This document shows positions 1 to 59,862 of a stretch of 59,862 nt of DNA, piece after piece. A program made the translations under genes and the position numbers. This DNA comes from Porticoccaceae bacterium (GTDB taxonomy: Bacteria > Pseudomonadota > Gammaproteobacteria > Pseudomonadales > Porticoccaceae): contig JAQWYJ010000018.1 of NCBI GenBank assembly GCA_029254005.1, positions 1 through 59,862 on the forward strand, read 5' to 3'. The stretch's first letter is position 1; every line of letters begins with the position of its first letter. Under the pieces are notes generated by a model. It saw only the letters and a list, made by a program, of their open reading frames with translations, had not been told where the DNA came from and did no database searches.

Positions 1-999
1 GGTCACTAGTCGGACGTATGTCTGGTCTTCGGTTAACACAGTGCCAGGAGGCGAAGTACTCTCATACCAGTCATAAAATTCTGCCCCGGCCTCGCGCAAG
101 TACTGTGCGAGGGCCTTGGGCATTATCACGAAAAGCTCATTTGATTGCACCGGCCATGCCAGTTTGACGCCGTCATAAGAGCATATTTGTGTGGCTAACG
201 CTATGGCCTGACTGTTGGCATGCTGGGCTAAGTCAAGCCAATGGTTGTCTTTTAGCCAGCCGACCATTTGCGCGCCAAACAGTCGCCCCTTGGAGAGCAG
301 ATGGCCGCTGCGCTTGCGTCGGTCAGAAAATGTCTCGGCTAAGTCTCGATTAAAAAATACTACTGCTTCAGCGCACAACGCACCACATTTAGTGGCGCCG
401 AGGCACAGCACATCGATTCCCGCCTTCCAGGTTAATTCCGCCGGTGTGCAACCTACGCTTGCCACTGCATTGGCAAAGCGCGCGCCGTCCATGTGAACTT
501 TTAGGTTGTGATGTTTAGCAATGCCACTGAGTATGGCGATTTCTTCTGGGGTGTAGACCAGGCCGGCCTCACTCGCTTGGGTGATACTGAGCGCCTTGGC
601 CTTAACATTATGGGGGTAATCAGTACCCATAAAGTCAAAATAATGGTTGAGGTGCTCTGGGCTAATTTTGCCCTCACCTTGAGACACGGGCAACATGCGC
701 GCACCCCCAGTGAAAAACTCCGGTGCGGTGGACTCGTCTAATATAATGTGCGAGCTGTTGTGACAGAGAATGCCTTCCCACGGTTGAACCATGCAGGACA
801 GCGACAACGAATTGGCCGCCGTGCCGGTAGCGACAAAATAAGCGTCGAGATCACATTCGAATAAGGTGTTCAACGCCTCTATGGCACGATGTGTCCAGCG
901 ATCGTCGCCATAGCCATGGGTGAATTCATTGTTGGCCTGAGCCAACACGTCTAAAACCTGAGGGGATGCGCCAGTCTGATTGTCACTGCCAAAATACAT
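1..999 (-). CDS. ltaE: Low-specificity L-threonine aldolase, 3' end cut by window edge
   Basis: PLP-dependent enzyme that cleaves L-threonine or L-allo-threonine to glycine and acetaldehyde in the cytoplasm. The minus-strand frame is open from an ATG at 999 to base 1 (333 codons) and begins MYFGSDNQTGASP. The family signature HMDGARFANA lies at about residues 169-178, and the Schiff-base lysine is probably K204 in LCLGATKCG. Related aldolases are about 345 residues long, so only a short C-terminal tail should be missing. It runs in the same direction as the photolyase gene upstream, 28 bases away, so the two may be co-transcribed. The fold and active-site motifs are clear. Stereospecificity (L-threonine or L-allo-threonine) cannot be read from the sequence. 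Confidence 0.9.
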   Translation of the reverse strand, partial: MYFGSDNQTGASPQVLDVLAQANNEFTHGYGDDRWTHRAIEALNTLFECDLDAYFVATGTAANSLSLSCMVQPWEGILCHNSSHIILDESTAPEFFTGGARMLPVSQGEGKISPEHLNHYFDFMGTDYPHNVKAKALSITQASEAGLVYTPEEIAILSGIAKHHNLKVHMDGARFANAVASVGCTPAELTWKAGIDVLCLGATKCGALCAEAVVFFNRDLAETFSDRRKRSGHLLSKGRLFGAQMVGWLKDNHWLDLAQHANSQAIALATQICSYDGVKLAWPVQSNELFVIMPKALAQYLREAGAEFYDWYESTSPPGTVLTEDQTYVRLVT

Positions 1000-1027
1000 G
1001 GTGTTGCTCCGCTAAAAATAAACTGCA

Positions 1028-2452
1028 TCAATTCTCTGCGGGTTGAATTTTAGTCACCGCAAAGGCAGCCAATGCACGCTCTCTAGATTCTTTAATGTCC
1101 ACTATGGGAGCTGGATAATTAATCCCAATGTCAACGCCAGCACTGGCCAACACCTCTGCTGGGGCCAACCAGGGGGCATGAATATATTTGTCCGGCATAG
1201 TAGCAAGCTCGGGCACATAACGGCGAATATAATTGCCCTGCTTATCGAACTTTTCGCTTTGAGTGATGGGATTGAAAATTCTGAAGAAAGGCGCTGCGTC
1301 TGCACCACAGCCAGCAATCCACTGCCAACCAGCGCTGTTGCTGGCAAGGTCTGCATCCACCAAGCAGTCCCAGAACCAAGCTTCACCCTGGTGCCAGTGA
1401 ATAAGTAAGTTTTTCACTAGAAAAGATCCCACCACCATGCGCACCCGATTGTGCATGTAACCAGTGGTGTAGAGCTCACGCATACCGGCATCCACCAGTG
1501 GATAGCCGGTTTTGCCACGCTGCCACGCTTTTAAATCTGCGTCGGTATTCTCTGCCCAAGGAAAAAGGTCAAAGCGCGCCTGCAGATTGTCTGTGGGCAG
1601 TTTAGGAAAATGATATAACAAATAATACGAGAATTCGCGCCATCCCAGCTCGCTCATAAAGGTATCTAGGCTCTGCTCGTTAGTAATAAAAGCGCCCGCC
1701 TCTGCAGCGCGATGCCACGCCGTATTGGGTGATAGTTGGCCAAAGTGTAAATAGGGCGACAAACGCGACACATTTTGCTTGTCGGGGAAATTCCGCCCCT
1801 CCCGATAATCTTGTAGCTCGTCCATAACAAATTCGTCAAGACGTTCTTGGGCAGCGGCCTCGCTGACAGTCCAGCGCGCTCGCATCTGCTCATCCCAATT
1901 GATCTTCGGCAGTAAATTTAGGCCCTGTAAAGATAGTGACTGCCTACTATTTTTTGCTATTTGAATATTTTTGGGCACTGGCATTGGTTGTCTGGGCGTC
2001 ACAGATACTAAGCACCCTCGACGGTAATATGGAGTAAACACCTTATAGGGCGTACCGTCTTTTTTGAGCACTTGCCAAGGCTCCCATAGAAGCGAGCCAT
2101 TAAAACTTTCAACTACAAGACCGTCGCACTTAAGCGCTGTTTTAATAGCGGCATCGCGGGCAATACGCCAAGGTTCATAACAGCGATTCCAAGTAATTGC
2201 GGAGGCATCAGTTTGCACTGCTAGATCACGCAGTATGGTTAGCGCATCGCCTTGGAAAAGCTGTAAGCTGCCTCTAAGACTGTTGGTTAAGTCCTCTAAT
2301 GCCTGATGTAACCACCAGCGACTGGCACCGCCCATTTTCCAGCCATCAGCGCCTTCATCATCAAGAATATAAACAGGAATAATATCGCCACGCTCACAAG
2401 CAGCACAAAGTGCTGGATTGTCAGTAAGCCTAAGGTCTTGACGAAACCACAT
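1028..2452 (-). CDS. phrB: Deoxyribodipyrimidine photolyase (class I CPD photolyase family)
   Basis: Light-driven flavoenzyme that splits cyclobutane pyrimidine dimers in DNA. The 474-residue product has the N-terminal antenna domain (WFRQDLRLTDNPAL) and a C-terminal FAD domain with typical blocks: LGWREFSYYLL, GYPLVDAGMRELYTTGYMHNR and NSAGWQWIAGCGADAAPFFR. Family members are usually 450-490 residues. The start is uncertain. The frame stays open upstream of the ATG at 2452 and encodes RPTI just before MWFRQ, which fits the first beta strand of the family. No ATG, GTG or TTG exists there before the in-frame TAG at 2513-2515. The gene is divergent from purD. The photolyase call is very safe. 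CPD versus other cryptochrome-family activity is inferred from overall similarity. Confidence 0.95.
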   Translation of the reverse strand: MWFRQDLRLTDNPALCAACERGDIIPVYILDDEGADGWKMGGASRWWLHQALEDLTNSLRGSLQLFQGDALTILRDLAVQTDASAITWNRCYEPWRIARDAAIKTALKCDGLVVESFNGSLLWEPWQVLKKDGTPYKVFTPYYRRGCLVSVTPRQPMPVPKNIQIAKNSRQSLSLQGLNLLPKINWDEQMRARWTVSEAAAQERLDEFVMDELQDYREGRNFPDKQNVSRLSPYLHFGQLSPNTAWHRAAEAGAFITNEQSLDTFMSELGWREFSYYLLYHFPKLPTDNLQARFDLFPWAENTDADLKAWQRGKTGYPLVDAGMRELYTTGYMHNRVRMVVGSFLVKNLLIHWHQGEAWFWDCLVDADLASNSAGWQWIAGCGADAAPFFRIFNPITQSEKFDKQGNYIRRYVPELATMPDKYIHAPWLAPAEVLASAGVDIGINYPAPIVDIKESRERALAAFAVTKIQPAEN

Positions 2453-2606
2453 GATTGTTGGCCGAGTGTTCTGTTGTAAATCAACGATAAGAATTATTCC
2501 TTTATGTTTATACTATGAAAGCAAAAAGTTACGCTGCAATCCTGTATTTAGATTAGCAATATTAGTAATACACTGCCACAAATTATGTAATCCTAATCTC
2601 ACAGTC

Positions 2607-2615
2607 TGTTATAAT
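2607..2615 (+). promoter_or_regulatory. Extended -10 promoter for purD
   Basis: A consensus extended -10 element, TG-T-TATAAT, occupies 2607-2615. No good -35 is visible, as is common for extended -10 promoters. Transcription would begin near 2622, giving a leader of about 25 bases before the purD ATG at 2648. A 7-bp inverted repeat (AGATTAG at 2550-2556, CTAATCT at 2593-2599) lies upstream in the phr/purD divergent spacer and could be a regulator site. That role is only a guess. Confidence 0.6.
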
Positions 2616-2647
2616 TTTGAGCTTACTTTTTGCTTGGAAATGAAACA

Positions 2648-3940
2648 ATGAATGTTTTGGTTATTGGCTCTGGTGGACGCGAACACGCACTGGCTTGGAA
2701 GGCGGCTCAGTCTCCAAGCGTAGACACTGTTTTTGTAGCCCCCGGCAATGCGGGCACTGCCATGGAATCCAAACTAAAAAATGTCGTTATCTCAGTGAGT
2801 GATTTTAGTGCTTTAGCAGATTTTGCCCAAAGCACTAACGTTAAACTAACCATCGTAGGTCCTGAACAGCCCTTGGTCGATGGAATTGTTGATTACTTTC
2901 AGGCTCGTGGATTAGCTATTTTTGGTCCATCTGCTGGTGCCGCTCAACTTGAGGGTTCAAAAGCCTTTACGAAAGACTTTCTTGAGCGCCAAAAAATACC
3001 TACTGCTGCCTATGGTAATTTTACCGAAGTTGATGCGGCTCTAAACTATTTGCATCAGGTTGGTGCCCCTATTGTAATTAAAGCCGATGGTTTGGCCGCC
3101 GGCAAAGGCGTAATTGTAGCTATGACTATGACTGAGGCTGAAAATGCTGTGTGCGATATGCTTGCCGGAAACACCTTCGGTGATGCCGGAAGTCGTGTAG
3201 TAATTGAAGAATTTTTAGACGGTGAAGAAGCCAGCTTTATTGTTATGGTAGATGGTAAAAACGTATTGCCCATGGCAACTAGCCAAGACCACAAGCGTGC
3301 CGGCAATGGTGATACTGGACCAAATACCGGCGGCATGGGCGCTTATTCTCCAGCTCCAGTGGTAGATGAGACTATTTATCAACGCATTATGGACGAAGTC
3401 ATTTACCCTACAGTGAGGGGTATGGCAGCTGAGGGTAATGAGTACTCTGGCTTTTTGTATGCCGGCCTGATGATAATGCCTGATGGCACACCTAAGGTAA
3501 TTGAATACAACTGTCGCTTTGGTGACCCAGAAACTCAACCTATATTACTGCGGTTACAATCTGACTTAGTGTCTCATTGCCTATCTGCCATAGAAGGAAC
3601 ACTTGATCAACAAACCGCTAAGTGGGATCCAAGACCAGCCATTGGAGTGGTAATGGCCGCCGGTGGTTACCCAGGCAGCTATCGCGCAGGCGATATTATC
3701 TCGGGACTGACAGAACTGGAATACAGTGCTGGGGCGAAGGTATTTCACGCTGGCACTGCCTTAAATGATAACAACACTGTAACTAGCGGCGGTCGTGTTC
3801 TCTGTGCCACGGCGATGGGTGACTCAGTATTTGATGCCCAGCAGCGAGCCTATTCGTTGGCTTCTAAAATACACTGGGACGATGTTTATTTGCGACAAGA
3901 CATTGGCTGGCGAGCAATTAAAAGAGAACAAAAAGTCTAG
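2648..3940 (+). CDS. purD: Phosphoribosylamine--glycine ligase (GAR synthetase)
   Basis: Catalyses the second step of purine synthesis: 5-phosphoribosylamine + glycine + ATP gives GAR. With the ATG at 2648 the product has 430 residues, the normal length (about 429 in E. coli). An in-frame start 18 bases upstream would add six residues before the conserved MNVLVIGSGGREHA, so 2648 is preferred. Seen in order: GSGGREHA (7-14), GPEQPLVDG (71-79), ATP-grasp loop KADGLAAGKG (145-154), the glycine-rich block GDTGPNTGGMG and the NCRFGDPETQ motif. purH, its usual operon partner, is not next to it. The gene stands alone behind its own promoter. Confidence 0.98.
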   Translation: MNVLVIGSGGREHALAWKAAQSPSVDTVFVAPGNAGTAMESKLKNVVISVSDFSALADFAQSTNVKLTIVGPEQPLVDGIVDYFQARGLAIFGPSAGAAQLEGSKAFTKDFLERQKIPTAAYGNFTEVDAALNYLHQVGAPIVIKADGLAAGKGVIVAMTMTEAENAVCDMLAGNTFGDAGSRVVIEEFLDGEEASFIVMVDGKNVLPMATSQDHKRAGNGDTGPNTGGMGAYSPAPVVDETIYQRIMDEVIYPTVRGMAAEGNEYSGFLYAGLMIMPDGTPKVIEYNCRFGDPETQPILLRLQSDLVSHCLSAIEGTLDQQTAKWDPRPAIGVVMAAGGYPGSYRAGDIISGLTELEYSAGAKVFHAGTALNDNNTVTSGGRVLCATAMGDSVFDAQQRAYSLASKIHWDDVYLRQDIGWRAIKREQKV

Positions 3941-4581
3941 ATAGTTACCGGTATTGGAGAATAGTAGCTGCAAATCGTCTGGGGCATCATCAAACACATT
4001 TGGTTTCTCGAGGTCTGTCGCTTTCACCGTGTACCACGGTGGTGGTCTGGAGTACTGTGCATGTCAACTTTGGTCGGTTCAACACTAATCAAAGCCGGCC
4101 GCCGTCTATCTGCAATTTGTTTGCGCTGATTGCTGATTGCCCTTTGCAGTTTTAGACTCCTAACTAAGCCCGTTTTGAGGCAGTCTATTGTTGTGTCTTT
4201 TCCGATACTCTGCGGATTTATTAGCACTGTGATCACTTACCTCTAAGCTTTTAGCTGTATTTCAGTACACCAGAAATTTAGACCCCTTTATTTAGCTGAA
4301 TCTGGATCTACTCTTTATCCTTCCTATCAATTGGTTACTCGATGCTAGCTACCTCTATTTGGTGCACAAACCTAAAGCATCCCCAGTGTTGGATTTAGTC
4401 AGGCCCTTATCAATTTACCTCGTTATAACCACAGCAGTGGTAATGTTATTTTTTACATTGTGCTATTGCCGTTTTTCTTCGCTAGAAAACTGCATAGCAA
4501 GCAAGGTACAATCACAGCCTGACGTAAATTGTTTGAGTAGGTCAGTAAAAAGCACAAAAAAAAGTAAGGAGTGAGTAAGAT
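3941..4581. other. Long spacer between purD and coq7; no convincing gene
   Basis: This 641-base stretch has no recognisable gene. It contains a small hairpin at 4025-4041 (CACCGTG-TAC-CACGGTG) with no T tract, so it is not a clear terminator. A 71-codon plus-strand frame at 4359-4574 (TTG or GTG start) encodes one hydrophobic segment and ends eight bases before coq7. It has no Shine-Dalgarno sequence and no family resemblance I recognise, so I do not call it a gene. The coq7 ribosome site (AAGGAG) lies inside the end of this frame. Confidence 0.5.
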
Positions 4582-5226
4582 ATGTCGAGCCGACAACTAT
4601 CCCTGATAGATAAATTTATAGGTCAACTAGATCACGGTATCCGCACTGTGCTATCCGATGCCCCTTTGCCTGGTAGGGTATCTCCAGCTCTGAGCATCGA
4701 AGATCAAGCACTCAATGAAACCGAACGATCCCATGCTCTTGGACTGATGCGTGTTAATCACACAGGTGAGGTATGTGCTCAAGCTCTCTATCAAGGACAA
4801 GCGCTTACCGCTAAGTTACCTGATGTTCGCGAGCAGATGAAAGAGGCTGCGACTGAAGAAATTGATCATTTGTCTTGGTGCGAAGATAGAATAAAGGATC
4901 TTGGCGGCCGTACCAGCGTATTTAATCCTATTTTTTATGCTATGTCGTTTAGTATTGGTGCAGGAGCAGGTATTGTTAGTGACAAGTTAAGCTTAGGATT
5001 TGTAGCTGCTACTGAAGATCAAGTTTGTGCTCACTTAAAAACTCATCTGGATCAGCTGCCAGAAACGGACTGCAAGAGTCGTGCTGTGGTAAAGGAGATG
5101 CTAGCGGACGAAGAGCGTCATGCCCAAGCTGCATTGGCGGCGGGAGGCTACAAATTTCCAACCCCAGTTAAACGAGCCATGACGCTGATTTCCTCTGTTA
5201 TGACTAAAGGTAGCTATAAATTTTAA
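4582..5226 (+). CDS. coq7: 2-nonaprenyl-3-methyl-6-methoxy-1,4-benzoquinol hydroxylase Coq7
   Basis: Di-iron monooxygenase that performs the C6 hydroxylation of the ubiquinone ring, in place of UbiF in many gammaproteobacteria. The 214-residue product shows the complete carboxylate-bridged di-iron ligand set of the family: E63 (MRVNHTGEVCAQ), E93-x-x-H96 (EEIDH), E145 (ATEDQ) and E177-x-x-H180 (EERH). A strong AAGGAG lies about 10 bases upstream of the ATG. Its place a few genes from crp and trpC matches the Pseudomonas order. ubiD lies at 32.6 kb, so two ubiquinone genes are in this window. Membrane association is expected from the family. Confidence 0.96.
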   Translation: MSSRQLSLIDKFIGQLDHGIRTVLSDAPLPGRVSPALSIEDQALNETERSHALGLMRVNHTGEVCAQALYQGQALTAKLPDVREQMKEAATEEIDHLSWCEDRIKDLGGRTSVFNPIFYAMSFSIGAGAGIVSDKLSLGFVAATEDQVCAHLKTHLDQLPETDCKSRAVVKEMLADEERHAQAALAAGGYKFPTPVKRAMTLISSVMTKGSYKF

Positions 5227-5301
5227 TACTCATGTAGGCCCATTATTTAGTGAGTCTGTTCATCACAGTAATAGTAAATGCCAGAGGTGGTTTTGTAGAT
5301 C

Positions 5302-5601
5302 ATGAAATTAAACCGAATTGCTTTCGCATGTACTACAATTTTATTATCAAGCTTTGGTGTATTTAAAAGTGCTGAATTTAGCAACACCGCTATTAAACAT
5401 TTCGACATCCATAATGGTCTACCCATGCAATCTTCTTTTATGCACACACTATCGGTGGGGCCTTTGGGAAAAGCAACTATTGAAAAGATCGTTACAACGG
5501 GAAAGAACACCCGAATCATCCAAAATTTAAATAAAAATAACATCAATAGCGGCAGCGAAAAAAAATGTAATTCCACGTCCACTAGTAATGAAAAATGCTG
5601 A
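5302..5601 (+). CDS. Hypothetical small secreted protein (99 aa)
   Basis: The 99-residue product has a plausible Sec signal peptide (MKLNRIAFACTTILLSSFGVFKSA; cleavage possible near residues 23-25). A low-complexity Asn/Ser/Lys-rich tail with a CNSTSTSNEKC end follows. A GAGGTGG element sits about 11 bases upstream of the ATG, a little far but usable. No domain is recognised. It lies between coq7 and the glycosyltransferase gene, in the same direction as both. It may be a real periplasmic peptide or a chance open frame. Overlapping frames of similar size exist, which lowers confidence. Confidence 0.4.
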   Translation: MKLNRIAFACTTILLSSFGVFKSAEFSNTAIKHFDIHNGLPMQSSFMHTLSVGPLGKATIEKIVTTGKNTRIIQNLNKNNINSGSEKKCNSTSTSNEKC

Positions 5602-5675
5602 GCTATTGTTGCGTTTTAAATAACGCCTACCAACGGTATTAAAGATATTAGGTGCTGCACCCCAGGAGATATTGT

Positions 5676-6776
5676 GTGAAAAAAGATGATATTAAACTCG
5701 CCTTGATGTCGTTTATTGCCTTCTTAACATACGGTATTGCCGGTGTAAGCACTATTTTATTGATGAAACTCTTATCCTACTTTAGCCTTGGCCGAGATCT
5801 TGCGTCCTCTCATGGTATTAGTCTGTCTGATTCCTCACGATTAGGTGGCTTAGCCATTACCATTGTTGTTGGTTGCTATCTTTTAGGTATGTTACTGCTC
5901 ACACCCTATGTTCCTGGGGCGCTTAGATCCGACCAAAACTTCTACCTTTGGCTGGCGGTGGCAGTCTGCGCAGGTCTTGGTTTGGCTGAAGATATAAAAG
6001 CTGATTTCTTGACACCGGTACTCAGATTGGCATGCAAATTTCTGGTGTTTGGTGTTCTATTATTTTGTTGGCCAAACTTTGTACCTACTGAAATCGGTGT
6101 ACCGGGTATAGATGCACTTTTAAGTATTCCCTTAATTGCATGGACAGTAGTCACGATCTTCTGTGTTGGTTTTATAAATGCCTTTAATATGGCTGATGGG
6201 GCAAATGGTTTAATCCCAGGGATTTGTGTTGCCGCTTTTACTATTTTCTTTTTGGAGTATGGTCGGCCGACTGAGGGGCTATTTTTGTTTGCCTGTACGA
6301 TGTTTCTAATTTTCAATCTTATTTCTGGTTGGTTTTTCCTTGGCGATATGGGAAGCTATGGAATTGGCGCTATTATCCTTTGCTATGGCCTCAATGGTGT
6401 TGCAGTTGGCGACTTTTCTGCAGCCTTTATGGCGACGCTACTTGCCTATCCCTGCTTAGATTTTGTCGTCAGCATTGTCCGGCGGTTACGTTTAGGACGT
6501 TCGCCTTTTTCTGCAGATAATGATCATCTGCACAACAGGCTGCATTGGCAAATTAAACAGCTAGTAAAATCAAAAGTCCTAGCGAATTCTTTAACAGGCC
6601 TTATCATTAGTGGCTGCAGCGCTGGATTAACCCTTTATGCCTACAGCCTGAACTGGTTGCCTATCACTAGCAATCAGTGGATTTTTCTGTTTATTATTGA
6701 AGTTATTCTGTATGGCGTGGGCTTTAAACTAACCCAACAAGATAGAGAAACAACCCAGTATTCTGAGCCTGTCTAA
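5676..6776 (+). CDS. MraY/WecA-family polyprenyl-phosphate glycosyl-1-phosphate transferase
   Basis: Integral membrane enzyme of glycosyltransferase family 4, which moves a sugar-1-phosphate from a UDP-sugar to undecaprenyl phosphate to start O-antigen, exopolysaccharide or enterobacterial common antigen synthesis. The GTG at 5676 is chosen because CAGGAG lies 7 bases upstream. An earlier in-frame GTG at 5652 lacks such a site. The product has 366 residues and about 10 membrane segments. Family motifs are present: SRLGGLAI, GLAEDIKAD, NAFNMADGANGL, LGDMGSYGIG and the late DNDHLHNRL (HxHxR-type motif). No other polysaccharide genes are nearby, so the sugar and the pathway are unknown. It is not MraY itself, since no mur/mra cluster surrounds it. 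Confidence 0.88.
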   Translation: MKKDDIKLALMSFIAFLTYGIAGVSTILLMKLLSYFSLGRDLASSHGISLSDSSRLGGLAITIVVGCYLLGMLLLTPYVPGALRSDQNFYLWLAVAVCAGLGLAEDIKADFLTPVLRLACKFLVFGVLLFCWPNFVPTEIGVPGIDALLSIPLIAWTVVTIFCVGFINAFNMADGANGLIPGICVAAFTIFFLEYGRPTEGLFLFACTMFLIFNLISGWFFLGDMGSYGIGAIILCYGLNGVAVGDFSAAFMATLLAYPCLDFVVSIVRRLRLGRSPFSADNDHLHNRLHWQIKQLVKSKVLANSLTGLIISGCSAGLTLYAYSLNWLPITSNQWIFLFIIEVILYGVGFKLTQQDRETTQYSEPV

Positions 6777-6835
6777 CGAGCCAAATGGGCAGCGGTAAAC
6801 CTGATAAAAACTCGTATGTTACAACCTAGATCACA

Positions 6836-7789
6836 CTACTTCTTCCGTGCTTCTTGCTGTTCTACCAACGCTATAATTTTGCTCACGAGCCACTGATGAA
6901 TTGGAGATCCCTTGGTGCGCTGATGCTGAAGTAGAACCAAACTAATACTGTTTTCGTGGGGCAATTCATCGGGAAAAGGAATACTGTCAATCCGATGCAT
7001 AGACAAATCGTTAATTAAGCCTTTTTGTGTCGCCACCATGAGACAGTCACTACCACACACGGTTTCCATCGCCGTCATTAGCTGATTTGTCACCAACGCT
7101 TTTTCTCGTTTTAGACCCAACTCGCGCAGTGTTCTGTCAAAGCGAGCATCATTACGAGCACTCACTCGCTTTGATATCAAAAGATAATACTGCACAAAGG
7201 GGTAAGCTAATAGATCGATCAAACTTACATCCTTTTTAGTTGCTAGTGGGTGCCCATGTCTCATCCAGATAGATGGACTATAAGTAGCAAGCGATGTTGA
7301 GGTAATGTCCTCTGAAAGTGTTCGCTCTATGTCAATAGCAAAATCCAATGAACCCTCTGCTAAGTCGCCGCTAACTGACTCTATACCGCTAGAAACAGAA
7401 AGTACTAACCCAGGTGCTGCTTTTGTAACGACACGTGTTAGTTCAGAGACCAAAGAAATAGCGACAAATTCTGGAACTGCAATAGAGATTTCACCGGTGT
7501 ACGTTGCTGGATCAAACTCTCCCTCACTAACCATCTCTAGAATTCCATCAAGTAATTGCGGCAAGCGCGACTGCAAGTTTCGTGCTTTAGGCGTAGGAAC
7601 TAGCTCATTGCCCGTGCGAGTGAACAGTGGATCATCCAATTGATATCGAAGTCGCTGAAGAACTCTACTCATGGCTGGCTGGCTAATAAAGAGGCGCTCA
7701 GCAGCACGAGTAACACTTTTTTCTTCCAACAAAGCTTGCAAAGATACCAGTAAATTTAGATCCAAACGGCTAAGTTTCTGTAAGTTCAT
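6836..7789 (-). CDS. LysR-family transcriptional regulator
   Basis: The 317-residue product has the N-terminal LysR winged helix at about residues 10-65 (LDLNLLVSLQALLEEKSVTRAAERLFISQPAMSRVL... region) and a periplasmic-binding-like effector domain from about residue 90. The NahR/LinR-like opening LSRLDLNLL suggests the subgroup that often controls aromatic or nodulation genes, but the effector is unknown. It is divergent from a probable small RNA whose promoter starts about 85 bases away. A 9-bp inverted repeat (TTCCAATGC at 7797-7805, GCATTGGAA at 7842-7850) lies just upstream of the start and is a good candidate for its own binding region. LysR proteins typically control themselves and a divergent transcript, here the sRNA. 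Confidence 0.92.
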   Translation of the reverse strand: MNLQKLSRLDLNLLVSLQALLEEKSVTRAAERLFISQPAMSRVLQRLRYQLDDPLFTRTGNELVPTPKARNLQSRLPQLLDGILEMVSEGEFDPATYTGEISIAVPEFVAISLVSELTRVVTKAAPGLVLSVSSGIESVSGDLAEGSLDFAIDIERTLSEDITSTSLATYSPSIWMRHGHPLATKKDVSLIDLLAYPFVQYYLLISKRVSARNDARFDRTLRELGLKREKALVTNQLMTAMETVCGSDCLMVATQKGLINDLSMHRIDSIPFPDELPHENSISLVLLQHQRTKGSPIHQWLVSKIIALVEQQEARKK

Positions 7790-7796
7790 AAAATAG

Positions 7797-7850
7797 TTCC
7801 AATGCGTTATATCAAAATAGCATTTTTATTATGCAAAAAATGCATTGGAA
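7797..7850. promoter_or_regulatory. Inverted repeat in the LysR/sRNA divergent spacer
   Basis: TTCCAATGC (7797-7805) and GCATTGGAA (7842-7850) are exact reverse complements, separated by 36 AT-rich bases. The right arm is part of AAAAATGCATTGG, which carries the same AAATGCAT core found three times at 8053-8083. The repeat starts 7 bases upstream of the LysR start codon, so a bound dimer or tetramer would cover the LysR promoter and lie upstream of the sRNA -35 at 7873. Binding by the LysR protein is an inference from position. Confidence 0.45.
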
Positions 7851-7872
7851 TTATGTCACTGAAAACCGTAAA

Positions 7873-7900
7873 TTGAAACCATTGAGCAAGGTTGTAGAAT
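7873..7900 (+). promoter_or_regulatory. Promoter of the putative sRNA (TTGAAA-N16-TAGAAT)
   Basis: TTGAAA at 7873-7878 and TAGAAT at 7895-7900 are separated by 16 bases. Each differs from the sigma-70 consensus by one position. A start near 7907 is expected. The element points away from the LysR gene, and the first downstream structure is the strong terminator at 7993-8022. Confidence 0.55.
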
Positions 7901-7906
7901 AATCAC

Positions 7907-8022
7907 AATTTATAAGCAGTCTTCAACCTCGTTGCTCTCAAAGAATTCGCCCAGCGATCCAAACCCCTCTTAATCCTGCATAGGATTTTTCTAGGGACCT
8001 CCCAAGGAGGTCCCTTTTTTTT
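7907..8022 (+). ncRNA. Putative small RNA of about 116 nt between LysR and crp
   Basis: A near-consensus promoter (7873-7900) and a textbook intrinsic terminator (7993-8022) bracket about 116 bases with no credible reading frame. The only frame in the area, 23 codons from 7831, starts upstream of the predicted 5' end and lacks a ribosome site. The body has a short hairpin ATCCT-GCAT-AGGAT and an apparently unpaired C/U-rich stretch (AAACCCCTCTTAATCC) that could pair with purine-rich ribosome-binding sites. The terminator stem itself contains CCTCC. I do not recognise a known family: the repeated GGA loops of RsmY/Z and the CA motifs of CrcZ are absent. Its position beside a LysR gene suggests control by that protein. 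Confidence 0.5.
7993..8022 (+). terminator. Rho-independent terminator (plus strand)
   Basis: A 10-bp GC-rich stem (AGGGACCTCC / GGAGGTCCCT) with a CAA loop is followed directly by eight T residues (8015-8022). No long plus-strand gene reads into it: the nearest one upstream ends at 6776, with the opposing LysR gene between. It therefore marks the end of a short transcript that starts within the LysR-crp spacer. Confidence 0.9.
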
Positions 8023-8052
8023 AGATAAAAAAACCTCTTAAAGGTTATGCCG

Positions 8053-8083
8053 TAAATGCATGATATAAATGCATTAAATGCAT
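8053..8083 (+). repeat. Three TAAATGCAT boxes upstream of a microprotein gene
   Basis: TAAATGCAT occurs at 8053-8061, 8066-8074 and 8075-8083. The last two abut. Each contains the palindrome ATGCAT. They lie directly upstream of, and touching, the -35 of the promoter at 8083-8112, the usual place for an activator or repressor. The core recurs once in the LysR spacer (7837-7844). The regulator is unknown. LysR at 6836 is the nearest candidate. Confidence 0.5.
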
Positions 8084-8112
8084 TAGACTTATGGGTCTCG
8101 AGTTTCTATAGT
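8083..8112 (+). promoter_or_regulatory. Promoter of the 37-aa microprotein gene (TTAGAC-N18-TATAGT)
   Basis: TTAGAC at 8083-8088 and TATAGT at 8107-8112 are spaced by 18 bases. The first base overlaps the third ATGCAT box. A start near 8119 gives a leader of about 44 bases with the ribosome site AAAAAGGAAAAAG. Confidence 0.5.
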
Positions 8113-8162
8113 GCGCGCATCAAAGCAATGAGGCTTTGATTGAGTTTAAAAAGGAAAAAGAA

Positions 8163-8276
8163 ATGACACTGGTTTATGTATTACTAGGCTTTGCCGGCCT
8201 AACTGGAGCCGCTATTGCAAAAGATGATTTCGACAAAATGCGAGCACCAAACAAAGAAGTAGCTAACAAAGCATAA
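8163..8276 (+). CDS. Putative 37-residue membrane microprotein
   Basis: The ATG at 8163 follows a good ribosome site (AAGGA, about 9 bases upstream) and opens a 37-codon frame. The product has one hydrophobic segment at residues 2-19 (VYVLLGFAGLTGAAIA) and a charged tail (KDDFDKMRAP...). It has its own promoter, the triple ATGCAT box upstream and a hairpin at 8295-8323 downstream, so it looks like a complete single-gene unit. The AIA-K junction could also be a signal-peptidase site, leaving an 18-residue secreted peptide. No family is recognised. Support comes from the surrounding signals rather than from homology. Confidence 0.5.
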   Translation: MTLVYVLLGFAGLTGAAIAKDDFDKMRAPNKEVANKA

Positions 8277-8294
8277 GTTAACACAAAACGTCTA

Positions 8295-8323
8295 AGGCTT
8301 GTTAAGTGCTGATTAACAAGCCT
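8295..8323 (+). terminator. Hairpin after the microprotein gene
   Basis: A perfect 11-bp stem (AGGCTTGTTAA / TTAACAAGCCT) with a 7-base loop begins 19 bases after the microprotein stop codon. It lacks a T tract, so it may act as a 3'-end stabiliser or Rho-assisted end rather than a classic terminator. Confidence 0.5.
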
Positions 8324-8594
8324 AAAACCTCTCTCCAATGGTACCCTACCATCAACTCTCTACCGACTATCTGCAGCTTGCTAACAGCCGCTGAACTGAA
8401 TTTTGGGTAGTTTATTATTCAACTGACAAGATATATTTTGTTTGTAATGACAGTTGATCTAATAAATATATACACTTTCTAACAATTACACGGTACTATT
8501 TCTCATTAACAAAGTGATTCAGGTCTAATTTTATAGAGAATTGAGCCACATTTTCCCTAACGACATTGCCCTATCAATAACTGGTCAATCATAG

Positions 8595-9203
8595 ATGAAA
8601 AATATAGAAGTTTTTTTGGCCCAGTGTCATCGTAGGCGTTATCCTGCCAAAAGTACCATTATTTATGCGGGAGACAAAGCTGACGTTCTTTACTATATCG
8701 TCAAAGGCACAGTCAGTGTACTTGTTGAAGATGAGGCTGACCAAAAAGAAATGATTGTTGCCTATTTAAATGAAGGTGAATTTTTTGGTGAAATGGGACT
8801 TTTTGAAGAGGGCATCAGAAGTGCTTGGATAAAAGCCAAGACCGATTGTGAAATTAGCGAAATAACCTACTCAAAATTTACTGAACTGTATGAGAACAAC
8901 CCAAACTTTCTGTTTGCCATCACCCGACAGATGGCTTCGCGCCTACGCGAAACCACACAGAAAGCAAGTGATCTTGCATTTTTAGATGTTACAGGGCGTG
9001 TTGCCAGCGCACTTATAGATCTTAGCAAACAGCCCGATGCTATGAGTCATCCTGATGGCATGCAAATTAAAATAACCCGCCAAGAAATCGGCCGGATCGT
9101 AGTTTGTTCTCGTGAAATGGTAGGTCGCGTTCTAAAAGAACTTGAAAGTAAAGGATTGATCTCAGTGTCAGGAAAAACAATGGTAGTTTTTGGAACCCGC
9201 TAA
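8595..9203 (+). CDS. crp: cAMP receptor protein Crp/Vfr-like
   Basis: Global cAMP-responsive regulator. The 202-residue product aligns over its length with E. coli CRP (210) and Pseudomonas Vfr (214). Cyclic-nucleotide pocket: GEMGLFEEG (65-73) and RSAW (75-78). Dimer helix: about 105-138. Winged helix-turn-helix: about 160-185, with the Vfr-like end [10 protein letters not shown]. One oddity is IVVCSRE at 168-174, where E. coli and Vfr have IVGCSRE. The turn glycine of the HTH is Val170. The ribosome site is weak (AATCATAG before ATG). Its position beside trpC matches vfr in Pseudomonas. cAMP binding is expected from conserved residues; DNA specificity may be changed. Confidence 0.95.
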
Positions 9204-9245
9204 TATCTTACGCAATAATATTTAGTGACTACCAGATAAATACCG

Positions 9246-10046
9246 TCAAACAAACATCTCTTTTAGCTTTAATCCTGGATCACTGCTGCGCATAAACGCT
9301 TCACCGACTAAGAAGCCATTGACGCCGTTTTTACGCATGTCATTGACATCTGCGCGACTGAGAATACCGCTCTCAGTGATGACAGTTGTTGTAGCGGGAA
9401 TTTGCCCTAATAATCTATAGGTATTCTCCACAGAAACCTCAAACGAATGTAGATTACGATTGTTAATTCCAATCAATGGATTACTCAATGCTAATGCTCG
9501 GTCTAATTCGATTTGATCATGCACCTCAATTAACACATCCATACCAAGCGAAATCGCTAACTGATGAAGACTAACCAAGGTTGTTTGGTCTAAAGCAGAA
9601 ACAATCAACAAAATACAGTCTGCTGCCATAGCGCGTGCTGCATACACTTGATACTCGTCAATAATAAAGTCTTTGCGTATCACCGGCAACTCACAGGCAT
9701 TTCTGGCGGCCATTAAATACTCATCGGATCCTTGGAAAAAATCCACATCTGTAAGAACAGATAAGCAACAAGCACCTCCTAACTGGTAGCTTTTAGCTAT
9801 CGAAACAGGGTCAAAGTTTTCACAAATAACGCCTTTACTGGGTGATGCTTTTTTAATTTCGGCAATCACTGCCGCTTCGCCTGCATGAATCTTAGTAGTA
9901 ATCGCCTTAGTAAATCCTCTTGGTGCTGAAGCATTATCAATCTGCTCTAGTAATACCTTAATTGGCTTGTTGATTCGGCCTAAACGAATTTCTTCATGCT
10001 TACGAAGTAAGATATTTTTTAATATGGTTGGTACTTCAACGCGCAT
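9246..10046 (-). CDS. trpC: Indole-3-glycerol phosphate synthase
   Basis: Closes the indole ring in tryptophan synthesis (CdRP to indole-3-glycerol phosphate). The 266-residue (beta/alpha)8 barrel shows [10 protein letters not shown] (63-72, catalytic lysine), [17 protein letters not shown] and TESGI. It is the last gene of the minus-strand trpEGDC cluster and follows trpD by 10 bases. It is not fused to TrpF, as is normal outside the enteric bacteria. It converges on crp with only 42 bases between the stop codons and no hairpin there. Confidence 0.97.
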
Positions 10047-10056
10047 ACTAATGATC

Positions 10057-11085
10057 CTAGTTATCAGTAATAAAACTGTTTGTTAACTCGACGAGTTGAT
10101 TGATTTTTTTGCTAGCATCTCCTGAGCTTATGGCCGTCTGCGCCATAGAAACACCCTCATAAATAGACTGTGCACAACCCGCCACATAAAGAGCTGCTCC
10201 TGCATTAATTGAAATTAAATCAGTCGCTTTACTGGTAGTGCCATCTAAAGCTGAAAAAATGAGCTTTAGCGACTGCTCGGCATTATCTACAGACAACCCA
10301 TCGAGGGATTGCCGCTGACCAAAAAAGTCTTCTGGTAACAAACTATACTCTGAGAGGAGCCCTAGTTTATATTCAGCAACATATGTCTGTGCAGCAATGC
10401 TAATTTCATCAAGTCCATCTGCCGAGTGGACAACCATTACATGCTCTGCACCCAGACGACCTAAGACATCAGCTATAGGTTTGCATAATGCCTGGTCATA
10501 AACGCCAATTAATTGTCGCTTTACACCGGCAGGATTAGTCATTGGCCCAAGAATATTAAATATAGTTCTCAATCCAAGTTCTTTTCTAGGCCCAATAGCA
10601 TACTTCATCGCAGTATGGTGAGCTGGCGCAAACATAAATCCAAGACCTATTTGTTCTACACACAAAGCGACCTGTGCAGGGTTAATAGACAGATTTACAC
10701 CGGCAGCTTCAAGTAGGTCAGCAGCGCCACTTTTACTACTTACCGAGCGATTACCATGTTTTGCAACACGACCACCTGCTGCAGCTACAACAACGCTAGC
10801 GATGGTGGATACATTAAATAAATTCGACTCATCTCCACCAGTGCCAACAATATCAACCAGCTGCTCACCTTTAATATTCACTTTAGTAGCCAACTGACGC
10901 ATAACCTCAACAGCGCCAGTTATTTCATCAATGGTTTCGCCTTTAAGTCGTAGCCCAACTAAAAAAGCACCAATTTGAGCATCGGTAGCTCCACCAGACA
11001 TAATTTGAGCCATGACATCAAACATTATCTCTCGACTTAAATGCCGACCTTCCATCACTAAAGACAAAGCTTGCTTGATATCCAC
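10057..11085 (-). CDS. trpD: Anthranilate phosphoribosyltransferase
   Basis: Transfers the phosphoribosyl group from PRPP to anthranilate. The 342-residue product carries the family PRPP loop [14 protein letters not shown] (81-94) and the anthranilate/PRPP block [12 protein letters not shown] (109-120). It is a stand-alone TrpD of the Pseudomonas type, not the TrpG-TrpD fusion of enteric bacteria. It follows trpG by 3 bases, so the two are almost certainly translationally coupled. Confidence 0.97.
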
Positions 11086-11088
11086 TTT

Positions 11089-11667
11089 CTAACGCTCCAA
11101 AAAGTTACGTAATAAATCATGGCCGTGCTCGGTAAGAATAGACTCGGGATGAAACTGTACTCCCTCAATATCATAGTCTGTATGCCTTACGCCCATAATT
11201 TCGTCCAAAACACCATGCTCACTCTCGGTCCAGGCAGTGACTTCGAGACAGGATGGCAGAGTATTTTGACCAATCACCAAAGAGTGGTAGCGGGTCGCAA
11301 TAAATTTAGCACTAAGCCCATGAAATACCCCCGTGTTTCGATGACATATTTGCGAGGTTTTACCATGCATGACCTGTTTTGCACGAATGATATGACCTCC
11401 AAATGCTTGAGCGATGCTTTGATGCCCCAAACAAATCCCCAGTATCGGCAGTCGGCCCGCAAAATGTTTTATTGTCTCTACGGAGATACCCGCCTCATTG
11501 GGCGTACAGGGACCAGGCGATATAACTATTTTTTCAGGTGCCAGGGATTCAATATCATTGAGAGAAAGCTCATCATTTCTGACAACCTTAACGTCGGCCT
11601 TTAATTCGGCCAAATACTGAACGATGTTGTAGGTGAACGAATCGTAGTTATCGATCATTAAAATCAT
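11089..11667 (-). CDS. trpG: Anthranilate synthase component II (glutamine amidotransferase)
   Basis: Class I glutamine amidotransferase that supplies ammonia to TrpE. The 192-residue product has [10 protein letters not shown] (51-60), the nucleophile elbow GICLGHQ with C79, and the His-Glu pair in [13 protein letters not shown] near the C-terminus. The first four bases overlap the end of trpE (11664-11667). A similar protein, PabA, serves folate synthesis. The tight trp context favours TrpG, though a shared role in both pathways is known in some bacteria. Confidence 0.96.
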
Positions 11668-13142
11668 TTTTCAGCTCCACATACCATCGCTGCAGCACGC
11701 ATAATCGCCCGCGCCTTGTTCATGGTCTCTTCCCATTCTAATTCGGGTTCAGAGTCGGCTACTACACCGCCTCCAGCTTGGACATGTAACTTACCGTCTT
11801 TAAGTACTGCGGTACGAATAGCAATAGCCATATCCATATTGCCATTCCAGCCAATATAACCTATCGCACCACCGTAGATGTTACGCTTCACCGGCTCAAG
11901 TTCGTCAATAATCTCCATTGCTCTGATTTTTGGGGCTCCACTCAAGGTTCCCGCTGGCAGTGTCGCCTTTAAGACATCAATAGCGCTCATAGTTGGTTCG
12001 ACATTACCAACTACGTTTGAGGTGATATGCATAACATGAGAATATCGTTCAACCACCATTTTTTCAGTAACTTCAACCGATCCTGGCTGACTAATTCGAC
12101 CCACATCATTGCGACCTAAATCAATCAACATTAAATGTTCTGCAATCTCTTTGGGATCAGCTAACATTTCCTCTTCCAACATTTGATCAGCACTATCGGT
12201 CTCTCCACGACGGCGGGTGCCCGCAATGGGTCTAACAGTCACCTGATTGTCCTCTAGCCTTGCTAACACTTCTGGAGATGAGCCGACAATATGAAAGCCG
12301 TCTAAATCTAGAAAATACATATAAGGCGAGGGATTTAATCTGCGCAGCGCACGATATAAATTAATGGGTTGCGCATTAAATGGCGCTGAAAAACGTTGTG
12401 AAGGCACCACCTGCATGATATCTCCGGATAAAGTGTACTGCTTTACCTTTTCAACGGCCTGTTTATAGCGGTCCTTACCAAAACTAGAGACAAAAGCTTC
12501 TTCAGAGAGACCTGCCCCTTGAGCAATCATTGGTGGCAAATCTGGGATTGCTTCGCTAAGTTTGCGTTCTAATTCGTCCAATCGGGTCTCAGCATCTTGA
12601 AGTGCACCGCGGTCTTTAGCATCGACATGCACAACCAGCATAATGGTGCCTGACAAGTTATCAAAAATAGCTACCTCATCTGAGGCCATTAACAGAACAT
12701 CGGGAGTTCCTAATTGATCTGGCGGTGCGCTATCAGCTAATTTTGACTCTACGTATCGAACCGTATCATAACCAAAATAACCCACCAAACCACCGGTAAA
12801 TCTGGGTAGATCGGGAAGATCAGGCATGCTGAACAAAGCACGAAATCGCTCTACTTCAGCTAGTGGATCATTAGTCGTTCTTGTAACCATTGGTTTGCCA
12901 TCACGAACAATCTCAAGTCGATTACCAAATAATTTAAAAACGGTAGATGTTTGCAAACCAATTAGTGAATAACGCCCCCACTTTTCACCGCCTTGAACTG
13001 ACTCAAACAAATAGGAATTAGGACCAAATGCAAGTTTTAAATAAACACTTAAGGGAGTTTCTAAATCAGCAAGTACTTCGCGTGTGATGGGGATTCTATT
13101 AAAATTCTGCGTAGCTAGATGTTCAAATTGTTGGTTTTTCAT
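11664..13142 (-). CDS. trpE: Anthranilate synthase component I
   Basis: Converts chorismate to anthranilate with ammonia from TrpG, the first committed step to tryptophan. The 492-residue product has the chorismate-binding domain with [35 protein letters not shown] and [11 protein letters not shown]. The N-terminal feedback region has LFES where many TrpE proteins have LLES, so tryptophan inhibition is expected. GGA lies 9 bases before the ATG. The leader back to rpe (226 bases) shows no peptide with tandem Trp codons and no terminator/antiterminator pair, so no attenuator is called. Confidence 0.97.
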
Positions 13143-13368
13143 TACAGCGTCCTGATGTGGTGTTTATTGTGCGTTTTAGACGGGCTCTTTAGTATGCCCG
13201 CAGGCTCACTCGCCTCGCCAACGACAAAACATCAAACTACCATTAACTATGAGAATGTCATTCAAAACCTTAGCCTCTTAACCTAGTAAAATTAGGCGAT
13301 CCAACAGTGATTTCAGTATTCATAAAATGTTTCAGATATTTCCAACAATAGAGGTTCATCCATTAAGC

Positions 13369-14040
13369 TCAAATCACGCCCGCTAACTCTGTACGCATAT
13401 TTGCGATGACTTCAGCATAGTTAGGCTGACTAAAAATTGCCGACCCTGCAACAAAAGTATCGGCTCCAGCGGCCGCAATTTCGGCAATATTTGACACGCC
13501 TACGCCGCCGTCTACTTCCAGGCGGATATCAAAACCACTTTGATCAATTAACGCTCTAGCCTGCTTTAACTTTTCCAGCGTTGATGGAATAAACTTTTGA
13601 CCACCAAAACCAGGATTTACCGACATTAACAGCAGCATGTCTAATTTATCCATTACCCAATCAGTCACATCTAACCCCGTACCGGGATTTAAGACAAGTC
13701 CAGATTTACAGCCAAGATCACGAACCAGCTGCAAGGATCTGTCAATATGATTAGAGCCCTCTGGATGAAAAGTGATGTAATCAGCTCCGGCGTCGGCAAA
13801 CATCCGTATTAAATCATCCACTGGGCTAACCATAAGATGAACATCAATAGGTGCGGTAACGCCATGATCTCGCAATGCCTTACATACCATGGGACCAATG
13901 GTTAAGTTAGGCACATAATGATTATCCATAACATCGAAATGAACAATATCAGCGCCAGCTTCAAGAACTGCATCAACTTCTTCACCAAGGCATGCAAAAT
14001 TTGCGGCCAAAATAGAGGGGGCAATTAAGTAGTTATTCAT
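13369..14040 (-). CDS. rpe: Ribulose-phosphate 3-epimerase
   Basis: Interconverts D-ribulose 5-phosphate and D-xylulose 5-phosphate in the pentose phosphate pathway. The 223-residue TIM barrel has the metal-site strands [15 protein letters not shown] (33-47), the DVHLM strand and LEVDGGVG. Length is normal. In Pseudomonas the order is rpe-gph-trpE; here gph (phosphoglycolate phosphatase) is absent and 226 bases separate rpe from trpE. Confidence 0.97.
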
Positions 14041-14175
14041 AACACACCAGTTGGTTCGTGACTATAGACTTGGGTCGATATTATATACTCTGACGGTCGC
14101 CTTAGGGTACTTGTGCATGCAAAAAAGGGTTACATAAAAAGCAACACTCACAACATAAAAAGAATATCGGTGCAG

Positions 14176-14523
14176 TTAAGGCTGACTATCACCTTTTTTC
14201 ATTAACCAATTCTTTTTTTGACGCTTAGCTTTTTTCTTTTCTCGCATTTCTTTGCGCTTAGCCTTTGCCTCATCTTTTGTAATATAGCCATCCCCATTCA
14301 GGTCCATGCTAGTAAAGCGATCTCGACCCCTAGCTGCCATTTCTTCAATCATTAATTCATGTTCAGCAGTAGAGACTCGGCCATCGCCATCGCTATCTGC
14401 CTCTGAAAATAAATCGCTTTTTGATCGATCCTCGTGACCACTTTTATCGCCGTCTTTGTGATGCTCAGCTAACGTAGAAATCGACAATAATGTCGTGAAT
14501 ATAAAAACAATCATTTTGATCAT
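14176..14523 (-). CDS. Secreted EF-hand calcium-binding protein (115 aa)
   Basis: The ATG at 14523 is chosen because it follows GGAGGTGATC by four bases, a ten-base perfect complement to the 16S 3' end. A longer frame exists upstream without such a site. The product has a signal peptide (MIKMIVFIFTTLLSISTLA), a His/Asp-rich linker, and two EF-hand loops, DSDGDGRVSTAE at about residues 44-55 and DLNGDGYITKDE at about 75-86. A very basic Lys/Arg/Glu helix (about 90-108) follows. It is probably periplasmic or extracellular. Calcium binding is expected from the canonical loops. Partner and role are unknown. Confidence 0.85.
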   Translation of the reverse strand: MIKMIVFIFTTLLSISTLAEHHKDGDKSGHEDRSKSDLFSEADSDGDGRVSTAEHELMIEEMAARGRDRFTSMDLNGDGYITKDEAKAKRKEMREKKKAKRQKKNWLMKKGDSQP

Positions 14524-14711
14524 TTTGATCACCTCCGATATTAATTTACTTGTGTTAACGAGGCCACACCTTTGCGGTTGACAGTCATCGACCAATAATC
14601 TATTTCTGAATTTATGCCCAAACGCAAAAATAGCAGATAACTTACGCTCGTCTCAACGTAGATTTTAATAAACCCACCAAACCCACCAACAAAATTAACC
14701 GTAGCGTGGTT

Positions 14712-14812
14712 TTATTTGTTGCTAATCGTTGAAGGCTCCAAAAAAGTAACAAACATGCCATCAGGGTCATATAAACTTTACATCATTGGCATACTTGTTT
14801 TTTAATTCGTAT
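14712..14812 (-). pseudogene. Short remnant of a VOC (glyoxalase-fold) gene
   Basis: Reading the minus strand just after the acyl-CoA synthetase stop, one frame gives YELKNKYANDVKF. A shifted frame then gives LYDPDGMFVTFLEP and a stop at 14712-14714. The xxDPDGxxVxxxEP end is the classic C-terminus of VOC/glyoxalase-family proteins, and an ELK..YAND segment before it fits too. A one-step frameshift and an in-frame stop separate the parts, and no N-terminal domain is present. I read it as the decayed 3' end of a gene once co-directional with the synthetase. The match is short, so confidence is low. Confidence 0.3.
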
Positions 14813-14820
14813 CGTTCTCG

Positions 14821-16440
14821 CTAATAGCTGTAGTCTTTGAACTGCTCTCGCAAGTCTTTTTTACTTATTTTCCCTGTCGCTGTGTGTGGAATTTCATCAA
14901 CAAAAACACAGTCGCCCGGAATCCACCACTTGGCTATCTTACCCTCTAAGGAAGCCAAAATAGAGTCCTTATCAGGTGTCACACCAGCTGTTGGGATGAC
15001 AATTAGCAGCGGTCGTTCCGTCCACTTGGGGTCGGCAACACCAATCACTGCAGATTCTTGAACATGAGGGTGCGACATGGCTGCATTTTCAACATCAATC
15101 GAGCTGATCCATTCTCCGCCTGACTTAATAACATCTTTAACGCGATCAGTAATTACAACATAACCATACTCATCAATCGACGCCATATCTCCAGTATCAA
15201 ACCACCCATCACTATCTAATGCAGGCTGATCTTCAAGTCGATAATAACCATTGCAAACCCAAGGACCTTTTACTAGAAGCAAGCCCGATGCAACGCCATC
15301 CCAAGGTAGAGCATGGTTGTTGGCATCGACAATTTTCATTTCTACCCCGTAAACAATCCGCCCTGCACGAATTCGATAAGCATCCTTCTCCTCTTCAGTG
15401 CAGTCCTTCATCCAGCCCATGGGTTTGTTGTAAGATCCCAACGGACTCATTTCAGTCATTCCCCATCCAACGTGCATATATACGCCGTATTTATCCATCG
15501 ACTTCATTAGAGAAAGAGGACAAGCGGAGCCTCCCGCGACAACTCTTTTAAGTGTTTCAACCGTCTCACCCGTCGTATTAAGATAATCTATTAACGCCAA
15601 CCACACAGTGGGAACGCCAAGAGAGTAATTAACTTTTTCACTGTTAATCAGCCGTGTTAGCGTTTCTCCATCGGCCATTTTGGGGCCCGGAAAGACTAAT
15701 TTGCAACCAACCATTGGTCCATTATAAGCGGTGCCCCACGCGTTCACATGAAACATCGGGACAATCGGCATGATCACATCATCGCCGGAGAGATTCATAA
15801 CATCTGGCAACGAACCCACAATTGAATGCAGCACAGTACTTCGATGACTGTAAACAACACCTTTTGGGTTACCGGTAGTACCGGAGGTATAACACATGGA
15901 GCTTGCTGTGTTCTCGTCAAGGTCTGGCCACTCAAAAGTATCTACTTGATCAGCTATAAAAGTCTCATAGCAGTGCACGTTTTCAAGACTACATGAAGGC
16001 ATATTAGCCGCATCAGTTAACACAACAAATCCTTTCACCGTCGGTAAAGAATCTTTTAGACCTTCGAGCAAAGGTACAAACATAGGGTCGGTAAATACCC
16101 ACTGATCTTCAGCATGGTTGATAATAAAATCAATTTGTTCAGCGAAAAGCCTGGGGTTAATAGTGTGACAAATCTGACCTGAGCAAGAAATTGCATAGTA
16201 AAGTTCAAAATGTCGATGGTCGTTCCAAGCAAGAGTAGCAATGCGATCTCCCCGTTTAAAGTCGCAATTTTGCAATGCATTTGCTAGCTGACGCACACGC
16301 CGGAAAGCATCAGCATAGGTATAACGATGATGAGGGTTATCGCCCGTAACTGAAACAATTTCACTATTTCTATGAATTCGATCAGCATGTTTCATTATCG
16401 TCGTTATCGTCAGCTGCGAATCCATCATTAAACCATTCAT
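14821..16440 (-). CDS. AMP-dependent acyl-CoA synthetase (AlkK/DmdB-like)
   Basis: Activates a carboxylic acid to its CoA thioester via an acyl-adenylate. The 539-residue product has the P-loop [18 protein letters not shown], the GWGMTEMSP motif, [25 protein letters not shown] and the C-terminal catalytic lysine in [14 protein letters not shown]. The N-terminus ([19 protein letters not shown]) resembles medium-chain acyl-CoA ligases (AlkK) and methylmercaptopropionate-CoA ligase DmdB, both common in marine bacteria. The substrate cannot be decided here and no dmd or alk genes lie nearby. Paralogues acting on other short or aromatic acids look much the same. Confidence 0.9.
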
Positions 16441-16598
16441 ACATATCCCCTATTAGCCTAACCAAGCGTTTAAAATTATTAGCTAAAAGGGTATCACTAG
16501 GCGTTTCACAAGGACAAGAGTATTTTGCTAAATACCCAGTATTCCTTGCTAGGTGTCTAATGAGCGTTATGCCGCTTAACGCGACGACATCTTTCGTC

Positions 16599-17639
16599 TC
16601 ATTTTTTTATAGACCTAGGTGCGCTAGCCTTATCTTTGGCAACAGATTCTTCAATTACTCCATTATCTAACAATAATTGTAAACTTTGATCTAGAGTATG
16701 CATCTGTGAAGAGCTATTGGTTTGCATAACCGAATATAACTGAGGAATCTTATCTTCTCTTATTAAGTTGCGAACAGCCGGTGTTCCAATCAAAATTTCG
16801 CACGCTAAGCTGCGTCCACCTTTAAGATTTTTTACTAAATTTTGACATACTACCCCGCGCAGAGATTCTGATAACATTGAACGTACCAGATCCTTCTCTG
16901 CAGCTGGGAAAACGTCGATAATACGGGTAATGGTGGATGATGCAGACGCCGTATGTAGTGTTGCTAAAACCAAATGGCCTGTTTCTGCAGCAGTGAGAGC
17001 CAGTCGGATAGTTTCTAAGTCACGCATTTCACCAATGGCGACAACATCTGGATCTTCTCGCAAAGAGGCGCGCAGAGCACTACCAAAAGTAGTTGTGTGA
17101 GTGAATAGTTCACGTTGGTGTATCAAAGATTGTTTATTTTTATGCACAAATTCGATTGGGTCTTCGATAGTAACTATATGGTATTGTCTGTGCTCGTTAA
17201 TATAATCGATCATCGCCGCTAAAGTTGAACTTTTACCTGATCCAGTTGGTCCAGTAATTAATACTAATCCTCTGGGCAATAAAGCAAGCTCTTTAAGAAC
17301 ATTCGCAGTAGCTAACTTTTCAAATGTCGGCACTTGTTTAGGAATCACGCGAAACACTGCGGATCGTCCTCGATGCTGATTGAATATATTTACACGAAAT
17401 CGACCGCTCAGCTGAAGATCAATGCAAAAATCTAACTCTATTTTAAGATCAAGTTGATCGCGCTGATGGTCATTCAGTAAACTTTTTAAGAACTCATCCA
17501 AAACCTCTTTGGATACAGGAGGTAGTTCTGTTTTAATTAATCCGCCATTAATTCGCAACATTGGTGAAATTCCTGCAGATAGATGTAAATCTGAGGCTCC
17601 TTCATTCATACTGCACAATAGCAAACTGTTAATATCCAC
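16599..17639 (-). CDS. pilT: Type IV pilus retraction ATPase PilT
   Basis: Hexameric ATPase that drives pilus retraction at the inner membrane. The 346-residue product has the N-terminal DLHLSAG motif (17-23), Walker A GPTGSGKSS (130-138), the acidic TIEDPIEF box, IGEMRDLETIRLALTAAETGHLV and the LHTASA histidine box. The C-terminal GTPAVRNLIRED is diagnostic of PilT rather than PilU or PilB. It is normally followed by pilU and is divergent from yggS in Pseudomonas. Here pilU is absent and gshB takes the divergent position. The last residues (ASAPRSIKK) are basic and variable. Confidence 0.94.
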   Translation of the reverse strand: MDINSLLLCSMNEGASDLHLSAGISPMLRINGGLIKTELPPVSKEVLDEFLKSLLNDHQRDQLDLKIELDFCIDLQLSGRFRVNIFNQHRGRSAVFRVIPKQVPTFEKLATANVLKELALLPRGLVLITGPTGSGKSSTLAAMIDYINEHRQYHIVTIEDPIEFVHKNKQSLIHQRELFTHTTTFGSALRASLREDPDVVAIGEMRDLETIRLALTAAETGHLVLATLHTASASSTITRIIDVFPAAEKDLVRSMLSESLRGVVCQNLVKNLKGGRSLACEILIGTPAVRNLIREDKIPQLYSVMQTNSSSQMHTLDQSLQLLLDNGVIEESVAKDKASAPRSIKK

Positions 17640-17816
17640 AGGCGTCGTTCCTTGACTTTGTTGGATGTATCTTCAGAAAATCTGTGCCGAATGCAAAGTA
17701 GTGAAAGCACAAGCGAATGATAATATTATTTAATGTATAGACCATCAAGGACGCAATTGGCAACCATACGCTCATCTTTAATGATGTGAAAATTTAAAAA
17801 TAGTGAAGGTATAATA

Positions 17817-18770
17817 ATGGACAAATTTCTTGGCGTAGTCATGGACCCCATAGGGACGTCAAATTATCACAAAGACACTTCTCTTGCGCTACTACTGGCA
17901 GCACAGCGACATGGCTACAAATTATTTTACATGGAGCAGTCTGATTTATTTTTAAACAACAATGGTCCCAACGCTAAAATGGCCGCATTGCATGTTTATG
18001 AAGACGAAACCTGTTGGTTCACACTGGACGAGCCAATCATAAAACCGCTTGCTGATCTGGACGTAATTTTAATGCGCAAAGATCCTCCGTTTGATAGCGA
18101 ATTTATTTACTCAACTTATATTCTTGAGGCAGCGGAACGCTTGGGTACGCTAATTGTCAACAAACCTCAAAGCCTAAGAGACTGCAATGAAAAAGTCTTT
18201 GCCACAGAATTTCCTCAGTGCACTCCACCCCTGCTTGTCAGTAGAGATGAAACGTTACTGAAGACCTTCCTAGCGGATCATGGTGAAGTTGTTTATAAAC
18301 CCTTGGATGGCATGGGTGGGACCTCTATATTCAGGGTGAAAAATGGCGACCAAAATCTAAATGTCATCATCGAAACACTGACCGACTACGGTAAAAATAT
18401 GATTATGGCGCAGCGCTATCTGCCTGAAATTTTAGCGGGCGACAAACGTATTTTAGTGGTCGATGGGCAGGTTATTCCCTACTGTCTAGCTCGCATCCCC
18501 TCGAAAGGTGAATTCAGGGGAAATTTGGCCGCTGGCGGGCGTGGCGTTGTCCAACCTCTAAGTAAGCGAGATGAATGGATTGCAAATCAGGTGGCGCCTA
18601 CTCTAAAAGAAAAAGGACTTATTTTTGTCGGCCTAGATGTCATTGGTGACTATCTGACAGAGATAAACGTTACCAGCCCAACCTGTGTAAGAGAAATTGA
18701 CAATGCAAAAAATACTGCCATTGGCGATCAGTTAATGATGGCGATTGCGACTAAGCTAAAGAGACACTAA
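17817..18770 (+). CDS. gshB: Glutathione synthetase
   Basis: ATP-grasp ligase joining gamma-glutamylcysteine and glycine. The 317-residue product matches the family over its length: the N-terminal MDPIGTSNYHKDTS, LRDCNEKVFATEFPQ, the ATP-grasp loop YKPLDGMGGTSIFR, DKRILVVDGQ and ITEINVTSPT-type C-terminal strand (LTEINVTSPTCVREID). It leads the block gshB-yqgE-ruvX, the same order as in Pseudomonas. gshA is not in the window. Confidence 0.98.
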   Translation: MDKFLGVVMDPIGTSNYHKDTSLALLLAAQRHGYKLFYMEQSDLFLNNNGPNAKMAALHVYEDETCWFTLDEPIIKPLADLDVILMRKDPPFDSEFIYSTYILEAAERLGTLIVNKPQSLRDCNEKVFATEFPQCTPPLLVSRDETLLKTFLADHGEVVYKPLDGMGGTSIFRVKNGDQNLNVIIETLTDYGKNMIMAQRYLPEILAGDKRILVVDGQVIPYCLARIPSKGEFRGNLAAGGRGVVQPLSKRDEWIANQVAPTLKEKGLIFVGLDVIGDYLTEINVTSPTCVREIDNAKNTAIGDQLMMAIATKLKRH

Positions 18771-18858
18771 CGCTATCTGATTGTTATTATTAGACAGTTA
18801 TTTTTAATCATTCTCATCAGTAATTGCGTTTCAGCGTGTTGTGGGTCATATTAACGTT

Positions 18859-19434
18859 ATGCGAAATAGAAAAAAAGTTGTGAGTAGCCTGAAAAATCAC
18901 TTTTTGTTGGCTATGCCAGGCTTGAACGATGCTCACTTTTCTCAGTCAGTGGTGTATATCTGCGAACATAGCCAAGATGGCGCCATGGGTTTAATTGTCA
19001 ATCAGCAGATGGATATTCCTGCGAAAGCCATTTTCAAGCAGCTCGGTCTGGAATTCGATCTTGATTGCGGAAATCAACTTATTTTTGATGGCGGACCAGT
19101 AGCGAAAGATCGAGGCTTTATTCTGCATAGAACATCAACTCTGCTCTGGGAATCCACGGTATCAATATCTGATGACATCTGCCTTACTGCATCTAAAGAT
19201 ATCCTGAGCGATATTGCCAAAGGTAAGGGCCCCAGCAATGCACTGATCACTCTGGGCTACTCCAGCTGGGGTGCGGGGCAGCTCGAAGAAGAGTTAACCA
19301 CTAATAGTTGGCTGACAATCCCTGCTGATTCTTCCATTATCTTCAATACTGCATGTCACGAACGGGCACATGCGGCAGCATCCTTAATTGGCCTTGATCT
19401 AGGCATGTTGTCTTCGGATATGGGACATGCCTAA
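18859..19434 (+). CDS. yqgE: UPF0301/AlgH family protein YqgE
   Basis: A conserved cytoplasmic protein of unclear biochemical role; AlgH was linked to alginate regulation in Pseudomonas. Family motifs: LKNHFLLAMPGL, VVYICEHSQDGAMGLIVNQ, FDGGPVAKDRGFILH, LITLGYSSWGAGQLEEEL and NSWLTIPAD. The start is not certain: ATG 18859 gives 191 residues; GTG 18841 and GTG 18880 are also in frame, and 18880 (giving SSLKNHFLL) best fits the usual short N-terminus. None has a strong ribosome site. The 3' end overlaps ruvX by 8 bases. Confidence 0.94.
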   Translation: MRNRKKVVSSLKNHFLLAMPGLNDAHFSQSVVYICEHSQDGAMGLIVNQQMDIPAKAIFKQLGLEFDLDCGNQLIFDGGPVAKDRGFILHRTSTLLWESTVSISDDICLTASKDILSDIAKGKGPSNALITLGYSSWGAGQLEEELTTNSWLTIPADSSIIFNTACHERAHAAASLIGLDLGMLSSDMGHA

Positions 19435-19894
19435 TTCGACTAAACCACAGTCAGTGCTCGCTTTTGATTTTGGGCTCAAACAAATAGGCGTCGCCTATGG
19501 CCAAACTTTGACTAAAAATGCCCGGGGATTAACCATCATAAAAGCACAGGATGGTGTCCCTCAATGGTCTGATATTAGTGGCCTCTTGCAGGAATGGAAA
19601 CCTAATTTATTACTTGTGGGATTGCCGCTCAACATGGACGGCAGTGAAAGTGAACTAAGCGGCAGAGCGAGAAAATATTCTCGTCGCCTTGAAGGAAGGT
19701 ATAACATAGATGTCAAAATGGTGGATGAACGACTTACCAGTCGAGAGGCAAAGTCATTACTTCGGCAACAAAATGAAGGGCAGCGCAAACGCGCAAACGA
19801 TTTAACTAAAATCGACCATATTGCAGCAGCTTTAATACTTCAAAGTTGGTTGGATGACCCCTCTCTTGGTCAGCCGCTATTTTCAACGTCCTGA
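19427..19894 (+). CDS. ruvX: Putative pre-16S rRNA nuclease / Holliday junction resolvase YqgF
   Basis: RNase H-fold nuclease that trims the 5' end of 16S rRNA precursor. The 155-residue product has the first catalytic Asp in AFDFGLKQIGVAYG (D14), LLVGLPLNMDGSESELSGRA, the VDERLTSREA motif and the final Asp in KIDHIAAALIL. It overlaps yqgE by 8 bases, so translation is coupled. In Pseudomonas pyrR-pyrB-pyrC follow, but here yggS is next. Confidence 0.96.
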   Translation: MPNSTKPQSVLAFDFGLKQIGVAYGQTLTKNARGLTIIKAQDGVPQWSDISGLLQEWKPNLLLVGLPLNMDGSESELSGRARKYSRRLEGRYNIDVKMVDERLTSREAKSLLRQQNEGQRKRANDLTKIDHIAAALILQSWLDDPSLGQPLFSTS

Positions 19895-19933
19895 CATGCT
19901 AGACTAATTAAATAACAAGTATAATGTAATACT

Positions 19934-20638
19934 ATGCATAGATTAGAAGCAAACATAGTCCAGGTAAAAGCGCGACTTCAGGCAGCAGCAGCAGCCAGTG
20001 GTCGTAATCCAAACACAGTAATGTTATTAGCGGTAAGTAAAACTCGCGACCCAAAGAGTATTCAGCAAGTGGCGCAAACAGGGATTACTAATTTTGGCGA
20101 AAATTATCTCCAAGAAGCACTAGAGAAAATCGACACTCTTAAATCTCTTGGACTAATATGGCATTTTATTGGTCCTATTCAGTCCAATAAAACCCGCCAA
20201 ATTGCTGAGAATTTCTCTTGGGTTCACAGCATTGATAGATTGAAAATTGCTCAACGCTTAAGTGCCCAAAGACCCTTAACTATGCCACCCTTGAATATTT
20301 GTTTACAAGTAAATATTGATCAAGAAGCCACTAAAGCAGGCTTTAGTGGCGATCAAATACCCTTAGTTATTGACGAAATAGCACAGCTTCCTAATATTAA
20401 ACTTCGCGGTCTCATGAGTATTCCAGCCGCACAGCATGACCCTGCAGCTCAGCGTCTACCTTTTGCTCAATTGCGTTCATTGCTGGAAGAGACAAATTGC
20501 TCACTGGACAATTACAAAAAACTGGATACTCTCTCTATGGGAATGTCTGCGGATCTTGAGGCTGCCATTTTGGAACAAGCAACCATTGTTCGCGTGGGAA
20601 CTGACATATTTGGTCCACGCAACAAGACAACATTATAG
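19934..20638 (+). CDS. yggS: PLP homeostasis protein YggS (PipY/PROSC family)
   Basis: PLP-binding TIM-barrel protein that balances vitamin B6 and amino acid pools; it has no known catalysis. The 234-residue product has the PLP lysine K36 in LLAVSKTRDP, FGENYLQEAL, WHFIGPIQSNKTR, VNIDQEATKAGF and the phosphate-binding SMGMSADLEAAI. proC follows 8 bases after its stop, the conserved yggS-proC-yggT order. Confidence 0.97.
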   Translation: MHRLEANIVQVKARLQAAAAASGRNPNTVMLLAVSKTRDPKSIQQVAQTGITNFGENYLQEALEKIDTLKSLGLIWHFIGPIQSNKTRQIAENFSWVHSIDRLKIAQRLSAQRPLTMPPLNICLQVNIDQEATKAGFSGDQIPLVIDEIAQLPNIKLRGLMSIPAAQHDPAAQRLPFAQLRSLLEETNCSLDNYKKLDTLSMGMSADLEAAILEQATIVRVGTDIFGPRNKTTL

Positions 20639-20646
20639 GTAAACCA

Positions 20647-21462
20647 ATGTGTTCAATTGTTTTTATCGGTGGCGGAAATATGGCCACTTGTATCATCGGC
20701 GGCGTGATTGACCAAGGTCTTGATCCTCTCACATTAGGGGTTAGTGTGCCCTCGGAACAGAGCAGACAAAGGCTGCGCAAGGCCTATAATATTGCCGTTA
20801 CCAGTGATAATAACGACGCTGTTGCCAATGCTGATATTGTCGTTTTAGCGGTAAAACCTCAGATTATGCGCAATGTCGTCTTAGCGCTGGCTCCTGCATT
20901 GCCAAAGGATGCAGTCATTGTTTCAGTCGCAGCGGGAATAACCGTAGAATCATTGCAGAGCTGGCTTGGCAGCCCAAGAGCTATTATCCGTGCCATGCCT
21001 AATACACCATCATTAGTGCGCGCAGGAGCAACTGGTTTATTTGCCAATGATCAGGCAAGTCAGGCGCAAAAGGCGACTGTAACCAATATTTTTGAAGCTG
21101 TCGGCTATTGCTGCTGGGTCGAATCAGAAGTATTGATTGACGCTGTAATCGCTGTATCTGGCAGTGGACCTGCTTATTTTTTCCAAATCTTAAATATTAT
21201 GCAAACGGTGGGTCAAGAGCTCGGGCTACCCGAACAAACAGCACGAAAACTGGCCTCTCAAACTGCTCTTGGCGCAGCGCAGATGGTCATTAATTCAGAT
21301 CGGAGTCCAGCAGAATTACGTGATCAAGTAACGTCTCCGGGCGGAACAACCGAAAGAGCGTTGAATACTTTTCGAAAAGAAGGCCTAGAGTCTATTTTTC
21401 GACACGCCATGAATAGTGCATTGGCACGAGCAGAAGAAATGTCTAAGGACTTTTCAGCCTAA
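20647..21462 (+). CDS. proC: Pyrroline-5-carboxylate reductase
   Basis: NAD(P)H-dependent last step of proline synthesis. The 271-residue product has the Rossmann motif FIGGGNMATCIIGG (6-19), VLAVKPQIM, RAMPNTPSLVRAGATG, AVSGSGPAYFF and the C-terminal VTSPGGTTERAL. A weak GGTAAACC element precedes the ATG. It forms one transcription unit with yggS (8-base gap) and yggT (25-base gap). Confidence 0.98.
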   Translation: MCSIVFIGGGNMATCIIGGVIDQGLDPLTLGVSVPSEQSRQRLRKAYNIAVTSDNNDAVANADIVVLAVKPQIMRNVVLALAPALPKDAVIVSVAAGITVESLQSWLGSPRAIIRAMPNTPSLVRAGATGLFANDQASQAQKATVTNIFEAVGYCCWVESEVLIDAVIAVSGSGPAYFFQILNIMQTVGQELGLPEQTARKLASQTALGAAQMVINSDRSPAELRDQVTSPGGTTERALNTFRKEGLESIFRHAMNSALARAEEMSKDFSA

Positions 21463-21487
21463 ATAGCATCTAACAAAGGATAATTTT

Positions 21488-22036
21488 ATGAGCCCTAGTC
21501 TAATCAACATCTTACGATTACTCGTTGATTTATATGCAACTATTTTAATAGTGAGGTTGTTGATGCAACTGGTACAAGCCGATTTCTTTCACCCAGTCTC
21601 ACAAACTATTTTTAAACTTACCGCCCCTATTGTTGAGCCCTTGCACCGAGTTTTCCCAACCATCGGCGGATTTAATAGTGCAGCTCTGGTTGCTGCTATT
21701 CTCACCAAATGGGCATTCTTTTTAGTTGTTATGGGGTTTGGCGAGCTTTATTTAAGTCAGTTGCCCATGCTGTTACTGATCGCCTCGATATCGTTAGTAT
21801 CAACGCTAATCGATATTTTTTTCTATGGGATCTTGATAGTGGCTATTTCTAGCTGGATAGGCACATCAACCCATCCAACAGTGAGATTAGTCAGCCAAAT
21901 AATCGAACCCTACATGAAGCCGTTTAGGAATCTAATACCGCCCATCGGAATGATTGATATATCACCTATGGTGGCAATATTCACGCTAATGTTTATTCGT
22001 GGGCAGCTATTACCCCTACTAAACGGCTTGTTTTAA
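21488..22036 (+). CDS. yggT: YggT family integral membrane protein
   Basis: The 182-residue product consists of two YGGT repeats, each with two membrane segments and a PxxxPFR-like motif: LTAPIVEPLHRVFP (about 43-56) and QIIEPYMKPFRNLIPP (about 137-152). Family members have been linked to osmotic-stress tolerance and membrane or division-site organisation, but the mechanism is unsettled. It follows proC as in most gammaproteobacteria and ends 5 bases from the convergent aldo/keto reductase gene. Confidence 0.94.
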   Translation: MSPSLINILRLLVDLYATILIVRLLMQLVQADFFHPVSQTIFKLTAPIVEPLHRVFPTIGGFNSAALVAAILTKWAFFLVVMGFGELYLSQLPMLLLIASISLVSTLIDIFFYGILIVAISSWIGTSTHPTVRLVSQIIEPYMKPFRNLIPPIGMIDISPMVAIFTLMFIRGQLLPLLNGLF

Positions 22037-22041
22037 ATAGC

Positions 22042-23088
22042 TTAAGGTGCTGGGTCTGGGTATTGGTTGTGAACCTGATCAATATCCGCCAGCATCGCAT
22101 CGGACAACGTCAATTCACCAGCCGCAATATTTTCTGCTAACTGATCCATATTAGTGGCCCCAATAAGGCAGCTTGTCACAAACGATTGTTGACACACAAA
22201 GGCCAGAGACATTTGCGCAAGACTCATGCCCTGCTTCGCTGCGATGCCCGCGTAAGCCTCTGTCGCTGCCTGTGATTGCGGACTGTCATAACGAACAAAC
22301 CGATTAAATAGTGCCATTCGGGAACCTTCAGGCTTTGCACCACCGATATATTTGCCACTTAAAACACCAAAAGCCATGGGTGAGTAAGCCAATAGTCCCA
22401 CTTGTTCACGCATAGCCATCTCGGCAAGACCCACTTCAAACTGTCGACTTAACAGGCTATACACATTTTGTATGCTGACCACTTTGGACCATCCTCGCTC
22501 AGAGGCTAGGCGCAAATACTCCATAACACCCCAGGGAGTCTCATTGGATAGGCCTATATGTTTCACAAGACCCTCCTCGACAAGTTCTGATAAGGCATCT
22601 AGGGTTTCATCAATAGCTATTCCATCAGCTGCAGGATTGTGCTGATAGCCTCGCTTACCAAAAAAATTGGTATCTCTCTCAGGCCAATGCACTTGATAAA
22701 GATCGATATAATCGGTTTGCAAGCGCTCCAAAGATCCTTCTATTGCTCGCCTAATATGATCTCTATTTAGCCGTGGGCCACCCCTAATATGTGCCCAATC
22801 TGGTCTAGTATCTGCGCGCCCAGATACCTTGGTGGCTAAAATAATCTCTGATCGCTTGCCAGTCTGCGCAAACCACTCACCAATGCAACGCTCCGTATCT
22901 CCGGCAGTCTCTGCTCTTGGCGGCACGGGATACATTTCCGCTGCATCAAAAAAATTAACGCCCTTGTCCAGTGCATAATCCATCTGCTCGCACGCTTCTT
23001 CAAGGGTATTTTGCTGACCCCACGTCATGGTGCCAAGACCGATAAGTGGAATTTGAATGTCTGTGTCACCTAAATTTCTATAATGCAT
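22042..23088 (-). CDS. Aldo/keto reductase, Tas-like
   Basis: NADPH-dependent oxidoreductase with an aldo-keto reductase barrel. The 348-residue product has FDAAEMYPVPP (catalytic Asp/Tyr pair), ATKVSGR (Lys), IDLYQVHWPERDTNFFG (His) and the LAYSPMAFGVLSGKY cofactor loop. The Tas-like insert after the tyrosine (PPRAETAGDTERCIGEWF) is present. The natural substrate of Tas proteins is unknown. The gene interrupts the usual yggT-metX adjacency and lies on the opposite strand, so it is an insertion relative to the Pseudomonas order. Confidence 0.93.
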   Translation of the reverse strand: MHYRNLGDTDIQIPLIGLGTMTWGQQNTLEEACEQMDYALDKGVNFFDAAEMYPVPPRAETAGDTERCIGEWFAQTGKRSEIILATKVSGRADTRPDWAHIRGGPRLNRDHIRRAIEGSLERLQTDYIDLYQVHWPERDTNFFGKRGYQHNPAADGIAIDETLDALSELVEEGLVKHIGLSNETPWGVMEYLRLASERGWSKVVSIQNVYSLLSRQFEVGLAEMAMREQVGLLAYSPMAFGVLSGKYIGGAKPEGSRMALFNRFVRYDSPQSQAATEAYAGIAAKQGMSLAQMSLAFVCQQSFVTSCLIGATNMDQLAENIAAGELTLSDAMLADIDQVHNQYPDPAP

Positions 23089-23233
23089 CTAAGAACTCCT
23101 TAAGAACGTTTACATAGTCTACCTCAAGCAATTCGTATAAAAAATAGTTATCCTTGTATTGCGTTAATCATCCTCTACTCTTAGACTCTGGGGTCATCAA
23201 ATAAAAGATTCTTAACAGATCATCACATCGCTT

Positions 23234-24394
23234 ATGTCCATCACATCTTCATCAACTGTCAGCGCAAACATTGAATCTGAACAATCCGTGTTGTTTCGCA
23301 GACCGCTGCAACTAGCCTGTGGAACAGTTCTTAACGAGCATAGCCTTACCTTTGAGACCTACGGCCAACTGAACGATACAGGCAGCAATGCCATCCTTAT
23401 TTGTCATGCACTCAGTGGTGATCATCATGCAGCAGGAACTAATAAAGACAGTGTAGTGGGTTGGTGGGATGCCTACATTGGCCCAGGAAAACCCATAGAT
23501 ACAGATGTTTTTTTTGTCGTTTGCCCAAATAATATCGGCAGTTGTTTTGGTAGCACAGGGCCTGCATCTTTAGCTCCATCAACTGAGAATGTCTGGGGCG
23601 CGGAGTTTCCACCGCTGGAAGTTTGCGACTGGGTAGAATCGCAAACCTATCTAATGGAATACCTACGCATTGATTGTTGGGCCGCGATTATTGGTGGCAG
23701 TTTAGGCGGTATGCAGGCTATGTATTGGGCGGTCAACTATCCTCAAAAACTAAAGCATGCAGTTGTAATTGCCTCTTCTTTAAAACTTTCGGCACAAAAT
23801 ATTGCCTTTAATGAAGTAGCTAGGCGTGCCATCCAATCTGATCCAAACTTTCATCAAGGTAACTTCATAGAGCATCAAACCAGGCCTACTCAAGGATTAG
23901 CTTTAGCGCGAATGATCGGACACCTCACTTATTTGTCTGACCATGCCCTTGGTCGAAAATTCGGTCGTCTCGTGCATTCTGGCGACTTAGATAGTACTGA
24001 AAAAGAACTCGTAGAATTTGAAGTGTCCAGCTATCTTAACTATCAGGGTGACAAATTCGCTCGTCGCTTTGATGCCAACAGCTACATTCTGATTACAAAA
24101 ATGCTCGATTATTTTGACCTCGGCGCAAATTTTGAAAACAACACCAAAGCCGCTTTTAAGCAAGCTACTTGCAAATTTCTGGTGATTTCTTTCAGCAGTG
24201 ATTGGCGTTTTTCACCCGACTGTTCAAAATTAATTGTTGATGCTCTTATTGCTGCTGACAAAGATGTTTCTTACTTAGAAATTGACTCCGATCAGGGTCA
24301 TGATGCTTTTTTATTGCCCAACAAACGATACGAACAAGGCCTGAGAAGTTATTTAAGACACGTTGCAAAAACACTGTTCAGGGTCGCTGCATGA
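23234..24394 (+). CDS. metX: Homoserine O-acyltransferase MetX
   Basis: Acylates homoserine at the start of methionine synthesis. The 386-residue alpha/beta hydrolase-fold product has SGDHHAAG (61-68), NNIGSCFGSTGP (99-110), the nucleophile elbow GGSLGGMQ (S156), and the Asp and His of the triad in FSSDWRFSP and DQGHDAFLLP. Proteins of this MetX type act as acetyl- or succinyltransferases depending on a few residues; Pseudomonas MetX uses succinyl-CoA. I do not assign the acyl donor. metW overlaps its last 4 bases. Confidence 0.96.
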   Translation: MSITSSSTVSANIESEQSVLFRRPLQLACGTVLNEHSLTFETYGQLNDTGSNAILICHALSGDHHAAGTNKDSVVGWWDAYIGPGKPIDTDVFFVVCPNNIGSCFGSTGPASLAPSTENVWGAEFPPLEVCDWVESQTYLMEYLRIDCWAAIIGGSLGGMQAMYWAVNYPQKLKHAVVIASSLKLSAQNIAFNEVARRAIQSDPNFHQGNFIEHQTRPTQGLALARMIGHLTYLSDHALGRKFGRLVHSGDLDSTEKELVEFEVSSYLNYQGDKFARRFDANSYILITKMLDYFDLGANFENNTKAAFKQATCKFLVISFSSDWRFSPDCSKLIVDALIAADKDVSYLEIDSDQGHDAFLLPNKRYEQGLRSYLRHVAKTLFRVAA

Positions 24395-24981
24395 CCGACA
24401 TTAATGGCATTATCGAGGCATGGGTTGAGAAATCTTCGAGAGTATTAGATCTTGGGTGTGGCGATGGTCAATTACTAGAAAGTTTAAAAGCCTCTCATCA
24501 AGTACATGGTTATGGATTAGAAATTGACTCCGAATCTATCAATCACTGTATTTCTCGTGGCCTTAATGTAATCGAGCAAGACTTAAATGAAGGCCTAGGA
24601 AATTTTGCCAATAACAGCTTTGATAGTGTGTTAATGACACAAACACTGCAAACGCTGCGCTTTCCTCACCTAGCACTGGACGAAATGTTGCGTATAGGGC
24701 GCCAATGTATTGTCACCTTTCCTAATTTTGGTCATTGGCGCACACGAGGGTATCTGGGATTTAGGGGTCGTATGCCAGTGACTAAACAACTGGCTTACCA
24801 GTGGTACGATACGCCAAACATCCATTTTTTTACCTATAAAGATTTTGAGGTACTATGTGCAGAGCGCAATATTAATGTCGTCAACCGAGTCTTTGTTGGG
24901 GGCAGAACCAATGATTTTGGACTAGATACTGTGTGGCCTAATCTATTTGCCCATACAGCAGTGTATAATCTGTCCAAATAA
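24391..24981 (+). CDS. metW: Methionine biosynthesis protein MetW
   Basis: SAM-dependent methyltransferase-fold partner of MetX; in several bacteria MetX needs MetW for full homoserine acyltransferase activity. The 196-residue product has the SAM motif VLDLGCGDGQLLESL (18-32), VIEQDLNEGL, DSVLMTQTLQTLR and a conserved NFGHWRTRGYLGFRGRMPVTK block. The 4-base overlap with metX (ATGA) indicates coupled translation. Confidence 0.96.
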   Translation: MTDINGIIEAWVEKSSRVLDLGCGDGQLLESLKASHQVHGYGLEIDSESINHCISRGLNVIEQDLNEGLGNFANNSFDSVLMTQTLQTLRFPHLALDEMLRIGRQCIVTFPNFGHWRTRGYLGFRGRMPVTKQLAYQWYDTPNIHFFTYKDFEVLCAERNINVVNRVFVGGRTNDFGLDTVWPNLFAHTAVYNLSK

Positions 24982-25002
24982 TCAATTCTTAAGGTTTCCC
25001 TT

Positions 25003-25440
25003 ATGCTAAGACTAGTCTGGGTATTTTTATTAATGTGCCTCTCAATTCAGGCTCATACAGTTGAAGAAAAATTGTACAAGCAACACGGTAATTATAAAAT
25101 TTTTTATAGTGCCTTTAACACATCATTTATCACGCCGGATATTGCTAGTGCAAATAATATCGTGCGAGGCAAAAACAAAGGTTTAGTGAATATTTCTGTA
25201 ATGGAGGATCTTGCCATTGGCGTGCCTTCAACTATAACTGGTCGCGTGTTCAATATACTGCAGCAAAGTCAAACACTGCATTTTGAAGCTATAAAAGAAC
25301 AACAATCGATTTATTACCTTGCTCCTTTTGAATTTGACGATCAAGACTATCTAACCTTTAAAATTACTGTTAAACCGAATGATGGCGCTCGAAGTTATGA
25401 CTATGACTTTAAATTTCAGAAAAAAATGTATCATGATTAA
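25003..25440 (+). CDS. DUF4426 periplasmic protein
   Basis: The 145-residue product has a signal peptide (MLRLVWVFLLMCLSIQAHT). The DUF4426 body includes HGNYKIFYSAFNTSFITPDIA, NKGLVNISVM and the C-terminal FKFQKKMY. It sits between metW and rdgB, the conserved place of this family in Pseudomonas-like genomes. The function is unknown. A beta-sandwich fold is likely from the alternating pattern. Confidence 0.9.
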   Translation: MLRLVWVFLLMCLSIQAHTVEEKLYKQHGNYKIFYSAFNTSFITPDIASANNIVRGKNKGLVNISVMEDLAIGVPSTITGRVFNILQQSQTLHFEAIKEQQSIYYLAPFEFDDQDYLTFKITVKPNDGARSYDYDFKFQKKMYHD

Positions 25441-25464
25441 TTCTCCTATAAAGAGGACGTTACC

Positions 25465-26067
25465 ATGAGCAATTTAGCCAAATTAGTTCTAGCCAGTGCT
25501 AATGAAGGTAAAATAGCAGAGCTTCAAACATTATTGGAAACCCTGGGTATTGGCATCGTTCCCCAAGGTGATCTTGGTATTCCCGATATTGAAGAAACTG
25601 GCTTAAGCTTCGTGGAAAACTCAATCTTAAAAGCACGCAATGCTGCGGCATTATCAAATTTGCCAGCAATCGCAGATGACTCAGGTTTAGAAGTCGATTA
25701 TCTGCAAGGCGCTCCCGGAATTTATTCAGCGCGTTTTGCTGGCAACACTGCCACCGATGCTGAAAATAGGGCTAAATTACTAGATCAACTGTCAGGCGTT
25801 CCAGAAAAACTGCGCACGGCACGTTATCAGACAGTCATTGTATTTATGCGTCATGCAAGTGATCCCACACCTGTTATCTGCCAAGGTACTTGGGAGGGCA
25901 GGATTGCCTTTGAACAAAAAGGAGACGGTGGTTTTGGTTATGACTCGCTATTTTTTGTGCCAGAAATGGCCTGCCATGCTGCTGAGTTAGACGCGCAGAC
26001 GAAGCAAACTCTGAGTCATAGAGGCAAAGCCATTACGCAATTTATCAACCAAATATCTGCTGTTTGA
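25465..26067 (+). CDS. rdgB: XTP/dITP pyrophosphatase
   Basis: Removes deaminated purine nucleotides (XTP, dITP, dHAPTP) from the pool. The 200-residue product has the family start LVLASANEGKIAEL (substrate-binding SxNxxK), ADDSGLEVDYLQGAPGIYSARFAG, EGRIAFEQKGDGGFGYDSLFFVP and the C-terminal LSHRGKA. GGAC lies 7 bases upstream of the ATG. hemW follows after 4 bases. Confidence 0.97.
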   Translation: MSNLAKLVLASANEGKIAELQTLLETLGIGIVPQGDLGIPDIEETGLSFVENSILKARNAAALSNLPAIADDSGLEVDYLQGAPGIYSARFAGNTATDAENRAKLLDQLSGVPEKLRTARYQTVIVFMRHASDPTPVICQGTWEGRIAFEQKGDGGFGYDSLFFVPEMACHAAELDAQTKQTLSHRGKAITQFINQISAV

Positions 26068-26071
26068 CACT

Positions 26072-27208
26072 GTGCTAACACTACCCCCGTTATCGTTATA
26101 TATACATATTCCATGGTGTATCAAAAAATGTCCCTACTGTGATTTCAACTCACATAAAGTCAACGGAGCCCTTCCCGAGCAAGAGTATGTCGCGGCGCTG
26201 ATTGCGGACATGCAATCAGATCTGCACTTAGCACAAGGACGAAAGCTAACAACGATATTTTTTGGCGGCGGAACACCTAGTCTATTTTCTGGCGCCGCCA
26301 TCAACACCATATTGAATGCTGCAGAGAGAATTTTCGGATTTCACTCGAATATAGAAATCACATTGGAAGCTAATCCAGGTGCTGTCGATGAAAAAAAGTT
26401 TATAGATTTCTCTCTTGCTGGAGTGAATCGCTTATCTATAGGTGTGCAAAGCTTTAATAATACTCACCTTAGTCGTCTAGGCAGAATTCATGGCAATGAA
26501 GAGGCCCTAAACGCTATTCGCAGTGCTCAACAAGCCGGATTTGAGAATATTAATATTGATCTTATGCACGGATTACCTGAACAAACCATTGGACAGGCGG
26601 AATCTGACATTAGTATCGCTATAAACTCTGGGGCTGTGCATATCTCATGGTATCAATTAACTATCGAGCCCAATACAGAGTTTTTTTCGCGCCCACCGTC
26701 ACTGCCTGTAGACGACCGTTTAGCTGACATTCAGCATGCTGGGATGATCCTTTTAAAAGATAATAAATTTGAACAGTATGAGGTTTCTGCATTTTGTAAA
26801 AACAACAGGCCCTCTGAGCACAATATGAATTATTGGACCTTTGGCGATTATCTTGGCATAGGTGCTGGAGCTCATGGAAAAATCACTCAACTGGACAAAA
26901 AAATTAGTGTTCGTACCGCCAAAACACGCCAACCAGAACATTATTTAACCCGTATTGGTACTGCAATGGTGAAACAAGATACTATAGACAGTAATGAAAT
27001 AGTGGTAGAGTTCATGATGAACGGATTACGCCTAAAACGTGGGGTGCCTAAAGCATTTTTCCCAAGCCGCACTGGACTGGAACCAACATCCGTAAACAGT
27101 GCATGTCTTCAACTCCAGTCTCAGGGACTCATCGAGAAAAGCAATACGCATTACCGTACCACAGAGCTTGGCTACCGATTTTTAAACTCCGTACTGCAGC
27201 ACTTTTAA
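26072..27208 (+). CDS. hemW: Radical SAM heme chaperone HemW
   Basis: Heme-binding radical SAM protein, once annotated as coproporphyrinogen III oxidase-like. It is thought to insert heme into respiratory enzymes. The start is GTG 26072, four bases after rdgB. The 378-residue product has the 4Fe-4S motif CIKKCPYC (16-23), FFGGGTPSLF, LEANPG, RLSIGVQSF and INIDLMHGLPEQT. It lacks the N-terminal extension and extra residues of true HemN. rdgB-hemW is a strongly conserved pair. Confidence 0.96.
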   Translation: MLTLPPLSLYIHIPWCIKKCPYCDFNSHKVNGALPEQEYVAALIADMQSDLHLAQGRKLTTIFFGGGTPSLFSGAAINTILNAAERIFGFHSNIEITLEANPGAVDEKKFIDFSLAGVNRLSIGVQSFNNTHLSRLGRIHGNEEALNAIRSAQQAGFENINIDLMHGLPEQTIGQAESDISIAINSGAVHISWYQLTIEPNTEFFSRPPSLPVDDRLADIQHAGMILLKDNKFEQYEVSAFCKNNRPSEHNMNYWTFGDYLGIGAGAHGKITQLDKKISVRTAKTRQPEHYLTRIGTAMVKQDTIDSNEIVVEFMMNGLRLKRGVPKAFFPSRTGLEPTSVNSACLQLQSQGLIEKSNTHYRTTELGYRFLNSVLQHF

Positions 27209-27241
27209 AACCTAAAAATATCACGCCTTTTAAGCTGAGCT

Positions 27242-27255
27242 TTGTGATATCACAA
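27242..27255. promoter_or_regulatory. 14-bp palindrome upstream of the TAP hydrolase-NatAB operon
   Basis: TTGTGATATCACAA is a perfect palindrome located 21 bases before the hydrolase ATG. A further half-site, ATATCAC, lies at 27218-27224. A dimeric repressor bound here would block the promoter or leader of the operon. It is not a Crp site: the two TGTGA halves are separated by 2 bases rather than 6. The regulator is unknown. Confidence 0.45.
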
Positions 27256-27275
27256 CAAATTGGAAAGTATATTTT

Positions 27276-28775
27276 ATGGCAGTAATTAATAAGATATGGC
27301 CTATGACAACGTTTGTAGTCATCCTTAGCTGGCCAGTTATGTTGTTTTCTCAGGCATTAGCCAGTGGCCCAGAAGAGTCCAAAGGATTCTGTTACGTCGA
27401 TGGTCTAGCGGAACGTCTTCGTTGTGGGTATGTCTCTGTAGCAGAGGATCCTGGCAAGCCCAATGGGCGTAAAATTGATGTTCATTATGTAGTGATACCC
27501 GCGGTAAAACCGATATACGAAAATGAAGCTTTACTCGCCATTGCCGGTGGCCCAGGGCAATCCGCTATTGATAATGCTGCGCTATTTAATAGCACATTTA
27601 GTAAAGTCAGAGAAACCAGAGATATTCTGCTGATTGATCAGCGAGGTACGGGTCGCTCAAACCTTCTATCCTGCCCAGAAGATACCGCGCTATCGCCGCT
27701 AATGGTAGATGAAAGAGCTTTTAATGTGCTAGCTGAAACGAAAAAATGTCTTGATGCTCTAAATGCAGATGTTGCAATGTACAACAGCACTATCGCCTTA
27801 AATGATTTTGAAGCGGTTCGTCAGGCACTTGGCTATAAAAAACTTCACCTGTATGGCATATCTTATGGTAGCCGAATGGCGCAACTTTATATGCGCCACT
27901 ATGGTGATTCCCTAGCTACGGTTACGCTGGATGGCGTCGTTCCAATGCAAATACCAGTCATTGCTGTTGGACTTTCCGTAGATCGCGCGCTTGCTGGGCT
28001 GCTAAAAGACTGTGCAGAAGATGTTGGTTGTGCTGACAAATTCCCTAATTTGACCGTCACTCTGGATTCTATAAATAGCCAACTTGAGAACCAACCTATT
28101 GTAGTTAATACCTTTCATCCTGTGACTGGCGACCCCACCGAGTTTTTTCTGACAAGAGACAAGCTACTGAGCATTTTACGTCTGTCCATGTACTCTACAA
28201 CAACACGCTCACTATTGCCTCTTGCTATTCACCACGCTTCATTAGGTAATTACCAGGCGCTTTTAGGGCTCTACTCTCTGATGATGGAGGGTATTGATTT
28301 GGCAGCAGGTATGCATAACTCTGTGGTTTGTGCAGAAGACATACAACGGGTAAATAGCACGCTGCTTGGAGAAATTAGCGCATCCTATATGGCTGATACA
28401 CTTTATCAAGCACTGATTAAAGCCTGCTCGGTCTGGCCAAGCCATGCTACAAACCCTGAATTTTCTAATCCAATTTCAAGTGCTGTACCTACCTTACTTT
28501 TGTCTGGTGAACTAGATCCTGCTACACCACCGGACTGGGGAACAATGGCGATGAAGAAGATGACTAATGCTGTACATTTTATTGCCCCCTATGCAACACA
28601 TGGCGTGGCGAGCCAATCTTGCGGTAATGAACTGATCGCGCAGTTAATCGATACTGCTAATATCCAGACATTAAATAATGACTGCCTTGATGAAGATCAA
28701 TCAACAGGCTTTTATCTCAATGGTAGTAGCGCTCAAATGTTACCTAACAACCTTCTTAAGGAAGGCTCACTATGA
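27276..28775 (+). CDS. Secreted TAP-like alpha/beta hydrolase (proline iminopeptidase superfamily)
   Basis: The 499-residue product has an N-terminal signal or anchor segment (about 8-30, ending SQALAS). A peptidase S33-type hydrolase follows, with oxyanion motif GGPGQS (91-96), DQRGTGRS (121-128), nucleophile elbow GISYGS with S196, the acid in SGELDPATPP and the histidine in YATHGV. The C-terminal part matches the TAP-like domain. Such enzymes trim N-terminal residues from peptides or hydrolyse esters. GGAAAG lies 9 bases before the ATG. Its stop overlaps the start of an ABC ATPase gene, so the hydrolase and exporter are made together. The substrate is unknown. Confidence 0.88.
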   Translation: MAVINKIWPMTTFVVILSWPVMLFSQALASGPEESKGFCYVDGLAERLRCGYVSVAEDPGKPNGRKIDVHYVVIPAVKPIYENEALLAIAGGPGQSAIDNAALFNSTFSKVRETRDILLIDQRGTGRSNLLSCPEDTALSPLMVDERAFNVLAETKKCLDALNADVAMYNSTIALNDFEAVRQALGYKKLHLYGISYGSRMAQLYMRHYGDSLATVTLDGVVPMQIPVIAVGLSVDRALAGLLKDCAEDVGCADKFPNLTVTLDSINSQLENQPIVVNTFHPVTGDPTEFFLTRDKLLSILRLSMYSTTTRSLLPLAIHHASLGNYQALLGLYSLMMEGIDLAAGMHNSVVCAEDIQRVNSTLLGEISASYMADTLYQALIKACSVWPSHATNPEFSNPISSAVPTLLLSGELDPATPPDWGTMAMKKMTNAVHFIAPYATHGVASQSCGNELIAQLIDTANIQTLNNDCLDEDQSTGFYLNGSSAQMLPNNLLKEGSL

Positions 28776-29506
28776 TTAAAGTCACTGATCTGACAAAAAA
28801 AATTGGTAATATTCAGGCGTTAAGTAGTTTATCTTTTAGTGCTGAGGATGGACAAATAACAGGTTTACTAGGCCCCAATGGCGCCGGTAAAACTACCTGT
28901 TTAAGAACCATTTTTGGCCTTCTCAAACCTGATCAAGGTGATGCATCAATCAATGGAATTGATGTGGCTTCAGATCCAATTTCTGCTAAACAAGCACTGG
29001 GCTTATTTCCTGACCCCTTTGGGATCTATGAGAGATTAACGCCGCGAGAGTATATTTGTTACTTTGCCGAGCTGAGTGGTTTAAGTCGATCTGCGGCCAA
29101 AAATGCTACCACAAGAGTAATTGGTGAGCTTCAACTAGAAGACATTGCCGATCGACGATGTAAAGGTTTCTCTCAGGGTCAGCGGATGAAAACAGCCTTA
29201 GCTCAGGCCATTGTGCACCAGCCAAAAAACATAGTACTTGACGAACCAACCCGTGGTCTGGATGTTATGAGCACACGAGTTCTTAGAGAAATGCTACGTC
29301 AATTAAAAGAGCAAGGTCACTGTATTTTATTTTCTAGTCATGTAATGCAAGAAGTAGCTTCCTTGTGCGACCGAGTAGTTGTCATGGCAGACGGAAAAGC
29401 GGTGGCAATTGGTAGTCCTCAAGAACTGTGCAATAGAACGAATAAAACATCTTTGGAGGAAGCATTTATCGCTTTAATTGGCACTGATGAAGGAATTGCA
29501 TCATGA
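28772..29506 (+). CDS. ABC transporter ATP-binding protein, NatA-like
   Basis: The 244-residue product is a complete ABC ATPase: Walker A GPNGAGKTT (34-42), Q-loop region GLFPDPFG, signature FSQGQRMKTALAQA, Walker B NIVLDEPTRGLD and H-loop LFSSHVMQE. The Asp-Pro-Phe Q-loop context and its pairing with a NatB-type permease point to the NatA (sodium/drug exporter) group. It overlaps the hydrolase gene by 4 bases and the permease gene by 4 bases. The exported substrate cannot be told. Confidence 0.92.
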   Translation: MIKVTDLTKKIGNIQALSSLSFSAEDGQITGLLGPNGAGKTTCLRTIFGLLKPDQGDASINGIDVASDPISAKQALGLFPDPFGIYERLTPREYICYFAELSGLSRSAAKNATTRVIGELQLEDIADRRCKGFSQGQRMKTALAQAIVHQPKNIVLDEPTRGLDVMSTRVLREMLRQLKEQGHCILFSSHVMQEVASLCDRVVVMADGKAVAIGSPQELCNRTNKTSLEEAFIALIGTDEGIAS

Positions 29507-30642
29507 ATAGTCGACTTACAAGTCTCGTTCGTAAAGAGTTGATTGATGCTATTCGAGATAAGCGTTCAGTTATGGCAGGACTTTACTACGCCCTCTTAAC
29601 GCCTATTATACTTGCGATGGTATTTAGTGCGGTTATATCTAAAGCGACAAGTCCAGAGGATATTACTATTGAGATTACAAACGGTCCCGAAGCCTCGCAT
29701 CTTGTAAAACATCTCCGTGCCAAAGGTATACAACACAGTGATAATTCAACATCACGTAAACCAATAACACTAGTTATTGGCCAAGATTATGCTGCGCAAA
29801 TCAATCGTTCAGAGCCAGCCGACATAACCCTGATTGCTGACTACTCTGACGACAATCTTAGAAGTAGTATTAGGCGAACTGAAAACGCATTGCGCAGCTA
29901 TAGTTCACAGATAGCCAGCTTGCGACTGATTACCCGTGGTATAAAGCCTTCAATAATAAATCCTCTAAAAATTAATCTGCAAGATCAAGCCACCTCAGAT
30001 TCCAAAGGTGGTCAATTACTTGGAATGATAGTTTTGATGATTGTCTTATCAGTCTTTGTTTCTGGCATGAATTTAGCTATCGATACCAGTGCCGGTGAGC
30101 GTGAGCGAAATTCATTAGCACTGTTACTTAGTCATCCTATTTCTATCCGTCAGTTAGTGGTGTCAAAGATAATTGCTGTAAGTGTATTTGGTCTGTTGGG
30201 CCTCTTGTTGGTAATGTTAATATCTAGGTTTGTCTACCCGCTAGTTCCCTGGGAAGAGCTTGGGTTTAGTGTAGAAATTACTTATGGCTTTATGCTCATT
30301 GCCCTTGTCATAAGTACATTTGTAGCGGTTTTTGCTGCAAGCATGCAGCTGTTTGTTTCTTTTATGGCAAAAAGTTTCAAGGAGGCACAAACCTACATTA
30401 CTTTTGTTATGTTTGTTCCAATGGTGATGTCCTATGCAACCACTCTAGACTTTGCAGTGGAAGAACTGCGGTGGGCGCCTGTATCAGGACAGTTACAAGC
30501 ACTAATAGATATTATGAAAGGCAAAGACATACCATTGTTGCAACTTACAGTGTCTTGCCTTTCAACGTTAGGAGCATCAGTTGCACTTGCACTGGGGATG
30601 GAACGAATGCTAAAAAGTGAAAAAATCGTATTTGGACTTTAA
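29503..30642 (+). CDS. ABC-2 type permease, NatB-like
   Basis: The 379-residue product has an N-terminal membrane segment (about 23-45) and a large extracytoplasmic domain (about 46-165). Five or six membrane segments follow from about residue 168, with the NatB-type motif DTSAGERERNSLALLLSHPIS. The starting RKELIDAIRDKRS is typical of this family. It is the membrane half of the exporter encoded with 28772-29506. The large outside domain is common to NatB and may meet the secreted hydrolase. That contact is only a suggestion from the gene fusion-like spacing. Confidence 0.9.
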   Translation: MNSRLTSLVRKELIDAIRDKRSVMAGLYYALLTPIILAMVFSAVISKATSPEDITIEITNGPEASHLVKHLRAKGIQHSDNSTSRKPITLVIGQDYAAQINRSEPADITLIADYSDDNLRSSIRRTENALRSYSSQIASLRLITRGIKPSIINPLKINLQDQATSDSKGGQLLGMIVLMIVLSVFVSGMNLAIDTSAGERERNSLALLLSHPISIRQLVVSKIIAVSVFGLLGLLLVMLISRFVYPLVPWEELGFSVEITYGFMLIALVISTFVAVFAASMQLFVSFMAKSFKEAQTYITFVMFVPMVMSYATTLDFAVEELRWAPVSGQLQALIDIMKGKDIPLLQLTVSCLSTLGASVALALGMERMLKSEKIVFGL

Positions 30643-30720
30643 TTCTTGTGTTCTTACCACCAAAATATTGAGTTAATTGGACAGATTCACAGTGTATTTG
30701 CAAGATCAGGCGTAATTCGT

Positions 30721-30750
30721 TTGAAGCCCCACTAGGCCTGATGGTATGAT
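30721..30750 (+). promoter_or_regulatory. Promoter of trxA (TTGAAG-N18-TATGAT, extended -10)
   Basis: TTGAAG at 30721-30726 and TATGAT at 30745-30750 are spaced by 18 bases, with an extended -10 TGG directly before the hexamer. The predicted start near 30757 leaves a leader of about 44 bases with the ribosome site TTGGAG before the ATG at 30801. Confidence 0.55.
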
Positions 30751-30800
30751 TTGTGAATAGCAACTTGTTCTTTTAAACACTTTTTTGGAGAATCACAGCA

Positions 30801-31127
30801 ATGAGCGAAAATATAGTTCACGTTACTGACGCTAGTTTTGAAACTGACGTTTTGCAGTCCGATCTACCCACACTGGTGGATTTTTGGGCAGAGTGGTGTG
30901 GGCCCTGTAAAATGATTGCGCCGATTCTCAATGAAATCGCCGATGAGTATGTTGGTAAGATGCGTATCTGCAAAGTGGATGTAGACAGCAACCCTGAAAC
31001 TGCAGCAAAGTTTAATGTTCGCGGAATACCTACGCTACTGGTTTTTAAGAATGGAGCGGTTGAAGCAACTAAAGTAGGGGCTCTCTCCAAAGTTCAGTTA
31101 ACTGATTTTGTAAATGGTCTTGTATAA
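30801..31127 (+). CDS. trxA: Thioredoxin 1
   Basis: Cytoplasmic protein disulfide reductase. The 108-residue product is the standard length, with the active site WCGPC at 32-36, the cis-proline in RGIPTLLVF and the conserved [13 protein letters not shown] block. It lies just before rho, the same trxA-rho order as in Pseudomonas and E. coli. Confidence 0.98.
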
Positions 31128-31134
31128 ATCGATA

Positions 31135-31156
31135 TCGGCTCTGTAAGCAGAGCCGA
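31135..31156 (+). terminator. Hairpin after trxA
   Basis: A perfect 9-bp stem (TCGGCTCTG / CAGAGCCGA) with a 4-base TAAG loop begins 7 bases after the trxA stop. There is no T tract, only AATAAATG. It may protect the trxA 3' end or act with Rho. Some transcription may continue to rho, which lies 185 bases further on. Confidence 0.5.
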
Positions 31157-31340
31157 AATAAATGTTGCGATTTCTTAAAGCATCGCTATACTAATAGTTC
31201 CCAAAGTGATTTTTCTTATAATTCAAAGCGTCGTTGCAATTAATATGTGCCCCCTTTGGAGTACAACAACCTTTTTCTAACCTTCGGCTACATGTCAAAT
31301 CACTGACTTTTTCACTCAACAATACCAGAAAATCCTACCT

Positions 31341-32600
31341 ATGAATTTATCAGAACTTAAGCACAAACCCATTGGCGAACTCCTAGAAATGACCGAAGCC
31401 CTCGGCTTGGACAACCTAGCTCGCTCCCGAAAAAACGACATTATCTTCGCATTACTCAAAAAACATGCCAAAAGTGGCGAAGACATCTATGGTGACGGTG
31501 TGCTCGAGATTCTCCCTGATGGCTTTGGATTTTTGCGCTCTGCCGGTGCATCCTATCTTGCAGGTGCTGATGACATTTATGTTTCTCCAAGCCAAATCAG
31601 ACGCTTTAACCTACGCACTGGCGATGCAATCGCTGGAAAAATTAGACCTCCAAAAGATGGAGAGCGTTATTTTGCTATGCTCAAAGTTGATAAAATCAAC
31701 TACGATGCACCTGAAAACGCACGCAATAAAATTTTATTTGTTAACTTAACTCCGCTATTTCCCGATCAACGCCTGACGCTCGAAGCAGGAAACGGGTCCT
31801 CGGAAGATTTAACAGGTCGAATCATTGATTTAGTAGCACCTATAGGTAAAGGTCAAAGAGGCTTAATTGTAGCGCCGCCAAAAGCGGGCAAAACAATAAT
31901 GATGCAAAACATTGCGCAGTCGATTATTCGCAATAATCCTGAATGCTACATTATTGTTTTATTGATTGATGAGCGGCCTGAAGAAGTGACAGAAATGCAA
32001 CGAACTGTTCGTGGTGAAGTCATTGCTTCTACTTTTGACGAACCACCAACTCGCCATGTGCAAGTTGCAGAAATGGTTATTGAGAAAGCTAAACGTCTGG
32101 TTGAACACAAAAAAGATGTTGTTATCTTACTTGACTCCATCACCCGTTTAGCGCGCGCCTACAATACAGTTATTCCCTCTTCTGGCAAGGTTCTCACTGG
32201 TGGTGTAGATGCTCACGCATTAGAAAAGCCTAAGCGATTCTTTGGTGCTGCACGAAATATCGAACATGGTGGTAGTTTAACCATTATCGCCACAGCACTG
32301 GTTGAGACTGGCTCGAAAATGGACGAAGTAATTTACGAAGAGTTCAAAGGCACGGGTAATATGGAGCTGATTCTTGATCGTAAAATTGCTGAAAAACGAG
32401 TGTATCCTGCTATTAATGTACGTCGGTCGGGTACCCGTCGTGAAGATCTGCTGATCGAAGAGTCTGAGTTACAACGTATATGGATTTTGCGCAAATTACT
32501 TCATGATATGGAAGATTTAGGCGCCGCTGAATTTGTTGTTGAAAAACTTAAGGGCTTTAAAAATAATGCCGAGTTCTTTGGCGCCATGAAGCGTAAGTAA
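31341..32600 (+). CDS. rho: Transcription termination factor Rho
   Basis: Hexameric RNA helicase ending untranslated transcripts. The 419-residue product matches E. coli Rho (419) residue for residue in length. It has the N-terminal helix bundle ([26 protein letters not shown]), the cold-shock RNA-binding domain with DGFGFLRS, Walker [10 protein letters not shown], Walker [16 protein letters not shown], the Q-loop GKVLTGGVD and the R-loop [10 protein letters not shown]. The 213-base leader has room for the autoregulation known for rho, but no specific site is visible. Confidence 0.98.
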
Positions 32601-32640
32601 CTCTGCAACAGCAGAATAAAACGCAAAAGGCACAACGGTT

Positions 32641-34110
32641 ATGAAAACGTCTGATCTACGTGAATTTATTGCTCTCCTCGAACAACGAGGTGAGCTGAAA
32701 CGTATCAAACAAGAAGTCGACCCCTATCTTGAAATGACCGAAATCAGCGATAGAACCTTGCGGACTCAAGGTCCTGCTCTGTTGTTTGAAAATCCAAAAG
32801 GTTACGACGTTTCAGTTCTTTGTAATCTATTTGGCACGCCCGATCGTGTGGCTCTGGGTATGGGGCAAGAAAACGTCAATGCACTTCGCGATGTAGGTGA
32901 GTTACTCGCCTTTTTGAAAGAACCGGAACCCCCCAAGGGCCTGCTAGATCTCTGGGAGAAGCGTCACGATTTTAAACAGGTCCTAAACATGCCAGTTAAG
33001 GTGGTAAAAAAAGCCCCCTGTCAGCAAATAGTACTTGAAGGTGACCAGGTTGATCTTGATAAACTCCCCATTCAAACTTGCTGGCCCGGTGATGCTGCAC
33101 CCTTAGTTACCTGGGCATTAGCAGTGACACGAGGCCCAGACAAAGAACGGCAAAATTTAGGCATTTATAGAATGCAAAAAATTGCCAAAAATAAACTCAT
33201 TATGCGCTGGTTAGCACATCGTGGTGGTGCCCTAGACTATCGTGCGTTTCGCAAGAAAAATCCCGGCAAACCCTACCCTGTTGCTATTGCCTTAGGCGCT
33301 GATCCTGCGACCACCTTAGGTGCAGTGACCCCAGTACCGGATACGCTATCTGAGTACGCCTTCGCAGGCCTGTTGCGTGGGGAGAAAACCCAAGTAGTTA
33401 AATGTTTGGGTAATGATCTTCAAGTACCTGCTAGTGCCGAATATATACTTGAAGGATTTCTACATGGCGATGAAGCTGAAGAAGGCCCTTTTGGTGATCA
33501 CACCGGCTACTACAATGAGGTAGAAACCTTTCCGGTGTTTACCATAGACCGCATTACACATCGTGAAAACCCAATTTATCACAGCACCTATACTGGCCGT
33601 CCACCGGATGAGCCCGCGATCTTAGGTGTGGCCCTAAACGAAGTATTTGTGCCAATTCTCAAAAAGCAATTCCCTGAAATTGTCGATTTTTATCTGCCAC
33701 CAGAGGGCTGCTCGTACCGTATGGCCGTGGTCAGTATGCAAAAGCAATATCCCGGTCATGCAAAACGGGTGATGATGGGCGTTTGGTCCTTCCTACGGCA
33801 GTTTATGTATACCAAATTTGTGATCGTAACCGATGATGATGTCAATGTTCGCAACTGGGAAGACGTTATTTGGGCGATGACTACGCGTATGGACCCGGTG
33901 CGGGATACGGTGATGATCGAAAATACCCCCATAGATTACCTTGATTTTGCCTCACCCGTGTCTGGTTTAGGCTCTAAAATGGGCCTAGATGCCACCAACA
34001 AAATGCCCGGAGAAACCGACCGCGAATGGGGTGAACCTATCGCGATGGATGATAAGGTCAAGCAACGTGTGGATGATCTTTGGAACGAACTTGGTATCGA
34101 TAAAATATAA
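32641..34110 (+). CDS. ubiD: 4-hydroxy-3-polyprenylbenzoate decarboxylase
   Basis: prFMN-dependent decarboxylase in ubiquinone synthesis. The 489-residue product is full length. It shows the N-terminal [19 protein letters not shown], the NLGIYRMQ and [10 protein letters not shown] blocks (prFMN and Mn binding), and the acidic catalytic region [28 protein letters not shown]. It lies 40 bases after rho, and trxA-rho-ubiD is the Pseudomonas order. ubiX, which makes prFMN, is not in the window. Confidence 0.97.
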
Positions 34111-34127
34111 ATATTTTGTGAGCTTAA

Positions 34128-34163
34128 GCTGTGTGTTGTTGTAATTCAGCACCAACACACAGC
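34128..34163. terminator. Long hairpin between convergent ubiD and a membrane-protein gene
   Basis: A perfect 11-bp stem (GCTGTGTGTTG at 34128-34138, CAACACACAGC at 34153-34163) with a 14-base loop lies between two convergent genes. Neither side has a good T tract. It is probably a shared 3'-end structure for both transcripts. Confidence 0.5.
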
Positions 34164-34176
34164 CTATATAATCGGC

Positions 34177-34896
34177 TTAGGCTCGTGATTCCATGGCGCT
34201 TTTGAAATTAAATAACATCGCAATGATAACAATTATTACCAACACAGCCGGGGCGCTAAAGCTATATTCAATATCTTCTGGATCTATATTTCCAAGCAAT
34301 AATGTCATAAAAATACCATTATAGATAATGCCAAAGGCACCAAGGCATACAGCCGAAATTTTAGCGCTCAAAGTAGGTCCGTAGAGGGGTCCTGCTACCA
34401 GCAAAGCAAAGACTGCCCACAACCAGAATCCTAAATAATCAAAAGATGTGTACAACGAATAAGGGACGGAGACGTTTAATATGAGAAGTAATGCATCCGC
34501 CATTTGAGCGCCGGGGCCTCCTACAGAAACGGTATCCGCCAGCATCGGTATAGTCCAAACCGCAATAAATTTAGGAATAATAAACGCCATAACCGACATC
34601 GCAACCACGACTGCAGCGATTATGCCTCGCAAGGGGTTGTTGCGGGAAACTTGCCATGCAATACAAAATAAGACACCTGACGAGCTAAGCATCACGACGA
34701 TCTGATTGGCCCAAGCCAAAATAAAAGCGCCTTTATTAGCCGTCAACCAAGCAATTCGGTCCGCATGGTCTGCCCCAAAGCCGCCTGGGGCATCAAGTGG
34801 TAAAAACCCAGATACCACGGCTAATATAATGGTAGTGATAGCTGACCAAAAGCCTAGCTTATTGATTTGGTGATCAAGTGAAACAGTCGTACTCAT
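34177..34896 (-). CDS. Hypothetical membrane protein with about seven TM segments
   Basis: The 239-residue product alternates hydrophobic stretches at about residues 14-34, 53-76, 88-115, 131-150, 153-172, 177-200 and 212-232. I do not recognise a family, and no catalytic or binding motif stands out. A palindrome, ATGTCATGTGACAT, lies 117 bases upstream and matches sites in front of the tetR gene and the SpdH-like gene, so the three genes may form one regulon. A ribosome site (AGGAG) lies 6 bases before the ATG. The stop is close to the ubiD hairpin. Confidence 0.75.
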   Translation of the reverse strand: MSTTVSLDHQINKLGFWSAITTIILAVVSGFLPLDAPGGFGADHADRIAWLTANKGAFILAWANQIVVMLSSSGVLFCIAWQVSRNNPLRGIIAAVVVAMSVMAFIIPKFIAVWTIPMLADTVSVGGPGAQMADALLLILNVSVPYSLYTSFDYLGFWLWAVFALLVAGPLYGPTLSAKISAVCLGAFGIIYNGIFMTLLLGNIDPEDIEYSFSAPAVLVIIVIIAMLFNFKSAMESRA

Positions 34897-35012
34897 TATT
34901 TTCTCCTAAACGTATTCAAACCTTTTGGATAAACCTGCATCATTAGGATTTGACTACTAGTCTTTGCGGCTACTGCAGCAAGCTCACGATCTATAGAAAA
35001 CTAGCCTATAGA

Positions 35013-35026
35013 ATGTCATGTGACAT
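35013..35026. promoter_or_regulatory. Candidate TetR operator, copy 1 (ATGTCA-TG-TGACAT)
   Basis: A perfect 14-bp palindrome lies 117 bases upstream of the membrane-protein gene start (34896). The same 6-2-6 pattern occurs perfectly at 38080-38093 and with two mismatches at 35734-35747. Confidence 0.55.
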
Positions 35027-35140
35027 GTAAAGTATTGTGTGATTTAATCGGGCTTTTGCTACTTTATTCTGGTCGCTGCGACAGGTAAATTAAAACAAGG
35101 CACCGGATTGTCTCGGTGAGCCACTATGGCAAGACTGGCT

Positions 35141-35710
35141 TTATATTCCTGTTTTATTATTATACTTGGCCTTAATAAACTCCCTAAGGCTATCAAGTAC
35201 ATCATCATTATCATCCGTCCAAGGCCTGCCTTTACCAATGAACAATGTGGTTCCCTCTACCATAGACATTATCAAAAGTGCCTCTGCTCGAGGTGCGTTG
35301 CTTCCACTACGCTCCAGCATTTTCTCGAATATTTGTATATATTCTCTATAGATGTCATCGACCAAATCTGCCACTAACGGCTCAACCAACATCATTCCCC
35401 AGAGTTGCGGCCACAGCCTATCCTCCTGAAATAGACCCTCGACAGGATCAATCAGCAGAAACGTCAACAGTTCATCAATGTCTAGGGAGTCGGTATCTAA
35501 GTTCACTAGTTGAAAGTTCTTTTTATACTCAGCCGCAATGTAAGTAACTAAGGCGCGCAGCATGACCTCCCGTGTTCGAAAATGGTACTGCAGAGCACCC
35601 AGTTTGATGCCGCTCTCACGAGCTAGAGCGCGCATAGTTAAACTGCCATAGCCAGAACCAGCAATAATTTTGATCGCTGTCTGCAATATTTGAAGCTTAC
35701 GCTCACTCAT
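35141..35710 (-). CDS. TetR-family transcriptional regulator
   Basis: The 189-residue product has the TetR N-terminal three-helix DNA-binding domain (MSERKLQILQTAIKIIAGSG... region, 1-50) with the recognition helix in LARESGIKLGALQYHFRTRE. An all-helical ligand domain follows. The ligand is unknown. It sits between the membrane-protein gene and the flavoenzyme gene, all on the minus strand, and a degenerate copy of their shared palindrome lies 24 bases upstream of its own start. Autorepression and control of both neighbours are therefore likely. Confidence 0.92.
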   Translation of the reverse strand: MSERKLQILQTAIKIIAGSGYGSLTMRALARESGIKLGALQYHFRTREVMLRALVTYIAAEYKKNFQLVNLDTDSLDIDELLTFLLIDPVEGLFQEDRLWPQLWGMMLVEPLVADLVDDIYREYIQIFEKMLERSGSNAPRAEALLIMSMVEGTTLFIGKGRPWTDDNDDVLDSLREFIKAKYNNKTGI

Positions 35711-35733
35711 AGAGATTTTTCCAAAGCATTACT

Positions 35734-35747
35734 ATGTCATGCGAAAT
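35734..35747. promoter_or_regulatory. Candidate TetR operator, copy 2 (degenerate)
   Basis: ATGTCA-TG-CGAAAT, with a perfect left half and four of six matches in the right half, lies 24 bases before the tetR start. Weaker self-binding than target binding would be a normal arrangement. An outer repeat, AAGCATT/AAATGCTT, flanks it. Confidence 0.4.
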
Positions 35748-36152
35748 GCTTTTTAGTGTACCGGATTTTTAGCCTTTTACGTGAGGATATTAGCACGATT
35801 GTTGATAACAGTAATTGTAGAGTTAAGTGATACCTGCCCGGGATGCTAGCTTAAAACCAAAAAAATTTTTGAACTATCCGGGTTACTAACGTCGATCAGT
35901 GCAGATATAGATTCATACAGCACCACCACAAAATAGCCTTGATGAACCACTTTTTGTCGGTACTCATTGGCACCCTACAACACTAAATCCGTTGGCCACG
36001 GCGAGATAGGCTCAAGCTAACTACTCTTTATAATTTCATTAGCTAAGGATAAAACAACAGTGTCAGAGTTAACAGGCATTCCCCAAACAGCCATAAAAAA
36101 TACTCCCGAGAAACATAACTTTTTCACTGCATAAATATTTTAGTCGACCATA
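35748..36152. other. Spacer between tetR and the SpdH-like gene
   Basis: About 400 bases without a convincing gene. A TATAAT at 36029-36034 has no matching -35. A 24-codon frame from GTG 36060 (VSELTGIPQTAIKN...) follows an AAGGAT and ends at 36134. It may be the surviving start of a deleted gene, but it is too short to name. No repeat or strong hairpin was seen. Confidence 0.4.
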
Positions 36153-38057
36153 TTAAGCCGACTGCTCTTCCACAGCCCGCCAAGCTGCGTCGAAAGCAGC
36201 CTGCATTAATGGCATAGCCTCTGAGTCAGAATTCGCAATAGAGATGCGTCCAAATTGTGCTCGCCCAATTTCATGGGGTGCCTGCCCTTCTTCCCACTCA
36301 GGATCATCCAACTCCATATAGGAATAGGCGTAGCCATGGGGAATTCGATTGATCGTAATACTGGCAATGTCAGCCTCATGATTAAAGCCATATTGGCCTA
36401 GCATTGACTGTAGTTGGTCACGAATCTCTTGCTCATAGGCTTTAAAGGGTGTGGCATAAATCTTGTGACGACCCACTCTGAATAAATCGCGTGCAGACAT
36501 GTCTTTGACATCCGCAGGCGTCGGCGAGGCCATCATAAATACTGCCATAGGCTCGTCCAGATTCTGGGGTGGCTGATAGCCCCCTGCTGTCATGGTGGGG
36601 GCGGCACTAACCCATTTAAAGGGATCATAGGGACACTGCGTCAGGGTAGCTCCAAGCCCAGCAAAGGAACGACCATTGTTTAACAGTACGTTAGCATATA
36701 CAAAAGGAATCTTTACACCGTAGCTTAGCCCTTCTTTTTGCTCTTTACTCATCTCAGGGCAAAGGTGGGGAATAAGCCCGTTATAACAAGCAAGAACACA
36801 GTGATCAGCGCTTACTCTGAGAGCCTTACCTTTTTGAACATAGTCCACCTGTACATATTTTGAAGTGATCTCTTTGACACCAACCACCGTGCTATTAAGC
36901 CTTAGTCGAGTGGTATTTTTTTCAAGGTCCAGAGCTGAATAGTTAAACTGTGCTACAGCAATATCTTCAACACCTTTCATGGACGGTGCTACATTAGGTA
37001 TGAGCTTATGGACCAACAATCGAGCAATCGAGGCATTGCCATCAGGAAACATGTAGGCCACTGGCGCATCTCCTAACACAACAGCGCCAGCAAGATCGCT
37101 GAGTCGTTTTGTTATCCAGCCCATGGCCTTAAGGCCTGGACAGCCTGAAATCAGCGCTTCTAAGACCGTGTGATTCCACCCAGCTGGGCCATTTAAAATA
37201 CTCATAAATGAACCGAGTATAGGCAAGGTTTCTTCAGCTAAACCAACCCGCTCTATCAAAAACTGGTTGTAACTAACTGACTTAACATATCTATATTGCT
37301 GTAAGAGAGACAAATCATCGAGGAAGTCACGCTCGCCACCAAAAAATGCAATCAGTTTGTTTTGCTCTTCTCTCGGAATAGGAAGCTCTTTAACCGCTTC
37401 CCTGTAGCCTTCACCCCCGTGAAAATACCCCATCCAATTTCCACTAACGGTTTTATGGCCTTCTGCAGAAGGAATTGTCATGGCGTTATTGGCGCTTATT
37501 TTTCCACCAAGCGCGAAATTATTAGGCGTATTGATTGCTATTGAATCTAGCGTCTTCTGGTCAATGCCAATATCCTCTAGCAAACCAATGGCGGTTTTAC
37601 TGTAAGCGGACATGGGCTCAATATTTTGAGCGCCACCCAAACTCAGCACCATACGACCATTTTGATGAAATTCATTGCGCTTCGCGTGGCCACCAAAATC
37701 GTCGTGATTATCCAATAATAGTATTTTTGCAGTAGGACCCATTTTCTTTCGATAGTACCAGGCAGCCGCAAGGCCACTCTGACCGGCCCCTACCACCACT
37801 AGGTCATAATGCTCATTTAATTCTTCATAATAAGCTGGTTTCTGCCTCTTCCAAGCCAAAGCATGAGCAACCTCATAAGACCCTTTATGGCTGCCACGCA
37901 TACCTGTGAGCGTAGGCGGATAATAATTTTCAGATAACGTTTTAGGAACTAGCGATCCAGATATTTGCGCTATAGCTTGTCCGGGTATTAATAAGCTTGC
38001 ACCAGTGCCAATAGCCACGCCACTTAAAAAATCTCTTCGTGTGATTTTTAGATCCAC
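36153..38057 (-). CDS. Tat-exported FAD-dependent oxidoreductase, spermidine dehydrogenase (SpdH)-like
   Basis: The 634-residue product begins with a twin-arginine signal (TRRDFLSG at 6-13, hydrophobic core to about 30). The FAD dinucleotide-binding fold YDLVVVGAGQSGLAAAWYY follows at about 84-102, then LLLDNHDDFGGHAKRNEF and LSLGGAQNIEP. The stretch LTGMRGSHKGSYEVAHALA before the FAD fold is typical of the SpdH family, known from Pseudomonas spermidine dehydrogenase, which oxidises spermidine in the periplasm. Polyamine substrate is inferred from family resemblance. No polyamine transport genes lie nearby. A perfect ATGTCA-AT-TGACAT palindrome lies 23 bases upstream of the start, so control by the adjacent TetR protein is likely. 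Confidence 0.85.
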   Translation of the reverse strand: MDLKITRRDFLSGVAIGTGASLLIPGQAIAQISGSLVPKTLSENYYPPTLTGMRGSHKGSYEVAHALAWKRQKPAYYEELNEHYDLVVVGAGQSGLAAAWYYRKKMGPTAKILLLDNHDDFGGHAKRNEFHQNGRMVLSLGGAQNIEPMSAYSKTAIGLLEDIGIDQKTLDSIAINTPNNFALGGKISANNAMTIPSAEGHKTVSGNWMGYFHGGEGYREAVKELPIPREEQNKLIAFFGGERDFLDDLSLLQQYRYVKSVSYNQFLIERVGLAEETLPILGSFMSILNGPAGWNHTVLEALISGCPGLKAMGWITKRLSDLAGAVVLGDAPVAYMFPDGNASIARLLVHKLIPNVAPSMKGVEDIAVAQFNYSALDLEKNTTRLRLNSTVVGVKEITSKYVQVDYVQKGKALRVSADHCVLACYNGLIPHLCPEMSKEQKEGLSYGVKIPFVYANVLLNNGRSFAGLGATLTQCPYDPFKWVSAAPTMTAGGYQPPQNLDEPMAVFMMASPTPADVKDMSARDLFRVGRHKIYATPFKAYEQEIRDQLQSMLGQYGFNHEADIASITINRIPHGYAYSYMELDDPEWEEGQAPHEIGRAQFGRISIANSDSEAMPLMQAAFDAAWRAVEEQSA

Positions 38058-38079
38058 CGCAATCTCCTAATTGATTTGT

Positions 38080-38093
38080 ATGTCAATTGACAT
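38080..38093. promoter_or_regulatory. Candidate TetR operator, copy 3 (ATGTCA-AT-TGACAT)
   Basis: A perfect 14-bp palindrome lies 23 bases upstream of the SpdH-like gene start, close to its promoter or leader. It differs from copy 1 only in the 2-base spacer. TGTCA repeats directly after it (38094-38096 begins GTCA). Confidence 0.55.
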
Positions 38094-38738
38094 GTCAGCG
38101 TAGCATGATGCCTCTCTAAAAGTCGATAACCGGTCGTGGGTAGGTGCTTTATAGCCCAAAATTTGAGAGTTGCATCTTTGTTTACGGGTAATCTTCATCG
38201 AAGTGCTATTTTAAAATAGGCATTAGACAAAATCTCACAAGAGCGTTAAATTTTGCTCATCACTGCCGCCATACAACGAAATTATGCCTACCTACTCTGC
38301 CTTGCAAAACCGCATTGACTAGTAACATCGACATCAAGGTAATAAATCACAATGAGTCCACCAGAGACGCGGCATTGGGCAAATCAAATAATAATCAAAA
38401 GTGGCTTGCAAGCTAGCATCTAAATTACGTTTTTGTGTGGCTTAAACCAATAGGCCTGTTACTCCCCGCATAAGACGACTATAGGCATCATTGAACTTAT
38501 AAAAAAGAGTGTAGCTTTAGTCCTGGTGTATGCACTATTTTATCTTACCGCTCACCCTTTTCATTTTTTGCTAAGCCTAGGCGAACGTATATTTTGCTAG
38601 ATATTCTTTTAATTCCCTTCGATCTATTTGTATTCTTTGAACCTTAAATCGAGTAATGATTAAACTTTCGTGATGGGTCATACAAGTTTTTTGATCATGT
38701 ATACTATTAACTAACCTACCTTGGGGGCTTCATAGTAC
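38094..38738. other. Non-coding spacer between the SpdH-like gene and argO
   Basis: About 645 AT-rich bases with frequent stops in all frames and no recognisable gene, RNA or mobile element. A TATACT at 38700-38705 could be the -10 of argO, with no good -35. GGGGG lies 11 bases before the argO ATG. Confidence 0.5.
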
Positions 38739-39338
38739 ATGACAGCATATATTTCCGGCTTTGCACTTGGGCTATCACTCATTTTAGCCATTGGAGCACA
38801 GAACGCATTTGTCCTGAAGCAATGTCTAAAAAAACAGCATGTCTTTTTGGTATGTAGCCTTTGTGCTGTCTCAGACGCGGTACTCATCACTTTTGGTGTC
38901 ATGGGTTTTAGTACTCTTATTGAGCAATATCCTTGGGTTGAAAAAATTACTCGCTATGGAGGTGCTATTTTTCTTATTGTTTATGCCGCAATAAGCTTTT
39001 ACTCCGCCTACAGTCAAACACATAGTCTGAAACCGAGCGACAATGCGCCAGAATCGGCATTAAGAGTTACCTTGATCTGTCTTGGTTTTACTTGGTTAAA
39101 CCCACACGTTTACCTCGACACTGTAATATTTTTGGGTTCTGTTTCAACACAGTTTTCAGCGCATATAGAGGCCTTTACATTGGGTGCGGTTAGCGCCTCT
39201 TTTGTGTTCTTTTACAGCTTAGGTTTTGGGTCACGCTTCTTGATTCCAGTATTTGAAAAACCAAGAGCGTGGCAAATTTTAGAAATTGTTATTGGCGTGT
39301 TGATGTTAACTTTAGCTATCAAATTACTGCTTTATTAA
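38739..39338 (+). CDS. argO: LysE/ArgO-family amino acid exporter
   Basis: Inner-membrane exporter of basic amino acids. The 199-residue product has six membrane segments. The family start GLSLILAIGAQNAFVLKQ (the GAQN motif) is at about residues 11-28, CAVSDAVLI at about 42-50 and TWLNPHVYLDT (the NPHVYLDT motif) at about 118-128. Among LysE superfamily proteins these match ArgO/LysE rather than RhtB. The exported amino acid (arginine, lysine or analogues) is inferred. No argP/lysG regulator lies next to it. Confidence 0.92.
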   Translation: MTAYISGFALGLSLILAIGAQNAFVLKQCLKKQHVFLVCSLCAVSDAVLITFGVMGFSTLIEQYPWVEKITRYGGAIFLIVYAAISFYSAYSQTHSLKPSDNAPESALRVTLICLGFTWLNPHVYLDTVIFLGSVSTQFSAHIEAFTLGAVSASFVFFYSLGFGSRFLIPVFEKPRAWQILEIVIGVLMLTLAIKLLLY

Positions 39339-39962
39339 GAGGACAACTTTTAATTTTTATAGTGGGTGCTTACTATTATCTTGAGCAGCACAACAAAGTT
39401 CAGTTTAGTTAAATAATGCTTATCGCTAACCTACCTAAAATTTGATGCACAAACGATGTATTTGTATGGCTGCATTTGCGCCAACATTAACCATAAGCCA
39501 AGTCTTGTTGGCTTTGCTAGCATCATGAACCTATCGTTGTGTCTATTGGTTTAGGGTCATGATGTACTCAAAACTGTTTGCTATATTTGTATGTTTGCTA
39601 TCCTTTGCAATGCTTTATTTTGTGCCTGCACAAAAGACATACTAACGATTTCTATCGAGCCTATTTACCATAGCACGCCTTCCTTTCCTTGCAAGTGCTC
39701 TTCGTGCCAAGTCTATTATAATAGGGTCTATTAATACTTACGTTCTATTGAGAATACCCCTTGACTGGCTCATAGTAAGTTTTTCTTTGACGGTAAGGTC
39801 CATTACTATAACACTCAGTGCTAGCGCCTTATTTGTGGAAATTCCGTGTACTTTAACACTGCTAGACTACGTTTACGCATGTTGGAATTTACTCGCCTAA
39901 TTAACAATGATGCCATAACAGAATAAATGACTAATCAAAGCCCAATTATTGAGTGACTGAAG
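39339..39962. other. Spacer with one tiny hydrophobic reading frame
   Basis: About 620 bases without a gene I can name. A 28-codon frame at 39559-39645 (MMYSKLFAIFVCLLS...) looks like a signal peptide or single membrane helix and then stops. It could be the stump of a lost secreted protein. The rest has dense stops, and no clear promoter was found for the following operon. Confidence 0.4.
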
Positions 39963-40919
39963 GTGGTAAAAAAACAATTAAAAAGTTTCACAGTATGGTT
40001 GGTAATTCTGATACTTAGTGTGATCCTAATCTCCTATGCTGTTGCTATCGCAGAACATGAAGACCTAGACCGAAAAGCACAAAAAGATATAGGGGGTCTC
40101 TATCTGCCCACCAAACAGGGTACTCTTTCCTACACTCGCAACGGCCCTATCAATGCGCCAGTGGTTATATTGGTGCATGGTTTCAGCATCCCCAAATTTG
40201 TTTGGGAACAGATAACTCCAGCACTGGTTAAAGAGGGTTATCAGGTAATTACCTTTGATCATCTGGGACGTGGATTCTCAGATCGTCCAGTAGGGCCTTA
40301 TGATGCTGAGCTCTACCGCCATGAGATATCAGATGTAATTACAAGTCTAACGCTTAAGACGCCTATAACACTGGTGGGTTACTCCATGGGTGGCGCTAAT
40401 GTGATTGACTATGCAGCATCGTACCCAGAGCAGGTCAATCGGCTTATCTTAGTTGCTCCAGCAGGTTATATAGGTGATCCTGGTTCCGTAAAATGGCTAG
40501 TCAAACCAGTGATAGGCGAATGGCTAGCTACCGTCTTCGGTACTTATTATGCTGGCACTACTATTAAAAACGAAATACAAAATGGTGTTGCTCCAAAAAC
40601 CATGTATGAGCAATTTCAAAAGCAAGCAATGTTCAGGGGCTATACCAATTCATTGCTATCTACGCTTCGCCACTATCCCATACATGATATGAGCCATCGC
40701 TACAAAATAGTTGGCAAAACTAACATACCGGTTTTTGCATTATGGGGCACTGCAGACAAAGTTACTCCCTATTTAGGTGCTATGACTATGGCTATTGATG
40801 TTCCGCAACTACGCGTCTACCCAATTGAAGGCGGTAGCCATAATATGGTTTACACTAAGGCTCAATTAGTGGTTAATAACATTTTAGTAGCACTAAAATA
40901 CTCTGAGGGAGAACTATAA
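39963..40919 (+). CDS. Membrane-anchored alpha/beta hydrolase
   Basis: The 318-residue product has an N-terminal membrane anchor or uncleaved signal (about 10-31). An alpha/beta hydrolase follows, with VHGFSIPKFVW (oxyanion region, 71-81), FDHLGRGFSDRP (98-109), nucleophile elbow GYSMGG with S141, acid in LWGTADKVTPY and His in EGGSHNMVY. The start is GTG 39963 and an earlier start is possible. The Ser nucleophile means an esterase, lipase or C-C hydrolase rather than a dehalogenase. It is the first gene of an apparent operon with ogt and a DM13 protein; its stop overlaps the proposed ogt start. Confidence 0.88.
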   Translation: MVKKQLKSFTVWLVILILSVILISYAVAIAEHEDLDRKAQKDIGGLYLPTKQGTLSYTRNGPINAPVVILVHGFSIPKFVWEQITPALVKEGYQVITFDHLGRGFSDRPVGPYDAELYRHEISDVITSLTLKTPITLVGYSMGGANVIDYAASYPEQVNRLILVAPAGYIGDPGSVKWLVKPVIGEWLATVFGTYYAGTTIKNEIQNGVAPKTMYEQFQKQAMFRGYTNSLLSTLRHYPIHDMSHRYKIVGKTNIPVFALWGTADKVTPYLGAMTMAIDVPQLRVYPIEGGSHNMVYTKAQLVVNNILVALKYSEGEL

Positions 40920-41467
40920 TTAATAGGTTAGCGTCGCACATAAGTATTGACTACTTTAAACACAACTACGCTGAATTTATTTTAGGTTCCTATAATAATG
41001 CGCTCTGTATTTGCGACTTTCGTTATCGCAATATGCGAAATGCAGTTGATAGGCGTGTTCAACAGTCACTAAATGCAAATTTCGTTGAGCAAACCAGTGA
41101 TGTAATTGAAATAGCCAAAACACAGTTGACCGCTTATTTTACAGGAAAAAGACGGGCCTTCGATATTCCATTGATAACCGCTGGCTCTGATTTTCAAAAA
41201 ACTGTTTGGCACGCGTTGCAGAGCATTGAGTATGGTTCAACAATTTCATATAAACAGCTAGCCGCCGCGATTAATAATCCGGATGCTGTAAGAGCAGTAG
41301 GCACTGCCAATGGCGCTAATGCACTAGCCATCATTGTTCCATGCCATCGAGTAATTGCTAGCAATGGTACATTAGGCGGCTATGGAGGTGGTTTATCTTT
41401 GAAAAGGCGTCTTTTATCTCTGGAAGAAAAAACTAATCTTTACATTACAACACAAACAAAGGGATGA
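40919..41467 (+). CDS. ogt: O6-alkylguanine-DNA alkyltransferase, with probable ATT start
   Basis: Suicide repair enzyme that takes alkyl groups from O6-alkylguanine onto a cysteine. The acceptor motif is IIVPCHRVIASNG, and GSDFQKTVWHALQSIEYGSTISYKQLA and AVRAVGTANGANALAI surround it. From the first ATG (41033) the product has only 144 residues. The frame is open upstream and encodes FILGSYNNALCICDFRYRN, which matches the N-terminal strands of this alkyltransferase group, so the gene must start earlier. No ATG, GTG or TTG exists before the TGA at 40904-40906. An ATT at 40919, sharing its first base with the TAA of the hydrolase gene, lies 6 bases after GGGAGA and would give 182 residues. The function is certain; the exact start is inferred. 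Confidence 0.9.
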   Translation: MNRLASHISIDYFKHNYAEFILGSYNNALCICDFRYRNMRNAVDRRVQQSLNANFVEQTSDVIEIAKTQLTAYFTGKRRAFDIPLITAGSDFQKTVWHALQSIEYGSTISYKQLAAAINNPDAVRAVGTANGANALAIIVPCHRVIASNGTLGGYGGGLSLKRRLLSLEEKTNLYITTQTKG

Positions 41468-41946
41468 GCATGAAGTTAGCAAAAGTTACAGCCTTAACCA
41501 TTAGTCACTGCTTGGCCATAACTATTGGATTTGTAGCTGGTATTTATGCGCTTCCACTGCTACTCGCGCCCGAGGCTCCAGATAATATAGCCGTAGCAAT
41601 CGCCAGTAAAGACCGTCAATTTACTGGTAATTTTTCCCGAGATCGTTTAGATAGTGACGCGTTTCATTGGGGCGATGGCGAGCTATCTGTGGGCAATCAA
41701 CGTATTTCTTTTTTGGGATCTCTAGCTCCGGGACCAGATTACAATCTGTATTTATCCCCCGAATTTGTAGAAACTAAAGCTACTTTTAATCAACTAAAAT
41801 CCTCAATGGCGCTAGTGGGCTCAGTGAAAACCTTTGACAACTTTTTGCTCGATGTACCATCAAACATAGACATTACCAGCTATAACACTGTGGTTATATG
41901 GTGTGAGACATTTGGACAATTTATTACCTCAGCAACTTATCAATAA
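41464..41946 (+). CDS. DM13-domain protein with N-terminal membrane anchor
   Basis: The 160-residue product has a hydrophobic N-terminal segment (about 8-34) and then a DM13 domain: FSRDRLDSDAFHWGDGELSV, the GPDYNLYLSP motif, and the C-terminal IDITSYNTVVIWCETFGQFI with the single cysteine of DM13 in VIWC. DM13 domains are proposed redox or electron-transfer modules outside the cytoplasm. The start overlaps the ogt stop by 4 bases. Why a periplasmic DM13 protein should be co-translated with a DNA alkyltransferase is unclear. Confidence 0.85.
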   Translation: MSMKLAKVTALTISHCLAITIGFVAGIYALPLLLAPEAPDNIAVAIASKDRQFTGNFSRDRLDSDAFHWGDGELSVGNQRISFLGSLAPGPDYNLYLSPEFVETKATFNQLKSSMALVGSVKTFDNFLLDVPSNIDITSYNTVVIWCETFGQFITSATYQ

Positions 41947-42054
41947 CTTATGGGTGATCGATGGAAACATCAGTGACGACCATAAGACCTGTGTTAATTA
42001 TAGTAAAGAACATGCAATCGTGCGTAACTACTGACATGTATGTTGCGGAACGGA

Positions 42055-42438
42055 ATGTTTAAGACGCACGACAGCCCAGCACCTAAGATTCAACTATTAC
42101 ATGTATCACTTTGCATAATATGGAACACAGTCGGCCTTTGGCAACTATCAAATGATCTTCAACCAATTGGGCCAACTGCATCAATGGTCACCATAGGCTT
42201 ACTTACAGTATTTTCAGCAACTCTGCTGTTGAGCGAGCGTAATAATCAATGGGCTGTTTACCTATTAACATCGGGATTACTGGGAATTGGCGCTGTAATG
42301 GCAATTTTTGGTGCATTGACAAAAGATCCTTTACTTTGGCCAAATGAGTTCTGGCGTTATGCTGGCATTGTTGTCAATAGTATCGGTGTAGTGGGTTTTG
42401 GTTTAGCATTAGCGCATATAAAACACCCAAAAATGTAA
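42055..42438 (+). CDS. Hypothetical membrane protein (four TM segments)
   Basis: The ATG at 42055 gives 127 residues, and a TTG 15 bases upstream is also open. Hydrophobic segments lie at about 16-34, 45-60, 67-90 and 103-122. No family is recognised. The layout resembles small four-helix membrane proteins of unknown role. It lies 108 bases after the DM13 gene and 43 bases before the BASS transporter gene, in the same direction. Confidence 0.65.
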   Translation: MFKTHDSPAPKIQLLHVSLCIIWNTVGLWQLSNDLQPIGPTASMVTIGLLTVFSATLLLSERNNQWAVYLLTSGLLGIGAVMAIFGALTKDPLLWPNEFWRYAGIVVNSIGVVGFGLALAHIKHPKM

Positions 42439-42481
42439 TCGATAGAGACCTATATTAGGCTAGTATTAAAAGGATAAAAAT

Positions 42482-43360
42482 ATGATTGAGCTTTATCTAG
42501 AGTACGAATATTGGGTTGCTGCAGTGCAATTATCACTTGCTATGCTAGGCATGGGCGCTGGGCTGCGACTGGCAGATTTTCATCAGGTTGTGCAGTCTCC
42601 AAAGGCAATAAGCGTTGGTTTAATCATGCAATTGATAGTGGTACCAGTCATCGCTTTTGGATTTATTATATCTACTTCGCTGTCTGCCGGGGTGATTATA
42701 GGTATTGCCATAATCGCATCTATTCCTGGGGGTACCCTGTCTAATATTTTTACGCTGTTAGCCCGCGGTAGTGTGCCGCTGTCAATAAGTATTACAACAT
42801 TGACCTCGTTTGCCTGCCTTATAACTACACCATTAATACTAGAGTTTTTAATTGCTGATTTAATGCCCAACAACTTTTCCATGCCAGCAATGCAGATTGC
42901 TACTGAGATTGGCTTTTATGTGTTAATACCTCTGTTACTCGGTATGCGCTTGTTAGTCAAATTCCCACAGTTTGCTGAGCAATTTTCAGCCCTTTGTCTT
43001 CGAGGGTCCCTGATAGGCGTCGCAATAATTGTCCTTGGGTCAGGAGGTGCCGGACGCCTTGACCCCTCTAATGCATCTTCTTCAGATCTTTTATGGCTGT
43101 CGCTGTTTATAGTAAGTTTGATTGTAGTCGGTATTTTTTTAACCAAATCCTTTGGTTTGAGCAAAGCAGACAATAGTGCTATTGAAATGGAAGTGATAGT
43201 TAGAAATATTAACCTAGGCTTTTTAATCAAAGTGTCTCTGTTTCCAGTAGTGACTGATCAGGCAAATATAACTGCAGACTTGGCTCTAATGGCTTTGCTT
43301 ATTTACGGTGGATGGCAGTTGCTGATGGGCTTTGGACTAATTCTATGGCGCCGTAAGTGA
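42482..43360 (+). CDS. Bile acid:sodium symporter (BASS) family transporter
   Basis: The 292-residue product has about nine or ten membrane segments and the two family crossover motifs: IPGGTLSNIFTLLARGSVPLS (about 81-101) and EMEVIVRNINLGFLIK (about 238-253). An AAAGGA ribosome site lies 7 bases before the ATG. Bacterial BASS proteins move organic anions (pyruvate, pantothenate, sulfobile acids) with sodium. The substrate is not evident. Confidence 0.9.
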   Translation: MIELYLEYEYWVAAVQLSLAMLGMGAGLRLADFHQVVQSPKAISVGLIMQLIVVPVIAFGFIISTSLSAGVIIGIAIIASIPGGTLSNIFTLLARGSVPLSISITTLTSFACLITTPLILEFLIADLMPNNFSMPAMQIATEIGFYVLIPLLLGMRLLVKFPQFAEQFSALCLRGSLIGVAIIVLGSGGAGRLDPSNASSSDLLWLSLFIVSLIVVGIFLTKSFGLSKADNSAIEMEVIVRNINLGFLIKVSLFPVVTDQANITADLALMALLIYGGWQLLMGFGLILWRRK

Positions 43361-43700
43361 GGCAAAGATCTGTAGGTTATCAACAACGCTTCGGTTTGAG
43401 CCCTTAAAGACTGTTGCCTGCAATCCTAATCCATACTCCTTAAATCCGCTCTATACCTCGCTCGGTGTTCTCCATCATTTTCATAAAAGATAGAGTGACC
43501 ACCAGCAGCAAACTATTTAAAACGTCGGCAAAAGTAGACGAGAATTAGCGGGTAAAGAGTAATGGTGTTAAGCCAATCTAGAAGGTTCAATTGCAAGCAA
43601 AACCAGTAGCGAACCAAAAAGTGACTTGCACAGTCAGTATATAATTCTTTTCGCCTCTATCCTTTAAGTGTTCTTTTAAGGTGCCAATAAGCCTTCTTAT
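43361..43700. other. Non-coding spacer between convergent genes
   Basis: About 340 bases between the BASS transporter and the amidohydrolase stop. On the minus strand an open stretch around 43440-43545 reads STFADVLNSLLLVV..., with no family match that I trust. No T-tract terminator is visible. Confidence 0.4.
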
Positions 43701-45578
43701 CTAGCTAATAGCCCTTAACAATCGACCCATAGGTTTAGTCCCTAAGTCGTCGGCAAAAGTATTATTTTCCCAAGCGGTGTGCCCCCCGATCATAACCAAA
43801 GGGACAACGCTATCTGATCGATTAACTAGCTGCTCGTGCTGAAACTCTTCGCGATGTACGCGCTGAACATTGCTTTCACCGTCATAGCTAGCAAGCTGTT
43901 CTGGGTCAACAAGGATAAGGTCTGCAATATCGCCTTCATTGATGGTCCCGCCAGCTACTCCGAAAACGTCTGCGGCATCTTTAGTGAGCCGCTTGACCAT
44001 GTAACTTACGTCGACATCACCACCTTCAGCAGCCAATTTTAGGCTTCTTAGATTAACATCATAAAACGCCATATTGGTTAGATGTGCTCCACTGTCATTA
44101 AAGCCTGGCAGCAGCTTGGGATTCATAAGGAGCTCGCGCACCACTTTCATGTCTCGGTTTGCGGTGACAGTACTCCAGCTCAAATCAGTATCAAAAGTTC
44201 TTAGCATTTGCAGCATAAAGTCACCCTCATCAGCAATCCAGAAAAAATCTTTTTGCACTAGTTTTTGCTCAGCTTTGGTCACAGGCTCTGCGCACTGGCC
44301 TAGCTTAATTGCAATGACACGATCAAAAACTGCCTGAAAGTCCATTGTTTGCCAGTTTTTTTGTGGACATCTATCCACTGTCATATCAGCTAGGGTTCGA
44401 TTGAAGGCAAAATCTTCAATGTTAAGCTTGCGCTTTAGTCGATCAAGATTCCATCCTTGCTTTCCGCGCATCCACATAGACTTAAAAGAGTTGATATAAC
44501 CTGGCTCATGCATAATTTTGCGGCGCTCATCGCGGTCTTCAAGATCAGTTTCATTGAGTCGTCTCAGCTCTGGAATTTCCTCCGCAATAGGCGTGATAGC
44601 TCCGTCTGACCAAATCTTGAAAGGTGCACCCAGCGCTTGCATATGAAAGTCACCTTGGACTAACCAAGAGTTAAGTACATTTGACAATGTCTTTACCATT
44701 TTGGAAAGTTTCCAGTTATTGGCAATATCCAGAGCGGCAACCACGGTAGTTTTTAACGGTTTGCCGTGTAATCTACCACTTGTCAGCAAGAAGGTTTTCA
44801 GCGTCCCTATAACACTATCTTTTGGGGGTGTTGCTTGCCATGTTGAGCCCTGTTCTCTGACCACCTGAGCAAGAGCTTTTAACTCACTATATTTGGCAAA
44901 TTGGGTTGGAATAGTCTTTTCGCAATGAGGTTGTGCCGCTAAGTAGTGAAACGGTAAGGCATCGGTTGAAAAGCCGGCATAGCCACACTTTAGAGCATCA
45001 CAAAGCGTACCTTTCATACTGTCGAGTTCAGCACTGGTAGGATCTCGAGTCACACTGTTATCAAATCCCATAGCATTTATACGCAGCATTGAATGGGGAA
45101 ATAACACAGCCACATTAGGACCCAAATTTAGGCCCTCTAAATGATCCAAGTAGGCTTTGGGATTGTCCCAAGTGATGTTGTCAGCGCAATTTTTAAGAAC
45201 CGTTTTAGGAATGTTCTCGACCCGCGCATAACAGCTGACAATCGGGTCATTAGTTCCATCGCGTTGAGCACCAAAGGCTAGTCCCAAACTACAGTTAGCT
45301 ATGACTACAGAGGTAGTGCCGTGACGAGTTGACTCAGGCAGGCCAGGAGCGACTTCCAATTCCAAATCATAATGTGTGTGTATATCAAACAGCCCTGGCA
45401 TCAACCACATGCCCTCTGCATTGACAACTCGATTTGCATTAGCCTCGTTTAAGCTAGGCCCCCGTGCGACAATTCGCCCCTCACTAACCGCCACATCTTC
45501 AATAACAGGCATTTCGCCATTGTTAAACACTTTTGCATTTTTGATAAGGGTATCAACGTATTGAATCTGTTCAGCCAT
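43701..45578 (-). CDS. Metal-dependent amidohydrolase, D-aminoacylase-like
   Basis: The 625-residue product belongs to the amidohydrolase superfamily: the N-terminal beta sandwich (DTLIKNAKVFNNGEMPVIEDVAVSEGRIVARG, 9-40), the metal-binding HxH in FDIHTHYDLE (H67, H69), STRHGTTSVVIANCSLG, a late aspartate in LPGFNDSGAHLTNM, and the C-terminal strand INEGDIADLILVDPE. It is most like N-acyl-D-amino-acid deacylases, but longer than the usual 480-580 residues. The true substrate is unknown. It is divergent from a dehalogenase-like hydrolase across 196 bases holding an inverted repeat, so the two may serve one catabolic path. Confidence 0.85.
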   Translation of the reverse strand: MAEQIQYVDTLIKNAKVFNNGEMPVIEDVAVSEGRIVARGPSLNEANANRVVNAEGMWLMPGLFDIHTHYDLELEVAPGLPESTRHGTTSVVIANCSLGLAFGAQRDGTNDPIVSCYARVENIPKTVLKNCADNITWDNPKAYLDHLEGLNLGPNVAVLFPHSMLRINAMGFDNSVTRDPTSAELDSMKGTLCDALKCGYAGFSTDALPFHYLAAQPHCEKTIPTQFAKYSELKALAQVVREQGSTWQATPPKDSVIGTLKTFLLTSGRLHGKPLKTTVVAALDIANNWKLSKMVKTLSNVLNSWLVQGDFHMQALGAPFKIWSDGAITPIAEEIPELRRLNETDLEDRDERRKIMHEPGYINSFKSMWMRGKQGWNLDRLKRKLNIEDFAFNRTLADMTVDRCPQKNWQTMDFQAVFDRVIAIKLGQCAEPVTKAEQKLVQKDFFWIADEGDFMLQMLRTFDTDLSWSTVTANRDMKVVRELLMNPKLLPGFNDSGAHLTNMAFYDVNLRSLKLAAEGGDVDVSYMVKRLTKDAADVFGVAGGTINEGDIADLILVDPEQLASYDGESNVQRVHREEFQHEQLVNRSDSVVPLVMIGGHTAWENNTFADDLGTKPMGRLLRAIS

Positions 45579-45668
45579 CAGTTAGATCTCTTTTTATGCT
45601 ATCAAAGCTCTTTTAGGGTCTGCAGCGAATGTTTGAAGGCTCTGTACAGGCCTCTGTGCGAAATTATC

Positions 45669-45699
45669 TGCAATAGTTTATTATTGTCCAAGTATTGCA
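45669..45699. promoter_or_regulatory. Inverted repeat in the amidohydrolase/hydrolase divergent spacer
   Basis: TGCAATA (45669-45675) and TATTGCA (45693-45699) are exact reverse complements spaced by 17 bases, near the middle of the divergent spacer. The placement fits a site controlling both genes. No regulator gene is adjacent, so this is tentative. Confidence 0.35.
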
Positions 45700-45774
45700 C
45701 TAACCAGAAATTCGCGTCAAGTATTCAGAACCCAAAGCCTGCCGATAAAGGCTATTTAGAAAGGAAAGCGCCTC

Positions 45775-46680
45775 ATGCCGTTTGATCCCTCCAACATATC
45801 ATCTCAAGTTCAGCAATGGCGACAACGAGGCGAAATTTTGCCGCTGCTTGGGCGATCAATTTTTGTCATTGACGAGGGCAGCCATGATCTACCAGTCATT
45901 GTATTAGTCCATGGGTTTCCAACATCGAGTTGGGACTGGTATCCTATTTGGGATACCCTTGGGGAAAACTATCGTTTGATTGCTTTAGATATGTTGGGTT
46001 TTGGATTTTCCGAAAAACCCAATAACCGAGACTATAGCATTCATGGACAAGCAGACATTGTGGAAGCCTTAGTGGAGGTCAAGGGCCTTAATCAGTTTCA
46101 TGTGTTGGCCCATGATTATGGCGATACGGTAGCCCAGGAATTGTTAGCGCGACAAACAGAGCATTCTAGTGCAGGAATATGGCTTTCCTGCTGCTTCCTT
46201 AATGGAGGACTATTTCCAGAAACACATAAGGCACTGTTAACACAAAAGCTGTTGCTTAGCCCAGTGGGGAAGTTTGTTAATCGCTTCACTGGATACTCTA
46301 AATTTAGACAAAACTTTAGCTCTGTTTTCGGCCGCGATACTAAACCGACTGAACAAAATTTACATGATTTTTGGTGGCTTATTAATATTAATGATGGCAA
46401 GCATCTATTCCATAACTTAATTACTTATATGAGTGACAGAATTAAGCATCGAGATCGATGGGTAACTGCCTTGCAAACGGCCTCTATGCCTTTGGCTTTG
46501 ATTAATGGTTCCATAGACCCAGTTTCCGGTGCTCACATGGTTGCTCGATACAAAACCTTGTCATGCCGACTAGATTACTGTGCAGAGCTTCCACTAATTG
46601 GACACTATCCACAAGTCGAGGCTCCTGAAGGGGTTATGCAGCATTACATAACCTTTATTGAAGATATCATCAAAAACTAG
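45775..46680 (+). CDS. Haloalkane dehalogenase-like alpha/beta hydrolase
   Basis: The 301-residue product has HGFPTSSWDW (46-55), LDMLGFGFSEKP (71-82) and the nucleophile elbow AHDYGDTVA with Asp114. An aspartate here is the mark of haloalkane dehalogenases, epoxide hydrolases and fluoroacetate dehalogenases rather than esterases. The C-terminal parts include NGSIDPVSGAHM and LIGHYPQVEAPEG with the likely catalytic histidine. AAAGGAAAG lies upstream of the ATG. The broader group (MEST-like) has many members with unknown substrates. It is divergent from the amidohydrolase gene. Confidence 0.87.
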   Translation: MPFDPSNISSQVQQWRQRGEILPLLGRSIFVIDEGSHDLPVIVLVHGFPTSSWDWYPIWDTLGENYRLIALDMLGFGFSEKPNNRDYSIHGQADIVEALVEVKGLNQFHVLAHDYGDTVAQELLARQTEHSSAGIWLSCCFLNGGLFPETHKALLTQKLLLSPVGKFVNRFTGYSKFRQNFSSVFGRDTKPTEQNLHDFWWLININDGKHLFHNLITYMSDRIKHRDRWVTALQTASMPLALINGSIDPVSGAHMVARYKTLSCRLDYCAELPLIGHYPQVEAPEGVMQHYITFIEDIIKN

Positions 46681-46954
46681 ATGGCAGGTAATGGCGCCGG
46701 CTAAGCAGACTGTTTACTGGGAGCTAATAAGCTTATTCGCAACAATATTTGTTTATTTCCATATTGGTCTGAAACATTAGCATTAAACGTGTAACCTTGA
46801 GTTTTTAAACCTGAAATAACCTTTAGACTGTTTTTGTTGATTATTTATCCACTACGTTTTTTTGGTAACGAACAGCAAATAAGAAACATAAAAAATCTCT
46901 ATTTTATTTCATGAAATCCAACATGAGGGCGCTAGTCTGGGTGGGCAGACAATC

Positions 46955-47960
46955 ATGACATCAACCAATTTTCTTAGACTATTAGTATATCGGCCACTTA
47001 AATGGTTAATCTACATCCTTATATACTTGCCTAACGTGGCGTTTGAAGCAGAAGCAAGTAGACATTATGTGTCTCAGTATGTGGACTTTGATGAAGTCAA
47101 AATACACTATGTGACCACTAATCAGTTCAATAATTCCGACAAACAAGACCAACCTCTGATGCTGTTTCCTCATGGTTTTCCACATTTTTGGTACTCTTAG
47201 AATAATCAACTAAGCGCGTTTGACGATGAGTTTAGAGTGGCGACGATGGATAGTCGCGGTTATAACCTTTCTTCTAAACCCCAACATATCAGTGATGATA
47301 AAATTTCAAAACTAGTTGAGGACGTCAACCGGCTGTCCGAGCAACTTTCACCCAACCAAAAAAAATCGTCCTGGTTAGGTATGACTGGAGGGCTGCACAG
47401 CTTGGGATTTTGCTCAAAAATACCCAAATAAAGGGGGCAAGCTAATCGTTGAAAACGTGCCACCGCTAAATTTGCTACTGCACTTTTTACAAACGCACTA
47501 GGAGTAGCGCCAAGCCTCCTCATATATTGCTAGGATTAATTCTCAACAGGGTCTAGAGTCCCTGATTGCTGAGGATTATGTGCTCATGGTGAGTTTATTT
47601 CATCGACTAGTAACTCAGGGCCGGCTCATAAATCATGATATTGCAATGTATAAACAGGCATGGAGCCAGCCAAAGGCAATTGAGAGCAGTATTAACTGGG
47701 ACAAGGCTAATCTTCCGCGTTCTGATGATGTTAGTGAGGCTGACTTTTGGCCTCAGCAAGAGTCGCGCATTAATGACGTCCCAGCGCTACTAATTTGGGG
47801 CGCAGATGATAGGGTATTTTCAGGAGATTTTTTAACGGTAATCCCACAATATGCGGCAGATGTGAGAATTCACATTTCCCCAAATACTGGACAATCGCCT
47901 TTGATTGAAAAATCTGATCTTTTCAATCAAGCGGTGAGAAACGTTATTAGCGATAAATAG
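46955..47960 (+). pseudogene. Broken epoxide hydrolase-like gene
   Basis: Fragments of one alpha/beta hydrolase occur in order. The N-terminal part (46955-47197) has a membrane segment, FDEVKIHYVTTNQF and LFPHGFPHFWYS, and then TAG where homologs have the tryptophan of HGFPxFWYSW. The same frame continues NQLSAFDDEFRVATMDSRGYNLSSKPQ, then shifts. In another frame AWDFAQKYP-like and VENVPPLN segments follow with further stops. The C-terminal part (47580-47960) has VPALLIWGADDRVFSGDF and ends normally. There are thus at least one nonsense mutation, one frameshift near 47385-47400, and stops around 47503-47510. The product cannot be functional. Confidence 0.85.
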
Positions 47961-47979
47961 GTTAAGCCCTAAAAATACG

Positions 47980-48008
47980 GAGGCCAAGACATTTTTGTCG
48001 TTAGCCTC
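47980..48008. terminator. Hairpin after the SDR gene and the broken hydrolase gene
   Basis: GAGGC-CAA-GACA pairs with TGTC-GTTA-GCCTC around a TTTT loop, with one small internal loop. On the minus strand it is followed three bases later by a run of five T residues (complement of 47971-47975), so it probably ends the SDR transcript. Confidence 0.55.
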
Positions 48009-48078
48009 TATATAAAAAAATTTTATCGTAAACTTGATCTTTTTAACGTTTAACTATCACCAATCTTTTGGTTAGACT

Positions 48079-48825
48079 CTAAAAATGAATATGGCCGGTG
48101 CTACCACCATCAACTACCAAATGACCACCATTGACCAAACTTGCCATTGGGCTGGATAAAAAAGTCACCACCTGAGCAATTTCTTCCGGCGTTCCCAGGG
48201 TTCCGCGAGGATTGCGTCGAAGAACGCCTTTAAAAGCCTCTGGGTTATTAATTCTCAAATTATCCCAATTACCTCCTTTGAAGATAATATCTCCTGGGGA
48301 TACTGTGTTTACCCGGACAGCGTCTTTTATAAGCATTTTCGACAACGTTTTCATATAGTGGGTCATTGCTGCCTTTGCCGCACCATAGGGTGGTAGTTGA
48401 GGTGTCGCAATAACTCCTGCCATCGAACTAATATAAATAATTGACCCATTGTCTGACTGTTTCACCCATGGTAACGCTGCATCAATGCTAGACACAGTCG
48501 AGAGAATGTCGGTGTTAACCGCGTCCATCCATTTACCCGACATTGGACTCACATTGGCTACAAAAATATCAATACCTCCTAGGGCTTCAGCACTCTGATT
48601 CACCCATTGCTGAAATGCCTCTTTGTGGGTAATGTCAACCGCTCCACCCACGCTCTTAACCGGATATACTGATAACTCTTCCAATGTTTCATCAACTTTT
48701 TCTTGACGACGTGAACAAATAGCCACATTGACGCCTTCTTTTGCCAATGACAATGCAATTGCCTTTCCAATACCTGCGGTACTGCCTGTGATCACCGCGT
48801 TCAATCCCTTTAAACCTAAATCCAT
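48079..48825 (-). CDS. Short-chain dehydrogenase/reductase (SDR)
   Basis: The ATG at 48825 is preferred over one 15 bases earlier because AGGAG lies 7 bases upstream and the product then starts MDLGLKGLNAVITG. It has 248 residues, typical of classical SDRs. Motifs: GSTAGIGKA (NAD(P) loop, 14-22), VANVSP in place of NNAG, the catalytic serine in IIYISSMAG, YGAAK (Tyr and Lys), and VSPGDI. The replacement of NNAG by ANVSP is seen in some ketone reductases. The substrate is unknown. It lies in the decaying catabolic segment. Confidence 0.9.
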   Translation of the reverse strand: MDLGLKGLNAVITGSTAGIGKAIALSLAKEGVNVAICSRRQEKVDETLEELSVYPVKSVGGAVDITHKEAFQQWVNQSAEALGGIDIFVANVSPMSGKWMDAVNTDILSTVSSIDAALPWVKQSDNGSIIYISSMAGVIATPQLPPYGAAKAAMTHYMKTLSKMLIKDAVRVNTVSPGDIIFKGGNWDNLRINNPEAFKGVLRRNPRGTLGTPEEIAQVVTFLSSPMASLVNGGHLVVDGGSTGHIHF

Positions 48826-49627
48826 TTTTTTACTCCTCATTTTTTTATTTTGTTGTGCCTGTGTTTTTTCGCCAACCTATTCGCAAAATACTGACCCTCT
48901 TGCGACTTGCATAGCATTATGAGTGCGACAGCAAGATCACCTGAATCAGACGGTATGAGCGATATTTCAAGTGTATAAAACAAAAATACTAGATAAAACC
49001 AACTCACCTAACTAAAGGAAAATCTTTTTTATTATAAATATCGTCAATAACGATAACTTTTGAGCCCCCTCAGGTCAATCTAATTATAAAAAATCATCAT
49101 TTATTGACGCATAAAACATAGCTAGAATCTGCTCACACTATATCCACATTTGAGGCTATCTATTCATATTTTTGACTAAAATGTATCTTCAACGTTTAAT
49201 CTTGGCATACGTGTAGATGCATAAATAAAATTAATATTTAAAGGCCCTTGGTTTCATTTGATTACCAAAATACACGCGTGAATATAGTGATCATTAAAGG
49301 CTAGTAACCTTTTATACAATAATTGAAGTTTGTCCACTAAGATCAAGTCTAGGAAGAATTAAGAAACTTTTATAAATAAAGATCAAAGTTGTTGTTTAGC
49401 GCCAATTTGAATGTCCCATGAACACACAATAAAAACGTCTTATTGGTGCCATTTGGAAACAAGGTCTGCATCTATATTTTAGCATCAGGACACTGATCCT
49501 CATCCTACTGTCAGAGTTGAGTATGGCAAATAACCATCAAGAGAGTATCGACTTTTAAATTGGGCAAGACCGCTTTAATACTCACTGTGCTGCTTACCAC
49601 TCGGGCGTAACATCCGGGCCACTAAAA
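48826..49627. other. AT-rich spacer with no recognisable gene
   Basis: About 800 bases with dense stops in all frames. A short frame from 49520 (MANNHQESIDF) and a hydrophobic piece near 49558-49611 (LGKTALILTVLLTT) may be traces of the gene whose later part is recognisable from 49628. No repeat, tRNA or mobile-element end was found. Confidence 0.45.
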
Positions 49628-49988
49628 ATGGAAGCGTTAAGATTGTTTGCGCCAAAGTATATTATAACCTCTCTTATTAGCGTCATAATGAGTACTATTG
49701 GACTGCCACTATTACCAGCACAACTATTATGGGTGTTAACCATATTAGTTTGTCGGTTAAAGATCTGGAGCCACCTTGGCCTTCTATCAGCAGAGCACCC
49801 AGCTCAAAGTGATTAGCCGAGAGAAGGTGTCTAACAGAACAGCGGCTGACTGTTTATTTGGCAGGGCTGGTATTAATATCGCCGCTATTTGCCAGCAATG
49901 GCTCTGCAGCGAGTCTGTCAATCAAGGGGCCATGCTCTTTTATCTGTCCAAGCTAGAAATGAGTTACAAGCCAAACAAACTGCGCTAG
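49628..49988 (+). pseudogene. Frameshifted VOC (glyoxalase-fold) gene with signal peptide
   Basis: Three adjacent plus-strand frames together give one protein. 49628 onward: a signal-like segment (MEALRLFAPKYIITSLISVI...LPLLPAQ). 49729-49770: MGVNHISLSVKDLE. 49770-49988: ATLAFYQQSTQLKVISREK...AADCLFGRAGIN. The join at 49770 is exact: GAG and GCC would read through if one G had not been lost (DLEATLAFY is the classic VOC start). Each step moves the frame the same way, as two single-base deletions would. The rest of the VOC domain is not recognisable, so the gene is dead. Confidence 0.65.
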
Positions 49989-50398
49989 AGTTTTACCACT
50001 TTGGGCAGCTTGATGTTACCACTTCCTTAAGCGTCTATACTCCCGTGTGAGTGGATCTTGAAGCAAGGGCATTACACTGGGATAATAATTATAATCCGGC
50101 GCTTTGCTATCACCAATCTCTCGACTTAGCCGCTCCATACTAACCGCTGATGCACCTCTGATTTGTGATCAGCCTAGTAGTATGATCTAGAATCATAGAC
50201 TTTCTCGCCTTTGGCGATAACCTAATTCGTGCCCTATCTTTTTTCACTACTTTTTTTTCATATTCTATACAAATTTAAAGAATTTTGAATTATGGTATCA
50301 TTTCGAATTCTTAAAATGCCAAGTTAAAATCAACCAACAATAGTTCGTTGTATGTGCTTATAACTCTTATAATTTCGTGAAGAACGCTAAGGTAATCA
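49989..50398. other. Degenerate, formerly coding stretch and AT-rich leader
   Basis: The frame shifted by one from the VOC remnant reads NELQAKQTALEFYHFGQLDVTTSLSVYTPV and stops near 50048. After that, DLEARALHWDNNYNPALCYHQSLDL follows to another stop. The composition looks like decayed coding sequence, but I do not recognise the family. From about 50210 the DNA is AT-rich and probably carries the promoter of the VF530 gene. Confidence 0.35.
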
Positions 50399-50677
50399 AT
50401 GCTTGAAAATCAACCCAATAATCCATTACATGGAATTACCTTAGAAAATGTCATCACTCGGCTTGAAGGACACTTTGGATGGGGCGGACTTGCACAACAA
50501 GTTAACATTAACTGCTTTAAGAGCAACCCTTCGGTTAAGTCTTCGTTAAAATTTTTACGCCGAACGCCATGGGCAAGAGACAAGGTTGAACAACTGTATC
50601 TCTCTACTTTTAGAGAGCCCTCTCCTTCCCCTTGGGGTGAAAGAACAATAAACGGCAGCAGAAAAGTTGCAAGATAG
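50399..50677 (+). CDS. VF530 family (DUF2132) protein with unusual C-terminal tail
   Basis: The 92-residue product matches the small VF530/DUF2132 family, proposed to bind DNA from its structure: QPNNPLHGITLENVITRLEGHFGW, VNINCFKSNPSVKSSLKFLRRTPWAR and KVEQLYL. The family is usually about 70-80 residues. The last 22 (FREPSPSPWGERTINGSRKVAR) have no family counterpart and look like read-through into other sequence. AAGG lies 7 bases upstream of the ATG. The DUF2306 gene follows closely. Confidence 0.88.
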   Translation: MLENQPNNPLHGITLENVITRLEGHFGWGGLAQQVNINCFKSNPSVKSSLKFLRRTPWARDKVEQLYLSTFREPSPSPWGERTINGSRKVAR

Positions 50678-50696
50678 ACCAAAATAGGATTTTTTG

Positions 50697-51083
50697 GTGA
50701 TATACACACAATTAACCTACCTACATCTTGCCACACTAACCCCGGCATTTTTTTTGGGGACCTTCTTGCTGTTTAGGGCTAAAGGGACCTCAGTGCACAG
50801 GATGCTAGGGAAGCTTTATATGGGTTTAATGCTTTTAACTGCGATGGTGACACTTTTTATGCCAGCGCAGGTGGGTCCAACACTTTTTAATCACTTTGGT
50901 TACCTGCATTTGTTGAGCTTTTTAGTTCTTCGTACGGTTCCCGCTGCCTATATCGCAGCACGTCGGGGCAAAATTAAAGTCCATAGACGTCACATGATTG
51001 GAATGTACATTGGCAGTCTTCTTCTCGCCGGTAGCTTTTCATTTATGCCAGGTCGACTTCTGCACACTTGGCTGTTTAACTAG
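50697..51083 (+). CDS. DUF2306-type small membrane protein
   Basis: With the GTG at 50697 (AGGA 7 bases upstream) the product has 128 residues and four membrane segments at about 9-27, 44-60, 67-88 and 104-122. Conserved histidines occur in SVHRMLGKLYM and KVHRRHMIGMYIG, as in DUF2306 proteins. The function is unknown; heme or quinone interaction has been guessed for such histidine-bearing four-helix proteins. A TTG three bases earlier is an alternative start. Confidence 0.75.
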   Translation: MIYTQLTYLHLATLTPAFFLGTFLLFRAKGTSVHRMLGKLYMGLMLLTAMVTLFMPAQVGPTLFNHFGYLHLLSFLVLRTVPAAYIAARRGKIKVHRRHMIGMYIGSLLLAGSFSFMPGRLLHTWLFN

Positions 51084-51099
51084 TTAGGGAAGCTTTTCT

Positions 51100-51126
51100 T
51101 GCTACTGCTCAGCGCAAGCAGTAGCA
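51100..51126 (+). terminator. Strong hairpin between the DUF2306 gene and modA
   Basis: A perfect 10-bp stem (TGCTACTGCT at 51100-51109, AGCAGTAGCA at 51117-51126) with a 7-base loop. No T tract follows. The 3' arm includes the first two bases of the ATG at 51125, a possible modA start in another frame. It could be a 3' end for the DUF2306 transcript or a translational control element for modA. Confidence 0.45.
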
Positions 51127-51247
51127 TGGTCAAAAAATTAACTACTGGATTGATGCCACTATTAAACTTGTTTTTATACGCAGTGTTCTTGGGCTAATCT
51201 TACTGGGGTGTGCACACAATATAGCTGCGGAGACTATTCGAATCGCT

Positions 51248-51925
51248 GTGGCGAGCAATTTTGCTGTGCCAATTAAAGCCATAACCAAGGTATTTAAAGA
51301 AAAAACCGGGCATAACGTCATCCTTGCATTTGGCTCCACAGGAAAACATTATGCACAAATAACTCATGGCGCTCCTTTCGATATTTTTTTAGCTGCAGAT
51401 AAAGAACGCCCGCGGCTATTGGAGAGGTCGGGTCTTATTGTTGATAATAGTCGCTTCACCTATGCTAGAGGCTCGTTAATATTATGGGCACCAGAGAGAT
51501 CTTTTGATAGTCTTGATGCAGCCATTCGAAACATTTCCTCAAATGATTTTGTGGCCATTGCCAATCCTAAATTATCCCCCTATGGCTTAGCTGCAAAACA
51601 GGTACTACAGAGGATGGGGCTTTGGCTACCGTTGCAAGCCAAAATTGTTCGCGGAGAAAATATCGCCCAAGCCTTTCAATTTGTTTCAACAGGCAATGCT
51701 AATGTAGGTTTTATCGCTGGCTCACAACTAACTGAAAATTTGTTAGGACAGGCAAATACATTTTGGTCGCTACCGCCATCTCTTTATAGCCCTATTGATC
51801 AGCAAGCAGTACTATTAAAAACATCTAAACTAAGGGCATTGAACGTTTCGAAAGAATTTTTAGCCTTCCTAAAAAGCACTGAAGGAAAAGAAATCATACA
51901 AAAGCATGGATATAGATTCCCATGA
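51248..51925 (+). CDS. modA: Molybdate ABC transporter substrate-binding protein (start unclear)
   Basis: Periplasmic molybdate-binding protein. From the first canonical codon in frame (GTG 51248) the product has 225 residues and begins inside the mature domain. Motifs: AVASNFAVPIKAI, LAFGSTGKHYAQI (oxyanion contact), GAPFDIFLAAD, VAIANPKLSPYGLAAKQVL and GNANVGFIAGSQL. The frame continues upstream and encodes KLVFIRSVLGLILLGCAHNIAAETIR, a good signal peptide, without ATG, GTG or TTG before the TAG at 51122-51124. Either an ATT (51161) is used or a frameshift has cut the N-terminus off from an ATG at 51125. modB overlaps by 4 bases. Confidence 0.9.
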   Translation: MASNFAVPIKAITKVFKEKTGHNVILAFGSTGKHYAQITHGAPFDIFLAADKERPRLLERSGLIVDNSRFTYARGSLILWAPERSFDSLDAAIRNISSNDFVAIANPKLSPYGLAAKQVLQRMGLWLPLQAKIVRGENIAQAFQFVSTGNANVGFIAGSQLTENLLGQANTFWSLPPSLYSPIDQQAVLLKTSKLRALNVSKEFLAFLKSTEGKEIIQKHGYRFP

Positions 51926-52605
51926 TACTGAGTGATCAGGATTTTACTGCACTTTTTGTGACGCTTAAATTAGCATCTATAAGCACGATTATTTTATTGA
52001 TTTTAGGAACACCTCTGGCGTGGTGGCTAGCCCGCAGTCAGTGGCGTTTTAAGTATGTAGTTGAGGCTATTATTGCCCTTCCACTGATTTTACCGCCTAC
52101 TGTGCTTGGCTTTTATTTGCTCATTTCGCTGGGGCCCAATGGTCCCCTAGGCAGTTTACTTAAAATGCTAGGTGCTGCACCATTACCATTCACTTTCATA
52201 GGACTGGTAATCGGTTCAGTCTTTTATTCTATGCCTTTTGTGGTTCAGCCACTGCAAACCGCCTTTAGTGGGATTGGTCAAAGACCTCTAGAAGTCGCTG
52301 CTACGCTTGGGGCGTCGCGCCTAGATCGCTTCGTAACAATAGTTCTGCCAATGGCAAGACCAGGCTTTATTACCGCTAGTGTTTTAGGTTTTGCCCATAC
52401 CCTTGGTGAGTTTGGTGTAGTATTAATGATAGGTGGCAACATTCCTGGGACTACTCAGGTAGTATCCATTGCTATTTATGACCATGTAGAGGCTTTAGAG
52501 TACTCCCAAGCACATGGGCTGGCAGGCACTCTGTTAATTTTATCATTTACGCTGCTCATGATTGTTTATGGTGCTAACCGCCGTTATGCAGTAGGTCACC
52601 CATGA
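51922..52605 (+). CDS. modB: Molybdate ABC transporter permease
   Basis: Inner-membrane channel of the molybdate importer. The 227-residue product has five membrane segments. The permease EAA-type loop contacting ModC is EVAATLGASRLDRFVTIVLPMARPGFI, and GFAHTLGEFGVVLMIGGNIPGTTQV follows, both typical of ModB. Its ends overlap modA and modC by 4 bases each, so the three are translationally coupled. Confidence 0.97.
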   Translation: MILSDQDFTALFVTLKLASISTIILLILGTPLAWWLARSQWRFKYVVEAIIALPLILPPTVLGFYLLISLGPNGPLGSLLKMLGAAPLPFTFIGLVIGSVFYSMPFVVQPLQTAFSGIGQRPLEVAATLGASRLDRFVTIVLPMARPGFITASVLGFAHTLGEFGVVLMIGGNIPGTTQVVSIAIYDHVEALEYSQAHGLAGTLLILSFTLLMIVYGANRRYAVGHP

Positions 52606-53669
52606 GCATTGATGTACGCTTTAATATTCAACGCGGCGATTTTAATCTCGTCATAAACACCGTGATCCCCAACAAAGGTGTTACGGCAATTTTCGGACCC
52701 TCTGGCAGTGGAAAGACCACCTTGTTGCGTGCCATATCAGGACTTGAGCAATGCGAAGATGGTTATCTCAAAGTGGGCGAAACAGTATGGCAAGACAACT
52801 GTTGGTTTGTGCCTACTTACAAACGAAAAATAGCTTATGTATTTCAAGAACCTAGTTTGTTTAGTCATCTTAATGTCCAAAATAATATTAACTATGGCAT
52901 GACTAGGGCTAAGTGCAGAAACTCCGTAGATAAGCTTCAATACACTATTGAACTTCTACAAATTAGTCATTTACTAGAGCGTATGCCTTGGCAGTTATCT
53001 GGCGGAGAACAGCAACGGGTTGCTATAGCACGAGCCCTAGCTGCAGATCCAACAATGCTGCTCTTAGACGAGCCATTAGCTGCTTTAGGTGATGAGCAAA
53101 AAGCTGCAATCTTACCTTTTCTTGAGTCGGTTTATAAAACATTAGCAATCCCAGTACTCTATGTTAGTCACTCTCGAGAGGAGGTGGCATGTTTAGCCGA
53201 TCATTTGCTGCTACTGGATCATGGTCGAGTCCATGCTGCAGGCACAGTACAAGATATTTTCACTGATATAGACCTGCCGCTGGCCCATCAAACGGGCGCT
53301 GAAAGTATTATTGAAGCTACAGTAGCCGGTTATGATACAAGCTTTGGTCTAGTACAACTGAAGTTTTCAGGAGGGACATTTTCAGTTGCCTCAGCATCAT
53401 TACCAGCTCATTCAAATGTTCGCATACAGGTACTAGCACGAGATGTTAGTATCACCCTTGAAAGACAAAAAAATACCAGTATTCTTAACATTATTGCAGT
53501 AACCATTGATAGAATTGAGCCAGAAAAAAACGCTCAAATGATTCTTCGATTAATAGCGGGAAATACTGTGCTTCTGTCGAGAATTAGTTGTAAGTCCGCT
53601 TATGATCTTGACCTTAAAAAAGGTGACAAGGTTTACGCTCAGATTAAGAGTGCATCATTGTTAATCTAA
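52602..53669 (+). CDS. modC: Molybdate ABC transporter ATP-binding protein
   Basis: ATPase that drives molybdate import. The 355-residue product has Walker A GPSGSGKTT (32-40), Q-loop YVFQEPSLF, signature LSGGEQQRVAIARAL, Walker B MLLLDEPLAAL, the H-loop in VLYVSHSREE, and a C-terminal TOBE/Mop oxyanion-sensing domain (about 290-353, with RIEPEKNAQMILRLIAG). No ModE regulator or moa/moe genes lie nearby. Confidence 0.97.
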   Translation: MSIDVRFNIQRGDFNLVINTVIPNKGVTAIFGPSGSGKTTLLRAISGLEQCEDGYLKVGETVWQDNCWFVPTYKRKIAYVFQEPSLFSHLNVQNNINYGMTRAKCRNSVDKLQYTIELLQISHLLERMPWQLSGGEQQRVAIARALAADPTMLLLDEPLAALGDEQKAAILPFLESVYKTLAIPVLYVSHSREEVACLADHLLLLDHGRVHAAGTVQDIFTDIDLPLAHQTGAESIIEATVAGYDTSFGLVQLKFSGGTFSVASASLPAHSNVRIQVLARDVSITLERQKNTSILNIIAVTIDRIEPEKNAQMILRLIAGNTVLLSRISCKSAYDLDLKKGDKVYAQIKSASLLI

Positions 53670-53800
53670 TAGCCTAAGGGAAAATCATAATTCTGGTGCC
53701 TACAATTTTTATCAACTGCTACAGTGTGACAGGGGTGCAATTATTGAAGTTAGGCGAGCTATATTTATGCCATCACCACAGACTAAAATAAGGATTATTT

Positions 53801-54340
53801 ATGAACGTATTAGCCTTCGGTGCAAGTACTAGCACAACATCGATTAATAAGACTCTAGCTAACTACACCGCTAACTTAATTACCAATGCAACGGTCGAAC
53901 TTTTAGATTTAAATGACTACGAACTTCCGCTGTTTAGCGAAAACAAAGAAAACGAAATTGGCCGGCCGGCCAACGCTCAAGCATTTTTTGACAAAATAGC
54001 TAATAGTGATATTTTAGTGATTTCTTTTGCTGAACATAATGGCTCTTACACTGCAGCATACAAAAATCTGTTTGATTGGTGTTCTCGCATTGATCAAAAA
54101 GTATTTCAAAATAAACCTATGATTTTACTGGCTACCTCGCCCGGGGCAGGGGGTGCGAAAAGTGTTCTTAGCGCGGCAAATAACTCAGCATCCTACTTTT
54201 CTGGACACCCTGTAGCGGCTATTTCGGTACCGTTGTTTTATGAGAAATTTGATTCAATCGCAGGTGTTGTTACAGATGAGAAATTGGTAATTGCACTTAC
54301 TGATGCGGCCATATTAGCCCTGCAGGCAGCAGCTAAGTAA
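53801..54340 (+). CDS. NADPH-dependent FMN reductase family protein
   Basis: Flavodoxin-fold reductase. The 179-residue product has FGASTSTTSINKTLANY (phosphate-binding loop, 6-22), LDLNDYELPLFSE, ILVISFAEHNGSYTAAYKNLFDW (family motif near the flavin) and ATSPGAGGA. AAGGA lies 7 bases before the ATG. Relatives reduce FMN, azo dyes or quinones. The physiological acceptor is not clear. Confidence 0.9.
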   Translation: MNVLAFGASTSTTSINKTLANYTANLITNATVELLDLNDYELPLFSENKENEIGRPANAQAFFDKIANSDILVISFAEHNGSYTAAYKNLFDWCSRIDQKVFQNKPMILLATSPGAGGAKSVLSAANNSASYFSGHPVAAISVPLFYEKFDSIAGVVTDEKLVIALTDAAILALQAAAK

Positions 54341-54379
54341 TATGATTAATGATATGTTTTGAGAGAAAGGTAATCGGGT

Positions 54380-54538
54380 ATGAATTGGATGGTTGGAATG
54401 GCACTAGGACTCGTTGTGGTATTAATATTATGGCGTCTTACCAGCTGGCATGAGCAAAAATATGCAGCAAAAAGTCAAGAGGTCATTCAACGAAAACTTG
54501 ATCAAATAGAAGCCGCTAAACGCGAAGAAAAGCAATAA
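54380..54538 (+). CDS. Putative 52-residue membrane microprotein before the YdbS-like gene
   Basis: The ATG at 54380 follows AAAGG by about 8 bases. The product has one membrane helix (about 3-19) and then a charged helical tail (HEQKYAAKSQEVIQRKLDQIEAAKREEKQ) that could form a coiled coil. It stops four bases before the YdbS-like gene in the same direction, so the two are probably one operon. No family is recognised. The amphipathic tail and spacing support a real gene. Confidence 0.55.
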   Translation: MNWMVGMALGLVVVLILWRLTSWHEQKYAAKSQEVIQRKLDQIEAAKREEKQ

Positions 54539-54542
54539 CCGT

Positions 54543-55064
54543 ATGAGAGATCTATCAAACGACGAAATAGACCTTACCACACTCAGTGCCCATGAAAGTA
54601 TTAACTTTATACCAATGTCTGGTAAGTACGTGTTAGTGCGCAGAGTATTACTTGGAGCTATCGCCTTGTCACTTTGGGTTCTATGGGCTTTTGCGGCCTT
54701 TGGACCTTGGCCAATGGATATTATAGCTCCGAGTATTTTAAACATAGCCTTCACCATACCTTGCCTTGCAAGTCTATCTCTTGTCTATGCAATTTTTGCC
54801 GACCCTAGAAAAGGCTATGCACTACGGGAACACGATCTTAGCTATAGATCAGGTTTGTTTTTTCTCCATACTCTTACTCAGCCTTTGACGCGGATCCAGC
54901 ATGTCGAAATTAATCGTGGCCCACTGCAACGGCGGTATGGTCTAGCTGAATTACGGGCTTATAGTGCAGGCGGTCAGGCATCCACTTTCGCAATACCGGG
55001 TCTTTCACATAGAGACGCGCGGCAGTTGCGAGAATTTATTGTTGCACATAAAACATCACACTAA
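54543..55064 (+). CDS. Membrane-anchored bacterial PH-domain protein, YdbS-like
   Basis: The 173-residue product has two membrane segments at about 34-54 and 62-85. One bPH2 domain follows (about 88-168) with the typical ALREHDLSYRSGLFFLHTLTQPLTRIQHVEI block and the RYGLAELRAYSAGG strand. The YdbS/YdbT pair is widespread but its role is unsettled; related proteins affect sensitivity to membrane-active peptides. The YdbT-like gene starts one base after its stop codon. Confidence 0.88.
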   Translation: MRDLSNDEIDLTTLSAHESINFIPMSGKYVLVRRVLLGAIALSLWVLWAFAAFGPWPMDIIAPSILNIAFTIPCLASLSLVYAIFADPRKGYALREHDLSYRSGLFFLHTLTQPLTRIQHVEINRGPLQRRYGLAELRAYSAGGQASTFAIPGLSHRDARQLREFIVAHKTSH

Positions 55065-55065
55065 C

Positions 55066-56631
55066 ATGGACGATCAAAACAATATCGCACAGGACGCTAA
55101 TTCGCCAACGATTCACGCGGGTAAGCAACAGGGACCGTGGCTGAAATTACCGCCCATTGCTTTAGCTTATTTTGCTTTGGCAGTTGTTAAAAATTTCGCT
55201 GGTCAACTGGAGATGCTCATCCCCTTGGTATTTGCCGGCTACAGCATTGCTAAAAATAACATTACCGCTTTTTTTGTGCTGAGCATGCTCTTGATGTGTA
55301 TAACTATGGTGTATAGCGTTCTTAATTTTATAGCCTACCGATACAGACTATCTGATCAGAGCATAGAAATTCGTTCGGGCGTCATCCAAAAATCTCAAAT
55401 CAATTTACCCTTTGAACGCATTCAAAATATTAAACTAGTTCAGCCTATTTACTATCGTTGGACCGGATACTGCTGTATGGAGTTTGACACTGCAGGATCA
55501 GCTAAAAATGAAGCCTCAATTGTTGCCATTAAATTGACCTCTGCGGAGCAATTTAAACAAAGGATTATGACCAATGCTCCGACACAGAAGTCCGCGGACG
55601 CCGCTGCACCAAAAAGTACAGACGCAGAGCGACTCCTTATTAAAAGAAAGCTATATGACTTGATATTACATGGGCTCACTAACAACCGAATCTGGATTTT
55701 CTTGGGTGCAGCGGCGCCTTTCTATAACGGCATAGGCACCTATATTGCGTCAGTGTTAAGTCGCTGGGGTATAGATCTCTCTCAAATTAATCTGAAAACA
55801 CAAAGCGATTTTTCAGTGACATTGACGGTTTTAACGCTAATCGTGTTGATCTTATTACTGGTTGCCCTACTCTCAATAATTAGTGCGATCATTACCCACT
55901 ATGACTTCACCCTAGAAAAAGTCTCTGCACGCTATGTCCGTCGCTCGGGCCTTTTTACCAAGCGCGAAGTATCTATGCCCCTTCGGCGCCTACAACTTAC
56001 TTTGTATCAGCAGGACTGGTTAGACCTTGTCCTGAAGAGAGTTAATATTGTCTTTCAGCAAAATGCTAACGTAGGTGGGGAAATATCGAATACTAATCTA
56101 AGCCAGAAAATCTTAGTGCCCTCTATAACCTATGATGAGGCTGATTTACTTATTGAAGACGCCATGCCAAATGTAAATCTACGACATAACCACTACAAAC
56201 ATGTCAGTAGAAGACTAATAGCAAAGTTATGGTTACAGTTCTGGCTACCATTTTCGATTATGATTTCAGTTGGCACCTATTTACTAGCTAAGTCCCTCTT
56301 GCTTAGTATCATCATGCTCGTCTGCGCAAGTCTTTTAGGAAGTCTAGCCGCAATCTTGTCTTGGTATAGATGGGGTTACTATGAAGATGCTCAATATGTT
56401 TGTTTTCGTCGTGGATTTTTAGGTAGAGACTTTGGCTGTTTTTTACACTATAAAGTACAACAAGTTCAGTTGCACGAAACCTGGTTGATGAAACGCCATA
56501 AACTCTGTTCACTCAGTTTCGTGCTGGCCTCTCAAACAATAAAAGTGCCCTATATACCGATTACCGCAGCACGTAAAATGATCAACAGGTCGCTTGGTCA
56601 AGTCGAACATTCTGGTCAATCTTGGATGTGA
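55066..56631 (+). CDS. Membrane protein with three bPH2 domains, YdbT-like
   Basis: The ATG at 55066, directly after the YdbS-like stop, gives 521 residues. An upstream in-frame start inside the previous gene is less likely. Membrane-segment pairs occur near residues 33-100, 215-285 and 390-435. Each is followed by a bPH2 domain: YRYRLSDQSIEIRSGVIQKSQINLPFERIQNI, ARYVRRSGLFTKREVSMPLRRLQ and QYVCFRRGFLGRDFGCFLHYKVQQVQ. The three-unit layout is that of YdbT. It is expected to work with the YdbS-like neighbour in the inner membrane. Confidence 0.88.
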   Translation: MDDQNNIAQDANSPTIHAGKQQGPWLKLPPIALAYFALAVVKNFAGQLEMLIPLVFAGYSIAKNNITAFFVLSMLLMCITMVYSVLNFIAYRYRLSDQSIEIRSGVIQKSQINLPFERIQNIKLVQPIYYRWTGYCCMEFDTAGSAKNEASIVAIKLTSAEQFKQRIMTNAPTQKSADAAAPKSTDAERLLIKRKLYDLILHGLTNNRIWIFLGAAAPFYNGIGTYIASVLSRWGIDLSQINLKTQSDFSVTLTVLTLIVLILLLVALLSIISAIITHYDFTLEKVSARYVRRSGLFTKREVSMPLRRLQLTLYQQDWLDLVLKRVNIVFQQNANVGGEISNTNLSQKILVPSITYDEADLLIEDAMPNVNLRHNHYKHVSRRLIAKLWLQFWLPFSIMISVGTYLLAKSLLLSIIMLVCASLLGSLAAILSWYRWGYYEDAQYVCFRRGFLGRDFGCFLHYKVQQVQLHETWLMKRHKLCSLSFVLASQTIKVPYIPITAARKMINRSLGQVEHSGQSWM

Positions 56632-56638
56632 TAAATCA

Positions 56639-56791
56639 ATGACCACGCTACTGCCGAACCTTAGAGCGATGGCTTTGATTACTCTCCTTCGCAAGTTTGA
56701 TCTTAGCAAGACTAAGTTACGCAACAAAATAGTCATTGGGGCTGTTGGACTCATTGGGTTTAGCGTTTTGCTCTGTGAGCTACTCAGATAA
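56639..56791 (+). CDS. Putative 50-residue membrane microprotein after the YdbT-like gene
   Basis: The ATG at 56639 lies 7 bases after the YdbT-like stop and opens 50 codons. A basic amphipathic start (LLPNLRAMALITLLRKFDLSK) precedes one membrane helix (IVIGAVGLIGFSVLLCELL, about 32-50). There is no clear ribosome site, so it would depend on coupling to the gene before it. No family is recognised. Codon use looks ordinary, but the evidence is limited to position and the membrane helix. Confidence 0.35.
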   Translation: MTTLLPNLRAMALITLLRKFDLSKTKLRNKIVIGAVGLIGFSVLLCELLR

Positions 56792-56864
56792 CAACATGAC
56801 TTGAAACAATTGCTTTTTATTCCTGAAAAATAACCGAGATAGTGAACACAAGAGGAATCTTAAG

Positions 56865-57374
56865 ATGATCAAAATGCGCGCAGCAAAACCTAACGAACTT
56901 GAGAAATTACAGCAATTTTTAGTTTGTCAGGGCGGCAATCCATGGAATTACCTGCCGAAGGCGGCAGTAACTGATCAGTTTAAGCGACTTAATATCGGTC
57001 AAGACAAATGTATTGTCGCGTTGCAGAATAAAACTGTGGTTGGTCTTATTATTTATCGCCAGCCTGGTGATGTACCGATATTTTTTGAACGCCATAGCGC
57101 TTTTAAGAACGCAATTTATGTTGCTGAAGTGGTTGTACACAATAAATGGGCGAGTCGAGGTATTGGCACAAGCCTTTTGAATGAAGTTGCCTTTATAGCT
57201 CAAACATTATCAGTAGAACAATTGCTGGTAGACCGTCATGAGCAAAACGCAGCGTCTGCAGGAATGATGAATAAAGCAGGCTTTATAGAAATAGATTGCT
57301 TTTTAGACCCAGAGCGCAGGAACGCAGGCAGTCGAAAAACCTGTATTCTCAGCCTAGCATTAGCAACAGTATAA
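56865..57374 (+). CDS. GNAT-family N-acetyltransferase
   Basis: The 169-residue product has the GNAT acetyl-CoA site in VAEVVVHNKWASRGIGTSLLNEV (about 85-107, with the RGIGT pyrophosphate loop). A late segment, AASAGMMNKAGFIEIDCFL, is typical of motif B. AGGA lies 9 bases upstream of the ATG. The substrate may be a small molecule or protein amine and cannot be told. Confidence 0.85.
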   Translation: MIKMRAAKPNELEKLQQFLVCQGGNPWNYLPKAAVTDQFKRLNIGQDKCIVALQNKTVVGLIIYRQPGDVPIFFERHSAFKNAIYVAEVVVHNKWASRGIGTSLLNEVAFIAQTLSVEQLLVDRHEQNAASAGMMNKAGFIEIDCFLDPERRNAGSRKTCILSLALATV

Positions 57375-57397
57375 TCACTGCATAAAAGGATAATGGC

Positions 57398-57514
57398 ATG
57401 GAAACGATTCTCAAGCCATTTGATAATCTCGACAATCTCGTAGTTTTCGATAGAGGTGTTTTTGAAACTACCACGCTGAGTGAACTGGCTGTTGAGCGCC
57501 ACCAAAATACTTAG
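57398..57514 (+). CDS. Putative 38-residue peptide between GNAT and MFS genes
   Basis: The ATG at 57398 follows a strong AAAAGGA by 7 bases and opens 38 codons. The product is acidic and soluble (METILKPFDNLDNLVVFD...), without a signal peptide or membrane helix. No family is recognised. It could be a genuine small protein or the 5' stump of a longer gene that was cut. The rest of the spacer to the MFS gene (57515-57691) holds nothing identifiable. Confidence 0.4.
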   Translation: METILKPFDNLDNLVVFDRGVFETTTLSELAVERHQNT

Positions 57515-57691
57515 TCAGAAGTCGTCCTAAGACGTGGGCCAACTACTAAGATAAGAATTTCGCCATGTCGACCTTTCTGGCATGTTAACATCATATCGCG
57601 CTACACAAATTTTAGTAATGACTACATTACAGAAATTGATGTAAGTGGCAATTTTTAGGCGCAAACCAATAAGCGAGATAATGAGAACCAA

Positions 57692-59053
57692 ATGAACAAA
57701 AGCAGTCAGATTAAGAGTCAATTCCATTTATTTCGTCAACGACGATTTTTACCGTTTTTTATTACTCAATTACTGGGCGCACTCAACGATAATATTTTTA
57801 AAAATGCATTACTGGTGATTGTAGTTAGTACTGCTGTTGTAGGGTCAGACAGCACTACTAACTTTATGACCAATTTTGCTGTTGGTCTGTTTATTTTACC
57901 TTTTTTCCTATTTTCTACCCTTGCTGGACAATTGGCCGACAGCTATGACAAAGCCATGCTAATGCGTAATATAAAGGCTGCAGAAATTGTCATTATGTTA
58001 GCTGGGAGTTATGCGCTGCTGACACTTAATCTCAATATGATGTTGGTTATTCTGTTTTTACTTGGCACCCAGTCTGCATTTTTTGGACCAGCTAAATATT
58101 CCCTGATCCCACAACATTTGAGAAATGATGAGTTGCTAGCGGGTAATGCGCAAGTCAGCATGGGAACCTTTGGATCGATTCTCTTAGGCACTCTTATCGG
58201 CGGCTGGGTGGTTACCTTAGATAATGGCGCCGCACTTCTCAGTGGACTTATAATTTTAGTTTCAGTCACAGGCTGGGCTAGTAGTAGACATATTCCAGAG
58301 GCCCCCTCAGAAAACTCTGCTCAACGTGTCAGTCTCAATAGTTTTACACAGACTGCACAAAATTTCAGAATGGCCAGAGAAAATAGAACCGTATTTTTTT
58401 GCATCTTAGCCATCTCCTGGTTTTGGCTATATGGGGGTTGTTTTTTAACTCAGGTGCCTAACTATACGGTGACTATATTAAATGGACATCCGCGTCTCAT
58501 TTCTATCTTATTAGCCGCCTTTATTGTCGGTGTTGCAACAGGCTCGCTACTTTGCCATCGCCTGTCTCGTGGAGTTGTGGAGCCGGGACTTGTCCCTTTG
58601 GGGGCGTTGGGTCTGAGTATTTTCGCTCTGGACTTGAGCTATGTATCAATGTCCTATGAAGCTACTCATGCATCACTAAGCGGAATAACACCGAAGCAGT
58701 TCTTATCTCTCAGTGGTGGTTTACACATATTGATCGATCTAATGTTAATCGGCCTTTTTGGAGGCTTATTTATTGTTCCCCTGAATTCTATGCTACAACA
58801 ACGCACTGCCTCTGACAAACGTGCGCGTGTTCTGTCAGTCAATGCTATTGTTAATGCAGGGTTTATGGTTGGCGGCAGTTTTCTGGGTATATTTTTTCTC
58901 AGTGTTTTAGGCTGGAGCATTGTGGAGTTCTTTGTGACTGTGGCTGTTCTTAATCTTTTAGTCGTGGGAATAATCTTTATTTGCGTGCCCGAATTCGTAT
59001 CTCGGTTTACACTATGGGTGTCTTCCGGTTTTAAACCGCTACTCAATCGCTAA
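57692..59053 (+). CDS. MFS transporter, lysophospholipid transporter LplT-like
   Basis: The 453-residue product has 12 membrane segments. The LplT-type start FLPFFITQLLGALNDNIFKNALL (about 17-39) is followed by FFLFSTLAGQLADSYDKA, GTQSAFFGPAKYSLIPQHL and GNAQVSMGTFGSILLGTLIGG. LplT flips lysophospholipids inward for reacylation by Aas. In many bacteria the gene is fused to or followed by the acyltransferase/acyl-ACP ligase. Here no such gene follows, so the partner must be elsewhere or the substrate differs. Confidence 0.85.
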   Translation: MNKSSQIKSQFHLFRQRRFLPFFITQLLGALNDNIFKNALLVIVVSTAVVGSDSTTNFMTNFAVGLFILPFFLFSTLAGQLADSYDKAMLMRNIKAAEIVIMLAGSYALLTLNLNMMLVILFLLGTQSAFFGPAKYSLIPQHLRNDELLAGNAQVSMGTFGSILLGTLIGGWVVTLDNGAALLSGLIILVSVTGWASSRHIPEAPSENSAQRVSLNSFTQTAQNFRMARENRTVFFCILAISWFWLYGGCFLTQVPNYTVTILNGHPRLISILLAAFIVGVATGSLLCHRLSRGVVEPGLVPLGALGLSIFALDLSYVSMSYEATHASLSGITPKQFLSLSGGLHILIDLMLIGLFGGLFIVPLNSMLQQRTASDKRARVLSVNAIVNAGFMVGGSFLGIFFLSVLGWSIVEFFVTVAVLNLLVVGIIFICVPEFVSRFTLWVSSGFKPLLNR

Positions 59054-59069
59054 CAAGGACATTATTTAT

Positions 59070-59862
59070 ATGCAACTTTCATCAAAAATTCTTATCGGAA
59101 TGCTATTGGGTATTGCCGTCGGCCTATTACTCAATACAATTAATGATGTTAGTGCCGAGCCTGTGCCTATGATTGCCTGGCTAGTTGAAAATGTTTTTGA
59201 TTTAATTGGACAAATATTTGTCATCACACTGAAGATGCTGGTTGTACCTTTGGTATTTGTTTCCCTAGTTTGCGGCTCTGCTTCTATGGGTGAAGATGTA
59301 AAAATGGGACAGGTAGCGATCAAAACCGTCGCACTGTACCTTACTACTACCGCTATAGCAGTAAGTCTTGCTCTGGTCATAGCTAACATTGTTGACCCGG
59401 GTGTCGGTATTAATACTGCTGAGGCAGCAAGTTATTCTGCTCAAGAGTCACCCTCTCTTAAACAAGTCATCATTGATATATTTCCTACTAATCCTGTGTT
59501 GGCGATGGCAGAAGGCAAGATGTTACAGGTTATTGTATTTGCTATTCTTGTTGGTGTCGCCATATTACAAGCGGGTGAATCTGGGCAGTTAGTATTGCGA
59601 GGATTTCAAAGCATCAGTGACGTGGTAATGGTTATGGTCACCATATTAATGCACTTTGCTCCCTTTGGTGTGTTCTGTTTGTTGGCCAAACTCTTTACCG
59701 GCCAAGGTTTTAGCGCCATCATTAATCTAGCTTTATATTTCGGCACTATGGTATTTGTACTATGCCTCCATGCAAGTGTGACCTACAGCGCCATATTTGC
59801 TGTATTAACTCGCCTAAACCCATTAACTCTTTTCAGAAACATGCGTCCAGCGATGCTGTTCG
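59070..59862 (+). CDS. Dicarboxylate/amino acid:cation symporter (DAACS), 3' end cut by window edge
   Basis: The ATG at 59070 follows AAGGA by 9 bases, and the frame is open to the window end (264 codons). The start MQLSSKILIGMLLGIAVGLLLN, the block FDLIGQIFVITLKMLVVPLVFVSLVCG and FPTNPVLAMAEGKMLQVIVFAILVGVA are typical of the GltP/DctA family. Family members have about 400-430 residues, so roughly 150 are missing, including the substrate-binding NMDG region. The substrate (glutamate, aspartate or C4-dicarboxylates) cannot be decided without it. Confidence 0.92.
   Translation, partial: MQLSSKILIGMLLGIAVGLLLNTINDVSAEPVPMIAWLVENVFDLIGQIFVITLKMLVVPLVFVSLVCGSASMGEDVKMGQVAIKTVALYLTTTAIAVSLALVIANIVDPGVGINTAEAASYSAQESPSLKQVIIDIFPTNPVLAMAEGKMLQVIVFAILVGVAILQAGESGQLVLRGFQSISDVVMVMVTILMHFAPFGVFCLLAKLFTGQGFSAIINLALYFGTMVFVLCLHASVTYSAIFAVLTRLNPLTLFRNMRPAMLF

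Follow-up and report, generated by a model that had tools for sequence, protein, structure and literature searches.

A conserved small RNA (sRNA) family, so far uncatalogued, is encoded with a companion microprotein and probably with its own regulator in the stretch of Porticoccaceae DNA analysed here, which is 59,862 nucleotides long and is referred to below as the window. That the small RNA exists and belongs to a larger arrangement is very probable, and the family is very probably functional. Promoter box, RNA core, secondary structure and microprotein gene are conserved together in the genomes compared. A bacterium most likely of the oceanic SAR92 group appears to encode a regulatory sRNA that is absent from the RNA catalogue searched (Rfam). 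In the open-access titles and abstracts searched, a scope that leaves out most subscription papers, no regulatory sRNA of SAR92 or the Porticoccaceae was found, and no title in the same literature describes this locus. The features concerned are the following.

6836–7789, − strand: LysR-type regulator of 317 amino acids (HTH_1 and LysR_substrate domains), encoded divergently from the cassette, whose two units it probably activates
7830–7855, + strand: LysR-type box of the sRNA unit, including ATGCATTGGAATTATG at 7840–7855; the same box precedes the units of relatives
7869–7874, + strand: predicted −10 element of the sRNA, TAAATT, 13 bases 3′ of the box
7881–8022, + strand: predicted sRNA-A, about 142 nt, its start deduced from the −10 element; kept in relatives
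7963–7971, + strand: exposed C/U-rich patch ACCCCTCTT, the proposed pairing site, inside ACCCCTCTTAATCCT (7963–7977)
7972–7987, + strand: hairpin AATCCT-GCAT-AGGATT; both partners of each of its six pairs vary within the alignment
7993–8022, + strand: intrinsic terminator, a 10-pair stem closing a three-base loop (7993–8015) and then a T run that ends at 8022
8068–8093, + strand: LysR-type box in front of the microprotein unit; its exact core lies at 8078–8093
8107–8112, + strand: predicted −10 element of the microprotein unit, TATAGT, with the same 13-base spacing
8163–8276, + strand: microprotein gene (37 codons, 37 amino acids) with a hydrophobic N-terminal part, between sRNA and crp; overlooked in the earlier note
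8595–9203, + strand: CRP-type regulator (CRP equivalog, above cut-off), the downstream neighbour

The explanation that we favour, and regard as likely, is that a largely dedicated LysR-type protein activates dual-function or sibling sRNAs resembling VcdRP and SgrS/SgrT, whose CCCC patch pairs with mRNAs. The regulator would respond to a small molecule and, by way of a box common to both, would activate two promoters close by; transcription from the first would yield the sRNA of about 142 nt, and the second would drive expression of the hydrophobic microprotein of 37 amino acids. The predicted RNA begins with a stem and carries the exposed ACCCCUCUU patch, then a short hairpin and lastly the terminator with its U tail. 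Its action would most likely be in trans: the CCCC-containing patch would pair with G-rich sequence around the translation starts of several mRNAs, probably aided by Hfq, by analogy with VcdR of Vibrio cholerae, while the microprotein would probably modulate a partner in the membrane as part of that response. Many relatives combine box, ORF, C-rich patch, hairpin and terminator in one unit, and the window would accordingly hold the split form of a dual-function RNA. If this is true, the occurrence of RNA and microprotein both fused and separated within one genus bears on the origin of dual-function RNAs. Since regulator, box, RNA patch and microprotein are all mapped to the base, the system would be directly testable if our reading is right.

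Conservation and structure of the RNA

The earlier note had proposed an unnamed small RNA with an unpaired C/U-rich patch between a LysR gene and crp, and conservation, covariation and genomic context all support that proposal; transcription is presumed. BLAST with positions 7860–8022 found the element in 52 of 193 relative genomes, namely 47 of the 50 genomes of g1 (our label for the window's genus, own genome included), three of g13 and two of g10. A covariance model built from 49 copies extended this to 67 of 112 genomes of the family (g1, 48/50; g13, 3/3; g10, 11/14; g6, 2/2; g4, three); alignment A1 holds 49 of 54 copies, five having been left out and one N-cut copy (L042) dropped beforehand, and one locus sample comprised 40 of the 47 loci from g1 and g13, together with 17 from a further set of 20 that was reduced by three g4 loci. 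The two g1 genomes that gave no match are 71% and 73% complete, and their assemblies lack the LysR gene as well. Conservation of the element in 48 of 50 g1 genomes excludes an origin by chance. The three g4 matches of the model (G095, G101 and G107; L118, L119 and L121) were rejected as false, as they follow a longer open frame and lack ACCCC.

The 15-mer ACCCCTCTTAATCCT occurs exactly in 45 of the 50 g1 genomes (28/30 among the better ones; reversed control, 0), and two of the five genomes that miss it, G046 and G036, carry near-identical variants (L215 and L216). When 84,980 species, each represented by a single genome, were scanned for ACCCCTCTTAATCCT-N(3–9)-AGGATT, 46 stretches were found, perhaps not including the window's own record, all labelled as SAR92, Porticoccaceae, HTCC2207, MOLA455, uncultured Cellvibrionales or Pseudomonadales; named carrier strains include HTCC2207, MOLA455, H921 and H231. 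As this pattern fixes the core as invariant in these stretches (L032–L077), the conservation figures rest on BLAST, the covariance model and the 15-mer count. The order was sampled with 390 genomes, of which 11 match the sRNA at E ≤ 1e-4: nine of g1, one of g10 and G469, a genome assigned to another family. The latter carries an sRNA and microprotein unit (C43:7540–7701; L165 and L169) that scores like that of G058; spread to another family was considered and set aside, the contig being taken instead as probably misbinned.

At the curated gathering scores, Rfam 15 gave no match in the window or in six relative loci, and with a loose threshold the best hit was sbrA (19.2 bits as compared with 45). 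The earlier note had described an RNA that lacks the features of RsmY/Z and CrcZ; no matching family, with RsmY, RsmZ, CrcZ and SgrS included, was found in Rfam.

Compensatory changes, which the earlier note had suggested looking for, were found among relatives in the hairpins, the terminator stem included. The two hairpins covary, with changes on both sides at 10 of 11 pairs (90 distinct rows), and 98.6% of the cells in these rows pair, figures to be read with the nature of alignment A3 in mind, which is model-fitted, holds sRNA-B copies and leans towards the model's structure; none of 500 shuffles reached the pairing and covariation values, and pairing falls to 34–66% when the partners are slid.

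The microprotein and the arrangement of the units

The codon changes of the microprotein gene indicate purifying selection, 68% of the differences being synonymous as against 25% expected (33 distinct sequences, the pairs of which are non-independent), and 15 residues are invariant in 16 sequences. The protein has no match in Pfam or NCBIfam; a hydrophobic beginning and a charged end make it a candidate small membrane protein. A profile detects it in 14 of the 390 order genomes (nine of g1, two of g6, one each of g10 and g11, and G469). Past the microprotein gene the window also shows a strong hairpin, AGGCTTGTTAA/TTAACAAGCCT, at 8295–8323, which lacks a T run.

Among the 47 loci of g1 and g13, classed by pattern, the microprotein is fused to the sRNA core in 28 and in others forms a separate unit, as it does in the window. 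A sibling, sRNA-B, lies downstream of sRNA-A in 29 of the 47 and is absent from the window; as six of the loci end within 700 bases, these unit counts are lower bounds. Judged by eye, sRNA-B has its own LysR-type box, one or two ACCCC patches, a hairpin of the CTTTG/CAAAG type and a terminator of the GGAGCC/GGCTCC type; examples are found at L052:4343–4530 and L054:5099–5260. In g10, units occur on several contigs, with microproteins that are window-like (L103, L108 and L113) or of another type. At L104–L106 and L114–L116 of the same genus, a small ORF of the other type, such as MEIVYGAMIFSCVLLAAIATQDF, stands before the same sRNA core. A g11 locus (L164:1040–2300) has four tandem units beside LysR, each with a box-like site and a microprotein of 28–32 amino acids containing GSAIAxDDL, and a C-rich leader precedes the terminator in three of the four.

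The frequent fusion and the tandem array of g11 could also mean that the element is a mere 3′ UTR and terminator of the microprotein unit, that the copy in the window has lost its ORF and that function resides in the microprotein. The earlier note had named, as evidence against the RNA, a terminator that follows a coding gene in relatives that do not conserve the promoter and the C/U-rich patch. In many relatives it does follow one, but the gene is the unit's own microprotein of 36–40 amino acids, which points to an RNA of the dual-function or 3′-UTR type. A mere 3′ UTR nevertheless appears unlikely: sRNA-only units retain box, patch and hairpin across many species (23 sites including the window, one of which, L076, is so classed though a microprotein is present and it is actually fused), g13 retains the element with no recognised microprotein, and a plain terminator would have no need of the 15-mer or of a further covarying hairpin.

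The exposed patch and comparison with known systems

The C/U-rich patch described in the earlier note is unpaired in the predicted fold, the mean unpaired probability of ACCCCTCTT in the window RNA being 0.96. Over 38 predicted transcripts the mean is 0.80 for the patch and 0.47 for the whole transcripts, which served as the only reference. The patch is, however, less exposed in fused units (0.53–0.95, others ranging from 0.55 to 1.00), which speaks against the pairing model. A conserved exposed patch and a U-tailed terminator, as seen in Hfq-dependent trans-acting sRNAs of the general kind, are both present.

Pairing through such a patch has a parallel in VcdRP, a dual-function RNA of V. cholerae. 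As reported, it comprises, in this order, an ORF of 29 amino acids, four conserved cytosines and a rho-independent terminator, and is repressed by CRP; the four cytosines are required for regulation by VcdR, pair with translation-start regions and need Hfq (PMC8672173). The likeness is one of layout: in the 28 fused loci a CCCC patch and then a terminator come after a small ORF, putatively on one transcript, an arrangement that is split in the window. In contrast to the CRP control of VcdRP, the putative controller here is the divergent LysR-type gene, and, again unlike VcdRP, the units form tandem and dispersed sibling arrays, ORF and RNA being separate in the window.

The second comparison is with SgrR–SgrS/SgrT of enteric bacteria, in which, as reported, a regulator gene adjoins a dual-function RNA with an ORF of 43 amino acids, a pairing region and a terminator, the ORF being missing in some species (PMC4021124). 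Both systems have their own regulator adjoining the RNA unit and an ORF before the pairing region and terminator, but here the regulator is of the LysR type, the units are arrayed and the patch is C-rich. SgrR is a regulator of a type other than LysR, and an SgrR-type protein was discarded as a candidate, the neighbour being LysR-type by its domains. Glucose-phosphate stress belongs to the SgrS system as there described and has no demonstrated counterpart here.

In Rhodobacter sphaeroides, as reported, the homologous sRNAs CcsR1–4 come from the 3′ UTR of a small-protein gene, ccaF1, which encodes a DUF1127 RNA-binding protein (PMC8625941). Several homologous sRNAs linked to a small-protein gene, and putatively made from its 3′ UTR, are found here too; unlike those of CcsR1–4, however, the units have their own promoter box, and the microprotein of 37 amino acids has no Pfam match, DUF1127 included.

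Alternatively, the RNA may titrate a protein, either one of the CsrA/RsmA type or a C-tract binder, rather than pair with mRNAs. The conserved patch is short and C-rich, several copies per genome would fit a sponge, and the window RNA contains two GGA triplets. Of these triplets, however, one is base-paired within a hairpin arm and one falls in a species-variable part of the terminator, and no match to an Rfam family, CsrB included along with RsmY and RsmZ, was obtained; titration therefore appears very unlikely.

Searches for targets of the favoured pairing mechanism were negative. In the window's own genome, AGAGGGG-N(2–13)-ATG occurs at 15 sites as against 11 in the reversed control, and none of the 15 begins a long ORF except within an open frame that is longer still. 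Near ATG codons of 20 genomes the complement of the patch was found 53 times, as compared with 38 in the control, at least six of the 53 lying opposite sRNA copies. Neither count shows a clear enrichment, which speaks against the pairing model. Twenty of the 53 were inspected, and seven precede plausible gene starts (L279, L281–L284, L290 and L295). The sole recurrence among the seven is a Porin_O_P gene (L279 and L284, from two close genomes) with AAGAGGGGT as ribosome site. This porin is present in eight of 48 genomes, the window's own not among them, and the remaining six do not retain AAGAGGGGT; it is a possible target but not a conserved one. Simple seed searches thus found no target kept beyond two close genomes, and pairing with ribosome sites is therefore proposed from the exposed patch and the example of VcdR (PMC8672173).

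Predicted promoter and ends of the RNA

Ninety-one box sites, defined on the sRNA strand as ATGCATT followed six bases later by AT, were compared. TAnnnT lies 13 bases past the box in 85 of them, each of the other offsets from 3 to 30 giving at most 15. The position of the box is the usual one for binding by LysR-type activators. The exact box core occurs at two sites in the window's own genome, both in the cassette; box-like sites with one or two mismatches exceed the reversed control (93 versus 49 in all), and the regulon may thus extend beyond the cassette.

The conserved −10 element at 7869–7874 implies an RNA of about 142 nt rather than the 116 or so bases proposed earlier: the 3′ end at 8022 stands, but the 5′ end does not, the conserved promoter lying some 25 bases upstream. 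The earlier note had derived its 5′ end from a promoter, TTGAAA-N16-TAGAAT (7873–7900), and had named lack of promoter conservation among the signs against the RNA. Of those signs only this one was seen: that promoter is not conserved, but another is. TAGAAT is found at the matching offset in none of the 22 other units classed as sRNA-only, and the closest relative, L036, has ACGAAA there. A start at 7873–7900 independent of the LysR box is the most improbable of the alternatives: although the sequence matches 10 of 12 consensus bases and TAnnnT is found at the −10 offset in four of the 22 units (L045, L051, L074 and L077), it is one of seven promoter-like sites where shuffles average 5.9, and the longer RNA would lose its 5′ stem; the promoter was rejected on its frequency in shuffles and the non-conservation of TAGAAT. 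In fold predictions, the 5′ part of the longer RNA (start near 7881) forms this stem, and the z-score is −4.47 for 7883–8022 as compared with −2.92 for 7907–8022.

The remaining elements of the earlier description were borne out. The terminator is as described and is the strongest terminator-like site within 6700–9300. No plus-strand gene enters it, upstream sequence holding the minus-strand LysR gene and short antisense plus-strand frames only. The LysR gene is divergent and a global regulator lies downstream; nothing was found that indicates that the CRP-type gene (8595–9203) is a member of the cassette.

The LysR-type regulator beyond the genus

An orthologue of the regulator was found at E ≤ 1e-70 in 103 of the 112 family genomes, with one match each and in all 14 genera. 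In 19 genomes from ten genera besides g1, g6, g10 and g13, a terminator with a C-rich leader lies beside LysR in 18, under a rule (CCCC or CTCCCT within 40 bases) that was set after the loci had been inspected; 14 of the loci meet CCCC and four only CTCCCT, and a rough box pattern is present in eight of the 19. The control, which is small (0/5), gave 0/1 in the rest of the window and 0/4 on the opposite strand. The g4 unit that adjoins LysR (L189, L193, L194, L196 and L203) is in a different place from the rejected g4 model matches.

A wider proposal, which we put forward tentatively and hold to be slightly less probable than its contrary, is that these loci represent an undescribed, old and widespread system of the Pseudomonadales, reaching beyond the family, in which the main targets of the LysR-type protein would be arrays of one-promoter units, each with a gene for a membrane microprotein, for an sRNA with a CCCC seed, or for the two together. 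Within such a system, units would be duplicated, fused, split and dispersed across the genome. At E ≤ 1e-55, LysR relatives were found in 28 of 381 order genomes, 11 of them outside the family. By eye, seven of these 11 (L236, L239, L240 and L242–L245) have a cassette-like unit, in which a box-like site is accompanied by either a microprotein or a non-coding unit; the other four have none. In other families of the order, microproteins of 28–37 amino acids are encoded divergently from the LysR relatives at L240, L242, L243 and L245; those of L240 and L243 are nearly identical, and L242 has a long C run before the terminator.
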